From Porphyra umbilicalis (Eukaryota > Rhodophyta > Bangiophyceae > Bangiales > Bangiaceae), in contig KV918787.1 of the NCBI GenBank assembly GCA_002049455.2, positions 1 through 64,000 on the forward strand: 64,000 nucleotides of DNA, read 5' to 3'. Below are positions 1-64,000 of the stretch, piece after piece. Positions within the stretch are counted from its first letter, which is position 1; each line of letters opens with the position of its first letter. Made by a program: the position numbers and the translations under genes. Below the pieces are notes generated by a model. That model ran no database searches, had not been told where the DNA came from, and saw only the letters and a list, made by a program, of their open reading frames with translations.

Positions 1-862
1 CTTCTGCGACGGCACCAGCCTTAGCGTACGCATCTTGACCGCCTGTTGTGGCCTCGGCGGCGAGCTTTCCAAAAAGGCCCCCGACGACCAGCAGCGCCGG
101 TGCCATGGACAGCAGCACGAGAGTCAGCTTCCACCCGTGGATGAAGGCAATGGCAAAGCCCGCCACCGCTGTCGACGCCAGCTGCAGACATGAGGCAATC
201 TTGACGCCCATCCCCGCTTGAATGAGGTCGACGTCCCCGGCCACGTGGGAGGTGAGGGTGCCGCTGTTGAGTCTGTCGTACCAGGCCATCTCTTGGCGCA
301 AGAGACTCTCCACAAAGAGCGTGCGGATGCGCACGCCCTGCCGCTGCGCACTCGTCTGGAAGCAATAGACGTGCACGATGGAGAGCACGCCAGCCAACCC
401 GCCAAGGAGGAGGATCTTCCATGCCACAGCGCCGGTTGCGTCGAGCACTGCCTGCGGGGACGCCGCGTCTGCATTGTTGCCCGTGTCAATGAGGTTGCCG
501 AAAAGTACGGCAAACAGCGGCATCAGCACCCCCTGCGCAACCGCGGCGAGGGTGCCGACCACCAGCAGGGCACGGTCCAGGAAGGATGCGTGGCGGAAGA
601 GGGTGCGGAAGGAGACGGGCGCGAGCGGCGGCTCCCCTTCGGTGCTGCCGTCTGCGTCGCCGTTGATGGGGGTGCCTTCCATGAGGCCGTCCTTGACATT
701 GCCGTCCTGGGCACTGGCACTGTTTCTGCGGCTGCTACTGCCACTGCCGCCATCCCCGTCCTTGTTCGCCCCGGAGGGACTGTTGGCGGTGGTGTGCCAC
801 AGGAGCTGCTGCAACTTGCCAGGCGACGTAGGTGCGGCGATGGGGTTGGCGGACGCCTCCAT
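1..862 (-). CDS. ABCB-type (MDR/P-glycoprotein-like) ABC transporter, N-terminal part, cut by window edge
   Basis: The frame is open from an ATG at 862 down to the window edge, giving 287 residues. Residues 1-80 are a Ser/Gly/Asp-rich cytoplasmic leader. Residues about 97-126 form the first membrane segment and contain MPLFAVLFGNLID, the P-glycoprotein TM1 signature. TM2 lies at about 148-168 (WKILLLGGLAGVLSIVHVYC). It is followed by RIRTLFVESLLRQEMAWYD and the coupling-helix region NSGTLTSHVAGDVDLIQAGMG, both typical of exporters in this family, and then TM3/TM4 at about 227-262. The nucleotide-binding domains would lie beyond the window. The family exports lipophilic compounds, lipids or peptides with ATP. 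The substrate cannot be told. No intron or frame break is visible, and codon use is strongly GC3-rich. Family assignment is firm; full or half transporter is unknown. Confidence 0.93.
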   Translation of the reverse strand, partial: MEASANPIAAPTSPGKLQQLLWHTTANSPSGANKDGDGGSGSSSRRNSASAQDGNVKDGLMEGTPINGDADGSTEGEPPLAPVSFRTLFRHASFLDRALLVVGTLAAVAQGVLMPLFAVLFGNLIDTGNNADAASPQAVLDATGAVAWKILLLGGLAGVLSIVHVYCFQTSAQRQGVRIRTLFVESLLRQEMAWYDRLNSGTLTSHVAGDVDLIQAGMGVKIASCLQLASTAVAGFAIAFIHGWKLTLVLLSMAPALLVVGGLFGKLAAEATTGGQDAYAKAGAVAE

Positions 863-2447
863 CGCGGTAGGTGAAGAGGATGAACGGAACGGGTAGGAAT
901 GTGGGCGAGGAGGGGGTTTGCGGCTCTCTGGGGGGCGCAGAGAGTGGCGCTGTCACTGTCTTGGGGTGGTACAGGGCATTGCGAGCCGCACTGCACCCCG
1001 GACTCCAATCTGTTTTGAGGGCAGGAGCGGCATGGGCGATGCCAGCTGGCCAGGTGGACAATTCTGCTCGGCAGAGACGCTAAGGCGGCGATCGGCCATT
1101 GCTATGGCAGAGTGAGCGGGAGAGAAAATCCTCTATCTGAGCACCCTTACTTGAGGTATCACACAGCGGTGGTACGACCGAAGCGCTCCTGGAGCCAGTC
1201 AACGGTCTGATCCAATCATCGACGTCTTTTTTTCCCTGACATATCTGAGGCCGGGGACAAGGATGCCAGCGAGGTTGACGTCTGCGTCACCTTTCCCCCC
1301 TTATTCACCCGGGGGGGGCTTCCGTTGATACTGTAGGAAGCAAATAGAGGAGACGCCCGGATTGGATGCGCCTCGTCATCGAGAAAGGCAAGTCGATGAC
1401 CCATGAGGTAGTAAATTCGCATTTAGTCGCACATCTGTTCTTTCAGTGCGTGGAGATCCGTGGAACGCGAGGACGTGCTCGAAGGGTTGAAACGTGGCGC
1501 GCCAGACGTGCCAGGTCACCGCATCGTGCTGGTCTGGGGGTGGATGACGCGCTCCGTTGCTGCCGCACAGCACACCCCATTTTTCGTGCTCGCCCTTCGC
1601 CGTTCCCGCGCCCGCGTCCGCCCGAGGCCGTTTTCGTATACAGGGTGGCGCCCCAAAAAGGTGGCCTGGCGGGCACCCACCCGCGAGCTGGTGGCGCCAC
1701 GCTTTCACGCATCCCGTGGACAGCTGCCCGCTGCTGGTGGCCACAGGCCACGCGGGCCGGAGCCACAACACGTGGGACCGCCGACTGGCGGCAACGACCA
1801 CGCCAAAGCCCCTGATTTGGCGTCTGGCTGGCCCGCAACCGACAGCTTGGTGGCCGCCCACACCCCGCTGGCCCCTGCGCGCCGACACACACACACAGCA
1901 AGGGCCCCCTGTCGCCACGGCACGGTGGGGCGGCCCTCCCCGTTTGTTCGCTTGGTCCCCCGTCGCTCCCCACACGCGGCTCGTCGGTGCCGCCACCGCC
2001 GCCCGTGTCACCCGACGCCGTGGCGCGGCACACCTCGACCGCGGCCGCTGCCGCTGCACGTCACCGCCCCCCCGCCCGCAGTGGCGTCGAGCGCGCCAGT
2101 GGGCCCGGCAGCAGTTGGTCGTGCTGCACCGCCGCGGCTCTCCCCGCACCGCTGTGGACGTGGCCGCTGCCCGCACGCCCCCGCGCACGCTGTTGCGCAC
2201 GCGCGGCAGCGTGTGCGGGCGACTGGCGGCGCGCGCAGCCTGCCACCGGCCTTCGGCGTCCGACGTTGCCGCCATCCGTCGCTCCTTTTTTCTCTCCCCC
2301 CGCATCATTCCATTACCCCATTCTCCCACCCCGTCCCCGTCTTGGCCCCCCGCTCTCCATACACTCTCCATACTCTGTGACGCCGCGCGCTCCCCCTCCT
2401 CGGCTCCCCTGTCACCAAGGCCCCCCCCCCCCCCCCCGCGCGTTGCA
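863..2447. other. Intergenic region between divergent genes, no gene seen
   Basis: This stretch separates the divergent starts of the ABC transporter (862, leftward) and the coiled-coil gene (about 2448, rightward). It must hold both promoters, but I see no clear TATA element. The part before about 1440 has moderate GC; from 1440 it is very GC-rich with long overlapping open frames in all six readings, which is what random sequence of this composition gives. No coding signature was recognised. Confidence 0.5.
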
Positions 2448-5255
2448 ATGGCCTCGACCGGAGTGCGCCCGCCTGGGGTGCGGTTGCGGGTCGAGTCCTT
2501 GGCGGGCCCCCCCCTGGCTCTTACCTCCTTCGCTGGGTTGCTGCGACGTCCTCCATTTCCCCTGCGGCGACCCCCGCGGTGACTCTGCACGCTGCCGCCC
2601 CCGGTCGGTCGGCCGGCGCAGCCGTCCCCTGGCAGGCCTCCCTCCGTCTGACGGGCGTCATGGGCGACCTGTCGCTCGTCGGCGTCCGCCTCGTCGGTGG
2701 ATCCCCCGTGGAGGACGTCATCGCGACCGCCACGGTGCGGCCAGGACAGCTTGGCACGTCGACCGACGCGGTTGTGCAGCTGGACGGCTTGAGCGCTGGG
2801 GGGGTCGGCCGCACCTCGGCATCTGTGGTGTTGCGGGGGCAAACCGTCATGGTGGGGGGGGATATGGACGACGAGAGTGATACGGACACGTCAGACGCAG
2901 AAACGGTCGACGAGGGGCGGGGGGGGGGGGCTGGGCCGCATCGGTCGCGCCGCGCGCGGCGGCCGCTGCTGCAGGCGCGGGCGCCGTCGCCGCAGGTGCG
3001 GTTGCCGCCGCCGCGGGGGCGGTTGCTGGCGTGGCACGCACCGTCGCTCCCTCCGTCATGTCTGCACGGTCGACGCCTGCAGCGGATGTGGATGCCGACG
3101 CTGCGACGGTGGCGGGGCTGCAGGCGCAGTTGATGGCGCTCGAAGACGCCCGCGCTATCGACCGCCAGCGCCTCGACGCGTACGCGACGCATTCTGCAAA
3201 AACCAAGGCCACCTACGCGGAGCTTTCGACCATGTACAACGCCTTGCGGGTGGCTTACACGGCGTTGCGGACCAAGCAGGGGGTGCCGGGGGCGGCGCCG
3301 GGGGCGGACGCTGCCCCATCGACGCCCGCGCTGCCGCCCGGGTCTGGGCTGGCGGCGAGCGTCGTTGGCGGCGAAACCGCCCCTGCCCGCGGCGCCGCCG
3401 CCGGTACGGACGCCACTGGAGGGAGCACCGGCCTTGCGCCTGCTGCTGCCGGCGATGGACGCCCCGGCGAGACGGTGGCTGACCTCCGCATCCGCCTCAC
3501 CGCCCTGACCGCCGCGTCGGCTGCGTCGGTGCGGGCATCGTCCGCGTCCGCCGCCGCGTCGGCAGCGTCCGAGCGGCAAGCGCACGAGGCGGCGGCTGCC
3601 GCGGAGGCGGTGCGCTCGCGTGTCGCCGCGGAGCTGCTCCTCGCCCGCCGCGCGACTGCACCCGTGCCCGAAGGCGCCGCCGCCACCGCCGAGGCGATTA
3701 TCGAGCGGGACCGCGCCATAGCCGTTGCCCTGTCGGCCAAAACCAAGGCCGACGGGCGGGTGGCGGCCGCGCAAGCGGCCTTGGCGTCGGCACGTGCCGA
3801 GGTGGACCGCCTTGCGGCGGGCAACCAGCTGGCGGCGGCCCTGACCGCTGCGTCGGCCGCCGTATCGTCAGCGTCGGCGGCCGAGACGGGGCGGGAGGGG
3901 GCGGCGACGGCGGCAGCCGAGACGGCCGCTGCGCAGGTGGCGGCGGCGACGGCGGCGGGGGCCGAGACGGAACGCCGCCTGACGGGCCGCATCCAAGTGC
4001 TGACTGGGGATGTGGCGGCAGCCGCCGAGGCGCGCGACGCTGCCCAGGCGGCAGCCGCGCAGGCAACCGCCGCCGTTGACGACGCGGAGAAGCGCGCGGC
4101 GGCCGCCGCATGGCGGGTGACGGAGCTGGAGGCGGAGGCGACGGCCGCCAAGACGGCGGCGGCCGAGGCGCAGCGGGCCACCGCCGAGGCGCAGCAAGCT
4201 GCCACCGCGCGCGCGGAGCAGCTCGACGCTGCGGAGCGTGCGGGCGCCGAGGCGGCCGCCGCAGCGACCACTGCCGCCGCCGCTGCGGCGGCCAACACCG
4301 TGCGCCTGCAGTGGGAGCTCGACGCTGCCACCAAACGCGCGGCGGTTGCCGAAGACGCTGCCGCCCGCCACCGCGCCGACGCCGACGCGGCGGCCACCGA
4401 CGTGGCTGCGCTGCGTCGCAAGCTGGCCGCCGCCGAAGAAGCCGCCGCCGTTGCCGAAGAAGCGGGCGTCGTCAGCCGCGGCATGTCGCGCGTCACCGAC
4501 GACGAGGACGAGGCGGGCAGCAGCAGTAGCGGTGGCGGTGGCGGCCGGTCGGCCGACCTCGCCGCCCGCCTCGCCGCGTCCGAGGCGGCGCTCGCCAAGG
4601 CGTCGGTGGCGGCGGCGGCCAAGGAAGCGCACTTTCAGCGCCTCCTGTCGCTCCTCGCCGCGCTGCGGGCGGAGAGCGAGGCTGCCGACGCGGAGATTGC
4701 GGCGCTGCGCGCCGCGTCGGTGGTGCCGCCGCCGGCGGCGCCCGCCGCGGCGGCGGCGCCCGACGCTGCCGCTGCCGCCGCCGCCGCGGCCGCGGCGAGT
4801 GAGGCGACCAAGGCCGCCGCCGCGTCGGGGCGCCAGCTCCGCGCCGCCGTGCGGCGGTTGGAGGCGATGAAGTCGGCGCGGGACGCGGCCGAGTCGGCCG
4901 CCGCCGCCGCCGTGCGGCGCGCCGAAGACGCGGAAGCGCGCCTCGCGGACCGCACGTCGTCGGCGGTGGCCGCCGCGGACGCGGAGGGGGTGGCCGACGA
5001 GGTCGTGCGGGAGATGGTGGCGACCAAGGTGGAACTCGCAGAGGAGCGGGAGCGGGCCGTCAAGCTCCGCAACACCATCAACAAGCTCGCCAATGGCGCA
5101 GCCGCCGACGAGGGGGGGGGGACGGCGGCGGCCGCCGCTGGTCCCTCGGCTTGGGCAGCCCGGGCGTGGAGCGGCGCAACTCGTCGGGGCGGCGGCTGTC
5201 GGACGCGCCGGGGTCCCCGACGGAGGAAGCCCCCTCTGGCGGGTCGCTCCTGTGA
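2448..5255 (+). CDS. Ala-rich coiled-coil protein with C2-like N-terminus (composite of three frame-slipped pieces)
   Basis: The likely start is the ATG at 2448 (MASTGVRPPGVRLRVESLAG). The sense then continues in another frame after the 8-C run at about 2507-2514 (GSYLLRWVAATSS...VPWQASLRLTGVMGDL), resembling an NT-C2 beta-sandwich. It passes an acidic stretch (MDDESDTDTSDAETVDEG) and changes frame again at the G run near 2918-2930. The main part (3031 on) is a very long Ala/Glu/Arg/Lys-rich coiled coil with heptad spacing to about 5100. At the G run near 5107 it changes once more and ends RRNSSGRRLSDAPGSPTEEAPSGGSLL, stop TGA 5253-5255. That gives about 930 residues. All three slips sit in homopolymers, which suggests assembly errors rather than a dead gene. 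NT-C2 plus coiled coil suggests a membrane- or cytoskeleton-associated scaffold; this is inference. The exact function is unknown. Confidence 0.68.
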
Positions 5256-5742
5256 GGGCCGGCCACGCCGCGGCGCTCGCCGCCGACCCCACCTGCAGAG
5301 CCCGTGCGGCGCGTACCGCTCCTCCCCCGCCCTCATCCCCCGCTCCTGGCGCCGCCCCCGTCCGTGTGTGCGCGCGCGGGCGCGCCCCGCCGCCGCCTCG
5401 GCCCGTACGGCTGAGCCGCCCCCGCCACCCGCCCTCGCCCCGCGCTCATGCTTTGGTGTGGCCTGCATGTAGTGGGCGCCGCCCGCAGCGGGGGACGCGG
5501 CGCTCTTAACTAAGAAAAACACAATCCCTTCTTTCTTTGTCCCAGGTCCTGGGAGGGCGCCGCCCCACCGGCCGTCGGCGTGGTCAGTCTGTTTGTTAGT
5601 GTGCGGCGCTGCGCCCCCCCCCCCCCCCCTACCCCCCCAACGTCCCCCGCTCCTCCCCCCCTCCCCCCGCCGCGCGTGCGTGCACACACGCGGCGGCGCC
5701 TACATGCGTGTCGCCCCCCCCCTCCCCCCCCCCCCCCCCCGC
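5256..5742. other. Convergent intergenic spacer, no gene seen
   Basis: This lies between the 3' ends of the coiled-coil gene and the leftward Gly-rich gene. It carries long C runs (around 5616-5640 and 5714-5740). No coding signature or recognisable polyadenylation signal was found. Confidence 0.4.
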
Positions 5743-6713
5743 TTACACAACGACGCCCAAGCCCGCCAACACCGCCCGCGCCGTCGCCGCCGCCGCGTCG
5801 AGCTGCGCCTGCGCGGCGGCGAGCGGCCGCCCCGCAGCCGCCGCGGCCGCCACCCCCCCCGCGCGGCCTCAAACTGCGCCGGCGCGGCGGCCGCCGCCGC
5901 CGCCGCCGCCGTCAGCGCCGCACACCCCGCCGCCGTGCCCGCCGCCGACGCTGCGGCGACGGCGTCGAGCGTGGCCGTGTAGGCAGCGACCGCCGGGCGA
6001 CCGGCCGCCGCGAGCGTCGCCGCCGCGTCCACCGCCGCGGCGGTTACGGCCGTCACCGCCGCGTCGACGGCGGCGAGCGCCGCCGCCGCCGACGGGGAGA
6101 CGGCCGCCACGGGCGCGCCGCGGTCCGTGAGGGCGGCCGCGAGGGCGAGGCGGGAGGTGGTGCCGACGCCCGCCTGGGCGGCCAGGGCCCCCACGCTTGC
6201 CGTCGCGGCGGCTGCAAAGGTGCGGTTGGCGGCGGCAGCGGCGGAAAAGGTCGAGAGCGCCGCCGCCAGCCCCGCCGCGTCGCAGGTGGTCGTGTCGGGG
6301 GTGACAACGACGGGCGCCTCGACGGCCGCGTCGGCGGGCGCCGGTCCCGCGTCGCCGCCGACAAAGACAAGGCCCCCGGTAGTGCCCGCGACGAGGTCGT
6401 CCCCGTCGGCGCCGTCGGCGCCGTCGGCGCCAATGACCACCGGGCCGCCGCCGGCAAAGAGGGTGGAGGCGTCCCCAAGGATGGTGACCCCCTCCCCGTC
6501 GGCGCCCGGCGCGCCATTCGCGCCGGGCGTCGAGCCGCCGTCGCCCCCGTCGCCCCCATTGCCGCCGATAAACACTTGGCGGGCGGCGGGGCGGGCGGCG
6601 GCGGCCGCCCCCGCCACGGGCGCGGCGGCCGCCACGGCGGCGGCGGCCGCCGACGCGGCGAGCGCGGCGAGCGCGAGCAGCACCCGCCGCGGGGGGATCC
6701 GCGCCACCGCCAT
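5743..6713 (-). CDS. Secreted Gly-rich, collagen-like protein with Ala-rich helical C-half (hypothetical)
   Basis: The start is the ATG at 6713. MAVARIPPRRVLLALAALAA followed by an Ala-rich core is a good signal peptide or anchor (basic n-region, hydrophobic core, cleavage likely near residues 30-35). A Gly-rich block with collagen-like G-x-y triplets (GGNGGDGGDGG, GANGAPGADG, GADGADGADGDD) alternates with short hydrophobic strands (VTILG, VVIGA, LVFVGG). The second half is an Ala-rich helix (TCDAAGLAAALSTFSAAAAAN...). The frame changes in the C run at 5853-5860. Continuing in the second frame gives LAAAQAQLDAAATARAVLAG and a TAA at 5743-5745, about 323 codons in all. It has the look of an extracellular or cell-wall structural protein; that is inference. 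No family was recognised. Confidence 0.6.
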
Positions 6714-6867
6714 GGCGCGTGCGGGGTGGGTGTGGAGGGGGCGGGGGGGGGGAAGGGGGGGTGGGGGGGATGAGCGACGCGACCGGGAGGGATGCGCGCC
6801 TGCGAGCCGACGGTTGTCCGCGTGGCGCGTCAGCCCGACCGACGCCGCCGCCGCGCCTCTGCCCCCG

Positions 6868-6873
6868 CTTATA
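6868..6873 (-). promoter_or_regulatory. Possible TATA element of the Gly-rich secreted gene
   Basis: On the minus strand the sequence reads GTGTATAAGCGG about 155 bases upstream of the ATG at 6713. It is the only TATA-like word in a stretch of more than 80% GC. The distance fits a core promoter with a 5' leader of about 120 bases. This is inferred from sequence only. Confidence 0.35.
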
Positions 6874-9800
6874 CACGCGCTCGCGCGGCGGGGCGGGGCG
6901 GGCGGCGTGCCGCGCGCCGCCGCCGCGGCCTGTGGCGGCGCCCGCCCGCCCGCCCGCGGCGCACCCCCCCCCCCCGCCCGCCAATGGCGCGCGGCGCGGG
7001 CGGTCACGCGGCCGCCGGCGGCGCGCCCGCACGGCGGGGGTGGGCGCGGCGCGGCCGCGGGCGCGGCCGGCCGGCCCGCCGCCCACGCAGCGACGTCGCT
7101 GCGCGCGTCGCTCGTGGACGGGCGGGCGGCGCGGTGGCGGCGTGCAGGCCGCGGCGCCCCGCCGGCCGCCACCGCTGCCGGCGCCGACGGGCTGCACGGC
7201 GGAGGATCTCGACGGGCTGCACGGCGGAGGATCTGCCGCTGCGCCGCCCCCGCAACGTGCCCGCCCCGCCCGCGACGCGTCGCCAACGTGGCTCCCTCCC
7301 CATGCGTTGGGGACGCAAAAATATGTTTGAATAAAACCCAGAAAAGCTTTGAATAGGGCCTCGAATGGCCCACAGAGGGCCACACGTGGTCGGAACGAAC
7401 GTCAAAACATGAGTAGCCCCCATTTATTCCTGGCTTTACTTTCTTTTTATCAAAATGTAACCAGATTGGAATTTAGGATATATATAATAACTTTGATGAG
7501 TTCAAAAATGTTGACGAATAGTTCCGGTGCGGAAAGGTCCATCCAAAATATCGGGGAAGACAGGGGCAGACTTGATTTGACAGCAGGCAAAGTTCTTTTT
7601 CAGTATGTATGTAGTGACTAATGTTAAAAACTCGTCGGCAGGGTGTGTGTGGCGATTCTCATCCAGCAGAGCAAGCTTTACGTCTTCGACCAGCACGGAC
7701 GGACAGACAGTGGGCCTGCTACAGCCGCTGCTGTCACCTGGCCGTGCTGCTTGCTTCCTCAACTTATCCGTCTGACCCCAATTCTTAAAAACTGGCCTCT
7801 GATGAAGGCTTATTCTCATCCCCGCCGGAAAATAAAAAAATGACTCGCCTCAGGAGAGTCTCGCGGCGTCGGGGTCTTCTCCTTTTCCGCTGGAGCGCTC
7901 CCGTTCTCCATGCACGCAAGAAAATTGTCTGCACCAGTCCTTGACACAATGATTTCTTATACAAAAACGGGTCAGAATCGCACATTATAGCAATTACGCC
8001 ACTTTCCATTGAGTAAGATCTACCCGACGAATCACATTATGAGTCATTGTGTTTCAATTTGGAAGCCAATAGTGATTAAACGCATGCTCAACGGGGGCTA
8101 TGTCTATTGTACGTGTTTTTCACGTGCGGCTCTGGTGCGATGTCGTGCGGTCCAATCAATCACCGATGCACCGAAACCGCACCGTTTCTATTGGCTGGAG
8201 ATAATACAGATAAGGAGACGCTCCCATTGGCTTGTACCACAAGTTTTCTTTTTAACATATGGGACTCTGGCTGCCAACGTTGTGGCGGCCGCCGCGGTGC
8301 CACGTGTGCGTGTCCGGTCGGGGCTGTAGGGGGCAACGTCAGCAATATCGACACGCCGGACGGGAGTCGCTCCCGTTCACCCTCCTGTTCAGGGGCGTCG
8401 CCCTCGAACGGGAGTTTCTCCGGTTCTTGGCAAGTTCGATGTAGCCGAGGTCCCAGTCACGAGGGTCCATAGCCTCAACTTGGATTTTTTCGCAGCCAGC
8501 GTGTCAACTCTACCAGTGCTGGATCAGAGCTACCAATGGATCTTGAAATACACTTTGAGCGCTGAGGTGCGACGTCTCCTTCGACCCTCGATCATCCTGT
8601 CCCTGGAGTGCCGGCGTGGACATGGCCAGGATGCATCGTGACGCACACACCGCTGCTCGCTGATGTATTGACTACACATTGAACGTTTTTTTGGGATGCT
8701 CGCAGCCCTGAACCCTTCGCCCGGGAAGGTATGGCTTTCGGTGTGGTGATGGGCTGTCGCGCCTGCTGAGACCAAGTCCGTGGCCGACGCAATCGGATCG
8801 CACAGAGACGAGTCGCATCTGTGGTCGCGACGACGGCGAGTCAGAGAAATTACAATGTCACCAGAGCTGTAATTGTATTGATCTAGATGAAACTCCAAGC
8901 CACTGGTGCGAAGATCCAGTTGTCGACCTCCCAGAACCGTGGCCATGTCCGTTTTTCACGATCAAGAAATCCTATTCCCCGGCTAAAGCTCAGATCTAAA
9001 TAATAGCATCGAGACCGGTCAAAGCTTTGCATCGATTGCCCCGAACTGGAGCTTCTCCCGTTCTGCGTCCCGTTCGCGAACGAGAGGGAGAAGCGGAGTC
9101 GCTCCCGTTCGGACGGTCTCCCAACGGGACCCCCGTTTGGCCTCCCGTTCTAGACGCAGTCCTTGTGACAAACGCCGCCGCCGCCGCCCCTGGGCGGGGA
9201 GGGCGGCGAGGGGGCGCGCTGGCGGCAGCAGCGCACAAACAGTGGGTGACAGTGCCGCGGGTCACGCGCGGGATCCCGAGACTGGCAGCGCGCTGACGCG
9301 CGCCCGAGATGGGCGGCGGGATGGGGGGGGCGACCCTCCCAGCGCTGTGCTGCTTAACTGGGGTCGGAGAGTTTAGCCTTTTTCCCGATGCGCAACACAC
9401 ATTCTGGTGTATGCGGCCACGACATTTTGACTCGGCATTGGGCGTTCGACGGGAGTGAAGCTCGGCACTTTCGCGAGGGTCGATGCACACTGCCCAACTG
9501 TGTAACATCTCACTGCATCGCGTTGCTGATACCTCAGTGAGGGCCAATAGGCTGGCGCCGTTTGGTTGCCCATGGTCCAACGGGAGCCATGCAGCACCTT
9601 CCATGGGGGACGAGACCTGAGATGAAACATGATGTCTGACCCGCCTCTGGGATTTGGGCAAGTTCTTGCTGCGTGGAGGACGAGGATTTGGCCGGTGCCC
9701 TGCCAGCGGCAGCGGTGGTGGACGTCGTTGAGCGACGCTGCGCATGAGCCAGACCCCCCCGGTGCGTTGTTCATGCGGCGCTGGCTGGAGGAGGAGCTTA

Positions 9801-10670
9801 CCATGATGGAGCTCTTCATCATGCGGCTACGTACGTGCCCGCGTTTGAGTTGTGGGCATGACCAGATGGGGCAATGCTGCAGGACAATGCACTGGCGGCC
9901 GAGCGACTCCGTCACACTCTCCTACTCAAGAAAGTTGCCCTTGATGTGGATCCAAGTATGAAGAGTGGTGTCAGGTCAACATGAAGTCGCCGACTGCGGC
10001 GCTCGTTGCCGAGAATGATGCCGAGGGCGGTGAAGGTGGTGCCGGGGGTGATGGGGGGGGCGGCGGCGGCGGCATTGGGGCGGGGCACACCAACGGGGTG
10101 GCCACGGGTCATGGTGTGAGCGCCCCATCCTCGTCGGCAACGACCCATGGAGCGTCGCCCGTGCCTTTGCCTGCCGCGCCGACTGTGCCCTATTCGGGCG
10201 ACGACAAGGCCGGCGGCCCATGAGGTGGGCGGGCGCTCCTGCGAGCAGGTGGTGACAGAGGGTCGCTGGCTGTGGTGTGCGGATGAGTGCGTTAACTGGG
10301 TATGCGCGCTGATGACGGTAGGGGCGCCGTCGTTTCCTTTTCCCTTCCTTGTCGTGTCACTGCCTTGGGTGCCTTGGACCGCGTTCCACACACCAACACC
10401 TCGTTATTGTATCGCAGAGTATCATCCATTTCCATTTGGCCCGACTCGGATGAGGCACCAGGACGTCTGCATCAGCCTTGAAAGATCATGATACGCTGCC
10501 CTTGCCACATCGGCGAGCGGCCGCGGCGGATGATACGGTGAACGACAGGCGGCCAGACCATGCCCACACCAGGGTAACGCGCACAGAACTTGTGGCGTGT
10601 TTCATCCGCAGATGCTATGCACTGTTTGCTATTTTGGTAGAAGATTGCTCTATGCCTATCTACAGAACGG
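6874..10670. other. Gene-poor intergenic region, mixed composition, repeat fragments
   Basis: To about 7320 the sequence is extremely GC-rich and non-coding in appearance. From 7330 to 9000 the GC falls and poly-A/T-rich words appear, with no recognisable ORF. Positions 8330-8440 and 9040-9160 share a short word (GGAGTCGCTCCCGTTC), so they may be remnants of one dispersed repeat. At 9880-9990 a short open stretch (MLQDNALAAERLRHTLLLKK...) looks like eroded coding sequence but matches nothing I know. Confidence 0.4.
7186..7234. repeat. 25-bp direct tandem duplication
   Basis: The unit GACGGGCTGCACGGCGGAGG plus ATCTC occurs twice in a row (7186-7210 and 7211-7234, the second lacking only the last base). 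It is a short, recent tandem duplication with no apparent coding role. Confidence 0.85.
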
Positions 10671-10866
10671 TACAGTCTTTCTCCAATTCTGTCCACCCTC
10701 ATGGCGATCGTACGACCAGAAAGTAGCCCATATTTTTCGTGCAGAAGACGATGATCGGGAGCCACGATCGCCGTTGATTGTACCGTAGAGGCCGGTCGAC
10801 CGCGTTCGTTGCTATCCCCACCTGGACAAGAACGGAAGCGACAAGAATGGAGAAAGACAATGATAC
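10671..10866. mobile_element. MITE copy 1, Tc1/mariner-like ends (degenerate right end)
   Basis: The left end TACAGTCTTTCTCCA (10671-10685) is identical to that of the 15.3-kb copy. The right end (TGGAGAAAGACAATGATA) is a decayed version of its inverse. The interior shares blocks with the other copy (GGCGATCGTA near the left; GTACCGTAGAGGCCGGTCGA in the middle; AATGGAGAAAGAC at the right). It is about 195 bases with no coding capacity. It is non-autonomous and older than the other copy, judging by the damaged end. Confidence 0.75.
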
Positions 10867-10924
10867 GTGCTAGGAATCAGTTTGAGAAGCAGGACAGTCC
10901 TAAACTTGAGACTGGCGAGCACCT

Positions 10925-11186
10925 GCGGACATTTGTGGCGGTTTGTGGTGGTTTGTGGCGGTTTGTGGTGGTTTGTGGTGGTTTGTTGCGGTTTGTGGTC
11001 TGGTGGTTTGTGGTGGTTTGTGGTGGTTTGTGGTGGTGTGTGGTGGTTTGGGGTCTTGCGGTTTGTGGCTGTTTGTGGTGGTTTGTGGTGGTTTGTGGTG
11101 GTTTGTGGTGGTGTGTGGTGGTTTGGGGTCTTGCGATTTGTGGCTGTTTGTGGTGGTTTGTGGTGGTTTGTGGTTTGTGGCCCCCT
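10925..11186. repeat. GGTTTGTGGT minisatellite with a 75-bp higher-order unit
   Basis: This is a run of variants of GGTTTGTGGT / GGTGTGTGGT. Inside it a 75-base higher-order unit is repeated: the marker GGGGTCTTGCGGTTTGTGG at 11050 recurs as GGGGTCTTGCGATTTGTGG at 11125. Both strands stay open through it only because of the composition (on the minus strand it would read as Thr/Asn/His/Lys/Pro/Gln repeats). I do not regard it as a gene, and it is not a known telomere repeat. Confidence 0.85.
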
Positions 11187-12557
11187 GCCCTCCTGCAGCT
11201 CCCTGGCCTGCCTCACCGTTTCTCTGGCCTTGCCCCCCGGCTTGGCGATGTCTACAGGGCGTTGTCGTGCAGCCTCCTCTACCGGATCGCTTTTCGCCTC
11301 CTGCCCCTGCGCCGCCCGCGTTTTGTGCTCGCTTACGCCAAGGTTTACAGCAAACAAGAAATAAGAGGGAATGGCCATACGGGAAAAGGGAAAGGGGGTG
11401 GTCAGTGGCTCTTTTTTCTTGCCTGTGCGGCTTCTGAGCGTCTCTGTTGGTGGATGGCAGTAGAAATATTTTTCTGGCTGGCGTGTCAATGGGAGTAACG
11501 GACATGCTCCTGTGCCTTCCACGCGGTGGTCGTGTACAGCAGTTGGGTCACTCGTCCTCTGCTACTGCTGTGCTTACTGTGGGGAGATTTTCCCGCAGAA
11601 TGCGTAGCGCGCCGCGCAGAGTATCTCATCAGGCCGCAGACGCTGCCACATCGGGATCTTGCCATTATGGCGGCAATCGTCCGTTTTCCTCATTCCGCTG
11701 TGAAGCGCTGATGGGCTCATCGTTGGCATGCAGACACCGTATATCTGTACTCGTCATGATCACACGCAACTGTTGGTGTATAGCGGATAAATTAACGGTT
11801 ACCCGAACTTTCGTTAACAACCAAATGCGTTGAATACCTGAACCCACGGCCACGTGTGAGGGGGTCTACACACCAGAAAGTGTGTTTCGCATCGGGAAAA
11901 AGGCCAATGTGCTCCAACCCCACTTGGGCAGCACAGCGCAGGGCACGGGGCCGGCGGTCGCCAGAGCTGGTGAAGGGGCGGTGACAAGGTCACTGGATCG
12001 ACGTTCTTGGCCGCGAGGCACTGGCGAGGCGCACGTGGGGGGCAGACCCAGACACACAAAAACTCCACAAAAAGCTCACGAATATCGACAGAGTAGCCGA
12101 GGATTGGTAAAAAGAAGTCAGAATAATTCTACATAGCTTTAATTGATGGGTATCCCTTTGACAACTAGACTGGTGAAAGCGTGGCTCAAGAACGTGTCCG
12201 TAGGGGGCTCCCAGGCCCGTTCCGCATCCGGATCAGGTGCCACGCTGCCAAAAAAGGACGCTCGCTGCGTCGAGCGCGCCGCGCACGCAGCGGCGCGCGC
12301 GCGTGCGCCCCACATCGGCCAGTCTCACGTGCCTGCTCGGGCCGGCCGGCCGCCCCAAAACGGCAGTGTGTGCCGACCCGGGGTCGCGCCGCGCGGCGCG
12401 GCGCCGCCGCGCGCGCGCGCCCCCCCGCCGCCCCCTCCCCCCCCCCCCCCCCCCCCCCCGCCCTCCCGCTGCCCGCTTGCCCCCCCCCCCCCCCCCCCCC
12501 CAGCGACCGGTACCCCCCCCCCCCTCCCCCCCCCCGCCCCCCCCCGACGCGGCCGCC
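11187..12557. other. Intergenic region upstream of the bZIP gene, no gene seen
   Basis: The region has moderate GC to about 12,170. From 12,230 it becomes extremely GC-rich, with C runs at about 12,440-12,545 immediately before the bZIP start. No coding signature or RNA gene was recognised. The last 300 bases presumably hold the bZIP promoter and leader. Confidence 0.4.
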
Positions 12558-12742
12558 ATGGAGCCGACGGCCAACGGCGCCGCCGGCCTGTGGGAGTGGG
12601 CGGCGCACCTCGGCGGCGGCGACGGCGGCGACGGCGGCCGCGGCGGCGGCGGCGGCGACCCCGCCGAGCTGCTCGTTGCGGGGCTCCCGTCGCCCCCCGT
12701 GGGTGCCCCCCCCGACGGCGTCGGCGTCGGCGGCGTCGGCGT

Positions 12743-12779
<37 letters not shown>

Positions 12780-13074
12780 GGCGGTGGCGGTGCTCGCGGC
12801 GTCGGCGGCAGCGTCGTCGGCGGCGCCATGGACGGTGGCGGCGGGGGCGGGGGCGGGGTGGGGGCGGGGGCCCCCCCGCGGGGTCCTTCCCGGCCGACCT
12901 CGGCCTCCTCGGCTTGGACCGCCCGGACGCGGGGGCCTACGCGCTCGGCGGGGGCGTCGACGCGGGCCCCGCGGGCGCCCTCTTCTCCGCCGACGGCGGG
13001 TGGGATGACGGGCACCGGCTGGTGGTGGGGGTGGTGTCTGGCGCCGGCGGCGGCGGCGGCGGCGGCGACGGCAA

Positions 13075-13127
<53 letters not shown>

Positions 13128-13912
13128 CGCGCGTCGTTGCGGCGGACGCCGCGGGGGGCGCCCCCACCATTGACAATGGCGGCGGCGGGTGCGGCGGTGG
13201 CGGCGTCGGCGGCGGCGGCCGCGGGGGGGGTGCCCCCGTCGACGGTGGCGCCGGCGGCGCGTCGCTCGCCGACGCCCTGGGCGTCGGGCTGGACGCGGAG
13301 CCCTTCCTCTTTGGCCTCCCCGCGGGGGGCGGGGGGCGCGCCCCGTTGGCGCGCCGCCCGTGGGCGCGCCCGACGGGGACTTGTGGGGCGCCCACCGGCG
13401 GGGGGGGGGGGGGGGGGTGGGGGGGGGGGGGGGAGCTCACAGAGTTGCCCCTCGACGCCCCGGGGGGGGGCTCTTTGACGCCTGCTTTGGCGCCGGGGGG
13501 GACGCCCCCCTCCCGGGCGGCGGTGGCGGCGGGTGCGGGGACGCGGGGGCGGGTGGCGGGGGGCCCCCCCCCACCCCCCCCCGGCGGCGGCGGGGGCCCC
13601 CCCACGGGGACGCGGAGGAGGACCCCACCTGCCCGCCGCCGAGGTGCGCCGCCGCCGCGCGGCGCGCAACCGCGCGTCGGCGGGGCGGTCGCGGGTGAAG
13701 AAAAAGGCGGCGGCGGCCGAGTTGGCCTCCTCCCTCTCGGGCGCCGCCGAGGAGAATGGGCGGCTGGTGGCGCAGGTGCGGGCGCTCCGCGCCGCCAAGC
13801 AGCAGCTGCTGGCGGTGCGCGCGGGGCTGGGGGGGGGGGGGGGGGAGGGGGGGGGGGGGTCGGCGCCCACTACCTGCAGCACCCCCCACCCCCGCCGCCG
13901 CCGTTGCTTTGA
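12558..13912 (+). CDS. bZIP transcription factor (composite across homopolymer frame slips)
   Basis: The start is the ATG at 12558 (MEPTANGAAGLWEWAAHLGG). The N-terminal two thirds is Gly-rich low-complexity sequence broken by short sensible blocks (SFPADLGLLGLDRPDAGAYA; SLADALGVGLDAEPFLFGLP), possibly activation segments. The bZIP domain is encoded at about 13640-13815. The basic region is RRRRAARNRASAGRSRVKKK, with the invariant N-x7-R spacing (Asn and Arg contact DNA). It is followed by a zipper, ELASSLSGAAEENGRLVAQV then RALRAAKQQLL, with Leu/Ala at heptad positions. The reading frame changes in several G/C runs. With the slip near 13832-13858 the protein ends [17 protein letters not shown], stop at 13912. 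Function: sequence-specific DNA binding in the nucleus as a dimer. Target genes are unknown. The domain call is firm; exact exon/frame structure is not. Confidence 0.8.
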
Positions 13913-15274
13913 GGTGGGGGGGGGAGGCCTCGGCGCCGTGACTGCCCCTATTTTTTCTCTTCTTTTCTCGCCTGCGGTGCTTGGGTTGGTTGGGGGTGTG
14001 GCTGTGGCGGCCCCGCCCGCGCCGCGGCGGGGACGCGGGGCCGACACGCGCCCCCGCCGGCCCGTCGACGGGGCGCCCGCGCGGGCGCGACGACGCGCCC
14101 GCCGCCGCGTCGGCCAGCGCGCAGGGCACCCCAAATCGAAACCGGGATTGTCAAAGAAAGCGTGTGAACTGAAAACCCTTTCGACGGAGAGTAGACATGT
14201 TTTGAGTATTGCTGTCTTCCTAATTTTGGCCGATGTGGTTAAAGTCAAGAAGGGGTCTGGGTCAACTCTGCCCATTGGCCAACCGACTTTATCCGGCTGA
14301 GTGGATGGCTGAGACGCTGTTTCACACTGTTGATCACCCCTCTTGACATCGACGGGATCGGCCAAAGTTGGGTAGACAGCAATACCTACCGGTTTTGTGA
14401 TCGTCGGGGCAAGAACAACTGTCGGATGCACGGGCGGTGCCGTATTATGCAAGCAAAAACAGCGCAAATGTCGGGACCACTTAGTGCGAGATACATCGCC
14501 AAGAGGCGGCTCGGACTGTGTCCGCTCTTGTGAAGAGCGTCAGACAAGCAGGTGCGGTGGGTGCTTTCAAAAAGGGTAATGAATACGGCTTGGAAGCGTC
14601 CCTTTTCTTTATTGCTACCAGCTGTGCGCCATGACCACTAGCGCGTCTCACCGCATACGTACCACTCCCCGCCCACCCGTGAAGCGTCAAAAGAAATGAG
14701 CGACTTCTCCAGCGCGTTGGCCTTGTCATCCATAGGGCTCTTCAGGCTCAGGCGACGAGCCTCGTCCAGCTCGTGGCGTGGCAGCCTTGGTCTCGGTCAC
14801 ACTCGTCCCACCCCACCCACATGCGTGTGCACACTCCTGCCACGCGCACCACATACCCCCTCCTCCCGCTGTCGCCAAGAACCCCACGGCGCGCCGACCG
14901 ACCCACTGCGCGCCGTCCAGCCCACTGGCACCGCGCAACGGCCCTTCCACGACAGCACGTCCCCCCACCCCTCCCGCAGTCAAACCAATCTGTCGATGCG
15001 CGCAAACACCTTCCTTGATCGTCGCCCGATAACGCGCTTGACGTCACACAGAAAAAGCAAAACAGGGAAGGTATGCATAGCAACACAGAGCGACCCGAAA
15101 AAGAGACAGCGCACACAAGCATGAGATCGCCCAACACACGGAAAGTTAGTAGACTGGTGGCTGTCGCACCGACAAGCAAACTTGCAACAGCAATGTGAGC
15201 GGCAGGCGTTGACGCCATCCAGCACGACTCCACTGCAACCTGCACACGTGGGGAGTATACAATATGCGCACGCG
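13913..15274. other. Intergenic region, no gene seen
   Basis: GC falls to ordinary levels between 14,130 and 15,270. There are no long sensible frames, no tRNA-like T-arm and no clear repeat except the MITE that begins at 15,275. Confidence 0.4.
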
Positions 15275-15486
15275 TACAGTCTTTCTCCACTGCTGGGCAC
15301 CCTTTGTGGCGATCGTATTCTACGTGGCACCCGATTTGCGTACGTGGCGGACCATCGCAGACCGGAATCGGCCTAGATGGCACCGTAGAGGCCGGTCGAT
15401 CTACATTCGTTACCAGGCACCGTGCCCAAGGAAGGATGTCACGGCTGCAGCTGTGTGTGTTGCTGCAGCAATGGAGAAAGACTGTA
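15275..15486. mobile_element. MITE copy 2, Tc1/mariner-like, perfect 13-bp terminal inverted repeats
   Basis: The ends are CAGTCTTTCTCCA (15277-15289) and TGGAGAAAGACTG (15472-15484), perfect inverse of one another, flanked on both sides by TA (15275-15276 and 15485-15486). TA target duplication plus a CAGT start is what Tc1/mariner elements leave. The body is about 208 bases with no ORF, so it depends on a transposase elsewhere. It lies about 165 bases upstream of the NAPE-PLD start and may sit in its promoter or 5' leader. The relation to the 10.67-kb copy is seen directly. Confidence 0.88.
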
Positions 15487-15651
15487 TCACGGCGCGCCGC
15501 CGGCCCGTGCCCGACACGCGGTGGCGTGGGCGGTCCGCCGCACCGGCCGCGCCGCGTCGGCGCGTCGGGCGCGTCGTGCGCGCCCCCGCCGCGCCCGCCG
15601 CCGCCGCCGCCGCCACCGCCGCCGTCGTTGCCGCCGCGCGCGGCGCCGGGG

Positions 15652-17110
15652 ATGGCCCCCGCGCTGCAGCCGGCCGGCCGCGCCGCCCGTGCCGCAGCAG
15701 CCGGCGGCGGCGGCGTCCGGTGGCGACGGCGGTCGGCATCGTCCCAGCCCGGGGGGACCCCCCCCCCCCTCCCCCCTCCCCCCCGACGCGCGCATCCAAC
15801 CCCACCGCGTCCGCGGGCGGTACGTCAACCCCTTCCCCACGTGGCCTGGCTACCCGTCCGCCGTCGACCTGGTGCGCCTCCTGCCCACCCTCGCGTCGCT
15901 CCGCGGCGCGCCCGGCGCGGCGTCGGCCGCCGAGGTGGCGGCGGCGCTCCCCCTCCACGCGCCGCGGCTCAACCCCCCCCGGGGCACCCCCGCGCGGGTG
16001 ACGTGGCTCGGCCACGCGTCCGTCTACACGCTCCTCGACGGCGGCCGCGCGGGCGTGCTGTTTGACCCGGTCTTTGCGACGCGCGTGTCACCCCTGCCGG
16101 CGGTGGCGGGGCCGGCGCGGTACGTGCGTCCGCCGGTGGCCGACCCCGCGGGTCTGCCCCGCGTGGACGTGGTCGCGATTAGCCACAACCACTATGACCA
16201 CCTGTCGGTGGGGTGCGCGCGGGCGGTGGAGGCGGCGCACGCGCCCGTGTGGCTCGTGCCCGCGGGGGTGGGGGGGTGGCTGCGGCGGGTCGTTGGCGCG
16301 GAGGGCGGGCGCGTGCGGGAGCTCACCTGGTGGGAGGACACGACGGTGGTCGTTGGCGCGGGGGGGGGGGGGGGGGGGGGGGGGGAGGTGGTGTCCCCTA
16401 CACCTTTTCGTTTCTGCCCGCCCAACACTGGAGCAGCCGCACGCCGTGGGATCGGGGCGCGTCTCTGTGGGGCTCGTGGGGCGTGCGCTCCCCCGGCGGC
16501 GGCGGCGGCGACGGCAGCGAGGGGGGGAGTGGGGGGGCGGACGGCGGCGGCGGCGGCGGCTCGGGCGTCACCCTCTGGTTTGCGGGTGACACGGCGTGGG
16601 CGGGCGACGACGTGTTTGCCGCCATTGGCGCGCACCTCGGCGGCCGCGTGGACGTGGCGGCCATCCCCATTGGCGCCTACGCGCCGCGGTGGTTTATGGC
16701 GCGGCAGCATGTCAACGTGGCCGAGGCGGTGCGCATCTTTGAGGCGGTCGGCGCGGAGCGGGCGATTGGGATCCACTGGGGTGCGTTTGCGGGGGGGGGG
16801 GGGGGGGAAGAGAGGCGCCGGCGCGGGGGCAGGGCGGTCGCGCTCGCCGCCGCGGGTGCGGGTGTGGGTCGGGGTGGCCTCGGGGGAGACTGACGGGTCG
16901 TCCCCTCGTTGCGCGTTTTGGTTTTGTCGACCGGGTGCGGTGGACGCGCAGGCACCTTCCCCCTCACGACGGAGCACTACTTGGAGCCGGCGCGGGAGCT
17001 CGCGCGCCTCACGGCGGAGCGGGGCCTCGGCGACCGCTTTGTGACGGTCGGCCACGGGGAGAGCCGTGACTTTGGGCCGCCGGACTGGGTCGGGGGGGGG
17101 GGGGGGGTAA
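15652..17110 (+). CDS. NAPEPLD: N-acyl-phosphatidylethanolamine-hydrolysing phospholipase D (metallo-beta-lactamase fold), one intron
   Basis: The start is the ATG at 15652, with a Pro/Ala/Arg-rich leader that could target an organelle or membrane. The conserved body starts at GRYVNPFPTWPGYPS. The zinc-binding motif SHNHYDHL is encoded at 16181-16204. Then come FLPAQHWSSRTPWDRGASLW and SWGV, WFAGDTAW (Asp-Thr of the second metal site), IPIGAYAPRWFMARQHVN and GIHWG. Each block matches the NAPE-PLD signature in the expected order. An intron (16781-16951) splits the GIHWG|TFPLTTEHYLEP block. The enzyme frees N-acylethanolamines plus phosphatidate from membrane NAPE. Frame slips occur in the C run near 15760-15785 and the G run near 16358-16385, and the end is probably TAA 17108-17110 after another G run. 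The total is about 430 codons against about 390 in animals. It lies tail to tail with RF3. Confidence 0.9.
16781..16951 (+). other. Spliceosomal intron in the NAPE-PLD gene
   Basis: The donor is GTGCGT at 16781 and the acceptor GCGCAG ends at 16951, length 171. Removing it joins ...ATC CAC TGG G and GC ACC TTC CCC..., restoring the family motif HWGTFPLTTEHY exactly. The intron includes a 17-base G run. It is the only intron in the window supported by protein homology on both sides. Confidence 0.85.
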
Positions 17111-17552
17111 CGCGCCCGACGCTGGCCGACGGCAGCGTTGCAAGCGGCAGGCGGGCGGGCGCCGTCGCAGCGCGCCCGCGGTGGGCGGGTGGTGTGCGCG
17201 TGGGGGGGGGGGTGCGGGGGGGGTGCGTGGGGGGTGGCGCGCCGCCGCGGGCAGCCGCGCGGGCGGCCGCGCGGCGGCAGCGGAGGGGGCGGCGGCCGCT
17301 CGCGCGGGCGCGGTGGTTGCTCACGGCTGGCGGCGGGGCGGCTGGCGGGCGGCGGAGCGGCGGTCCCGCCCGTCCGTGCAGTGGCGCGGGAGCGCCACCC
17401 CCCCCCCCCCCTGCCTGGCGTTGCGGTAGCGCCGCCGCCACGGCGCGTTCGCACACATGCAAACGCCAAAACGCGGGTGTCCCAAACACAGGCCCAAAAA
17501 GGGGAGCGACCGCTCCCCCCCCTCCCCCCCCCCCCCCCCGTGGGTCGTGTCT
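17111..17552. other. Convergent 3' spacer between NAPE-PLD and RF3, no gene seen
   Basis: This is a GC-rich spacer with G and C runs. It should hold the 3' untranslated parts of both convergent genes. I see no coding or RNA signature. Confidence 0.4.
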
Positions 17553-19550
17553 TTACTTGCGCTTGGCGCCCACGTCGTCGGGCGCAAAGCTCCACGATTG
17601 GAGCTCCAAGTCGGGCGCATCCGTCGCGAGCTGCGACAGATTCCAACTGTTTTTAAACAGCAGCACCGGGCGCCCCCACCGGTCCTTGGCGTAGAGCACG
17701 TTGAAGAGGCGGCCGGCGGCGGTGAGCGCCTCCCACGGGTCGTCGCCCGGCCCGACCACCCACCGGGCGACCGAGTAGGCGAGGGGCTCGAGCTTCGTGT
17801 CGACCCCATACTCGTCGCGCAGGCGCTGCTGCACAACGTCAAACTGCAGCGCGCCGACCGCCGCGAGGATCGGCTCCGTTTGCCCCTCGTCCCCCCGCGG
17901 GTAGAGCAGCTGCACGGCGCCCTCCTCGAGCAGCTGCGAGAGGCCCTTGTTGAAGTTTTTGTACTTGCCCGTATCCGAGTTTTTGATGTACGCAAACAGC
18001 TCGGGGGAAAAGGCGGGGATGCCCGGGAAGACGACCCGCGTGCCGCCCGTGTACACCGTGTCCCCAATCGCAAAGGTGCCCGGGTTGGTCAAGCCGACAA
18101 TGTCCCCCGGGTAGGCCACGTCGACCGTCTCCCGCTCCGACGCAAACAGCTGCGTCGGGCGGGTGAGGGCGAGCGTCTTGCCCGGCATGCGCGAGTGGCT
18201 GACCTTCATCCCCTTGGTAAAGGTGCCCGAGCAGACACGCACAAAGGCGACGCGGTCGCGGTGTTTGCGGTCCATGTTGGCGGAAATCTTGAAACAAAAG
18301 GCGGAAAACTGCTCCCGCGCCGGTGCAATCTCGCCGACCGACGACTCGCGGGGCGTGGGCGGCAAGCCGAGCTCGATGAACCGGCGGAGGAAGAGCTCGA
18401 CGCCAAAGTTGGTCATGGCCGACCCGAAAAACATGGGCGTCATGTCCCCCACCGCCACTGCCGCCGCGTCGTACGTGTGGCCGCACGAGTCGAGGATGTC
18501 AATCTCCTCGCGGAGCTGCTCGAGGGCGTCGGCGCCGCACAGGTCGGCGACCGCCGGGTCGTCGAGCGGCAACGGCCCCACCTCCCCGGCCTTGTCCGTG
18601 CGGTCCCCGCGGGTGAAGAGGTGCACGAGCCCCGTGGAGCGCTCGTACACGCCGCGAAAGCGGTCGCCATCCCCAATTGGCCACACGATGGGGAGGCAGG
18701 CGAGGCCAAACTCGGCTTCGATCTGGTCGCAAATCTCGAACGCAGACATGGCCGGCCGGTCCATCTTGTTGACAAACGTCATGGTCGGCAGCTTGCGCAG
18801 GCGGCACACCTCAAACAGCTTGCGCGTGCGGTCTTCGAGGCCCTTGGCCGCGTCAATGAGCATGACGACATTGTCGGTGGCGGTGAGGGCGCGGAAGGAG
18901 TCTTCCGCAAAATCCTCGTGGCCGGGCGTGTCGAGGAGCACCGCCAGGTGCTCCCCATACTCGAATGTCATGACCGTTGAGGCCACAGAGATGCCGCGCT
19001 GCTGCTCAATGGCCATAAAGTCTGAGGTGGTGCGCCGCTGGTTGCCCCGCGCGCGCACCGCGCCGGCTTTTTGGATGGCGCCCGCGTACAGCAGCAACCG
19101 CTCGGTCAGCGTCGTCTTGCCAGCGTCGGGGTGGGAGATGATGGCGAGCGTGCGGCGGCGCGAAATTTCAGCCTCAAAGGAGCGACCGGGGGCAGCTTCG
19201 CCGTCGCCGCCAGCCACGTCCGTGGCCGCGGCAGCGTCCGCCACGGTCGTGGCCGCCGCCGCGTCGGCAGCATGGGCGCCCACGTCGGCGCCCACGTCGG
19301 CGGCCATGGCCACGGCCACCCCGCCATGCCGACGTAATGGGGGGGCGCCCGGTGCGGCGGCGGGGCGTGGCGGCGGGGTCCCCGGAAGCCGGGCGCCGGC
19401 AAAGGGAGACGAAGCGGCTGCCAAAAACGGCCGCTGGAGGGGGAAAGTGGAAGTTTTGGGGCTCATAGAGCTGCCGGCGACCACCAATGGCGTCAGGGGG
19501 ACAAAGGCCGGGGGGGCGCCGGCCCGCCGAGACTCGGGCGGGGTGTCCAT
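17553..19550 (-). CDS. prfC: Peptide chain release factor 3, organelle-targeted (bacterial-type RF3 GTPase)
   Basis: This is one intact frame of 665 residues, with no frame slip and no intron. Residues 1 to about 125 are a basic/Ser/Ala-rich then Ala-rich leader, as for plastid or mitochondrial import. The RF3 body follows: G1 SHPDAGKTT (139-147), switch I QQRGISVAST (183-192), G3 DTPGHEDF (207-214), G4 NKMD (261-264), G5 in FFGSAMTNFG, then the RF3-specific beta-barrel and C-terminal domain (FSPELFAYIKNSDTGKYKNF, GALQFDVVQQRLRDEYGVD). E. coli RF3 has 529 residues, so the extra length is the leader. RF3 uses GTP to eject RF1/RF2 from the ribosome after peptide release. The start could also be Met29 (MSPKTSTFP). 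RF3 is absent from eukaryotic cytosol, so a role in the plastid (cyanobacterial descent) is most likely; mitochondrion is the alternative. It is head to head with the DPH4 gene. Confidence 0.95.
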   Translation of the reverse strand: MDTPPESRRAGAPPAFVPLTPLVVAGSSMSPKTSTFPLQRPFLAAASSPFAGARLPGTPPPRPAAAPGAPPLRRHGGVAVAMAADVGADVGAHAADAAAATTVADAAAATDVAGGDGEAAPGRSFEAEISRRRTLAIISHPDAGKTTLTERLLLYAGAIQKAGAVRARGNQRRTTSDFMAIEQQRGISVASTVMTFEYGEHLAVLLDTPGHEDFAEDSFRALTATDNVVMLIDAAKGLEDRTRKLFEVCRLRKLPTMTFVNKMDRPAMSAFEICDQIEAEFGLACLPIVWPIGDGDRFRGVYERSTGLVHLFTRGDRTDKAGEVGPLPLDDPAVADLCGADALEQLREEIDILDSCGHTYDAAAVAVGDMTPMFFGSAMTNFGVELFLRRFIELGLPPTPRESSVGEIAPAREQFSAFCFKISANMDRKHRDRVAFVRVCSGTFTKGMKVSHSRMPGKTLALTRPTQLFASERETVDVAYPGDIVGLTNPGTFAIGDTVYTGGTRVVFPGIPAFSPELFAYIKNSDTGKYKNFNKGLSQLLEEGAVQLLYPRGDEGQTEPILAAVGALQFDVVQQRLRDEYGVDTKLEPLAYSVARWVVGPGDDPWEALTAAGRLFNVLYAKDRWGRPVLLFKNSWNLSQLATDAPDLELQSWSFAPDDVGAKRK

Positions 19551-20037
19551 CCCGGCAGGGGGAGGAGGGGTAACCCGGTCAGGGGGGGAGCCTCACAATA
19601 CGTCGGAGAGAAAAAAACCAGAAGAGCCCAGGGGAACCGCACAGTGCGGCGTGGAGTCGTGGTCGGGCCGCGCGGTTGCAAGAGACGGCCGCGGGAGCAG
19701 GACGCGGCCACCGACGGTCGGGGTCGCGGCCGCCGAGACGACCACACGGAGAGTGTGCCCATGTTCGGAGGTTGGCCGCGTGGAGATCCGCATCAAGGTA
19801 GTCCCCCACGAGATGACGACGGACGTCAGATGTGGTCGATAACACAACTTGGGGATCGTTTTTTATTGTCGTCCGTTTGTGGCTGCTGCCGTCGACGTCT
19901 CGGCCAGCACATCGCCTTGCCGGCTGCCGGCTTTCCCGTCGCGGCCCGCACTCCCGCCGTGGAGCGACGCCTTCCCCAGCCTCCCCCCCCCCCTCCCCCC
20001 CCAACCTCCCCCCCTCCCCCCCCCTCCCCTTTTCAAG
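19551..20037. promoter_or_regulatory. Shared promoter region between divergent RF3 and DPH4 genes
   Basis: This is 487 bases between two divergent ATGs. The first part next to RF3 has moderate GC. The part next to DPH4 ends in a pyrimidine tract of about 60 bases (19978-20033) directly before the ATG, as in many strong initiator leaders. No TATA box was seen. A bidirectional promoter is inferred from spacing only. Confidence 0.4.
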
Positions 20038-20619
20038 ATGAACGGCTCCACCCCCACCCACTATGACGTCCTGGGTGTCCGCCCCAACGCCAGCGCCGCG
20101 ACCATCCGCCGCGCCTACCTCGCCGCCACCCTCCGCACGCACCCCGACCGGCGCGCGGCTGCCGTCGCTGCCGCTGCCGCCGCCGCCGCCGCCGCTGCCG
20201 ACGCGGCCGCGGCGGCCGCGGCGGCCGCCCCCCCCTTCCTCCCCCCCCTCCCCCCCCCCCACCCGCCCCACGACACACCCGCCGACCGCTCCGCCGCCTT
20301 TGTCGCCGTCACCACCGCGGCGTCGGTGCTCGGCGACGCAGCGTCGCGGGCGGCCTATGACGCGCGCCTCGCGGCCGCCGCGGCCACCCCCCCCCCCGTC
20401 ATCACCGACACGGTTGGGGTGGAGGACTTGGCCGAGGGCGCCGACGGTGCCTTGGTCGCCCCGTGCCGCTGTGGGGGGGGGTACGCCGTCCCCGACGCGG
20501 TCGTCGCGGGGGGGGGGGTCGTCGCCTGCGACACGTGCTCCCTTGCGGTGCGGGTGGTGGGGGAGGACGACGCGGCGGATGGGTGGGCGGCGGGGGGGGG
20601 GGGCGCTGGGGGGGGGTGA
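20038..20619 (+). CDS. DPH4: DPH4/DNAJC24-type J-protein with CSL zinc finger (diphthamide synthesis)
   Basis: 193 residues, intact. The J domain begins directly (HYDVLGVRPNASAATIRRAY) with the HPD tripeptide at 35-37, which stimulates Hsp70 ATPase. Residues about 39-80 are an Ala- then Pro-rich insert that widens the J domain between helix II and helix III (AAFVAVTTAASVLGDAASRAAYD). The C-terminal half carries the CSL zinc ligands: CRC at 143-145 and CDTC at 164-167, followed by SLAVRVV. J domain plus CSL finger is the DPH4 architecture. DPH4 donates electrons or iron to the Dph1/Dph2 radical enzyme that starts diphthamide on elongation factor 2, in the cytosol. The long Ala insert is unusual. 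The alternative is another J/CSL protein, but only DPH4 has this order. Confidence 0.88.
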   Translation: MNGSTPTHYDVLGVRPNASAATIRRAYLAATLRTHPDRRAAAVAAAAAAAAAAADAAAAAAAAAPPFLPPLPPPHPPHDTPADRSAAFVAVTTAASVLGDAASRAAYDARLAAAAATPPPVITDTVGVEDLAEGADGALVAPCRCGGGYAVPDAVVAGGGVVACDTCSLAVRVVGEDDAADGWAAGGGGAGGG

Positions 20620-21384
20620 CGGCGTGACGACCGTGGGGCGGGGGTGGTGTGCGGCGTCCGCCGCTGCGGTGGTGGGGGTCGGCCACCCCCGCTGCCGCGC
20701 GCGGACCCCCGCGCGTGGTCACTGCCCGTGACCGTGTTTTGGCCGTCGTGCGTTTTTCCGCTCCGTGGCGACGGCGCGCGTGCCGCCGTGGCCCGCCCGC
20801 CGCGTGCGCGCCGTGCGGCGGCCGCCGGTGCCGTGCCGGCCGCGCGCGTTGCGGGCGTGACCACTGGTCGGCGCGGCCGGCACGCCCGTGCCGTGCGGCT
20901 GCGTGCCACGCCACCCGCACCGCGGGCGGCCGCGCCGCGCCGGCCGCCGACGGTGCCGCCGCTCGCGCAGTCGGTGGCGGCTGGCGGTGACTGGTCGTTG
21001 GGACTGCCGCCCCCGGCGTGCGGCGGCGGCGGCAACGGCGGCGGTCGGCGGTCGCGGTGCCGACCGCGGCGGCGCGGCCGCGGCGACGGCGCGCCGCGTG
21101 CGCCGCGGCTGCGGCGCGGCGCGCGGGGCGGGCGCGGGCGCCCGTCTGCGGCCAGACGCGCGGCGCGCCCCGGCGTTTTGTGTATCTTTTTGCAGTGGCG
21201 GCGGCGGCGTGGTCGGTGCGGGGCCGTCGGGCACGAGCCGCCGCCCACACGAGCAAGGCCTTTCAGAATCCGGGTTTTTCAGCAGAATCTGGAATATATC
21301 CATATATACATGGATTTATCCGTTGGAATCTTCTCGCCATCCAATGTTAGAGCAAAACGGAAGACATTGCTGGGAAGTAGGGTT

Positions 21385-21505
21385 GGGAAGAGCGCCCGGG
21401 GCGCTATTGAGGGGCGTTGTTAAGGCGCTGTTAGGGCGCTGTTAGGGCGCCGTTAACGCCCCGCGCCCCTCGACGCCGAGGCGCGGATAGGGCGCGCATA
21501 GAGCA
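21385..21505. repeat. GGGCGC-rich dispersed repeat, copy 1
   Basis: Variants of GGCGCTGTTAGGGCGC occur three to four times in a row and close with GTTAACGCCCCGCGCCCCTC. Essentially the same arrangement recurs 540 bases downstream in the same orientation and again near 53.1 kb. The two nearby copies could be terminal direct repeats of one small element or two separate insertions. Confidence 0.6.
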
Positions 21506-21924
21506 TGGATAATTCCACTATTTCAAGCTCATGATTGCCTGGTGCCCAGCACGCAGCTCCGGGTGATGGAGCTGGGAGTGGAACACGTTGTCAAGGGGCC
21601 ACAGCCTCTACAGGGGATCCGACGGGGGATGGCGGTGCCCACCGCTACCGCCGCGTCTCGCAGCGCAAGGGCGTGGGGCTGGGTGATGTCTCTGACGTGG
21701 TGTGGTACCTTGCGGCAGCAGAGCGTCTGTATGGTGAAGGGTGCTGTTGTAGGCGTGGTGGTGGTTGGGCTTGAATGTGAAGGAAACGAAGGCTGACGGG
21801 GAACCGGCAGGAGCGACCCCAGACTGTCATCATTAAATAGACAATTGGATCAACTAGCGGCTGCGATGACAGAAGAATCACGGAACAATAGGGTGCTACC
21901 TGTGCTAATTCATTTTTTATGGGT

Positions 21925-22035
21925 GCTACTTGGGGCGTTTTGGGGGCGTCGTTAGCCTTCAGAAGGGCGCTGCTAGGGCGCCATTAGGGCGCGGTTACGC
22001 CCCACGCCCATCACATAGGGGCGCTACTGCGAACC
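21925..22035. repeat. GGGCGC-rich dispersed repeat, copy 2
   Basis: Same orientation as the copy at 21.4 kb: GGGCGCTGCTAGGGCGCC, then ATTAGGGCGCGGTTACGCCC. The 420 bases between the two copies hold no recognisable gene. Confidence 0.6.
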
Positions 22036-23177
22036 ATACTGGGAAGCTCACCTCATGCTCAGGCTCTTCGTGAAAAGACTGATGAACATAAGATGTTGCT
22101 GTGAGCAAGATGCCGCTGCTTACAGAACCCGTGCTTTATCCGAATAATTATTCTGAAGCCCCTGCACACGAGCCGCCGCTGGGGGGGCGGGGTGGGTGGC
22201 CGTCCGGCCGCCAGTGGCGTATACATGGCGGTGCTGGTCGCCGCCATTGCCACTCTCCCCACCACTGCCGACACCACTGCCAACGCCACCGTCTCCAGTT
22301 GGTCCGCGCAGTGCAGCCGCCGCGCCGACAAGTGCGCCGAAAACGGGTACCCGTACGTCTGCAACGGCTGCGCCGCCTTTTGCGCCTGGTTGGTGCGTGT
22401 GCTGGATGAAGCGATTGCAGCGGGCGCAGGGGGGCAGGCGCATGGTATCAACCTGCCTCGTTTGTTTAGGCGCGTGGAGCGCAACCGCATATCGTGCACG
22501 CGCCGCTGAGCGAGGCCACCCACGCCGCCGTGCACGGGCTGCGGCGGGGGGGGGGGTCGGAGCCGCGTGCTCGTGGGGAGATGGGGGCGATGCCAAGGAC
22601 GGTGAGGCACAGGTACGTGGGCGCTGGTGCCGGTCGCGTACCGCGATTCAAATCCACCATACTGTAGCAAAATGAAAGCATGTTGAAAAGAGATACTCGG
22701 CTGTTCTACCACCCGGGGCGACGGCGGCGGGGGGCGGTCCCTACCCACCTCCCCGACGGCGGGCTCCATGCAGACGCTGGCCGCCGACACGCGTGCCGAC
22801 CGTCGGCTGACGGCCACGTGCATCGCCTCTCCCGCCGACGCCGACGGGGACAAGCGACACCTGGCGCGTGCGCGGCGGTGGTTTTTGGGGCTCGCCGTCG
22901 CCCGGCGGCGACGGCGGCGGCCGAGTCGGCAATGGCGCCGCCATCGCCGGCGACCGCGCCGATGCAATGGCACGTCTCATGCTGCCGCCCCCGGGGCGCC
23001 CCTACGCCCGCCGGCGGCGCGGCCGCGGCCGCCCGCCCGCGGTGCCGCCCGCCGCGACGCCAGCGGCAGGCGGTCGGCGCGCCGTTGCGCGGCGCCGTCG
23101 CGGGCGGGGGCGCGGGCGCCCGCCGTCGAGCCCGCAGCGGGTCGACACGGGCGCGCCCGCCGAGCGATACAGCATCA

Positions 23178-23706
23178 CTGAACGCGCGTTCGCGAAAACA
23201 CCCTGGACGTGCGGAACGACAAGACCGTTTTCACACGACGAAGGATAGACCAGAGAGTCAAGAGCATCTTTGGAGGGTGTGCTATGTAAAGTGGGCAACG
23301 CCGCTCAGACACAAGGCCACCTACACCTCACCACTGTCTCGCCACACCAACAGGGCCTCCATGTAAAATTTCCACCCCTTTCTCACCCACACCACAGGGC
23401 GGCCACCATGGGAGCCCCGTACAATCACCCTTACGCCATCTCCGCCGCGCAGACCTCGTGCGTGGGACGGTGGACCAGCGGGGCGACCGCGGCGGGCGTC
23501 GACCCCCCCCCCATCCCGTCTTCACTCGTTCCCACCCTCGTGGTGCGAGAAGTAAGCCTCGCATCCGCCGCATCGACGTGGTGCTCGGCGCTGGCGCCCG
23601 CCGCGACTGAAGTAAGTACTGCCGCAACTCGCACTGGAAAAGGAAACTTGTTCTTCTACATACGTGCGGGTGTGTATAGTATCCTGTGCTAAGTCCAGGG
23701 AAATGA
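23178..23706. repeat. Dispersed element with CCCTGGAC/GTCCAGGG ends, copy A
   Basis: The left end carries a palindrome (GAACGCGCGTTC) then CGAAAACACCCTGGAC (inner word 23201-23208). The right end closes with AAGTACTGCCGCAACTCGCA, then TAGTATCCTGTGCTAAGTCC and AGGG (inner word 23693-23700). The same left and right ends flank the elements at 31.8-33.1 and 33.1-34.5 kb. The interior has no recognised gene. The inverted CCCTGGAC/GTCCAGGG pair suggests a non-autonomous DNA element; the exact outer limits are uncertain. Confidence 0.6.
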
Positions 23707-24092
23707 GAAACAAGAAACGTGGCATGGATGACAGTAGCGACGGACCGCCGCGCGTACAGTACGGTACAGTACCGCCTCAGCCTCCCTCCACAGGCCATCT
23801 CTTCCCTCGGACACGATCGTCGGAAATCGGGTGCCCTCGAACGAACGCTCTTTTTTGTCCGCTTCTCGTTCGGATTGCATCCACCGGACGAATCGACTTT
23901 CGTCAGTCGCAGCGATCGGCAGTCGTCCGGTGAGACGAGCGGCCGAACGAAAGGCCGTTCGTCCGGACAAACGTTGGCGCCCTAAACACAGCTCGGCACC
24001 CTCCTGACAGTACTTCTTCCGGTGCCACAATTTCTCTATTGATGATGACGACTAAGACTGCTAAGCTAAGGACACCGGTGCTCTGCCTCTCC

Positions 24093-24172
24093 ACCTTCCC
24101 CCTCCCCGCCGTCCCCCTCCCCGCCGTCCCCCTCCCCGCCGTCCCCCTCCCCGCCGTCCCCCACCCCACCTT
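24093..24172. repeat. 15-bp CCTCCCCGCCGTCCC tandem repeat
   Basis: About five head-to-tail copies of a 15-base unit (CCTCCCCGCCGTCCC) with almost no variation, the last copies ending in CCCAC. It is a recent simple expansion with no apparent coding role. Confidence 0.85.
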
Positions 24173-25849
24173 GCCCCTCCCTCCCCACGCCTCAACTCTC
24201 CACACTTCCCTGCACCTGCCCCTTCTTGCTCACGTCCAGACCTCGTCCCTTCCGACCTCACGCCCCCGCCCACCGCTGCCCCCCCCCCCACCGACGCCGC
24301 TGTCCTCCTCCACGTCCACCGCTGTCGACGTCCGCAGCCATTGCCGCTCCCCCGCGTCGTAAAACTTGCGCCTCCACAGTATCCTCCATCTCTTGTCCGC
24401 TGCTGCCGCCCCAGATGCAGGAAGGCTCTTTCGGCAGCATGGCAACCAGAGTGCGTGAGTGTCGACCAGGGGAGGATGGCGGACATGGAAGAGTCAGCCA
24501 AGGCAAGGACTGGCCTGTCAGTAAGATGTGTCGGTTGCTCTCGTAGAGCTCGCCCCTCTCCTGTAGCTTCCACTCCAGATCGGCACACCTCTCCTTGCCC
24601 CGGCAAGACCGTACGACAGGCACGGTTGGGCGCCCATGTTTGAAAAATCAAACACCTAACGTCTTCATCAATACAATAGTTTGTCTGCGGTCGATTGCAG
24701 GACGCTCTCATGATGCTCCAGGAGCGCCTTCTCATTCGGACTTGAAGTTGCACCAGCACTCGAGGCTTGACTTGTCTCATAGACTTGGTGACCTTGCCGC
24801 CAGAGGGACTCTGATTGGCCCATGTTTGTTTTTGTCAAGATCTGGGACTGTCATGGAAATCGACTTCGAGCCGGGCTGGCTGTGTGTATGCCTCTCACAG
24901 AGGCCTGGACAAGCACCTCTCTGACAGGTCGCTGTGGGCGGATTGTCACTCTGTCGGACGAAAACCGGAGAACATCCGGCGTTCGTTCGCCGGACGAACA
25001 CTCGAACAAAAGCCGAACGACTTCGTGCCGTTCGGGTTCGTCCTGTGCCGTTTGGGTTTCGTCAGGCGGCACCGGGTTTCCGACGATCCGGAGAGGCCGG
25101 TCGAGGCCCCCCCCCCCCAGCACCCCATGGACGGCCGATCGACGCAACCGATTGGCACGCGCTCGACGCAGATGGGTCACCCACGGTGGGTGTGGGGGAT
25201 TCGACGCGGCAGGTGAGTCGGCGGTCCCCCTTGCGTGCACCCGACGCGTGGTGGTACTGCACACGGGACGGCGCGCTTTCGGCATGCAAAAGACGTATAG
25301 TCGAATGTGGACCAGCGTCACAGGGAAATAGGCACAGATGTTAAAGGTGTTCGGCTCATGTGAATTTGGTCGGCTCGTGGGGTGGGTGATTGCAGCGAAT
25401 AAAATCAATTGGGGCAGCACAGGCAGTTTTCCTCCTGCCCATTGGCCCTGATGATGCTGTCAGCACAGTTTGGTACGCCACATGCTCTCTCCTTGGTTGA
25501 GTCACACAGCTTGTGAACAACCTGCAGCGAGGCTGACGCTCCCGCGCACTCCCAATACGTTGGCGCAGAAAACGACGCAGCGTGTTGTAAACTGCCAAAA
25601 TAGGAATGGCACGCGCACCCCAACGCCGCCCGCCCCCGCCCGTGGCCCCGCGGATCACGCGACGGTCTTTCCAATCCCGCCGGTCGGGGGGGCACACACC
25701 GCCCCACCCCATCGGGGGGCCCCCCCTCGCGTCCGCGCGGCCGCGCCGGGCGCGCGTGTGTGCGACCGGCGGCCCCCAACCCCACGCTCCAGGCGGACGC
25801 GCGCCCCCCCGCCGCCGCAGCGGGGATCTGCTTCTTTGTTTTCTCCCGA

Positions 25850-25854
<5 letters not shown>

Positions 25855-25893
<39 letters not shown>
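25855..25893. repeat. 39-base poly-T tract
   Basis: This is an uninterrupted T run in sequence that is otherwise over 75% GC, preceded by TCTTTGTTTTCTCCCGATTC. On the minus strand it reads as a poly-A tract after a GC-rich stretch. No retroelement body is recognisable next to it. Confidence 0.9.
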
Positions 25894-25894
<1 letters not shown>

Positions 25895-26316
25895 GGCCCG
25901 TCGTCGCTCCCGCCGCCCGCGCGCCGCCCCCCCCCACCCGCCGAGGACCCCCCCCCCCTCGCCGACGCACGACGCGGCGGCGGCTGCCGACCCGTGACCC
26001 ACCGCCCCCCCCGCGTGGTGGCGGCGGCCGCGACGCGGGCGCCTTCCCCGCCCGCCGCTGCCGTGGCGGCGGTGGGGAGGCGTGGCGGAGGCGTGGCGGC
26101 GCACACCTCCCCCCGCCGTCGCGGCGGCCAATGCGCGGGGGGCGGGGCTGTCAGACGCGGCTGCCGCGCCTCGCCGCTGCCGCGGCCCGCTGGCGCCACG
26201 CGCCGGCGGCGGGGGGCGTCTCTCTCCCCCCCCCCTCGCGCGCGCGCGCCGCGCGTCTTGACAGCCACAACGTGCACGCGGGCGCGCGCGCGCCGCTCAG
26301 ACGCGCCACCCGGTGA

Positions 26317-31251
<4,935 letters not shown>

Positions 31252-31799
31252 GCAAGTAGAGGGGGGTGTCGGGGGGGGGGGGGGGGGGGAGGGGGTTGGG
31301 GCGGCCCGCTGCTTGTTTTTTTTTTTTTTCGGAAAGGGGCGGCGGACCCGCCCCTGCATCAGGCACCATCTAAACCCCATGGCCGCGCGCGTAGGGCAGT
31401 CGCTAGGGGGGGGGGGGGACCGCCGTCGGGTGGCGCCCGCGCGTGCGGGTGTGCGCGCGGGGGGGGGGGGGGGCGTCGGCCAGGCGCGCGCGCTGCGGGC
31501 CGACCGCCCGCCGTCGCGAGCGGGCGGGGGGCGCCGCCGCTGGGCGCGCGCCCGACCGGCGGGCGGGTGGGTGCCCCACTGGCGGCGCGGCGCGCGCGGT
31601 TGCGACGGGGCCGAGCGCCCCGCCCGCGGCAGCGACGGCGGCAAGGACCGTGGCGCAGTGCCCGCAAACGCCTGTTGTCGTCGGCTGCTTGATTCGACCC
31701 AATATCGTGACACGGACTCGCGCGATTCGTGAATACCCCCCGCTGGCCACCCCGTGGTGATGGTATTTCTGCAGTCGTCTGAAAGAACACAATACAGGC
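31252..31799. other. Kinase 3' flank, no gene seen
   Basis: This is a GC-rich stretch with G runs and a T run at 31317-31329, falling to ordinary GC by 31,700. No coding or RNA signature was seen. Confidence 0.4.
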
Positions 31800-33075
31800 A
31801 CTGAAAGCGCGTACGCGAAAACACCCTGGCCTGGAGTTGTGCTGTGATCGAAGACAATCTATACGAGTAAGTTCTGGAGCATTATTTAATAGACTTGAAG
31901 CATGCCGCGTCGCGCTTCACTTGGCACGTGGTTATATTTTTCATGCACTGCATTGGTTTTTATTTTTATGTCATTGCGGGCGTCCACGGGCAGGCGCGCG
32001 CGCCAGAGCCGTCCGCCCCGGAGCGCGCCGGCCCCCCACCCAGGCGACGCCGTCCTTGCGACAGTCCCAAGCCACGCACGGCTCGCCGACAGCCTCACCC
32101 CCCCCAGCCCACCGGCCTCACACCCACGTCCGCCTCCGCCGCCGCTACCGCGCAGTCCACCCGCCCCCTGGGGCAAACGCCACGCCACTCCTGCCCCCTC
32201 GTCCATGATGGCTAGGCTTGTTGCCAGTAGCAAGCCTATCGCAGCAGGGGGCGCGGGCGCAGGGTCCGCCGCCGCCGCCGTAGGGGCTGCCACCGGCTAG
32301 CCAGCGGCGTCTTCACCCCTCCCCCCCTCCAGCCCCACGGCCCCTCAACCCCTCCACAGCCCCCCGAACGTACCCCCCTGTCCGTTCTCCTCCCCCCACG
32401 ACGAACCGCGCGGTCAGTTGTGCGACATCCCGCACGGCCGGATCCGCCACCGCGACACCACCACCCCCTCGCACGGGCCACACGCACGACGCCGCCCTCT
32501 CCTCGTCACAGGTCCGCGCACAGAACCACGCGGGCAGCTGCGTCACGCCACTTGCGACTGCCCGCTTCAGTCACTGCGCGCCACGGTCACACCACATTCC
32601 ACGACTCTCGGCCGTCCCCGATCTTGGCCCTCTCCTGCGCGTTCAAAATTTTGAAGAACAAAAACACCGTCCAGAGCATCTCAGAGGCATGTTTCACCAA
32701 TTACGTCTTCAATTCCTCACCCGACGCGGTCATATGCAGCACGCATCCTCGTTTCCAGCTCGTCTGAAGCACAGACCCCCCGTTTCAAGCCATCTGAACG
32801 AGAAAAAAACCCTCTTTCTACATGGTTGGACCTCACAAACGCCCAACGTACGGCCATCGTGCAAAAATACATGTACGGATAGTGTGCAAGTTGACGCTTC
32901 TAACCATGTCGGACTCAACGTACGGCGACGTCCGTCCGAGCCGTACGAGGTCTCTCCGCGTGCACCCCGCTTTTTCGCAAGTACTCCCGCAACGTGCACT
33001 AGCTCGGAAAAAAATTAGAATGGGGGCCCCTATGCGCATGTTGGATAGTACCCTGTCCTAAAGGCCAGGGGATTA
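31800..33075. repeat. Dispersed element with CCCTGGCC/GGCCAGGG ends, copy B
   Basis: The left end CTGAAAGCGCGTACGCGAAA then ACACCCTGGCC (word 31824-31831). The right end CGCAAGTACTCCCGCAACGT, a short A run, then TATGCGCATGTTGGATAGTA and CCCTGTCCTAAAGGCCAGGG (word 33063-33070). The end words are exact inverses (CCCTGGCC and GGCCAGGG), both differing from the other copies at the same position, so the two ends have co-varied or been copied together. About 1,250 bases. The interior contains no recognised gene. Confidence 0.65.
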
Positions 33076-33099
33076 AATGTCCGTCTCTCTCGACAATAT

Positions 33100-34470
33100 T
33101 CTACCAATTACTGAAAACGCGTTCGCGGAAATACCCTGGACTTGTTTACAACGTGCGAAGCAGCCGCCAACGACCAGCCCACGCGAACCACCCCCCTCGC
33201 GCGGCCGCGCATCCTCGGCAAACAAGCCACCGCCAACAAGCACCGACCCCACCGCCGCCCACGCCGCCGCCGTCACCGCAGCGCCTCCCCCCCCAGAGAC
33301 AAGCAGACGAATATCCCCGCACCTCCAGACGTGCACACCGCCGCCGGCCTACCGTCGCACCCGTCCCGGTCGCCACGGCCGCGGCAGTTGGGCGCCGCCG
33401 CCGCTGCCGCAGTCAGGCCGCCGTCAAACTCCGCGCCGCCGTCCGCCGCCGGCGCGTCGGTGGCGGTGCGCATGCCCGCTAGCGGCGGCAGCGGCGACGG
33501 TGGGGCCATGGACCACAGCCCTCCGCCGCCGCCGCCGCCGTCGCAGCCACCACCCGTCGCAGTCGCGGCGATGGCGGGCGCGACAGCGGCGACAGCCGCG
33601 GCAGGGGAGGCGGTGGTGGCGCTGCCGGCGCCCTTCCCCGCTCCCAATGGCGGCGGAGCTCGTCCCCCGTCAGACAGTGGCGGGGGCGAGGAGTGGGGGG
33701 GGACCGCAACGGGCGGGGCCGCCGTCAACGCTGCCGCCGCGTCGGCGCGGGGGCGGCGGCGCCTCGGACCATGCCACATCGCGCGCGACGGGCGGTGCGG
33801 CCGCCGGTGGGGACACCCACACGCGCGCGCGGGGGGGTGGGTGGGGCTGATCGCCTCGTCGGCGCGGCGGCCGACCGCGCCCCGGCTGTGTTGGTCGCGG
33901 GCGGTCGCGCACGGACGCGCGCGCGGGGGGTGTGTCGGGCGTGTGCGGCCGCCGCGGTGGTGACCCCGACGACAGCGGTGGTGCGGCCATCGGCAGCTCC
34001 CGCCGGCCGTCCGGGAGCCCTCTCCTCCAGGACGATGGGTCGCGACCGTCTGCTTGAAAATTCGAACAGAATGTGCCTTGGTTGTCCCGTGAAGCGCTAT
34101 CGCCGGACTTAACCACAAAATACAGTCCACGCGTCTGACCAGATCGACGTTTCCGGGGGTCTGAACGCACCACCTTCATTCTGAGGCAACTGACGCGGAC
34201 ATCCTACGAAAAGCGACGTACGGCGTCCGTATGACCGCGGCTGACATGCTACAAACGAGAAAAGCAACAGAAAGTGCTGGACGCATGTTGCGCACCGAAC
34301 CATGCCCAAAGGACCCGCAGCAGTGATCGATACACTGCGTACCGCCCGAAAAGGTGTGCACATGGGGCCAACCGCAAGTACTCCCGCGCGTGCACTGGAG
34401 AAAAAAAAAAGTTATGTGTGTGACCCCATGCGCATGTTGATAAGTACCCTTGACTAAAGTCCAGGGAAAT
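33100..34470. repeat. Dispersed element with CCCTGGACTT/AAGTCCAGGG ends, copy C
   Basis: It lies only about 30 bases after copy B, same orientation. Left: CTGAAAACGCGTTCGCGGAA then ATACCCTGGACTT (word 33134-33141). Right: CGCAAGTACTCCCGCGCGTG, an A run, CCCATGCGCATGTTGATAAG, then AAGTCCAGGG (word 34459-34466). About 1,330 bases. The middle (33,170-34,020) is markedly GC-rich, Ala/Pro/Arg-like in every frame, with no recognised protein. Confidence 0.65.
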
Positions 34471-34892
34471 TTGGCACGGATGAATGTACCCGTTCCACGT
34501 ACGACTGCATGCACCACACAAAAAGAGAGACAAACCATGTTTTTTATTCTTCCGGAGGACGTATCCTAGTGTCAATACCCGTACGTGATAGATATGGCGG
34601 CGCAAAACGCACGTCAGGCCCGGCCGTGCTGCGCAATACCGTCGACGTGCTGCCCGATCCGCGCGACACCCATGTTTCAAGGGCCACCGCATTTCCCCGA
34701 CGTCCGTCATCGGGCAGGTACAGCCGGGGCGACTGGGCATCCTCATTCCTCACGAGTACGGACTTGAACGCAGACGCATGTACCGAATGGGCGGGGTGGC
34801 AGCACGTACTGCAAGGTACGGGAGCTCTTTCAACACAATACCGCGGTGAACAGCATCAACAAGAGCCCGTGGTGCAGGGCACGACATTGCTT

Positions 34893-35246
34893 TTACATTT
34901 CCATGGGCTCCTCACCCGGAAAGGACCGGCGCAACGACGCGAGCTTTCGCAGTAACGTGTCAACAGCGTTGCGCATTGCCTCGACGTGCACATTGTTCTT
35001 CACCGCCCATGACAGACAGTCCCTCCCCCCCAACTGAGCACGGAAGAGGCGCAGGAGAGTGTCCTTCTCGTCGACACTGTCCACCGATGCAATGTCCACG
35101 TCCTCGGACACGGAGTTGTCCGCGTCCTCGCCACAACGGGCAGCCAACAAGAGCTGCGGCGGGATGAGCGGGAGCAGGGCGGGGTCTTCTCCGAGCTCAG
35201 CGGCCAGGTCCAATGTGGCAATGGGTTTTCCATCGACCAAGTGCAC
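34893..35246 (-). CDS. Small hypothetical ORF, possibly a fragment
   Basis: 117 codons (MHLVDGKPIATLDLAAELGE...). The composition is protein-like rather than compositional noise: balanced hydrophobic/acidic residues, an acidic segment (DADNSVSEDVDIASVDSVDE) and an amphipathic C-terminal helix ending GEEPMEM. No family was recognised. It lies about 300 bases outside the left limit of the tnp2-type element shared by both copies and points away from it. It could be the last exon of a larger gene or an old element-borne ORF. The opposite strand is also open over much of it, which lowers confidence. Confidence 0.35.
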   Translation of the reverse strand: MHLVDGKPIATLDLAAELGEDPALLPLIPPQLLLAARCGEDADNSVSEDVDIASVDSVDEKDTLLRLFRAQLGGRDCLSWAVKNNVHVEAMRNAVDTLLRKLASLRRSFPGEEPMEM

Positions 35247-35543
35247 ACAGTTGGAGATGTTAAATTCTCTTCAGATGTGTTCGGAAGTACCGGGTTCTAC
35301 GTGCCCGTCCCGTCCGTTGCCTTCGGAAAGCTGCGCGATCCGTGGGCCGCCGTGCACATATCGCGCAGGGCATTTCGAAGTGCGCGCATAGCGCGCATGC
35401 CTGCCACCACAGGGAGACGGATGCTCGTCCTTATTTAATCCTAGCCACAAAATCGAGGAATTCACAGTATAGGCCTGCGGCCCGATTTGCTCACGCAGCC
35501 ACATCGATTCTGGAGGTCGGCGTGACGCGAAATTGGGATCGTC

Positions 35544-38500
35544 CCCCAGTGATCATCAGATCAAGTGGAGGAACTCCCCGGGGTTTTCCGGTGGACCGTC
35601 CTGGCCTAATCTCAAACGTAGAATAGGATAGGGCGAGATCTATGACGCAAGACCGTCCTGGAAACAGTCCCGACGGTGGCGTTCGGACTTTACTCAGGAT
35701 CATCCTTGAGATCAAACGAGGATCACTGGAGGACTGTTCCGCAGATGGTCTGCCGGATCAAATGGAAAACCAATCGGCGCCTTGGTCGCTGGGGGGGCTA
35801 GAAATGGCTGGCCAATGAGCGCACGGAAGCCGTCCGCCGGTGGTCCACCTTGAAGGACGTGTCCTTCGTACCTTTCCTATTGTCAGAAAGGGGGATCGGT
35901 GCAGAGTGTCCGAGCCGGGAATCTGCCGAGCAGCTCCAACTCGTGCCGATCAGCAGATCAGAGCCTCCCTCGCCATAGGTACACCGAGGTGAGCCTCCGT
36001 CGATGCTTGAGGTGCCACACCGCAGTCGCATCGTGCCGGCGTCCTGTGCCTTGGGCCCTTGATCTCGCTGTGTATCCCCGTCAAGCAGGTCCTCGGCTGT
36101 GTCCCTCTTGGTGCTCCTACGGGCGTGCGTATGTGGTGTTAACGTGCAGTGTCGGATACTGTGCTACGCACGCACGGGCCCCCTTTCCTGGTCGCCATGA
36201 AGCGTCGCAGGCGCGGTCCACGAGGTTCTGCGTTTTTCAATCTCACTGATGCCAACCTGATTCATTTGCAAGCACATCCCACGAACTCGGATTCTGCAGA
36301 GCATGATGTCGGCCGTGAAGGCGACGGTGGGGGCTCGGCAGGCAGACCCCAACCTGTCCCTGGCAGAGCGATACAACGAGTGTCCCATATAGAGGAGTAC
36401 GACGACGTCGCCCTGTCATCAGAATCTGAGTCAGACGCTTACCCATCAGACGACACAGAATTTTCGAGTGCATCTGAGCACCCTGATGAGGGGTTTGCAA
36501 CACGTCGCGAGTTCTTATGTTTTGGGTACCTCTATGGGCGAGTGCGCGTGACGCTCAGACAGTATGACATGATGCGAGAGGCCGAGAACTCCTTTATCCC
36601 GCAGGAGGAGTGGCCCTCGAGGTGGCGCTTACGGCAGTTGCGCAAGCACATGCTGAAGTCTGCCATACCACTGCGAAGAGAAACGACCACACGTCAGCTT
36701 CCCGTTGGCAAAGGAAGAGCCTTGCGAAAACTGCCTGACGCAATCGTGTAGTACATTCCTTTCTCTGAGCACGTAAAGCGGGACTTTGGAGATCCCAAGA
36801 CGGCTGCTCTTTTCCACAGTAAAGGGGAATCGTGCATGGGCACAGCTGAGCGGCCTGCAGAGTTTTATCAGACTGTAGTGGCCAGGGATCCCGCGAGGTA
36901 TGACGTGAAGAACGTCCTGTTCCGAGACCGGTACAGGTACGACATTGGATGTATCGCCCAGGTCTCTCTTGATGCAGCTACGACGTTCAAGGCCAGTCTG
37001 ATGAGCACAGCCATTGCTTGTGACGGCAGCTTTACCACATCCGCGTCCACGTATGCTCCTCAGAGCGCACTTCGACTTGGGGACTCCCTCGCGCAGTTTT
37101 CTGCTTTTCCTGATTTCGTACCGCCCGCGAGCTGGGCACCATGCTTCGCCGAAGAACGCAGGTTTACTTTGCGGTTCACGCGGTCCGGTGGCGTACTGGT
37201 TCTTGTCGTAAAAGCATCAGCCATGATGGAACAAGACTCGTGGTCCGCCTTAACGTCACTGCGGCCACTGGAGCTCTCGCAGGCGGCAGAGCCCCCGGAG
37301 TGTGCTCTCCCGGAAAAAGACCCCTACACGCTATACGTTTCATTGTACAGTGATGAATTCAACGTATACAAGCGTCGACGGGGAAGCCTGGAGGGCTACT
37401 ATGGAGCATACACATCTCTCAGCATCAAGGATCGTGCGTTTTCTGTTCGTCCACTGTTTTATTTGCCACCAGGAGCCAACCCGGACGCACTTCTCAAGCG
37501 CGTGGTGGAAGACGTACTCCTCGCGAGTAAGGAAGGTGTTCACGTGTATGATGCCTTCAAACAGAAGAACGTGGTAGTTCGTGTGTACCTGTGTCTTGGT
37601 CTCTTTGATTTCCCTATGGCTGCAAAGTTTTCCAACTCGGTCGGTGCCCCAGGCATAGAGCACTGCACTAGCTGCGACATTGTCCAATTAAAGACCACGA
37701 CAGCCCGGAAAGAGCGAGCCATGAGCAGCATGACCTCTTTCGACGTTAAGGACTCTCGCTACTCTCGAACGCAAGAGCGGACTGCGCTTATCATGTCGGC
37801 CGTGAAGAGCTCCCCACAGCTGTCTGCGGAATCCGTGAAGGATGCACTGCTTCTTAATGGCATATCCGATAAGTCCGGCAGCCTGATCATGCGTCTTGAA
37901 GAGGCACGGGGTCCCGGGAGTTTCGACATACACGAGCATGTGGTTGTCGCTCCCTCACACCTACTCTACTACAACATCGGGTCAAACCTTTTAATGGAAG
38001 CCTACGATGCCTTATCAGTAGAGCAACGGGACTCATTCACAAAGCAGATGCGTCGCTGTGCGAAGTATGTCCCGACACACACAGTCTTGTCGTCGTTCGA
38101 ACCCGAAAAGATGGGTGGCACAACCCTCTCAATGTCAGACTATGCAGTGCTGCTCACGGTGGGCCCGACAGTGCTGCAGTACTTGGTCCATCCTACAGCC
38201 ACATCGCCACACGCAGCTGCCGCACTCAGTGCTCTTCATGCCCTCCGACGGTTCTCTACCGCACTTTTCTACCTCCCAACAGCTGCCTCGGATGGCGAGG
38301 AGGCCGTGCGAACGAGGCCCACTGTCGCTGAGCTCCAAGTCTTGGGCGAGAGTCTGATGATTGAACTGCGTCGGCTGGTGCCATTCAACGGGTCGTGGGA
38401 GCGACCATCTGTGCACCATTTACTAGAGCTCTTGTATCGCACTCTCCCGCTGGTGCAGCTCGGGCCGGCCATATGTGAGCTCATTTTTGAGAGGTTTCAC

Positions 38501-39175
38501 CAGCTGGCAAAGCGTGAGGTGAGCCAGAGCAACAGCTGGAACCCCGCTGAGTATGCCATACAGAGGTGGAGAGACACAGAACAGTACTCCCGAGTGCTAT
38601 CTTTGCCAGGGGAATATGGAATACCCGCTTCATGGCTCATTGGTAGACGAGGCAAGAAGCTGAAGGCCGTCTCTTTCTACAGCCTGGGTCCGAGCAGAGG
38701 TAATGCGGCCACAGTCAATGATGCTTGGCGTGCCATGCACGCTGTGCGCACGCCCTTGGGGCCCAAAGAAGATGTTTGGAAGCGCCATGCGCCCAACGCG
38801 GCCCTCACACTTTGGCGGAAGGCCGCGAGGAAAGAGCGATCGATTATTATCGCAGAAGGGTCCACAGTGTCCATTGTTGACATTGTACCTGAAGAGCATG
38901 GCTCTGGAACGAGTGACATGAACCACAAGCGCTTTGGTCGCGTCCACTCCATTGCAACCGTCAACGGCGAGCTTTACGTTGCCTACGAGCCATGGCGTGT
39001 ACCGCACATGGCCTTCTCCGTCTTGGGCGAGCCGGCTGTCGTCGCTGTTGACATAGCAGCTGATGTTACCATTGTCACTGCCAACCGCGTCGGCCAATTG
39101 GCATTTGTGCTTCCTTGTGGGCAGCGTAATGTCATGTTTACCAAACGTTCGGGCTTCCACTTTAAGAGCGGGTGA
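35544..39175 (+). mobile_element. tnp2-type (CMC/Plavaka-like) DNA transposon, copy 1
   Basis: Homology with copy 2 begins abruptly at 35544 with CCCCAGTGATC, so this is probably the element's left end. CCAGTGATC recurs in inverse form at 35718-35729 (GAGGATCACTGG), and GATCAAGTGG/GATCAAATGG words repeat nearby, like subterminal binding sites. The transposase gene fills 36197-39175. Copy 2 supports homology only to 38672, and the right end of the element is unknown. It may lie just after 39175 or far beyond if the JmjC gene is included. Confidence 0.72.
36197..39175 (+). CDS. tnp2-type DDE transposase (one in-frame TAG)
   Basis: This is a single frame from ATG 36197 (MKRRRRGPRGSAFFNLTDAN) to 39175, interrupted once by TAG at 36749-36751, where copy 2 has TCG (Ser). 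The N-terminal part is acidic (DDVALSSESESDAYPSDDTE). The catalytic core starts near 37315: LYVSLYSDEFNVYKRRRGSL (first acidic residue), FSVRPLFYLPPGAN, VVVRVYLCLGLFDFPMAAKF, then the Cys pair EHCTSCD, the block HEHVVVAPSHLLYYNIGSNL, and ELIFERFHQLAKREVSQSN, whose Glu is the candidate last catalytic residue. The 34-kb neighbour at 57.9-63.3 kb shares every block in the same order. The protein would cut and paste the element. The TAG may be real damage, a read-through site or a base error; otherwise the gene is whole. Confidence 0.75.
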
Positions 39176-39429
39176 CTGAGAGTGACTTGTGTATTTTATT
39201 CCTCTCTGACGTGTAAGTCGGACTCGGCTCATGGTTTGAATACTGTACTGCACCAAAAACAACGAGCAAGGGACCTACGATGGACTCAAGAGCAAATGAG
39301 AAGAAGTTGATGAATATTACAACAGCCTATGTGTGACAGCCAGCAACGTGAGGCAGTACGAAGAAACATACATAGTGCGCATGGAGAAGCCAAAAGCAAG
39401 AAGCATAGAAAAAACACAAATGACATCGC
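39176..39429. other. Convergent spacer between transposase and JmjC gene
   Basis: This is 254 bases between two stops facing each other. No inverse of the left terminal word (GATCACTGGGG) is present here, so there is no direct sign that the transposon ends before the JmjC gene. Confidence 0.5.
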
Positions 39430-42400
39430 TCATGCAGAACGTCCCACTGACAGCTTCTTCAATTCATCCACCAAGAGGTACACGGAGCTGTTCGAGAGCC
39501 GCTGCACCACCACCGGAGCATGGCAACCCATGAGACGCCTCTGCGCCGGAGAGCCCTGGCGAAGTCGATCGTGCTCGCTCCCGAACATGGTCGGTGCGCA
39601 GCGCAGACAGCACAGAGGAGCAGTAGGTCCAGCTTCTTCTCCTAGATGTTCAATGCACGTTGGGCAGACAATGACCGAGAGCCAAACGACTACACCGCAA
39701 TGAGGGCAAGAAGTGCCATCAACTGAATAGTCTGTGACTGATCCCGTATCCTCATTGGGCAGCACCAAGGGTGTCCCTTTCGGCTGTATGTAGTTGTGCA
39801 CGATAAACCTCGTCACGCCCATGGACGCCCGCATCATGTCGACGATGGTGGCCTTCCTGCCAGCCCAGTCTGTGTCTGGTCCCATCTCCAAAAAAGCCTG
39901 CGTATCGTCAAGGTACTTTCCTAGGTAAGACACCATGACTTTGATATCCCGTTGGAACTGTTCTGGCTCTAACGCCTGATACATCTTCGCGTCGCCGCAC
40001 CACCATTCCCCAGCAGCGAGCTTCTGGGCCGCAAGCACCAGCAGCTTTTCAAAAGGGATGTGGATAGTCAGCTTATTGCGCCAGTGCTCTGCGTGTTCCA
40101 TCGCGTAAGAAAACCAGGCTGTGCAGGCAGTGTTCACGGCGGAGGCCACGTTTGGTCCCCCATTGAAGCCGCTGTGAAGGACGCCGTAACCCGTGACAAC
40201 AAAGTCCCCAGGCTCCATCTTGTGGAATCCAACTCGTACACCACGAGCCAGAAAGAGCGTTGCAGGCCACAAGCACGCCTTTACAGCAAGAACTGTCCAT
40301 ACGTCACCTCCGGCCGCTTCCAATACAACCGGGTCCATAAGCTCTCGCATCACGCGCTCGGCGAGAGGGCGTTCCGACGCCGGAATGAACCACCAAAACT
40401 TGCTCGCTCCGGCCTGCAAGTACGAACATGATTGCAACAGACTGTCCTCAACGTGCCAGCTAAAGTGAGAGCCTTGGGACCCAACGTACAGCAAGCTCGT
40501 GTTGATACCTTCGTATGTGGACGCTGCACCGAGCATAGTGTGGTGATTCAATGTGCGCGGGTTCTCAAATCGCTGACGAGGCGGGCAAGACTCGGCATGG
40601 GCAGTACACGCAGGGTCGCCGAGACTCCTACTGCACCCATCCTTGTTGTCAGGTGACATGTCTGAAAGATAGTACACATCTACGGGATTAAGGGCTCCAC
40701 CCATCACGGCCCTCTCTTTGCCGGCAGCTGTGACTCGTCGCACCCAAGTCGCGCTGGGATCGTTCACACTGGCAAGGAAGCGCGTCACACCGAAGTCCCG
40801 GTATGCGGCTTGAAGGGCGTTTGCACTCTCACCGACTTTGGCTCTGAGTTCCGCACCTGACATTCGCTTTTCCCTTTCTGATGGCAGCTGTGCCCTCAAG
40901 TCTTTGCGCTTGACGCTCAGGTCAGGCGCAGGCCTACCAGAGAATGAGTCGCACATAATGGTAGGGAACTGCGGAAAGGTTTGAACGCGCACTCTGAGCT
41001 TATCCCCGGAATGTCGCTTTGGCAGTCGACTAGAGACGGGGCGCCTCTCGCGTGCTACTATTCGGAACACGTGCGCGCCAAATTGCCTGAATGATGCACT
41101 ATTCGACCGAATCAGTCCGTGCAATCCCAACTCAGGAACAGAGTGTAACTCAGTCACAGGAACGGAGTAGAAATCCTTGGCACGTCGCGTCGGAGACCCA
41201 AGCACTTGCGCAGACACTTTGTCACCACCGTGTGCCTCCTTGGGCTCCCCGCCCGCATCCATGGCAACTTTCCTGCGAACAGTGTCGTCAGGACCTTCTC
41301 GGGTGGTACCCGGCATGTGCTCGTGGAGTTTCTTTGGCGATGTAGGGTCTTTTCCGGCAGCCCCAGGCTTCTGTATGCTCTGTATCGGTGCGAGCGTTGC
41401 ACTAGGGACTCCTTCAATTCCTCTGGCCAAGTGGTTTGAGGGGAGAGTGCCGGCCAAGACGTTTATGTCATCTGCATCAAAGCTAGACAACTGATCATCG
41501 CGCCGTGAGGCGAGAGCCTCGCACAGCAAAGAAGGATCACCGACAGAAAGACCGACTCCCGCGGCGGCACCACAACATGGTCCTTCGGCAATGCCACGGA
41601 CTCCTGTGCTAGGCCCTTCAACGGGGTTACACCGTGCACCACCATCGTCGCGTCGAACATGAGGTAACATACAAACGGCAGCGACACCGAGAACCTGTGC
41701 ATCGGCGGCATCGCCAGTGAGTCCTCGTGCATGAAAATCACCACTGCCGTCGGCGGCGGCGGGACGACGCCCGTCTTGCTCAAGCACCCGACCACCGTCG
41801 CCGCCTCCGCAGTCTTGGCCATGTCCTTCACCACGAGTGTCGTGTCGATCTCGAGTCACCATACAAACGGCAGCACCACCACGAGCGCGTGCGTGATCGG
41901 CCGCACGAGCGCGTCCTTGTGATTGCACTTCACCACCGCCACCATTGTCGCTTCCGTCTTGTGCAACAACACCAACGAGAGCACCACCACGAGCGCGGGC
42001 GTCAACGGCTGCACCAATGAGTCCCCGTGCCTCCACTCCATCACCGGCACCATGTTCGGGTCCCTCTTGAGCGACAACACCAACCGCAGCACCACCACGA
42101 GCGCGTGCATCAATGGCTGCATGATCAAGTCCGGGTACCTCCACTGCGCAACCGCCATTCTTGTCGTGTACACCTTGGGCAACCACACCATCGGGAGCAC
42201 TAGCACGAGCACGTGCATCAACGCTTGCACAACCACGTCTCCGTGCATCCACTGCATCACCTCCACGATTGCCACGACCATCTTGAGCAACCACACCAAC
42301 TGGAGCACCAGCACGAGCACGTGCATGAACGGCTGCACCACCAGGTCTCTGTACCTCCACTGCAGCACCACCACCATCGTTGCGTCCATCTTGAGCAACC

Positions 42401-43254
42401 ACACCAACGGGAGCACCAGCACGAGCACGTGCATGAATGGCTGCACCACCAAGTCTGGGTACCACCACTCCAACACCACCACCATCGTCGGGTCCATCTT
42501 GAGCAACCACACCAACGGGAGCACCAGCACGAGCGTGTGCATCATCGTGTGCACGACCAAGTCCACGAACCGCCGCTGCACCATCGCAACCATCGTCGCG
42601 TCCATCTTGAGCAACCACATCATCGGCACCACGACCACGAGCGCGTGCACCAATTTGTGCATCACCAAGTCCGCGTACCGCCACTCCACCACCACCACCA
42701 TCGTCGGGTCCATCTTGAGCAACCACACCAATGGGAGCACCAGCACGAGCGTGTGCATCATCGTGTGCACGACCAAGTCCACGAACCGCCGCTGCACCAT
42801 CGCCACCATCGTCGCGTCCATCTTGAGCAACCACATCATTGGCAGCACGACCACGACCGCGTGCACCAATGTGTGCATCACCAAGTCCGCGTACCGCCAC
42901 TCCACCACCACCACCATCGTCGGGTCCATCTTGAGCAACCACACCAATGGGAGCACCAGCACGAGCGTGTGCATCATCGTGTGCACGACCAAGTCCACGA
43001 ACCGCCGCTGCACCATCGCCACCATCGTCGCGTCCATTTTGAGCAACCACACCCACGGGAGCACCAGCAGGAGCACATGCATGAATGGCTGCACCACCAA
43101 GTATGTGTACCGCTTCTGCACCATCGCGACCATCGCCGTGTTCATCATGAGCAACCACATCATCAGCCCCACGAGCACGAGCGTGTGCATCAACGCTTGC
43201 ACCACCAATTCCGCGTACTGCCGCTGCACCATCGCCCACCATCGTCGCGTCCAT
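39430..43254 (-). CDS. JmjC-domain protein (KDM5-like, JmjC + C5HC2-like zinc finger) with 36-residue N-terminal repeats
   Basis: The frame runs from the repeat array (ATG at 43254 is the first in this frame, but the true start may lie beyond the array) to the stop at 39430, about 1,275 residues. The N-terminal half (about 540 residues) is tandem 36-residue repeats (VVAQDGPDDGGGGGVAVRGL). The JmjC core: NHHTMLGAASTYEGINTSLL, FSWHVEDSLLQSCSYLQAGA with Fe ligands His (40453-40455) and Glu (40447-40449), SKFWWFIP, then GDFVVTGYGVLHSGFNGGPN with the third ligand His (40174-40176), NVASAVNTA and HAEHWRNKL...FEKLLVLAAQ. A C-terminal cluster (CPHCGVVVWLSVIVCPTC...LCCLRC) parallels the KDM5 C5HC2 finger. 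All three Fe(II) ligands are present, so 2-oxoglutarate-dependent histone demethylation in the nucleus is plausible. No JmjN, ARID or PHD domain was seen. It is tail to tail with a transposase. Confidence 0.82.
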   Translation of the reverse strand: MDATMVGDGAAAVRGIGGASVDAHARARGADDVVAHDEHGDGRDGAEAVHILGGAAIHACAPAGAPVGVVAQNGRDDGGDGAAAVRGLGRAHDDAHARAGAPIGVVAQDGPDDGGGGGVAVRGLGDAHIGARGRGRAANDVVAQDGRDDGGDGAAAVRGLGRAHDDAHARAGAPIGVVAQDGPDDGGGGGVAVRGLGDAQIGARARGRGADDVVAQDGRDDGCDGAAAVRGLGRAHDDAHARAGAPVGVVAQDGPDDGGGVGVVVPRLGGAAIHARARAGAPVGVVAQDGRNDGGGAAVEVQRPGGAAVHARARAGAPVGVVAQDGRGNRGGDAVDARRRGCASVDARARASAPDGVVAQGVHDKNGGCAVEVPGLDHAAIDARARGGAAVGVVAQEGPEHGAGDGVEARGLIGAAVDARARGGALVGVVAQDGSDNGGGGEVQSQGRARAADHARARGGAAVCMVTRDRHDTRGEGHGQDCGGGDGGRVLEQDGRRPAAADGSGDFHARGLTGDAADAQVLGVAAVCMLPHVRRDDGGARCNPVEGPSTGVRGIAEGPCCGAAAGVGLSVGDPSLLCEALASRRDDQLSSFDADDINVLAGTLPSNHLARGIEGVPSATLAPIQSIQKPGAAGKDPTSPKKLHEHMPGTTREGPDDTVRRKVAMDAGGEPKEAHGGDKVSAQVLGSPTRRAKDFYSVPVTELHSVPELGLHGLIRSNSASFRQFGAHVFRIVARERRPVSSRLPKRHSGDKLRVRVQTFPQFPTIMCDSFSGRPAPDLSVKRKDLRAQLPSEREKRMSGAELRAKVGESANALQAAYRDFGVTRFLASVNDPSATWVRRVTAAGKERAVMGGALNPVDVYYLSDMSPDNKDGCSRSLGDPACTAHAESCPPRQRFENPRTLNHHTMLGAASTYEGINTSLLYVGSQGSHFSWHVEDSLLQSCSYLQAGASKFWWFIPASERPLAERVMRELMDPVVLEAAGGDVWTVLAVKACLWPATLFLARGVRVGFHKMEPGDFVVTGYGVLHSGFNGGPNVASAVNTACTAWFSYAMEHAEHWRNKLTIHIPFEKLLVLAAQKLAAGEWWCGDAKMYQALEPEQFQRDIKVMVSYLGKYLDDTQAFLEMGPDTDWAGRKATIVDMMRASMGVTRFIVHNYIQPKGTPLVLPNEDTGSVTDYSVDGTSCPHCGVVVWLSVIVCPTCIEHLGEEAGPTAPLCCLRCAPTMFGSEHDRLRQGSPAQRRLMGCHAPVVVQRLSNSSVYLLVDELKKLSVGRSA

Positions 43255-43505
43255 CTTGAGCAACCCACATCATCGGCACCACGACCACGAGCGCGTGCAC
43301 CAATTTGTGCATCACCAAGTCCGCGTACCGCCACTCCACCACCACCACCATCGTCGGTCCATCTTGAGCAACCCACCAACGGGAGCACCAGCACGAGCGT
43401 GTGCATCATCGCGTGCACGACCAAGTCCACGCAACCGCCGCTGCACCATCGCCACCATTGTCGCGTTCATCTTGAGAACCACACCAACGGGAGCACCAGC
43501 ACGAG
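41638..43505. repeat. 108-bp coding minisatellite (JmjC N-terminus), about 17 units
   Basis: Markers such as ACCATCGTCGGGTCCATCTT and TGAGCAAC recur at 42481, 42589, 42697, 42805, 42913 and 43021, i.e. every 108 bases. Older, diverged units extend back to about 41638. Between 42481 and about 43130 two unit types alternate, giving a 216-base higher-order repeat copied about three times, so that part is the youngest. 108 is divisible by three, so the JmjC frame stays open; the other frames stay open too, making large false ORFs. At its right end units lose register and meet an unresolved base at 43506. Confidence 0.9.
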
Positions 43506-43506
43506 N
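43506..43506. other. Unresolved base (n) at the edge of the minisatellite
   Basis: This is the single ambiguous base in the window. It sits inside a tandem array and just before non-repeat sequence, as expected where an assembler joined a collapsed repeat. The true array length and the 5' end of the JmjC gene may be missing. Confidence 0.7.
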
Positions 43507-44379
43507 ACAATCACTTCCCTACCACCATGGATCCTGCCCGCACACACAGTACCCCAGCCACTGCGCGCTCCTGTACAAAAGCCAGTCGAGTTGATTCCCA
43601 CTGCTGGCCACTCGGGAGCCACCAGTCGTCAGAAACTCATTTCGTGGCTAGTGCCCACCGTACACCCCCCCCATCGATTGCGGGACGGCCACCTCCTAGC
43701 TTGTTGCATGATTGCCCCTCTTGGACCTTCCGGCGGATGGTCGCAATCATCATCTGTTCAGCACCCACATGCCCGCGGAAAAGTAGGGAGAGATTATGCA
43801 GAACGAGACAAGAGAGACACAAAAGCGACGCGAAGAGCGTCTTGTTGACTCTGATGGACATGTGCGTCTTCTTCGCGCACCAAAATTGCCGGGCACCTCG
43901 ACCATGTGGATTAACACCTCTCGTTGTTAGCGTCTTCTTCGCCAATACGTGTTGATCGGCATGGTACCTGCAATAATTGACCGCACTCCCGTGCCGCACT
44001 CAACAAGCCGATGTATTGGAATAATGTCAACCAGCGCAGTCGCGCGTTGTCCCTTCCCCTTGCTCCCGCCCCCGAAGACCACCCAAAATATAACTCGATG
44101 CGAACACGTACCTTGCTCAGCTCGACTCCCAAGACAAGACCCAGAAAACTGGTCCAACACTTTGAGACCAGGGCGATGCGCGACCTGACAGCGGGGACGG
44201 CGTTGCGGACCAAGAGCCGAATACCCTGCCGCCGAAAAACGGCCCCACAGCAGCAGCAGACGCAGCGTGGCGCTCACCATTCTCAATGATGGGGGAGCGC
44301 CACGGCTGACATGAGGGAGAGTCTCCACTAACACGGAAGCACATGGCCGACGAAGAAATGCGTAGGTTAGCTGATCGTA
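43507..44379. other. Spacer after the JmjC repeat array, no gene seen
   Basis: Ordinary GC. Short open frames on both strands (for example 43527-43955, +) look unlike proteins. If the JmjC gene has an upstream exon it should lie here, but I cannot identify it. Confidence 0.35.
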
Positions 44380-44960
44380 GGCGGGAGGCAGGCCAACGAC
44401 CGCGGGGCGACCGACGGAGGGCAGGGGGCAGACCAATACCAGTGGGGTCGCCAGCGGCGGGTGGAGGGCACGCCAAAGACCGCGGGGCGGCCGGCGGCCG
44501 CCAGGGGGCAAGCCAACTACCGCAGGGTGGCTGACGGTGGGCGGGGGGCGCGACAACGACCGCGGGTCGGCCGAGAGCGGGCGGGGGGGAAGCCAACGAC
44601 CGCGGGGGGGCCGACGGTGGGCGGGGGGCACGACAACGACCGCGGGTCGGCCGAGAGCGGGCGGGAGGGAGGCCGATGACCGCGGGGTGGCCGACGGCGG
44701 GCGGGGGGCACGCCCACGACCGCGGGGTGGCTGACGGCGGGCGGTGGGGAAGACGACGACGGCGGGGTGGCTGACGGCGGGCGGAGGGCACGCCCACGAA
44801 CGCCAGGTGGCCGACGGAAGGAGGGGGGCAAGAAGACTATGGCGGGGTGACTGATGACGGGCGGTGTGAAGGCCGACACCAGCGTGGGTGCCGGCGGCGG
44901 ACGGGGGGCTGGCCCACGCGCAGGTTGGCCGGTGGCAGGTAGGGGCCCGGCCGGCACGCG
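44380..44960. repeat. 40-bp GC-rich minisatellite
   Basis: About 13 imperfect units such as GACCGCGGGGTGGCCGACGG plus CGGGCGGGGGGCACGCCCAC. Two marker words (CGACAACGAC) lie 80 bases apart, i.e. two units. Because 40 is not a multiple of three, any ORF through it is accidental. It borders the left end of transposon copy 2. Confidence 0.85.
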
Positions 44961-45255
44961 AGATGCCGACGACAGGGGAGACGCCTGGGAGATCGTGGCC
45001 ACCAGCAGGGGGGGGCGGGGCGCCGAGAAGGGGTACTGGAAGAAGCAGCAGGGTGGCAACTGTGCGTTTTTTGTGGCGCGCGTTGTCTGCGGTGCTGGTG
45101 GTGGGGTGGCCCCTTCCAGGAGGCGGCAAGACTGTGCGCGAGGGTGCAATCGGTCGTCCAGATGCCTCGCTGTGCAACACGCTGACGGCAGTTTCAAAAA
45201 AATACTTTCCATCGTCAATTTACGCTGTTTCCTCTTTCTTTCATCCACACCACTA

Positions 45256-48200
45256 CCCCAGTGATCCTCAGATCAAGTGGAAGAACTCCCCGGGGTTCTC
45301 CGGTGGACCGTCCTGGCCTAATCTCAAACTTAGAATAGGATAGGGCGAGATCAATGACGCAAGACCGTCCTGGAAACAGTCCCGACGGTGGCGTTCGGAC
45401 TTTACTCAGGATCATCCTTGAGATCAAACGAGGATCACTGGAGGACTGTTCCGCAGATGGTCTGCCGGATCAAATGGAAAACCAATCGGCGCCTTGGTCG
45501 CTGGGGGGGCTAGAAATGGCTGGCCAATGAGCGCACGGAGGCCGTCCGCCGGTGGTCCACCCTGAGGGACGTGTCCTTCGTACCTTTCCTATTGTCAGAA
45601 AGGGGGATCGGTGCAGAGTGTCTGAGCCGAGAATTTGCCGAGCAGCTCCAACTCGTGCCAATCAGCAAACCAGAGCCTCCAGCGCCATAGGTACACCGAG
45701 GTGAGCCTCCGTCGATGCTTGAGGTGCCACACTGCAGTCGCATCGTGCCGGCGTCCTGTGCCTTGAGCCCTTGATCTCGCTGTGTATCCCCGTCAAACAG
45801 GTCCTCGGCTGTGTCCCTCTTGGTGCTCCCACGGGCGTGCGTATGCGGTGTTAACGTGCAGTGTCGGATACTGTGCTACGCACGCACGGGCCCCCTTTTC
45901 TGGTCGCCATGAAGCGTCGCAGGCGCGGTTCACGAGGTTCTGCGTTTTTCAATCTCACTGATGCCAACCTGATTCATTTGCAAGCACATCCCACGAACTC
46001 GGATTCTGCAGAGCATGATGTCGGCCGTGAAGGCGACGATGGGGGCTCGGCAGGCAGACCCCAACCTGTCCCTGGCAGAGCGATACCACGAGCGTCCGAT
46101 TTAGAGGAATACGACGACGTCGCCCTGTCATCAGAATCTAAGTCAGACGCTTACCCATCAGACGACACAGAAGTTTTGAGTGCATCTGAGCACCCTGATG
46201 AGGGGTTTGCAACACGTCGCGAGTTCTTATGTTTTGGATACCTCTATGGGCGAGTGCGCGTGACGCTCAGACAGTATGACATGATGCGAGAGGCCGAGAA
46301 CTCCTTTATCCTGCAGGAGAAGTGGCCCTCAAGGTGGCGCTTACGGTAGTTGCGCAAGCACATGCTGAAATCTGCCATACCACTGCGAAGAGAAACGACC
46401 ACACGTCAGCTTCTCGTTGGCAAAGGAAGAGCCTTGCAAAAAATGCCCGACGCAGTCGTGTCGTACATTCCTTTCTCTGAGCACGTAAAGCGGAACTTTG
46501 GAGATCCCAAGACGGCTGCGCTTTTCCACAGTAAAGGGGAATCGTGCATGGGCACAGCTGAGCGGTCTGCAGAGTTTTATCAGACTGTAGTGGCCAGGGA
46601 TCCCGCGAGGTATGACGTGAAGAATGTTCCGTTTCGAGACCGGTACAGGTAGGACATTGGATGTATCGCCCAGGTCTCTCTTGATACAGCTACGACGTTC
46701 AAGGCCATTCTGTTGAGCACAGCCACTGCTTGTGACGGCAGCTTCACCACGTCCGCGTCCACGTATGCTCTCTAGAGCGCACTTCGACTTGGGGACTCCC
46801 TCGCGCAGTTTTCTGCTTTTCCTGATTTCGTACCGCCCGCGAACTGGGCACCATGCTTTACCGAAGAACGCAGGTATACTTTGCGGTTCACGCGGTCCGG
46901 TGGCGTACTGGTTCTTGCCGTGAGGGCATCAGCCATGATGGAGCAAGACTCGTGGTCCGCCTTAACGTCACTGCGGCCACTGGAGCTCTCGCAGGCGGCA
47001 GAGCCCCCTGAGTGTGCTCTCCCGCAAAAAAGACCCCTACATGCTGTACGTTTCATTGTACGGTGATGACTTCAACGTATACAAGCGTCGACGGGGAACC
47101 CTGGTGGGCTACTATGGAGCATACACATCTCTAAGCATCAAGGATCGTGCGTTTTCTGTTCGTCCACTGTTTTATTCGCCACCAGGAGCCAACCCGGACG
47201 CACTGTTCAAGCGCGTGGTGGAAGACGTACTCCTCACGAGCAGGGAAGGTGTTCACGTGTATGATGACTTCAAACAGCAGAACGTGGTAGTTCGTGTGTA
47301 CCTGTATTTTGGTCTCTTTGATTCTCCTATGGCTGCAAAGTTTTCCAACTCGGTCGGTGCCCCAGGCATAGAGCACTGCACTAGCTGCGGCATTGTCCAA
47401 TTGGAGACCAACACAGCTAGGAAAGAGCGAGCCATGAGCAGCACGACCTCTTTTGACGTTAAGGACTCTCGTTACTCTCTAACGCAAGAGCGGACTGCGC
47501 TTATCATGTCGGCCGTGAAGAGCTCCCCACAGCTGTCTGCGGAATCCGTGAAGGATGCACTGCGTCTTCATGGCATATCCGATAAGTCCGGCAGCCTGAT
47601 CATGCGTCTTGAAGAGGCACGGGGTCCCGGGAGTTTCGACATACACGAGCATGTGGTTGTCGCTTCCTCACACCTACTCTACTACAACATCGGGTCAAAC
47701 CTTTTAATGGAAACTTAGGATGCCTTATCAGTAGAGCAACGGGACTCATTCACAAAGCAGATGCGTCTCAGTGCAAAGTATGTCCCGACGCACACAGTCC
47801 TGTCGTCGTTCGATCCCGAAAAGATGGGTGGCAAAACCCTCTCGATGTCAGACTATGGAGTGCTGCTCACGATGGGCCCGACTGTGCTGCAGTAATTGGT
47901 CCATCCTACAGCCACATCGCCACACGCAGTTGCCGCTCTCAGTGCTCTTCATGCCCTCTGACGGTTCTTTACCGCACTTTTCTACCTCCCAACAGCTGCC
48001 TCGGATGGCGAGGAGGCCGTGCGAACGAGGCCCACTGTCGCTGAGCTCCAAGTCTTGAGCGAGAGTCTGATGATTGAACTGCGTCGGCTGGTGCCATTCA
48101 ACGGGTCCTGTGAGCGACCATCTGTGCACCGTTTACTATAGCTCTTGTATCACACTCTCCCGCTGGTGCAGCTTGGGCCGGCCATATGTGAGCTCATTTT

Positions 48201-48386
48201 TGAGAGGTTTCCTCAGCTGGCAAAGCGTGAGGTGAGCCAGAGCAACAGCTGGAACCCCGCTGAGTAAGCCATACAGAGGTGGAGAGACACAGAACAGTTC
48301 TCCCGAGTGCTATCTTTTCCAGACGAATATGGAATACCCGCTTCATGGCTCATTGAAAGACGAAGCAAGCAGCTGAAGGCCGTCTC
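45256..48386 (+). mobile_element. tnp2-type DNA transposon, copy 2 (decayed, 3'-truncated)
   Basis: It is colinear with 35544-38672 of copy 1, with only a few percent divergence by eye. It starts at CCCCAGTGATC, directly after unrelated sequence, and has the same inverted word at 45430-45441. It ends inside the transposase gene at 48386, where a GC-rich minisatellite begins, so the last 160-170 codons are lost. Several in-frame stops (for example near 46347, 46650 and 47718) and one insertion in an A run near 47030 mark it as dead. Confidence 0.85.
45909..48386 (+). pseudogene. Transposase pseudogene of tnp2-type copy 2
   Basis: It starts at ATG 45909 (MKRRRRGSRGSAFFNL), identical in sense to copy 1. 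The stretch 47014-47718 is the longest intact piece and carries the SDEF-region equivalent (LYVSLYGDDFNVYKRRRGTL), FYSPPGANP and EHCTSCG. It retains TCG at the site where copy 1 has TAG, showing that Ser is ancestral there. The 3' end is missing. Confidence 0.85.
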
Positions 48387-48394
48387 GGTCCATA

Positions 48395-49515
48395 TCGTTG
48401 TAGGCCTTGGGGGGGGCGGCGGCCGTTGCAGGTGGTGGCGTTGGCGGCGGCGGCGAGTGCTGTCGGCGGAGGCGCTGGGGGCGGTTGCAGGTGGCGGCGT
48501 CGGCGGCGGCGGCGAGTGCTCTCTGTGGCGGCGATGGGAGCGGCGGCTGGCTTTGTCGGTGGCGGCGGTGGGGCCGGCGGCGTGTTTTGTCGGTGGCGGC
48601 CTTGGGGGAAGCGGCGGCTGCCGGTGGTAGCGTTGGGGGCGGCGGCGTGAGTGATCCGGGGGGGCCTTGGGGGGGGCGGCGGCCGTTGCAGGGGGCGGCG
48701 TCGGCGGCGGTGGTGAGGGCTGTGTGTGGAGGCGCTGGAAGCAGTGGCTACTCCTGTCGGTGCTGGCGTTGGAGGCGGCGGCGTGCTTAGTCGGTGGGGG
48801 CCTTGGGGGAAGCGTCGGCCGTTGCAGGTGGCGGCGTTGACGGCGGCGGCGAGTGCTGTCGGTGGCGGCGTTCGTGGCGGCGGCGGCCGAAGTCTGTGGC
48901 GGAATTGGGGGCGGCGGTATCCGTTGTCTGTTGCGGGGTTGCGGCCGGCGGCGTAAGTCATCAGTGGGCGCGTTGGGGAGAGTGGCGGCCAATGCGTGTG
49001 GCTGCTGTGCGTGCGGCGTCGGGTATTTTCGGTGGCGGCGCTGGGGGCGGCGGCTGGCCTCGTCGGTGGTGGCGCTGGTGGTGGTGGCGTGCGCTGTCGG
49101 TTGGAGCGTTGGGGGCGGCGGCAGCCGTTTCACGTGGCGGCGCTGGCGGCGGCGGTGGGTGTTGTCGGTGGTGGCGTTGGGGGCGACGGCTTGCCTCGTC
49201 GGTGGTGCTGTTGGTTGCGGCGGCGTTCGTTGTCGGTTGGGGCGTTGAGGGCGGCGGCGGCCGGTTCAGATGGCGGCTTTGGCGACGGTGGCGGGTGTCG
49301 TCGGTGGCAGTGTTGGGGGCGGCGGCGTGTGTCGTCGGTGGGGGCTTTGGGGGCGGCGGGTTACGTGCTGTCGACGGGCAGTCTTTTGTCGCGCCGGTGG
49401 TGGCGCGCTCGTGACCGACCGCGAACACCTGCGGATGGCGCTTTGGTGGGCGGCGGCTGGAGATGGCGTCGGCACCGGCCGTCACAGTTGGCTGCGGGCG
49501 GCGGCGGGCGGCGTT
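48395..49515. repeat. GGCGGCG-rich minisatellite array
   Basis: Imperfect tandem units around GTCGGTGGCGGCGTTGGGGG and CGGCGGC, with a base period near 30 and a poorly kept larger period near 90. It directly replaces the lost 3' part of transposon copy 2. Open frames through it (Arg/Pro/Thr/His on the minus strand, Gly/Ala/Trp/Arg on the plus) are compositional. Confidence 0.8.
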
Positions 49516-50158
49516 GCCACCGCCGCGGTATCGTCGGCAGAGGGTGCGGGAAGAGGGAAAGGGGGGTGTGGGTGTGGCTCTCTTCCCACCACGGCAGTTT
49601 TTTAAGACCTACTCCGCCGTTCTAGGCGCTGTCTGTTGCATCTTGCTAGCTGCGAGAGCGACGGCGAGAGGCTGCGCCACACGCGGGAGGCGGCCCCACT
49701 CGCAACACATCATTTCTATCTAAAATAATAATAACGCATCTATACAGAGTCTCGGAGTCCGTTGGCGCACCGCTGTTTCATATTTGCCGAACACGCTCAG
49801 CCTGCGCGCCGAGTTCCAGTGCCCCTGGCCGTCTGCCTCTAAGAGGCATGAACAGCAAACCTGCCGACGTCACGTAGGCCTGAAGAGAGGTGAGCCAGGG
49901 GCTTGAGAGGCACGCATTGTTGGCAGTTCACCCCCCCCACTCAGATAACTGGACTATGAGGGACAACGAGCATGTCCAAGGAAAAAAAAAACCGACTAGC
50001 GGGAAAAAGAACCTTTGCTTCACAGCTCGGCGTGGTCATCGACACCTAAGCCCCCAGCAACCTCCCTCGTGTGCCCCAGTCAGCGGCAAAAGTACATAGG
50101 GCGCTAGCAGTCTATCGCAGTCTGCCCAAACGTGCTCCGACAAGTCGTTGAGCAACGA
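49516..50158. other. Spacer downstream of the Harbinger transposase, no gene seen
   Basis: AT-richer around 49,715-49,750. No recognised ORF. If the Harbinger element has a partner Myb-like ORF it is not here. Confidence 0.4.
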
Positions 50159-51511
50159 CTAGTGACGGTCGGTGTTCTTGGCCTTGACCTCGGCCAAGTA
50201 CATGTACCTCGCTGACCCCACGATAGGACCTCGACCGTCGTCTGCAGCCTCGAGCTCATGGGTTGTCGCGGCGGCCACCGCGTCGCCCCACACACAATCT
50301 TGTTGCGGCCTCGCATCCTTGGTGAAGGCCGCCGATTGCCCGTCGCCAGTACGTGAGCCGCCTTCGGCCGCGGCAGCGCTCCCGCGCACTGCAGCGATGA
50401 AGCCATGCCGCTTGTGCTTGACGGCCATGTTGTGCAGGATGGCAGTTGCCTTGGCCGTCTTGATCAGGCGTAGAAACGACATGTATCGGGCCGGATAATT
50501 CATGATGAACCACCGTGACCACCATACCGCGTAAAGACGTTCTGCATCCTTGCGCACCGCCTTTTGGAGGCGATTGTACACCAGCAGTTTGGGACCGTCA
50601 GGCTTCGGGTGCGGGAGAGCAAACAAAGCATACCGAGGGTAGCCCGCATCGGCCGCGTGAAAGAGCATGCTAAGAGAGCGGCCGTTCAGTGTGTACTTGT
50701 ACGTCCTTGGTGGCCAAGCACCCGCGTTCACGTCAAGCATCAACGGAGACGATGCTAGCACGTTCATTTCGTTGTGAGCCCCAGGACAGCCAACAAACAA
50801 ATGCCAGATATACAGGTCCTCATCACATACCGTCTCAATAACGACAGAGTGCCTACTTTTGCGGTCCAGGTACTGTCCTCCGAGGGCCTTTGGGCACTTG
50901 TGCCACTGCCAATGTGTGCAGTCGATGAAGCCCATATAGCACGGCATACCGCGGGCCGCATTTCGCGTCAGAATGTGCTCCAGCTCCACGTCCGTCGGGC
51001 GACGAAGGTACGTCGACTCCTCCTTGTCAATTATGAACTCCGTGAGGCAGTGGGTGGCGTCGTCAATGGTAGAGCGGGAGAGGCGGCAATACTCATCCGC
51101 GCGATCGAACGACTCGCCGTACCCCAGCACTCGCAAGGCAGCCGCCACCTTCTGGATGGCACGGGCCTGCGGGCGGTCGGTAGCGTTGAAACTATGCCTC
51201 CAGAACAGCTGGTCGTAGATGGCACGGAACAAGCGGTTGAAAACTGGACACGGCATCCGGAAACGGTCCTCAAACTCGCCATCGCCGTACAAAAGCGGCC
51301 GCCCGTCCACGCCGAAATAGTCACGCAGAATGGCAAACACACCCAGGTCAAAATCACGCTGCCGATAAGGTCGGCGACCGCGTCGAGACCCCCCCGGACG
51401 TTTGCGCACATGACCTGCACATACGGCTAGCCGTGCACGGCGCGCTCCAAAGCAAGCTCGTGCGCCCAGAACCGCCGCAAGCTCCAGCTCGTCTTCGCCC
51501 GCCTCGTCCAT
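50159..51511 (-). CDS. PIF/Harbinger-type DDE transposase
   Basis: 450 residues from ATG 51511 (MDEAGEDELELAAVLGARAC). A basic region (KRPGGSRRGRRPYRQRDFDL) precedes FRMPCPVFNRLFRAIYDQLF and the helical HTH-like part (ALRVLGYGESFDRADEYCRL). The nuclease core: MGFIDCTHWQWHKCPKALGG (first Asp), VIETVCDEDLYIWHLFVGCP then GAHNEMNVLASSPLM, and a last acidic site in KAVRKDAERLYAVWWSRWFI. This is the plant PIF/Harbinger pattern (PF04827-like). The family normally has Asp in the N-D-x-N-V-L block; here it is NEMNVL, a conservative D to E change at a presumed catalytic site, so activity is doubtful unless Glu serves. The frame is otherwise intact, with no introns. The frame continues upstream into a 13-bp minisatellite, which I exclude from the protein. 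Confidence 0.9.
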   Translation of the reverse strand: MDEAGEDELELAAVLGARACFGARRARLAVCAGHVRKRPGGSRRGRRPYRQRDFDLGVFAILRDYFGVDGRPLLYGDGEFEDRFRMPCPVFNRLFRAIYDQLFWRHSFNATDRPQARAIQKVAAALRVLGYGESFDRADEYCRLSRSTIDDATHCLTEFIIDKEESTYLRRPTDVELEHILTRNAARGMPCYMGFIDCTHWQWHKCPKALGGQYLDRKSRHSVVIETVCDEDLYIWHLFVGCPGAHNEMNVLASSPLMLDVNAGAWPPRTYKYTLNGRSLSMLFHAADAGYPRYALFALPHPKPDGPKLLVYNRLQKAVRKDAERLYAVWWSRWFIMNYPARYMSFLRLIKTAKATAILHNMAVKHKRHGFIAAVRGSAAAAEGGSRTGDGQSAAFTKDARPQQDCVWGDAVAAATTHELEAADDGRGPIVGSARYMYLAEVKAKNTDRH

Positions 51512-51554
51512 GGCCTGTCGGCCACATGTTGGCAAAGCAAATGCTACTGCGACG

Positions 51555-51880
51555 AAGATGGGTGTCACGACGGTGGCGTACGACGGTGGCGCACGACGGT
51601 AGCGCACGACGGTGGCCACGATGCCGGTCGGTGCGTGGCAGTGGGCGGCGATGGGCGGCGGTGGGCGGTGGTGGGCGGCGGTGCGCGTCGAGCTACCGCA
51701 ACGAAGATGGGCGTCACGACGGTGGTGCACGACGGTGGCGCACGACGGTGGCGCACGACGGTGGCGCACGACGGTGGCGCACGACGGTGGCGCACGACGG
51801 TGGCGCACAACTGTGGGCACGACGTCGGTCGGTGGGTGGCAGTGGGCGGCGGCGGGCGGCGGCGGGGGGCGGTGGGTGGC
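51555..51880. repeat. 13-bp CGACGGTGGCGCA minisatellite in a duplicated block of about 150 bp
   Basis: The unit CGACGGTGGCGCA is repeated about four times near 51566-51615 and about eight times near 51714-51815. Each run is preceded by GAAGATGGGYGTCACGACGG and followed by a GGTCGGTGxGTGGCAGTGGG GGCGGC-rich stretch, so the whole block is duplicated. It sits directly upstream of the Harbinger start and may be part of its promoter. Confidence 0.85.
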
Positions 51881-53114
51881 GGCGGTGCGCGTCGTGCGGG
51901 CGCGCCCGGCGCACGGCATATAGAAAACAGTCGCCAGACGATGCTGGTTCCGCCCCTTCCCCCCAAATCAGGCATGCTGGTGGGGGTGTAGGCACCACCA
52001 CCGGTCCTAGGCACCTGATGGCTGGTCAGCCAACAGTGCGGGGCCCGGCATCGCACGCCCAAATGACGCGTGGCCCGGCGCGGTTCCACAAATATCCCGT
52101 GCGTAGACACAACCCAGTGTGCTGAGCACAACCGGTCCCCACAGGGCCGTGACGCAGTCATATCAGGTCCACTCCGAAGGTGCGCGGCCCACAGCGCATG
52201 TGACCCGTTTTCTGCGTCCACATCTCTCTCTTTTGGCCTTGCGAGACGCGGTGTCAAGCAACGTACGATTTCAATGTGACCCACCGAGATAGAGGCCGTC
52301 GAAGACACTCGGCAGGGGTAGAGGAAGCCGCCACATGGCAGCACAAAGCAACCTGTTCGAGATTCGTGCCCCACGTGAAATGATAGATGACCTGGGCTTG
52401 GTCATACTGTGCGTGACCGGTCATTCACTCACCTCTCGCTGGCCCTCGCGCCGGATCAAACCACGCTGTGCGATCAAACGACGCCACACGTGGCCACGAT
52501 CGCGGTCGTCATTGAGCGTCGTTTGGTTTCGTTTGGCTTTGTTCCGTCCATGACAGCACTCAGATTCATGTCAAACTTCTCGACACAGTCGCAAACGGGC
52601 GCTCGGGATCTGCATATCGGCCTTTTATGTGGAGAACGCGCCGGCATTCGCGAACGCTTCCTTACCCCCCGCCTGTTCTCCGGTTGGGCATATCCCAATC
52701 TTCTAAATCGTTTCTGGTGCCTTTGTGGACAGATTCGTCTCGCTGACGTTGTCGGTGATCACTCAGGCCGCGTTTTTTCACAAAGAGCGCCACATGGGGC
52801 CACGTGGGACACGTGGGCCCATATTTTGTGGATGCGGAACGTTGTTGGTACCGCTCGTAGGCCCCTCAGAGGTGCTGAGCACACTCCGCTGTAGGGTTGC
52901 TTCCAAGTCGGTCCATAGAACCGCTACGTGGCCCCCAGATGCGTCGGAAGCGGACAAGACGAGGGTTCTGGCGGTAGACGGGGCGGCGAGCAAGAAGAAA
53001 CACGCTGGAACCACTCAGATCGCCCTGTGAGAGCGGAACTGCATGGATCTTGGGATGTAGTTTACACGTCCTGGATCAGGGAAACGGCGCCTCTCTCGTG
53101 GCAAGGATTGCTCA

Positions 53115-53225
53115 GAAAGCCCGGGGCGTCGTTAAGGGCGTCAATAAGGGCGTCACCAGGGCGTCATTTGGGAGTCATGCGCCCCTCACGCCCCAACTCA
53201 AAAGGGCGTCAGGTAGGCGTCGCGA
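53115..53225. repeat. GGGCGC/GGGCGTC-rich dispersed repeat, copy 3
   Basis: GGGCGTCGTTAAGGGCGTCA and following units, closed by CGCCCCTCACGCCCCAAC, echo the two copies near 21.4 and 21.9 kb (same spacing of GTTAAGGGCG units and the same C-rich close). The sequence has diverged more than those two from one another. Confidence 0.5.
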
Positions 53226-54121
53226 AGAAAACTTTTCCGGGGGGTCTACATGATTCAGCAGGTGGCGGCTGTGCCCACGGGGTTGTACGCGCCAATTCCG
53301 TGGCCTGGATATAGGCTCAGCGGGAAAACTCTGCGTACCAGTTCTTAGAAGACGGCCTACAGCAGGTCAAAGAGTGCCTTTTTATCCAGATGTATGCATG
53401 TAGGTCTCGTTCATTTTCTGACGAAGAATGGGACACAGGGCATAAACAGCCTTCTCGTGCTGTCTTTATTCTCTTTTTCCCGTATTTTTTGGTCATGCCA
53501 GGAGGCGCCTCAGAAGGCCCTGCAGGCCGCCCCACCCCCCAGATCGTGGGAAAGGCACTGCAATGCGTCAATTTGATTGGCGTGTGGCGCGACACGTCAC
53601 AAGTCCGACAGCTTGATTGGCTGAGACGGATGGTCATTCTTCAAGACGCAACCCATCACATCAGTTCTTCTTCTTCTACTCATCAATCACTATCAACAGA
53701 TGTTATGGGAAAAAACAACCATCGTACTCCTCATGCTCTCCTCTTTCCATATGTATGCATTGTATGTCGTGGAGCAAGCGTGATACTGAAAAGGTCGACA
53801 AAATGGTCAACATTAGGAACAGACTTGCTCGGATGTGCTTCGTTTGCGGCGCATAGAGTAAGGCATCAATAGAGAGCTGATGAGCTCACAAGCGCATCGG
53901 TGTGAGTCATGTATCATAGCCTCACTCACACTCTCATATTTTACAGAAAAGTTGGCAGTGAGGTGTAGCGTGTTTGGCGAAACCCCCGAAACCCGACGGC
54001 ATATGTAAACACTGAGAAATTTCCAGACAAGCCCGAGTGGCTAAAACTGGTTCAACTTGTCAAAACTGCGGTCCGACGGATATTAATTTCGTGCCGGTTC
54101 CCTGTTAATCCAATGGTCTAC

Positions 54122-54141
54122 GTGCGCTCCCGGGAGCGCAC
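54122..54141. repeat. Perfect 20-bp palindrome
   Basis: GTGCGCTCCCGGGAGCGCAC reads the same on both strands. It could be a protein-binding site or the centre of a short hairpin. No gene start is nearby. Confidence 0.9.
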
Positions 54142-56080
54142 ATCCCGATGTCAGTCAGCACCCTGCGCCGTGCACCTCGCAGCTGGATCCTCCACGAGCC
54201 TCGTTTTCCCCCAAATCGCTCGTGCAAAAACTTGCACGACCCCTCGGAGGCACCTGTACCAGGCGACGTTTTTGCGAAAACATGTTGAAACATGCATACG
54301 TTTGCATGACTGCATTTTTCAATGACTTCTTGGATGCATCAGAAGTCTCTTTGAGAGCCGCTTGCGATGGTCTTGAGCGACATGGTGAAAATGCGCACGT
54401 GCAAACGTACACATGTGCTCAACAAGTGTGTGCGAGCGCTCCCATCCTTCCAACGAGGTGATTTCGATTTTCTTGCACGCTTCATTAAGACACCGTGTTC
54501 GTCGGATACGTATCAAGTTGTGCGCGGGGTCTAGAGGTGCTGAGGAAGTACCTTCTTGCCACAGTTATCCGCCGATCTGCTCGACTTTGTCACACTTACG
54601 TCCAGCCGCAGGAGCAACGTCTGCCCTTCAACAAACGGCGACCGGCAATGGCTGGCGGAATGAGATTTCCCATTCCATAAATTTCTTCGACGAGTGCCAA
54701 CGAACGGTGAATCCCGAGCGGAAGAGAGGCTTTCCTGGCGGCCACAAAGCCGCGGCGGTTACGGCGCGATCCGCATCGATCTACGGGTCCGCTGACTTGG
54801 CGTGGTTGCCCAGTCTTGGTCGCTGCCGGCGTTTGCCTGCCTGGCGCCGCCACGTCCTCTCCGCTACGCATTCGGCACACGCGCCCTCGATAACTGTGGC
54901 GCCTGCCCCATCCCTTTCCAGTGGTGGCCAAGCAGCTCTGTACTCCTCGTCCACCAGCTGCAGCCCCTTCCGCTTCCGCTACCACCGGCGGCTATCCCCT
55001 GGTTCGGCTGCCACGTGTGTGGCGTCGGATGACTGCCCCCCGCCACTGCCCCCCCCCCCCTTCCGCTGCCCCCCCCCACAAAGCCCACCCCCCCCCACTG
55101 GCCCCACCGCCGCCGCCGAACACTGAGCATAGCTAGGAACTGTGCACTGGGCGCGGGTTCCGTGGTGAGGGGGGGGCGGGGGAGGGCAGCGGCGAGGGCA
55201 GCGCAGGCCAGGTGTGAGCCGGGACTGCACTTCTTCTATGGGTACGAGAGACGGGTGCTTGCCGGGGGGGGGGGGGGTGGGTAGTGCAGGAAATGAGTGA
55301 GCCTGGACTGCACCCTCGCTTGCGAGGCCACGTCCTATTTCTTCTATTGGTACGAGATCGGGGTGCTTGCTTGACCTCGCAGGAACAGGAAGCCGCGAAA
55401 GGGTGTCGGCAACGGCGGCGGCCAGAGCGGGTAACGCCGGTAGAGAGGCGTCAGTGTAGGATATCTCTGATCCCCATTGGCAATCGGCCACGAGTAGCCC
55501 CCTTGACGGACCAAAGCCCATGTATTGTGGGAATTGGCCTGTGGCACGCCCTTTGGGGGGTTACTTCCGCATTGTTCATTTTTTATTGTTTGTTTGCTTG
55601 TCTGTCTCATCTGTCTGCCGGCACTCATTACGATCGCTTGTGATCGGACGGTCGATCGACCGGTGCCCTCGTTTGTAGTAAATCACCGTGGGTCCGGGGT
55701 CGCCGTCGTGGGCACCACTCGGCTCCCCATCGGATGCCCTTCAACAAAAGGTATTTCTTCCTCGCCGCGACGGCCATAGAACTCGCTTTATTGCTTGGCT
55801 ACGGTCGGTCTCAGTACACTGGTAATTGAACAAACGTTAATAATACCACATTTGGTGGACCAGCAGGGGATACCCTCGCCTTCATCGTGCCTCGCGGCAC
55901 GGTGTTCCCGAGAACTTTCTCGCTGCCTCGTGGCATTGTGACGGTGTCGACACGGGCGCTTGGCGCGCGGGGCGTAAGCTATCGACTTGTGGGCGTGGTG
56001 CTGGGGGCATCACGGTTGAGATCTTTGACGGTGGCCCGCAGGGCGTTAGCCAATTCGGATCACTTTGTTCAGGTCTCAGT

Positions 56081-57280
56081 ATGTCTACTGGTGGTACCGG
56101 CGGCACTCGGCGAGCCAGAGACGGCAAGTTGCCAGCTGGCTACCGGCCGCAGGGCGGGGGACAAGGCACTCCTGCCGCCTCCAACGCCCCAACGGACGGT
56201 GCTCCTACTCCTCACATCCCTGCGGATCAAGCCGCCTGCGGGCAGATGCAGGCGGTGGAGAGCCTGAAGGCGGCCGTTGAAGCACTTCAGCGACGCCTAA
56301 CGGCCCAAGAACAGACGAAAGAGTCTCTGGCGCGAGCCAATGACAAGTTGGTCGACGACGTCGAGGCCCTGCGCAAGGTCGACTCCCACGAGGAGGAACG
56401 CCGTGTGGCTAAGTCTCGCCGCCAGTCGGGCGACAAGACCAAGAATGTCAAGAAGACAAGCAAGGTGACTAAAGACAAGTCCGTCCGCACGGACGATTCG
56501 GTTCACGCCGCGCCTTCCTCATCTTCCGATGATTCCGCTTCTGGGTCAAGCCCGACGTCGTCAGACGACGACAACCTCAACGCGACGGACACGTCCTCTT
56601 CGGACGATGGCCACGGGCCGCCAGACCCGCCGTCGCCCCCAAGTGGGCCCTCACCGAGCGACAGCTCGAGTGAGTCGGATGCGGCGGCGCGCAAGCGCCC
56701 CGCGACCCCCACCAAACAGAGGGAGCGACTTGAAAAAGCCGATAGGATCAAGGTGATCCGCCCGGCTAATAGCCGCTTCAAGACACTCCTGGACTACAGG
56801 ACGTACTTCTTGATCAGCCGTCAACTGACGTATACGCCTAAGGAGGCACAACGGTCGCATCGTCTCAACAAACGTTTAGACGGAGCGTTCCATGGGCAAC
56901 AGCCATTAACGGGAGCCCTGTCCTTGGGCATCTTCACGTTCTTGACGACCTTTCGCCGCGCGTGCGACGCGGCTGGGCTGACGCACGGTCAAGCCCATCC
57001 GCTCATGGTCTTTCGACTAGCCGGCAACGCCAAGATGGCCTTCTCCGGCGCGCTTGGCAGCACCCTCGGACGAAAGCGTTATGCCATTCGTACATACGGA
57101 GATGCCGTCAACTTGCTTCTTTCGAAGTATGCGACACACGCAACTATGGCTCATGCCTACCAAGACATCAATGCGATGAAGCAACAAGACAACGAGGCGC
57201 CCACGGCCTTTGGTCATCGCGTGGAAACGCAATGCGACCTCCTGCACTGCACTTCGCGAAATCATCTGGCGACCTTGTAA
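56081..57280 (+). mobile_element. Gag-like fragment of an LTR-retrotransposon relative (fossil)
   Basis: An open stretch of about 399 codons has a Gag-like plan: a coiled-coil N-terminal segment (residues about 55-105), a basic then Ser/Asp-rich linker, and a helical capsid-like part (from about residue 225) with the family-type pattern around LLSKYATHATMAHAYQDINA and KQQDNEAPTAFGHRVETQ. No protease, reverse transcriptase or integrase was recognised in the window, so the element is broken. The family (Ty3/gypsy or Ty1/copia kin) cannot be fixed from Gag alone. Age unknown; no terminal repeats were identified. Confidence 0.5.
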
Positions 57281-57823
57281 ACGCTCCGCCAAGTGGCGGA
57301 TGGCTCTGGAACAAAAAACATATTGTCACAGGAGTTGTTGGAAGCACTGTGCTGGGCAAAGAGCTGGGTCCCAAATTAAGCTGGGTGTCGCGAACAGTTT
57401 TTTTGTGGGTGGTTCACGGACAGAAAAGAAGTCGCAATGCGCCGTATCTTATTCACACCCTCACACAGGGAAGTGACGAGGTCTTGCCAAGATATCTAAA
57501 GCCTCTATCGGTAGCCCTCCCGGATGCTCCTGGAGCAGTCGATGGGGCTCCTGCGTGTGATGCCGACACCGGCGTCGCAACGTGCCAGTACGTGGCCCCC
57601 ATCGACCCTTGCCAGGCACCTGCTGCCCAGGCGGACGGAAGGATGCTGACAGTAGGACGTCTGCCGCCGCCAGTCTCCCGCGAACGGTTGCCTCGACCAC
57701 GTGGCTGCCGTGGCATACACTCCTCTACGTTCTTCTTCGACGTACCCCAGTGCCCCCTCCCCTCTTCCCCCGCGCGATACAGCTGGCACCAACACCCTCG
57801 CGCTCCCTTCCGCCTCCCCCCCC
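57281..57823. other. Spacer, no gene seen
   Basis: This lies between the Gag-like fragment and the promoter of the second tnp2-type transposase. Its frames are open by chance in continuity with the downstream gene. The left end of that transposon should lie in or near here but no terminal repeat was identified. Confidence 0.35.
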
Positions 57824-57830
57824 TATATAG
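57824..57830 (+). promoter_or_regulatory. Candidate TATA box (TATATAG) of the second tnp2-type transposase
   Basis: TATATAG follows a C-rich tract and lies 62 bases before the ATG at 57892, a textbook position allowing a leader of about 30 bases. It is the clearest TATA element in the window. Inferred from sequence. Confidence 0.5.
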
Positions 57831-57891
57831 ACTTTCCTTCACGACAGTCGCCAAGTGTAATCGTGCTGGCAGCCGCTTCCATCGCAACGTG

Positions 57892-59834
57892 ATGGGAAGG
57901 AGGCGGGTGCAAAGAGCTGAAGGCGGCAAGGTCGATGAGGTCAATGTGGTCCGCCGAAAGCGTCGTCAGCTGGCCCCACCAGTGGCCGAGCGCCCCCCCT
58001 CGACAAATGGCGCTGGTGTCTCCCGCGGACGCGGCAGCGACCAGGGCTGTTTTGCAGCTGGGGGCAATGGACAATCCCACGCTGGATGTATCCAGTCCCC
58101 ACCTCCAAGCCCTGGTGCGGCTCCACGCAATGGCGAGGACGTCCCGCTTTCCCTCTCTGGAGACGATGCCTCTGACAACGAGGGCGCTGAGCTGGACGTG
58201 TACACCTTGCCAGAGGACCTTCTACTGGGGCTTGCCGATGCGCTGGTCAATGAGGACCAGCAAGCACCCGTGGGGGTTAGTCCGCGAAGTCCAGCCAACT
58301 CCATGAAGGCCGGTGAAGGGCACGCATCGGTGGATGGGCCCACGATGGACGACGGGAGCTCTGCACGCGTGCCTTTAACGGCGGCGCTGCCGGCGTCTGG
58401 AACTCTGCATCCCACCACCTCCTCCATGGATGGCGGCACACTCAAGGCAGGCGTTAATTCCCCGTTTGACAGATCTCCAACGGTGGCACCGGCCCCGCTG
58501 GCCACGGTTGCAGCGCACGTGAACGACCCACCGCCATGCACGTGCATCTTTAGAACGGTGGAGGACCTTTACGCCTATCTACTACTGCGGGGCCAGAACA
58601 ACCTCACCGAGGACCAGTACGGGATGGCGCGTAACGGCTTCAACATCGCTTTCCCCGTACCGCTTCCGTCCCTTACGTGCGTGCGCTACACGTTGGCGCC
58701 TATGGTGGACACATGGTCTCTACGTATGGAGACGTGTAAGGTGCGCGTGCCCGGACCGGTGTCCGAGGTGCCTGTACACTACATATTCCCCAGCAGCCAT
58801 GTTCGTCGAGACCTGCGGTTTGCAAGCACCTTTAAAAAGTTCTTGGCTGCGGACCTGAGGTCTGATGAGGAGCGTGCGCTACACCCCGAGTTTGTAGACT
58901 CTCCTTTCTTCCAGGATCGCGGCACGGTCCTGCTGGCGGGCAAGACGGTGAAGCGATTCGTGCTGGATGGCATGGCGGTAACTGTGGGGAACCAGCTGCA
59001 GATGACGCTGGTAGATGCCGGTACGACTTTTTGGGTGGTCGTCTCGGACGTTTACTTCTGCTCCCACAGTGAGGGCGTCGGTCGGGACCACGTCGTCCAC
59101 GCTGGCGACTTCGTCACCGCTTGCGATGACGCTGACGGGGCGGCCGGCTGCATCGTGGTGCGACACTGGCTCTCTGAGTTGCTCCACGGTTTTTCATGGC
59201 GGCCAGACCCGGACCACAGCTTGCATAAGGTCAAAGAGCTGTGCGTGAGCAGCAACACGGGCATCCACAGCCATAGTCGCGCGGCGCGCCGGCCACGTCG
59301 AGTGGTGCGCGCAGAGGAGGATGGTGGTTTGACAGTGAGCGTTTGTGTATTCCTCGACGACTTTGAGGCCCGAAAGGGTAAGACGCAGTCGTTGGGTGGC
59401 GCCCACATGAGTTACCCGCTTTGGGAGTACAAGTACCGGTGCCGCAGCCACGCGCTCCCACGATAGCTGCCACCCCTCCTGGCGCTAATTCCGACTGCGT
59501 GCTGAACGCCATTTTGCCTGACCTTGTGGAGGGCGCGACGACGGGTTGGCTCTGCCAAGACCCAGATGGCGTCAACGTTGTTGTTCATGTCGACGTCTCC
59601 TTCTTTATTGGGGACTACGTTCAAGTGAGCAAGACGAGCAAGCTGATGGGCCACGGCGCCAAGTCACCCTGCCCACTTTGCCACTACCGGGCGCCTGGTG
59701 TGTCGGGAAGCAAGTGTGGACTGGAAAGCAGCAGCGCTGACATCACCATGGCTCGTACGACGTCTCGTACACATCATGTTTGTCGTGCTGTCACTGATGC
59801 CATTCAAGCAGAGCGTGAAAATATGCGAGAATAA
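57892..59834 (+). CDS. Second tnp2-type transposase, 5' part (one frame change)
   Basis: It starts at ATG 57892 (MGRRRVQRAEGGKVDEV), like copy 1 a basic N-terminus followed by an acidic segment (DASDNEGAELDVYTLPEDLL). Blocks match copy 1 in order: DLYAYLLLRGQNNLTEDQYG; VHYIFPSSHVRRDLRFAS against YIPFSEHVKRDFGD; SVCVFLDDFEARKGKTQSLG against SLYSDEFNVYKRRRGSLEG; PPGAN; VVVHVDVSFFIGDYVQVSKT then SPCPLCHYRAPG, the Cys pair. Between SYPLWEYKY and ATPPGANSD the frame changes by one base near 59440-59462. The frame closes at 59834, after which the homologous sequence resumes only at about 62,470. It is from a different subfamily than copies 1 and 2 (protein-level similarity only). Confidence 0.72.
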
Positions 59835-62440
59835 ACATGAAAAGCAACTCTCGAATTGTGTCCTTAAGCCGGAAAACACAGCGGCATAGCCGTCGACGTC
59901 AGCGCAACGATCGGCCAATAAACCAAAGTCATTGCATGAGCCGAAAACTTGCATTATGGCCCCGCTCCGCGTGCCACCCCGAGCCCACTCCTAGTTCAGC
60001 TGCCAAGCTGGTTGGTCATCGTCGTCCAGCATACCGGCGCCACCAACACCCGCCCCAACGTCGCCGTCGCCGTCCTCTTCATGAGCCACGGTGTGCGGCC
60101 TGGGCCATGACCGCCTGGCGCTCAGTGGGCAGTAGTGTTTGTACCTCCTTCTCTAAGGCGTCGCGGCCGTCTTTGAGAGGGCAAAGCAGCGCCCACGCGC
60201 AAGAGCCGGGGAGTAGCTCAGCCGCCTTGAGCGACATAGTCGTCCACGAGCGGTCTGTGTCGAGAAGGATGTCCCGCAAGTTGCACGCCACACTGTTGAC
60301 CGCCTCGGCATCAAAGGGGCGTGTCGCTCGTACAAAGGCCTGCAAGAACAGCTCGGCAATGACGTATAGACACGCACTACCCACGACCACGTGGACGCCG
60401 TCGAGTGGGTCGTCAGAATCCAATTCGGCCGTGCCGTCATCTTCGGGAACGGCGCCCGTCGTCGTGGCGCGTGTCTTACAGAGCACGGCGAAGTAGTCGG
60501 AGTTGGTCCCTGCCCCCAACGTTGGGGCGACTGCATCGGGCTTGGACAGCTGCATGCTCGCTCCGGGTCGCGACAAGTAGATCGCAAACGGCTTCCAAAA
60601 TAGTTTGCGCGTCTCGGACCGCCCATCATGGAGGGCACTGTGGGTGACGGCGTCGGCCGCACGATCAATGCGGTCCATGTGCCGGACGAGGAGCCGTGTC
60701 TTGTTTCGAAAGACAGTCGGCCGCTTCTCGACCTGGATCAGAGCGTTTCGCTCATACACCTCGTGCACGATGACCGTGACGATCTTGGAGAACTGCTCAT
60801 TGCTGTACGTCGCTCGCGTCTTGCTCGCCGCAGGAAAGCTGATGGTGAGCACGTCTTTCTTGGTTAGCGGATCCGCGCCAACGGCGAAGGTGCGCCTGTT
60901 GAGGACCTTTGGGTGTTGATCACGCAGCAGCTTCGTCTCAAGCGCCTTGTTCACGGCGTCATGGAGCTCCTCCTTGTTCATCTGGTCGGGGGAGCGCACT
61001 TGGGGGGTTGTCCTCAATACGTGGACGACAGCCGCGGTCACGGACTTGACGAGGTCGGCCTTAACGACGGCTGCGGAGGGCTGCCGCTGCGCAAGCGCAT
61101 CGAGCTCCTCTGTAAAGACTGTTCGCATCAGCTTGGACAAAGGGCCATCGATGGCCAGCTGCTCTTTGTTCTTGTCATCAATCGAAGCGTCGACGACCCC
61201 CTTCAGCTTGACCTCAAGCCGTCCGAAAAGAGTGTTGAGCGCGTCAGAGCCAACGACTGGTGAGATGACGGCAGCAGCCGCCGCAGCGTCGGAGCCATCG
61301 CCGCCTGACGGAGACGAGGAACCTCCGCGAGCGGGGCGATGCCGCTTGGATGGCGTGAAGGTATAGAAAACGGGTGGAAAGGCTCACGCAGAGAACTAAG
61401 AAAGAAGGGGAGGGGATAAAGGTGGGAATGAGGATAGTAGGATGACATGGGAAGGGGGAGATGGCGAGTCAGATGCTGGGCCATGCCGAGCGCAGAGGTC
61501 AGCCGATTGATAAGCACCTTGTGGCACAACAAACAGCTCGCTCGCTCACCTGGGCGGCCAGCAGAACGACTGCGGACCCCCGCGCACGTACCCCCGCTCT
61601 ACTCCGCTCTCCTCGGCGGGGACGCCCCAGACACGCCCTCCGATGAATGTCAATGGCCGATTAACCTACAGTTCAACGGCGTCGCTGCTACTCACCACAC
61701 ACGTACCTCCGTTCAACGGTGTGGCTGCTACTCACCGCACACGTACCTCCACCCCGAACCTCACTCCCGCCGTAGACGCGCCCCACTGAATGGTGCCAAC
61801 GGCTACCCGCACCAAGGCACCAACGGCGCCACGCAGTTCCGGCCAGCGGCGCGGTAGCTGTACCCGAGGAGCGTACCCCCGCCCCACACCACGTGACCGA
61901 TGAAGGCATGCCGAACCGAATGGCCTCGGCGGCTACCAGCGGGTACTGTGTACCGCGGCACACAGGTCTCGACCGTGCCGCAATGCGCAGGCCAACGGTC
62001 GGGACGCTATGCCCCACGCGCGGTCCCGCGCCGCGCACCGAGGCACTGCAGTAGCCACCCTTCATCGAAATGGCAGCAACCGCCGCATCAGTTGGCGGCC
62101 AACGGCCCCGCCGGTACGACGGGAGCTCACACTGCTACCGTCGGGTCATCATACTAGGCGCTTCGGCCGGGAGACCCAGGGCCGAGGTAGGCGCCTCTGG
62201 TAACGAGTGTGCAAACGATCGCGACGCCCCTATGCTAGAATCAAGGTATTTTTGAGTTCCACATAATTGATGACAAACTACGGGTTTTATACAGACTGCA
62301 GTCCAGGGTTCCTGCTTCACAACAACTAGGGTGACTTGGCGGCCAACGCGCGCTAGGCGCCACGCCCGCGTCTGGATCCATGTAGGTGCACCTTACTCCT
62401 GGTCGCCTTCGCTGTGTCCCTGCGCTGATACTGCGTCACA
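59835..62440. other. 2.6-kb interruption of the transposase: nested insertion or intron with a gene inside
   Basis: Protein homology to copy 1 jumps from ...AVTDAIQAE (before 59834) to KEHLERGLQRLG (from about 62,490) with little missing. A possible splice pair exists: donor C|GTGAAA near 59815 and acceptor CAGTCAG|AC near 62476, same phase, which would read through cleanly. Alternatively another element has inserted. The interruption carries the opposite-strand ORF at 60079-61383 and, near 61,680-61,745, a 39-base direct duplication (GCTGCTACTCACCRCACACG...). Outside these no gene was seen. Confidence 0.55.
60079..61383 (-). CDS. Unknown protein encoded inside the transposase interruption
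   Basis: Open for about 434 codons, bounded upstream by an in-frame TGA at 61384-61386. No ATG precedes the sensible part (from FPPVFYTFTPSKRHRPARGG), and the first ATG is at about 61129 (MRTVFTEELDAL), so either that is the start or a 5' exon is missing. The protein has good composition: helical N-terminal part (LNTLFGRLEVKLKGVVDASI), basic middle (VEKRPTVFRNKTRLLVRHMD), an acidic spacer (PEDDGTAELDSDDPLDGV), then a hydrophobic helix (VVVGSACLYVIAELFLQAFV). No family recognised. It could be an accessory protein of the transposon or cargo of a nested element. Convergent with the upstream transposase part. Confidence 0.6.
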   Translation of the reverse strand, partial: AFPPVFYTFTPSKRHRPARGGSSSPSGGDGSDAAAAAAVISPVVGSDALNTLFGRLEVKLKGVVDASIDDKNKEQLAIDGPLSKLMRTVFTEELDALAQRQPSAAVVKADLVKSVTAAVVHVLRTTPQVRSPDQMNKEELHDAVNKALETKLLRDQHPKVLNRRTFAVGADPLTKKDVLTISFPAASKTRATYSNEQFSKIVTVIVHEVYERNALIQVEKRPTVFRNKTRLLVRHMDRIDRAADAVTHSALHDGRSETRKLFWKPFAIYLSRPGASMQLSKPDAVAPTLGAGTNSDYFAVLCKTRATTTGAVPEDDGTAELDSDDPLDGVHVVVGSACLYVIAELFLQAFVRATRPFDAEAVNSVACNLRDILLDTDRSWTTMSLKAAELLPGSCAWALLCPLKDGRDALEKEVQTLLPTERQAVMAQAAHRGS

Positions 62441-63334
62441 ATGTCACTTGCGCCGCGGTACGTCATCATGCTGCAGTCAGACGTGGAGGACGGCTCACTC
62501 ACGGACAAAGAGCACTTGGAGCGCGGCCTGCAGCGTCTCGGGCTCCGACAAGACTCTCATCGGAGCGTACTTCACCTTTGGGCACGCCAGCTGCCCGCGG
62601 GTATGTTTGATGGGCACCGCAGTGTGATGGTCGCACCAGACCACCTTATTTTCCACGGCCTTACCAAGAGGCTTGTGGCTGCCACGTTCAAATTGCTATC
62701 GGTTCATCAGCGGCGGCGTGTGGGCGTGTCCCTGCGGGAAGCACTGGCGCGCAGAGGCTACCGGACGTGTATGGTGTACAATGGCAAACGCAGCTCCGTT
62801 TTGTCCCTCGGCATATCGGAATGGGCGGCGACCCTCACCGTATTTGCCGCGGTTGTGCGACGCACGCTTGTGACCGCGACGCCGAGCGCGGACGCTCATA
62901 GGATAAGATTGCATCGGGCCCTAGAGGTAATTGACTCGTACACCACATTGGTGAACGCAGCCTACTTCTATCCCCGCGTGGAGCTGGACGGTGTTGACGA
63001 GTGCCGCAACCGCACAACGCCCGTACAGCTGCAGCAAAAGGCCGAGGTGTTCTTGTCTCTTGTACGAGCCTCCTGCCTGCGGCCGGACATGGCCAACTTC
63101 GGACTCTACCTTGACGTGCCAAACATCCACCGTCTCCAGGAGCTGGTCAAGTATGTCATCCCCGCGCTTCTGGACGTAAGGCACGCCCAGGAGCTGTTAT
63201 TTGAGAACGCACACCAGCCCCTCAAGAAGGCGCTGGTCACGGGCAATGGCCATGATGATGCCCTGCGGGCTATGACGCGCTACTGTCAAGCAGAGCTGGT
63301 GCAGCGCATTGCCCTGGACCTGCCTTCTTTTTAA
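62441..63334 (+). CDS. Second tnp2-type transposase, 3' part
   Basis: 297 codons, opening at ATG 62441 but with homology only from about residue 15. Blocks pair with copy 1: EHLERGLQRLGLRQDSHRSV against ESVKDALLLNGISDKSGSLI; SVMVAPDHLIFHGLTKRLVA against HVVVAPSHLLYYNIGSNLLM; PNIHRLQELVKYVIPALLDV against PSVHHLLELLYRTLPLVQLG; and ELLFENAHQPLKKALVTGNG against ELIFERFHQLAKREVSQSN, with the Glu candidate for the last catalytic residue. It therefore completes the 57.9-59.8 kb piece. It ends at 63334, soon after the core, without the longer tail of copy 1. Whether it is made as a separate polypeptide or by splicing is unknown. Confidence 0.72.
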   Translation: MSLAPRYVIMLQSDVEDGSLTDKEHLERGLQRLGLRQDSHRSVLHLWARQLPAGMFDGHRSVMVAPDHLIFHGLTKRLVAATFKLLSVHQRRRVGVSLREALARRGYRTCMVYNGKRSSVLSLGISEWAATLTVFAAVVRRTLVTATPSADAHRIRLHRALEVIDSYTTLVNAAYFYPRVELDGVDECRNRTTPVQLQQKAEVFLSLVRASCLRPDMANFGLYLDVPNIHRLQELVKYVIPALLDVRHAQELLFENAHQPLKKALVTGNGHDDALRAMTRYCQAELVQRIALDLPSF

Positions 63335-64000
63335 TTCCATCCTCTTGGCTGCAGCATCCTGGCGTGAGCTCATGCATCTCTCGGGCTTGGCCTTTGTTTA
63401 GCCGGTCAGGTGCGTCGTGGAGATGCTCGGGAGGCGTATTGGAGGACATCAGCGTTCCAGGAATGGCTCGCTCAATCGCCGCGGCCCGCTGCGCACGTGA
63501 AACGCCTCCGACGTGGCGCGGAAGGGCTACATTAGGCACAGGGGTCGGCCTTCAAGTCGGCGACGCGGTGTCTATTCTCGTGAGCCCCGCACCTGGCCTG
63601 ACGGAGGTCAATGTGGCGCAAGGTGCAGACGCCCGCAGTGAATGTGCGACGCGAGCTTTCTTCCGAATGACAGTTTCACGACAGCAGCGGGATTCTCATC
63701 TGCCGTTGTGCAACCGTACAAGAGCATCACTGGAGAAAACTCCTGGCAATGTGTTAATGGTCGTTTCCTTTTCCTCCCGCTGGAGGGAGCGAGGCGCGCA
63801 CTGGCTTTGCACGACTGTCGATGCCAATGTGTTGTTACTGCGTCTAGTGTGGAGCACACACCCTCCGACCGTTGGCTACTCTTTGGCCGTGCGTCGGGGT
63901 TCCCGGCACGCAGCGGGTAGGTTGAGTGAGCATGAGTCCCAGTCGGCTCGGCTGCGAGGAGGGTAGGAGTAGGGCACGGTCATTGTTTAAATTGAGCCAG
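63335..64000. other. 3' flank of the second transposase, no gene seen
   Basis: Ordinary GC. Open frames on both strands have no recognisable protein character. No terminal inverted repeat was identified before the window ends. Confidence 0.35.

Follow-up and report, generated by a model that had tools for sequence, protein, structure and literature searches.

A stretch of 64,000 nucleotides from the red alga Porphyra umbilicalis (contig KV918787.1, positions 1 to 64,000; hereafter the window) holds a JmjC gene and a tnp2-type transposase gene that are read towards each other. This arrangement raises two questions. Does the JmjC gene belong to the transposon, and if it does, what might an oxygenase of this type do for a mobile element?

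The gene pair and the element copy in the window

The tnp2-like open reading frame (36752-39175, forward strand) and the JmjC frame (39430-43269, reverse strand) lie tail to tail with 254 bases between them, as a first-pass annotation of this DNA had described. Its remark that the region has a lower GC content than the host genes at 1-31 kb also holds: GC per kb is 0.53-0.60 at 36-44 kb, while at 1-31 kb it exceeds 0.60 in 27 of 31 bins and is 0.54-0.59 in the other four. The start that had been proposed, 35544, had to be moved, since both the sister copies and the left-end pattern place the first base of the element at 35408, where the sequence opens CACAGGGAGACGG... (Table 1). The left-terminus pattern is found, at two mismatches or fewer, in at least 97 places in the genome and its reverse in none; this count, like those of JmjC, tnp2 and third-gene places given below, is a lower bound. 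Over 8100 aligned bases the window copy is 98.4% identical to the copy on C98. It is broken at the N, inside the 108-bp tandem array, and its right end falls outside the window. The truncated copy that follows begins 136 bases inside the left end and breaks off within the transposase gene.

Table 1. Features of the element and its genes, in positions of the window
Feature	Position	Strand	Remark
tnp2-bearing element copy, subfamily A, CACTA-like, left part	35408..43505	+	right part missing behind N
Left terminus CACAGGGAGACGGATGCTCGTCCTTATTTAATCC	35408..35441	+	common to sister copies with different flanks
tnp2-type transposase gene	36197..39175	+	start codon read by eye; in-frame stop 36749-36751
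JmjC gene, stop-to-stop frame	39430..43269	-	5' end not defined in window copy
JmjC protein section kept between subfamilies, 600 aa	39433..41232	-	58-98% identity, 8-row alignment
JmjC catalytic domain PF02373	40132..40491	-	genome profile match; triad HxE...H
Tandem array, 108-bp unit, 15.4 copies	41839..43505	-	within JmjC frame as far as 43269
Single N (gap)	43506		resemblance to other copies stops here
Second copy of the same element, truncated	45256..48386	+	95.5% identity, 3131 bases

At the place of the window's transposase gene, three sister copies (L009, L010 and L011) have a frame that is open over 1010 codons. The window frame itself scores slightly below the cut-off for Pfam Transposase_21 (E=1.6e-6, 27.9 bits; cut-off 28.6); searched genome-wide, this place passes the cut-off with 30.2 bits, and other copies reach up to 37.6. 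Transposase_21 was the transposase family given by Pfam, and no MULE family was matched. Residues D201, D286 and C305/C308 are invariant in seven rows and are candidates for the catalytic Asp and the C(2)C motif; no H(3-4)H motif was found among the invariant His residues of the seven-row alignment.

Whole elements elsewhere in the genome

Both ends were found for 21 copies of the element, 18 of which are 14.0-17.7 kb long. All have 5'-CAC..GTG-3' termini: at the left end CAC is followed by AG in 19 copies and by GG in two (C391 and C16), and the right end reads CAGTG in every copy. Perfect 2-bp target duplications flank 18 of the 21, against a chance expectation of about 0.08 per copy, while the 3-bp duplication of EnSpm elements in the narrow sense was seen in none of them. 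Target site duplications of the CMCT group are described as 2-5 bp (PMC12730594). By its tnp2-type transposase and its CAC..GTG termini, the element is a CACTA-like DNA transposon. When the left-end sequence was used to look for right ends, there were 85 matches (28 and 30 in controls) and no recognisable right end. An empty-site search, in which the two flanks of one copy were joined, returned, beyond that copy, partial repeat-borne matches only, which we do not count as evidence.

The JmjC gene lies within the element ends in all 21 copies, the presence of this gene and of the third gene having been read by eye from coordinates. The right end is beyond the JmjC gene each time (the first-pass annotation had seen no right terminal repeat before it), and no copy ends in the interval corresponding to 39176-39429. 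Thus the JmjC gene sits inside the element, in one fixed arrangement with the transposase, and the suggestion that it is cargo is borne out.

The same conclusion is reached from gene counts. Far from being single-copy, JmjC exceeds the Pfam cut-off in at least 105 places in the genome, a few of them host-like. A tnp2 place was found within 8 kb of 60 of these 105 (about 2.7 expected), so that the two genes do recur together, and all 60 pairs are convergent. Viewed from the transposase, 60 of the 69 tnp2 places of the element's class have JmjC within 8 kb and nine do not; for another tnp2 class the figure is 0 of 67. An inward-facing left end is present 4.4-5.6 kb from JmjC in 59 of the 105 places. 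A third gene, located near the element's right end, turns up no more than 25 kb from JmjC, with the side and strand expected, in 71 of the 105 places, compared with 5 and 4 in controls; family and structure searches with its protein gave nothing significant. Given the third gene in 71 places and the tnp2 match in 60, most JmjC matches in this genome belong to transposons and should not be taken for regulators of the host.

Selection on the JmjC gene and its origin

Between subfamilies, dN/dS is 0.13-0.22 for JmjC and 0.11-0.16 for the transposase, with the values for distant subfamilies near saturation and B/C and E/F as the safe pairs. Between subfamilies the JmjC gene is thus under purifying selection comparable to that on the transposase. 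Transposase and JmjC trees have the same unrooted topology for subfamilies A-G, some forks standing at just 86-95% bootstrap and subfamily D being represented by the transposase of L021 and the JmjC of L022, two copies of that one subfamily. The distant lineage H attaches at a different point in the two trees.

It could be argued that the host owns the JmjC gene and the element merely lies next to it, or that the gene is a captured passenger without a role in the element, and host-like JmjC genes (C263, C30 and C344) do exist apart from the elements. We find this scarcely credible. It is contradicted by the element ends, by the transposase-like dN/dS and by the difference in linkage between the two tnp2 classes, and the gene arrangement is retained down to 36-45% identity. 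Because such host-like genes exist, the nearest in sequence to the element's JmjC being C344 (32% over 226 aa), it is plausible that the element's gene was of host origin long ago. A link to viruses was rejected: in IMG/VR, 387 and 33 pattern stretches were tested and no transposase or JmjC relative was confirmed.

Predicted role of the JmjC protein

The window's JmjC frame matches the Pfam JmjC family with E=1.3e-14, and the domain is found in all eight rows of the alignment. The JmjC frame contains no stop in 600 codons, compared with 14-24 in the remaining five frames; stops are present in many copies of the gene. The first-pass annotation had listed three Fe ligands and a C5HC2-like finger. 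The ligands H, E and H are indeed present, and the triad is intact in 13 of 14 element rows; a ligand His is lost in one (the C98 copy) and a conserved Lys in another (C212). The finger did not stand up as a domain match: zf-C5HC2 is matched in one row of eight, at a non-significant E=1.6, although the alignment of these rows shows conserved Cys pairs. JmjN was recognised by Pfam in none of the eight rows at E up to 10, with weak matches dropped by HMMER filters, and no other oxygenase family in Pfam, including TET/JBP, gave a significant score. The closest solved structure is JMJ13, with KDM4D, KDM5A, KDM5B and JMJ14 as further solved relatives; a structure predicted from the single window sequence was not usable (mean pLDDT 32).

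The usual gene set of this CACTA-like family comprises the tnp2 transposase, a JmjC oxygenase whose gene faces that of the transposase, and, near the right end, a third gene of no recognised family. The account that we favour as probable is that the JmjC product is an eraser of repressive histone methylation that the element encodes for itself. The protein would act as an Fe(II)/2-oxoglutarate histone lysine demethylase, stripping repressive methylation from the chromatin of the element and so keeping the transposase gene in expression. H3K27me3 would be our first choice of mark and H3K9me our second: JMJ13 is an H3K27me3 demethylase (PMC6428840), and in another red alga, Cyanidioschyzon merolae, H3K27me3 is reported over about half of repetitive elements (PMC5405695). 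Candidates for aiming the enzyme are the third protein and the N-terminal part of the JmjC protein, which is rich in repeats. Escape from heterochromatin, as the first-pass annotation had proposed, would fit both the selection on the gene and its largely intact active site.

Some JmjC oxygenases have non-histone substrates, and the enzyme might instead aid transposition itself or modify the transposase or the third protein, with chromatin not its target. All 14 element rows have a Ser beside the active site, where JMJ13, JMJ14 and KDM4D have Asn; this would suit such a function (the host-like C344 also has Ser), as would the lack of a recognisable JmjN and of a significant C5HC2. We nevertheless consider this unlikely, given that histone lysine demethylases are the best relatives of solved structure and that 13 of the 14 element rows retain the Asp following HxE, a residue that bonds H3S28 in JMJ13 (PMC6428840). 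More doubtful still is an action in trans on host chromatin, for instance the removal of an active mark like H3K4me3 to repress competing elements or defence genes of the host. KDM5A, KDM5B and JMJ14, which are among the solved relatives, act on H3K4, yet our analysis contains no pointer to targets in trans, and benefit to the element itself would be a simpler account of the linkage.

Taking self-encoded erasure further, we tentatively propose an old red-algal CACTA-like lineage whose core genes include a histone demethylase, a possible counterpart, at the level of histones, of the transposons that carry TET/JBP. In such a lineage the third protein or the N-terminal repeats would recruit the demethylase to the DNA of the element that encodes it, and each element might thereby keep free of Polycomb-type H3K27me3 silencing. 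If the predicted demethylase function is real, the arms race between transposon and host runs through the removal of histone marks too, in red algae.

Searches of the literature aimed at a JmjC-carrying DNA transposon found none, nor did they yield an earlier case of a histone-methylation eraser as a regular DNA-transposon gene. JMJ13, KDM4D, KDM5A and JMJ14 share the JmjC core with HxE...H, but are host enzymes, and JMJ13, KDM4D and JMJ14 have Asn in place of the element's Ser. Plant Vandal MuDR elements encode an anti-silencing protein named VANC. Like the JmjC protein in our account, the Vandal protein is described as element-encoded and directed against the element's own silencing (PMC12730594), but it is not a JmjC enzyme and the transposase is not tnp2. 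HarbingerS and MuDR elements of Phytophthora likewise have a histone-modifying enzyme as a transposon gene, in their case a SET methyltransferase, which is a writer of methylation rather than an eraser and accompanies different transposase families (PMC12730594). The endogenised giant viruses of Amoebidium are mobile DNA with many KDM4-like JmjC genes, but are described as viral insertions and not as a transposon with a transposase (PMC11244446). Closest are the fungal DNA transposons reported to carry a TET/JBP dioxygenase (Kyakuja, Dileera, Zisupton, EnSpm, ESTA, Plavaka, Helitron and others), in which an Fe(II)/2-oxoglutarate oxygenase on a DNA transposon is proposed to undo epigenetic silencing and some of which are EnSpm elements with CAC..GTG termini (PMC12730594). 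There, however, TET/JBP is described as acting on DNA methylation (PMC12730594), whereas the present, red-algal element has a JmjC oxygenase of histone-demethylase type.

Recurrence of the convergent gene pair

ORF reading of the window bears out the first-pass annotation, which had reported a JmjC histone-demethylase-like gene tail to tail with a tnp2-type transposase: both ORFs are present, separated by 254 bases. The former matches Pfam JmjC (E=1.3e-14) and the latter Transposase_21 (tnp2; E=1.6e-6). Among the 58 sequences listed, the best solved relative is Arabidopsis JMJ13, followed by KDM4D, KDM5A and JMJ14. Likeness to sister copies stops at a single N at 43506, within a 108-bp tandem array; this N is probably an assembly join, and the sequence to its right need not be a true neighbour. 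That sequence includes a second copy of the element (95.5% identity over 3131 bases), truncated so as to lack the first 136 bases and everything past the middle of the transposase gene. A GC-rich array of about 13 copies of a 40-bp unit separates the two.

Coordinates of the features discussed (C, contig; L, locus)
Feature	Location	Strand	Basis or content
Transposase ORF	window 36752-39175	+	ORF reading of window
JmjC ORF	window 39430-43269	-	ORF reading of window
40-bp tandem array	window 44380-44909		
Truncated element copy	window 45256-48386		
Element copy, 15583 bases	C27:392292-407874		in order: transposase (986-aa frame, +), JmjC (2504-aa frame, -), GC-rich repeats, third gene (272-aa frame, +)
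Third gene (also L035)	C27:406008-406769	+ in C27 copy	near right end of element
Element with shared left flank	C16:265649-281720		
Element with shared left flank	C391:44618-60361		
Second tnp2 class, example	C181:127777-128094		
Host-like JmjC gene L074	C344:4461-5660		

The genome searched comprises 83.8 Mb in 665 contigs, the window being bases 1-64000 of contig C27; high GC, 64-68%, is reported for Bangiales (PMC7423979). Four matches to the phycobilisome linker model PF00427 on C665, three of them within one 893-aa frame, suggest that this contig is the plastid genome. Eight further matches lie on seven other contigs, and among 14 control genomes the model was positive in one cyanobacterium only. 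Linker genes located away from the plastid contig indicate that the host is a red alga, probably one of the Bangiales.

Searching the genome with both proteins, as the first-pass annotation had proposed, shows that the pair recurs. The JmjC and transposase queries each found 60 places, and a transposase place lies within 3 kb of 48 of the 60 JmjC places, convergent in every case. With Pfam models we found 105 JmjC and 136 tnp2 places; tnp2 lies within 8 kb of 60 of the former, against a chance expectation of about 2.7, and all 60 pairs are convergent. When tnp2 places are split by which part of the model matched, a JmjC place lies within 8 kb of 60 of the 69 in one class, but of none of the 67 in the other, which is a different transposon family. 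Element copies with broken genes are numerous, the window copy among them.

Ends and gene content of the element

Copies of subfamily A, to which the window copy belongs, share a left end, CACAGGGAGACGG... (window 35408), beyond which their flanks differ. Other subfamilies begin with CACAGCG or CACGGCG and have an identical TTAATCC block. The 34-base left end occurs at 97 genome places at up to 2 mismatches, and the reversed pattern at none. Facing inward, it lies 4.4-5.6 kb from 59 of the 105 JmjC places, and within 25 kb of 70, compared with 2 for the control. The right end was found by extending rightwards two subfamily-B copies, which cease to be alike past ...CCACGCAGTG; their last 350 bases, used as query, hit 42 places and so revealed the right ends of subfamily A and C elements as well as those of B.

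The first-pass annotation had also suggested looking for element ends across copies. A shared right end does lie beyond the JmjC gene in all 21 elements with both ends found, and 18 of the 21, both flanks compared, carry a perfect 2-bp target duplication (chance agreement about 0.08 per copy); it is absent in C16, C101 and C157. The window copy falls outside this comparison because its right end is missing. Eighteen elements span 14.0-17.7 kb; the remaining three (19.7, 23.4 and 28.8 kb) presumably hold insertions. Between the ends, JmjC and third-gene places are present in 21/21 and a listed transposase place in 19/21 (none listed for C12 and C25). We are nearly certain that the JmjC gene is cargo of a mobile element. 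The C16 and C391 elements have the same left flank and different right flanks, as if copies had recombined, or a duplication had been followed by rearrangement.

The third gene has at least 152 genome places. Counting 130 of these, 71 of the 105 JmjC places have it no more than 25 kb away, on the side and in the orientation expected (controls, 5 and 4). Its protein resembled nothing notable in Pfam or the PDB when family and structure searches were run. Seven of a distant set of nine JmjC genes (C212, C164, C91, C99, C31, C90, C247, C173 and C194) likewise have it correctly placed and oriented; the four members of this set that were compared with the window protein show 36-39% identity. In the C164 copy a transposase with 45% identity to that of the window likewise faces the JmjC gene, and a JmjC on C228 (43% identity) is also paired with tnp2. 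Since the arrangement is kept at 36-45% identity, the trio is not an accident of one young subfamily. The long N-terminal stretch of the JmjC frame, rich in repeats, may or may not be translated: other frames across the array are long as well.

Selection, descent and the active site

Selection keeps the JmjC gene in the element. By the Nei-Gojobori method, the conserved 600-aa JmjC part gives dN/dS of 0.13-0.22 between subfamilies (seven pairs; for B/C, dS 0.39 and dN 0.087), and the transposase 0.11-0.16 (five pairs; B/C dS 0.36). Within subfamilies, where changes are few, values are 0.5-1.3 (JmjC) and 0.7-1.2 (transposase), as expected for copies after insertion. The unrooted JmjC and transposase trees agree for subfamilies A-G, some supports being moderate, and lineage H attaches differently.

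Element JmjCs form one clade, separate from three host-like JmjCs, of which C30 groups with KDM4D, C263 shares a fork of uncertain branching order with JMJ13 and JMJ14, and C344 is basal to that group; deep joins are unsure because of long branches. By pairwise score C344 is nearest to the element proteins (32% over 226 aa, E=2.5e-32), which, with the Ser-for-Asn change described below, makes the lineage of its gene, L074, a candidate source of the element JmjC.

Of 14 element rows, 13 retain the HxE...H motif, the exception being the C98 copy. A lysine whose counterpart in KDM4 enzymes binds 2-oxoglutarate is kept in 13 (Gln in C212), as is the Asp after HxE. The counterpart of this Asp in JMJ13 is Asp296, a residue important for activity that forms a bond with H3S28 (PMC6428840). 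Close to the active site, all 14 rows, and L074 of the host, have Ser in place of Asn. For the C5HC2-like finger of the first-pass annotation Pfam gives no significant match in element JmjCs, and it finds no JmjN. These absences and the Ser-for-Asn change count against a demethylase reading.

Proposed function and known relatives

Judged from sequence, an anti-silencing function is likely: the JmjC protein would strip repressive methyl marks from histones on the element. The first candidate substrate would be H3K27me3, since JMJ13 acts on it (PMC6428840) and about half of repetitive elements in the red alga C. merolae are under this mark (PMC5405695). H3K9me3, located in the same ARKS motif (PMC6428840), is also possible.

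In Amoebidium, giant viruses that have become endogenised contain KDM4-like JmjC genes (PMC11244446). Among fungi, 11 transposon lineages, including EnSpm, carry TET/JBP genes according to a 2025 survey, which also cites SET and Vandal cases and does not mention JmjC (PMC12730594). The main text of a brown-alga survey has neither JmjC nor demethylase (PMC12477816). In the open literature we found no JmjC-carrying DNA transposon; a prior database entry for such an element is possible. What seems new here is a DNA transposon that carries JmjC, transposons with TET/JBP or SET genes and Vandal elements with an anti-silencing protein being already known (PMC12730594).
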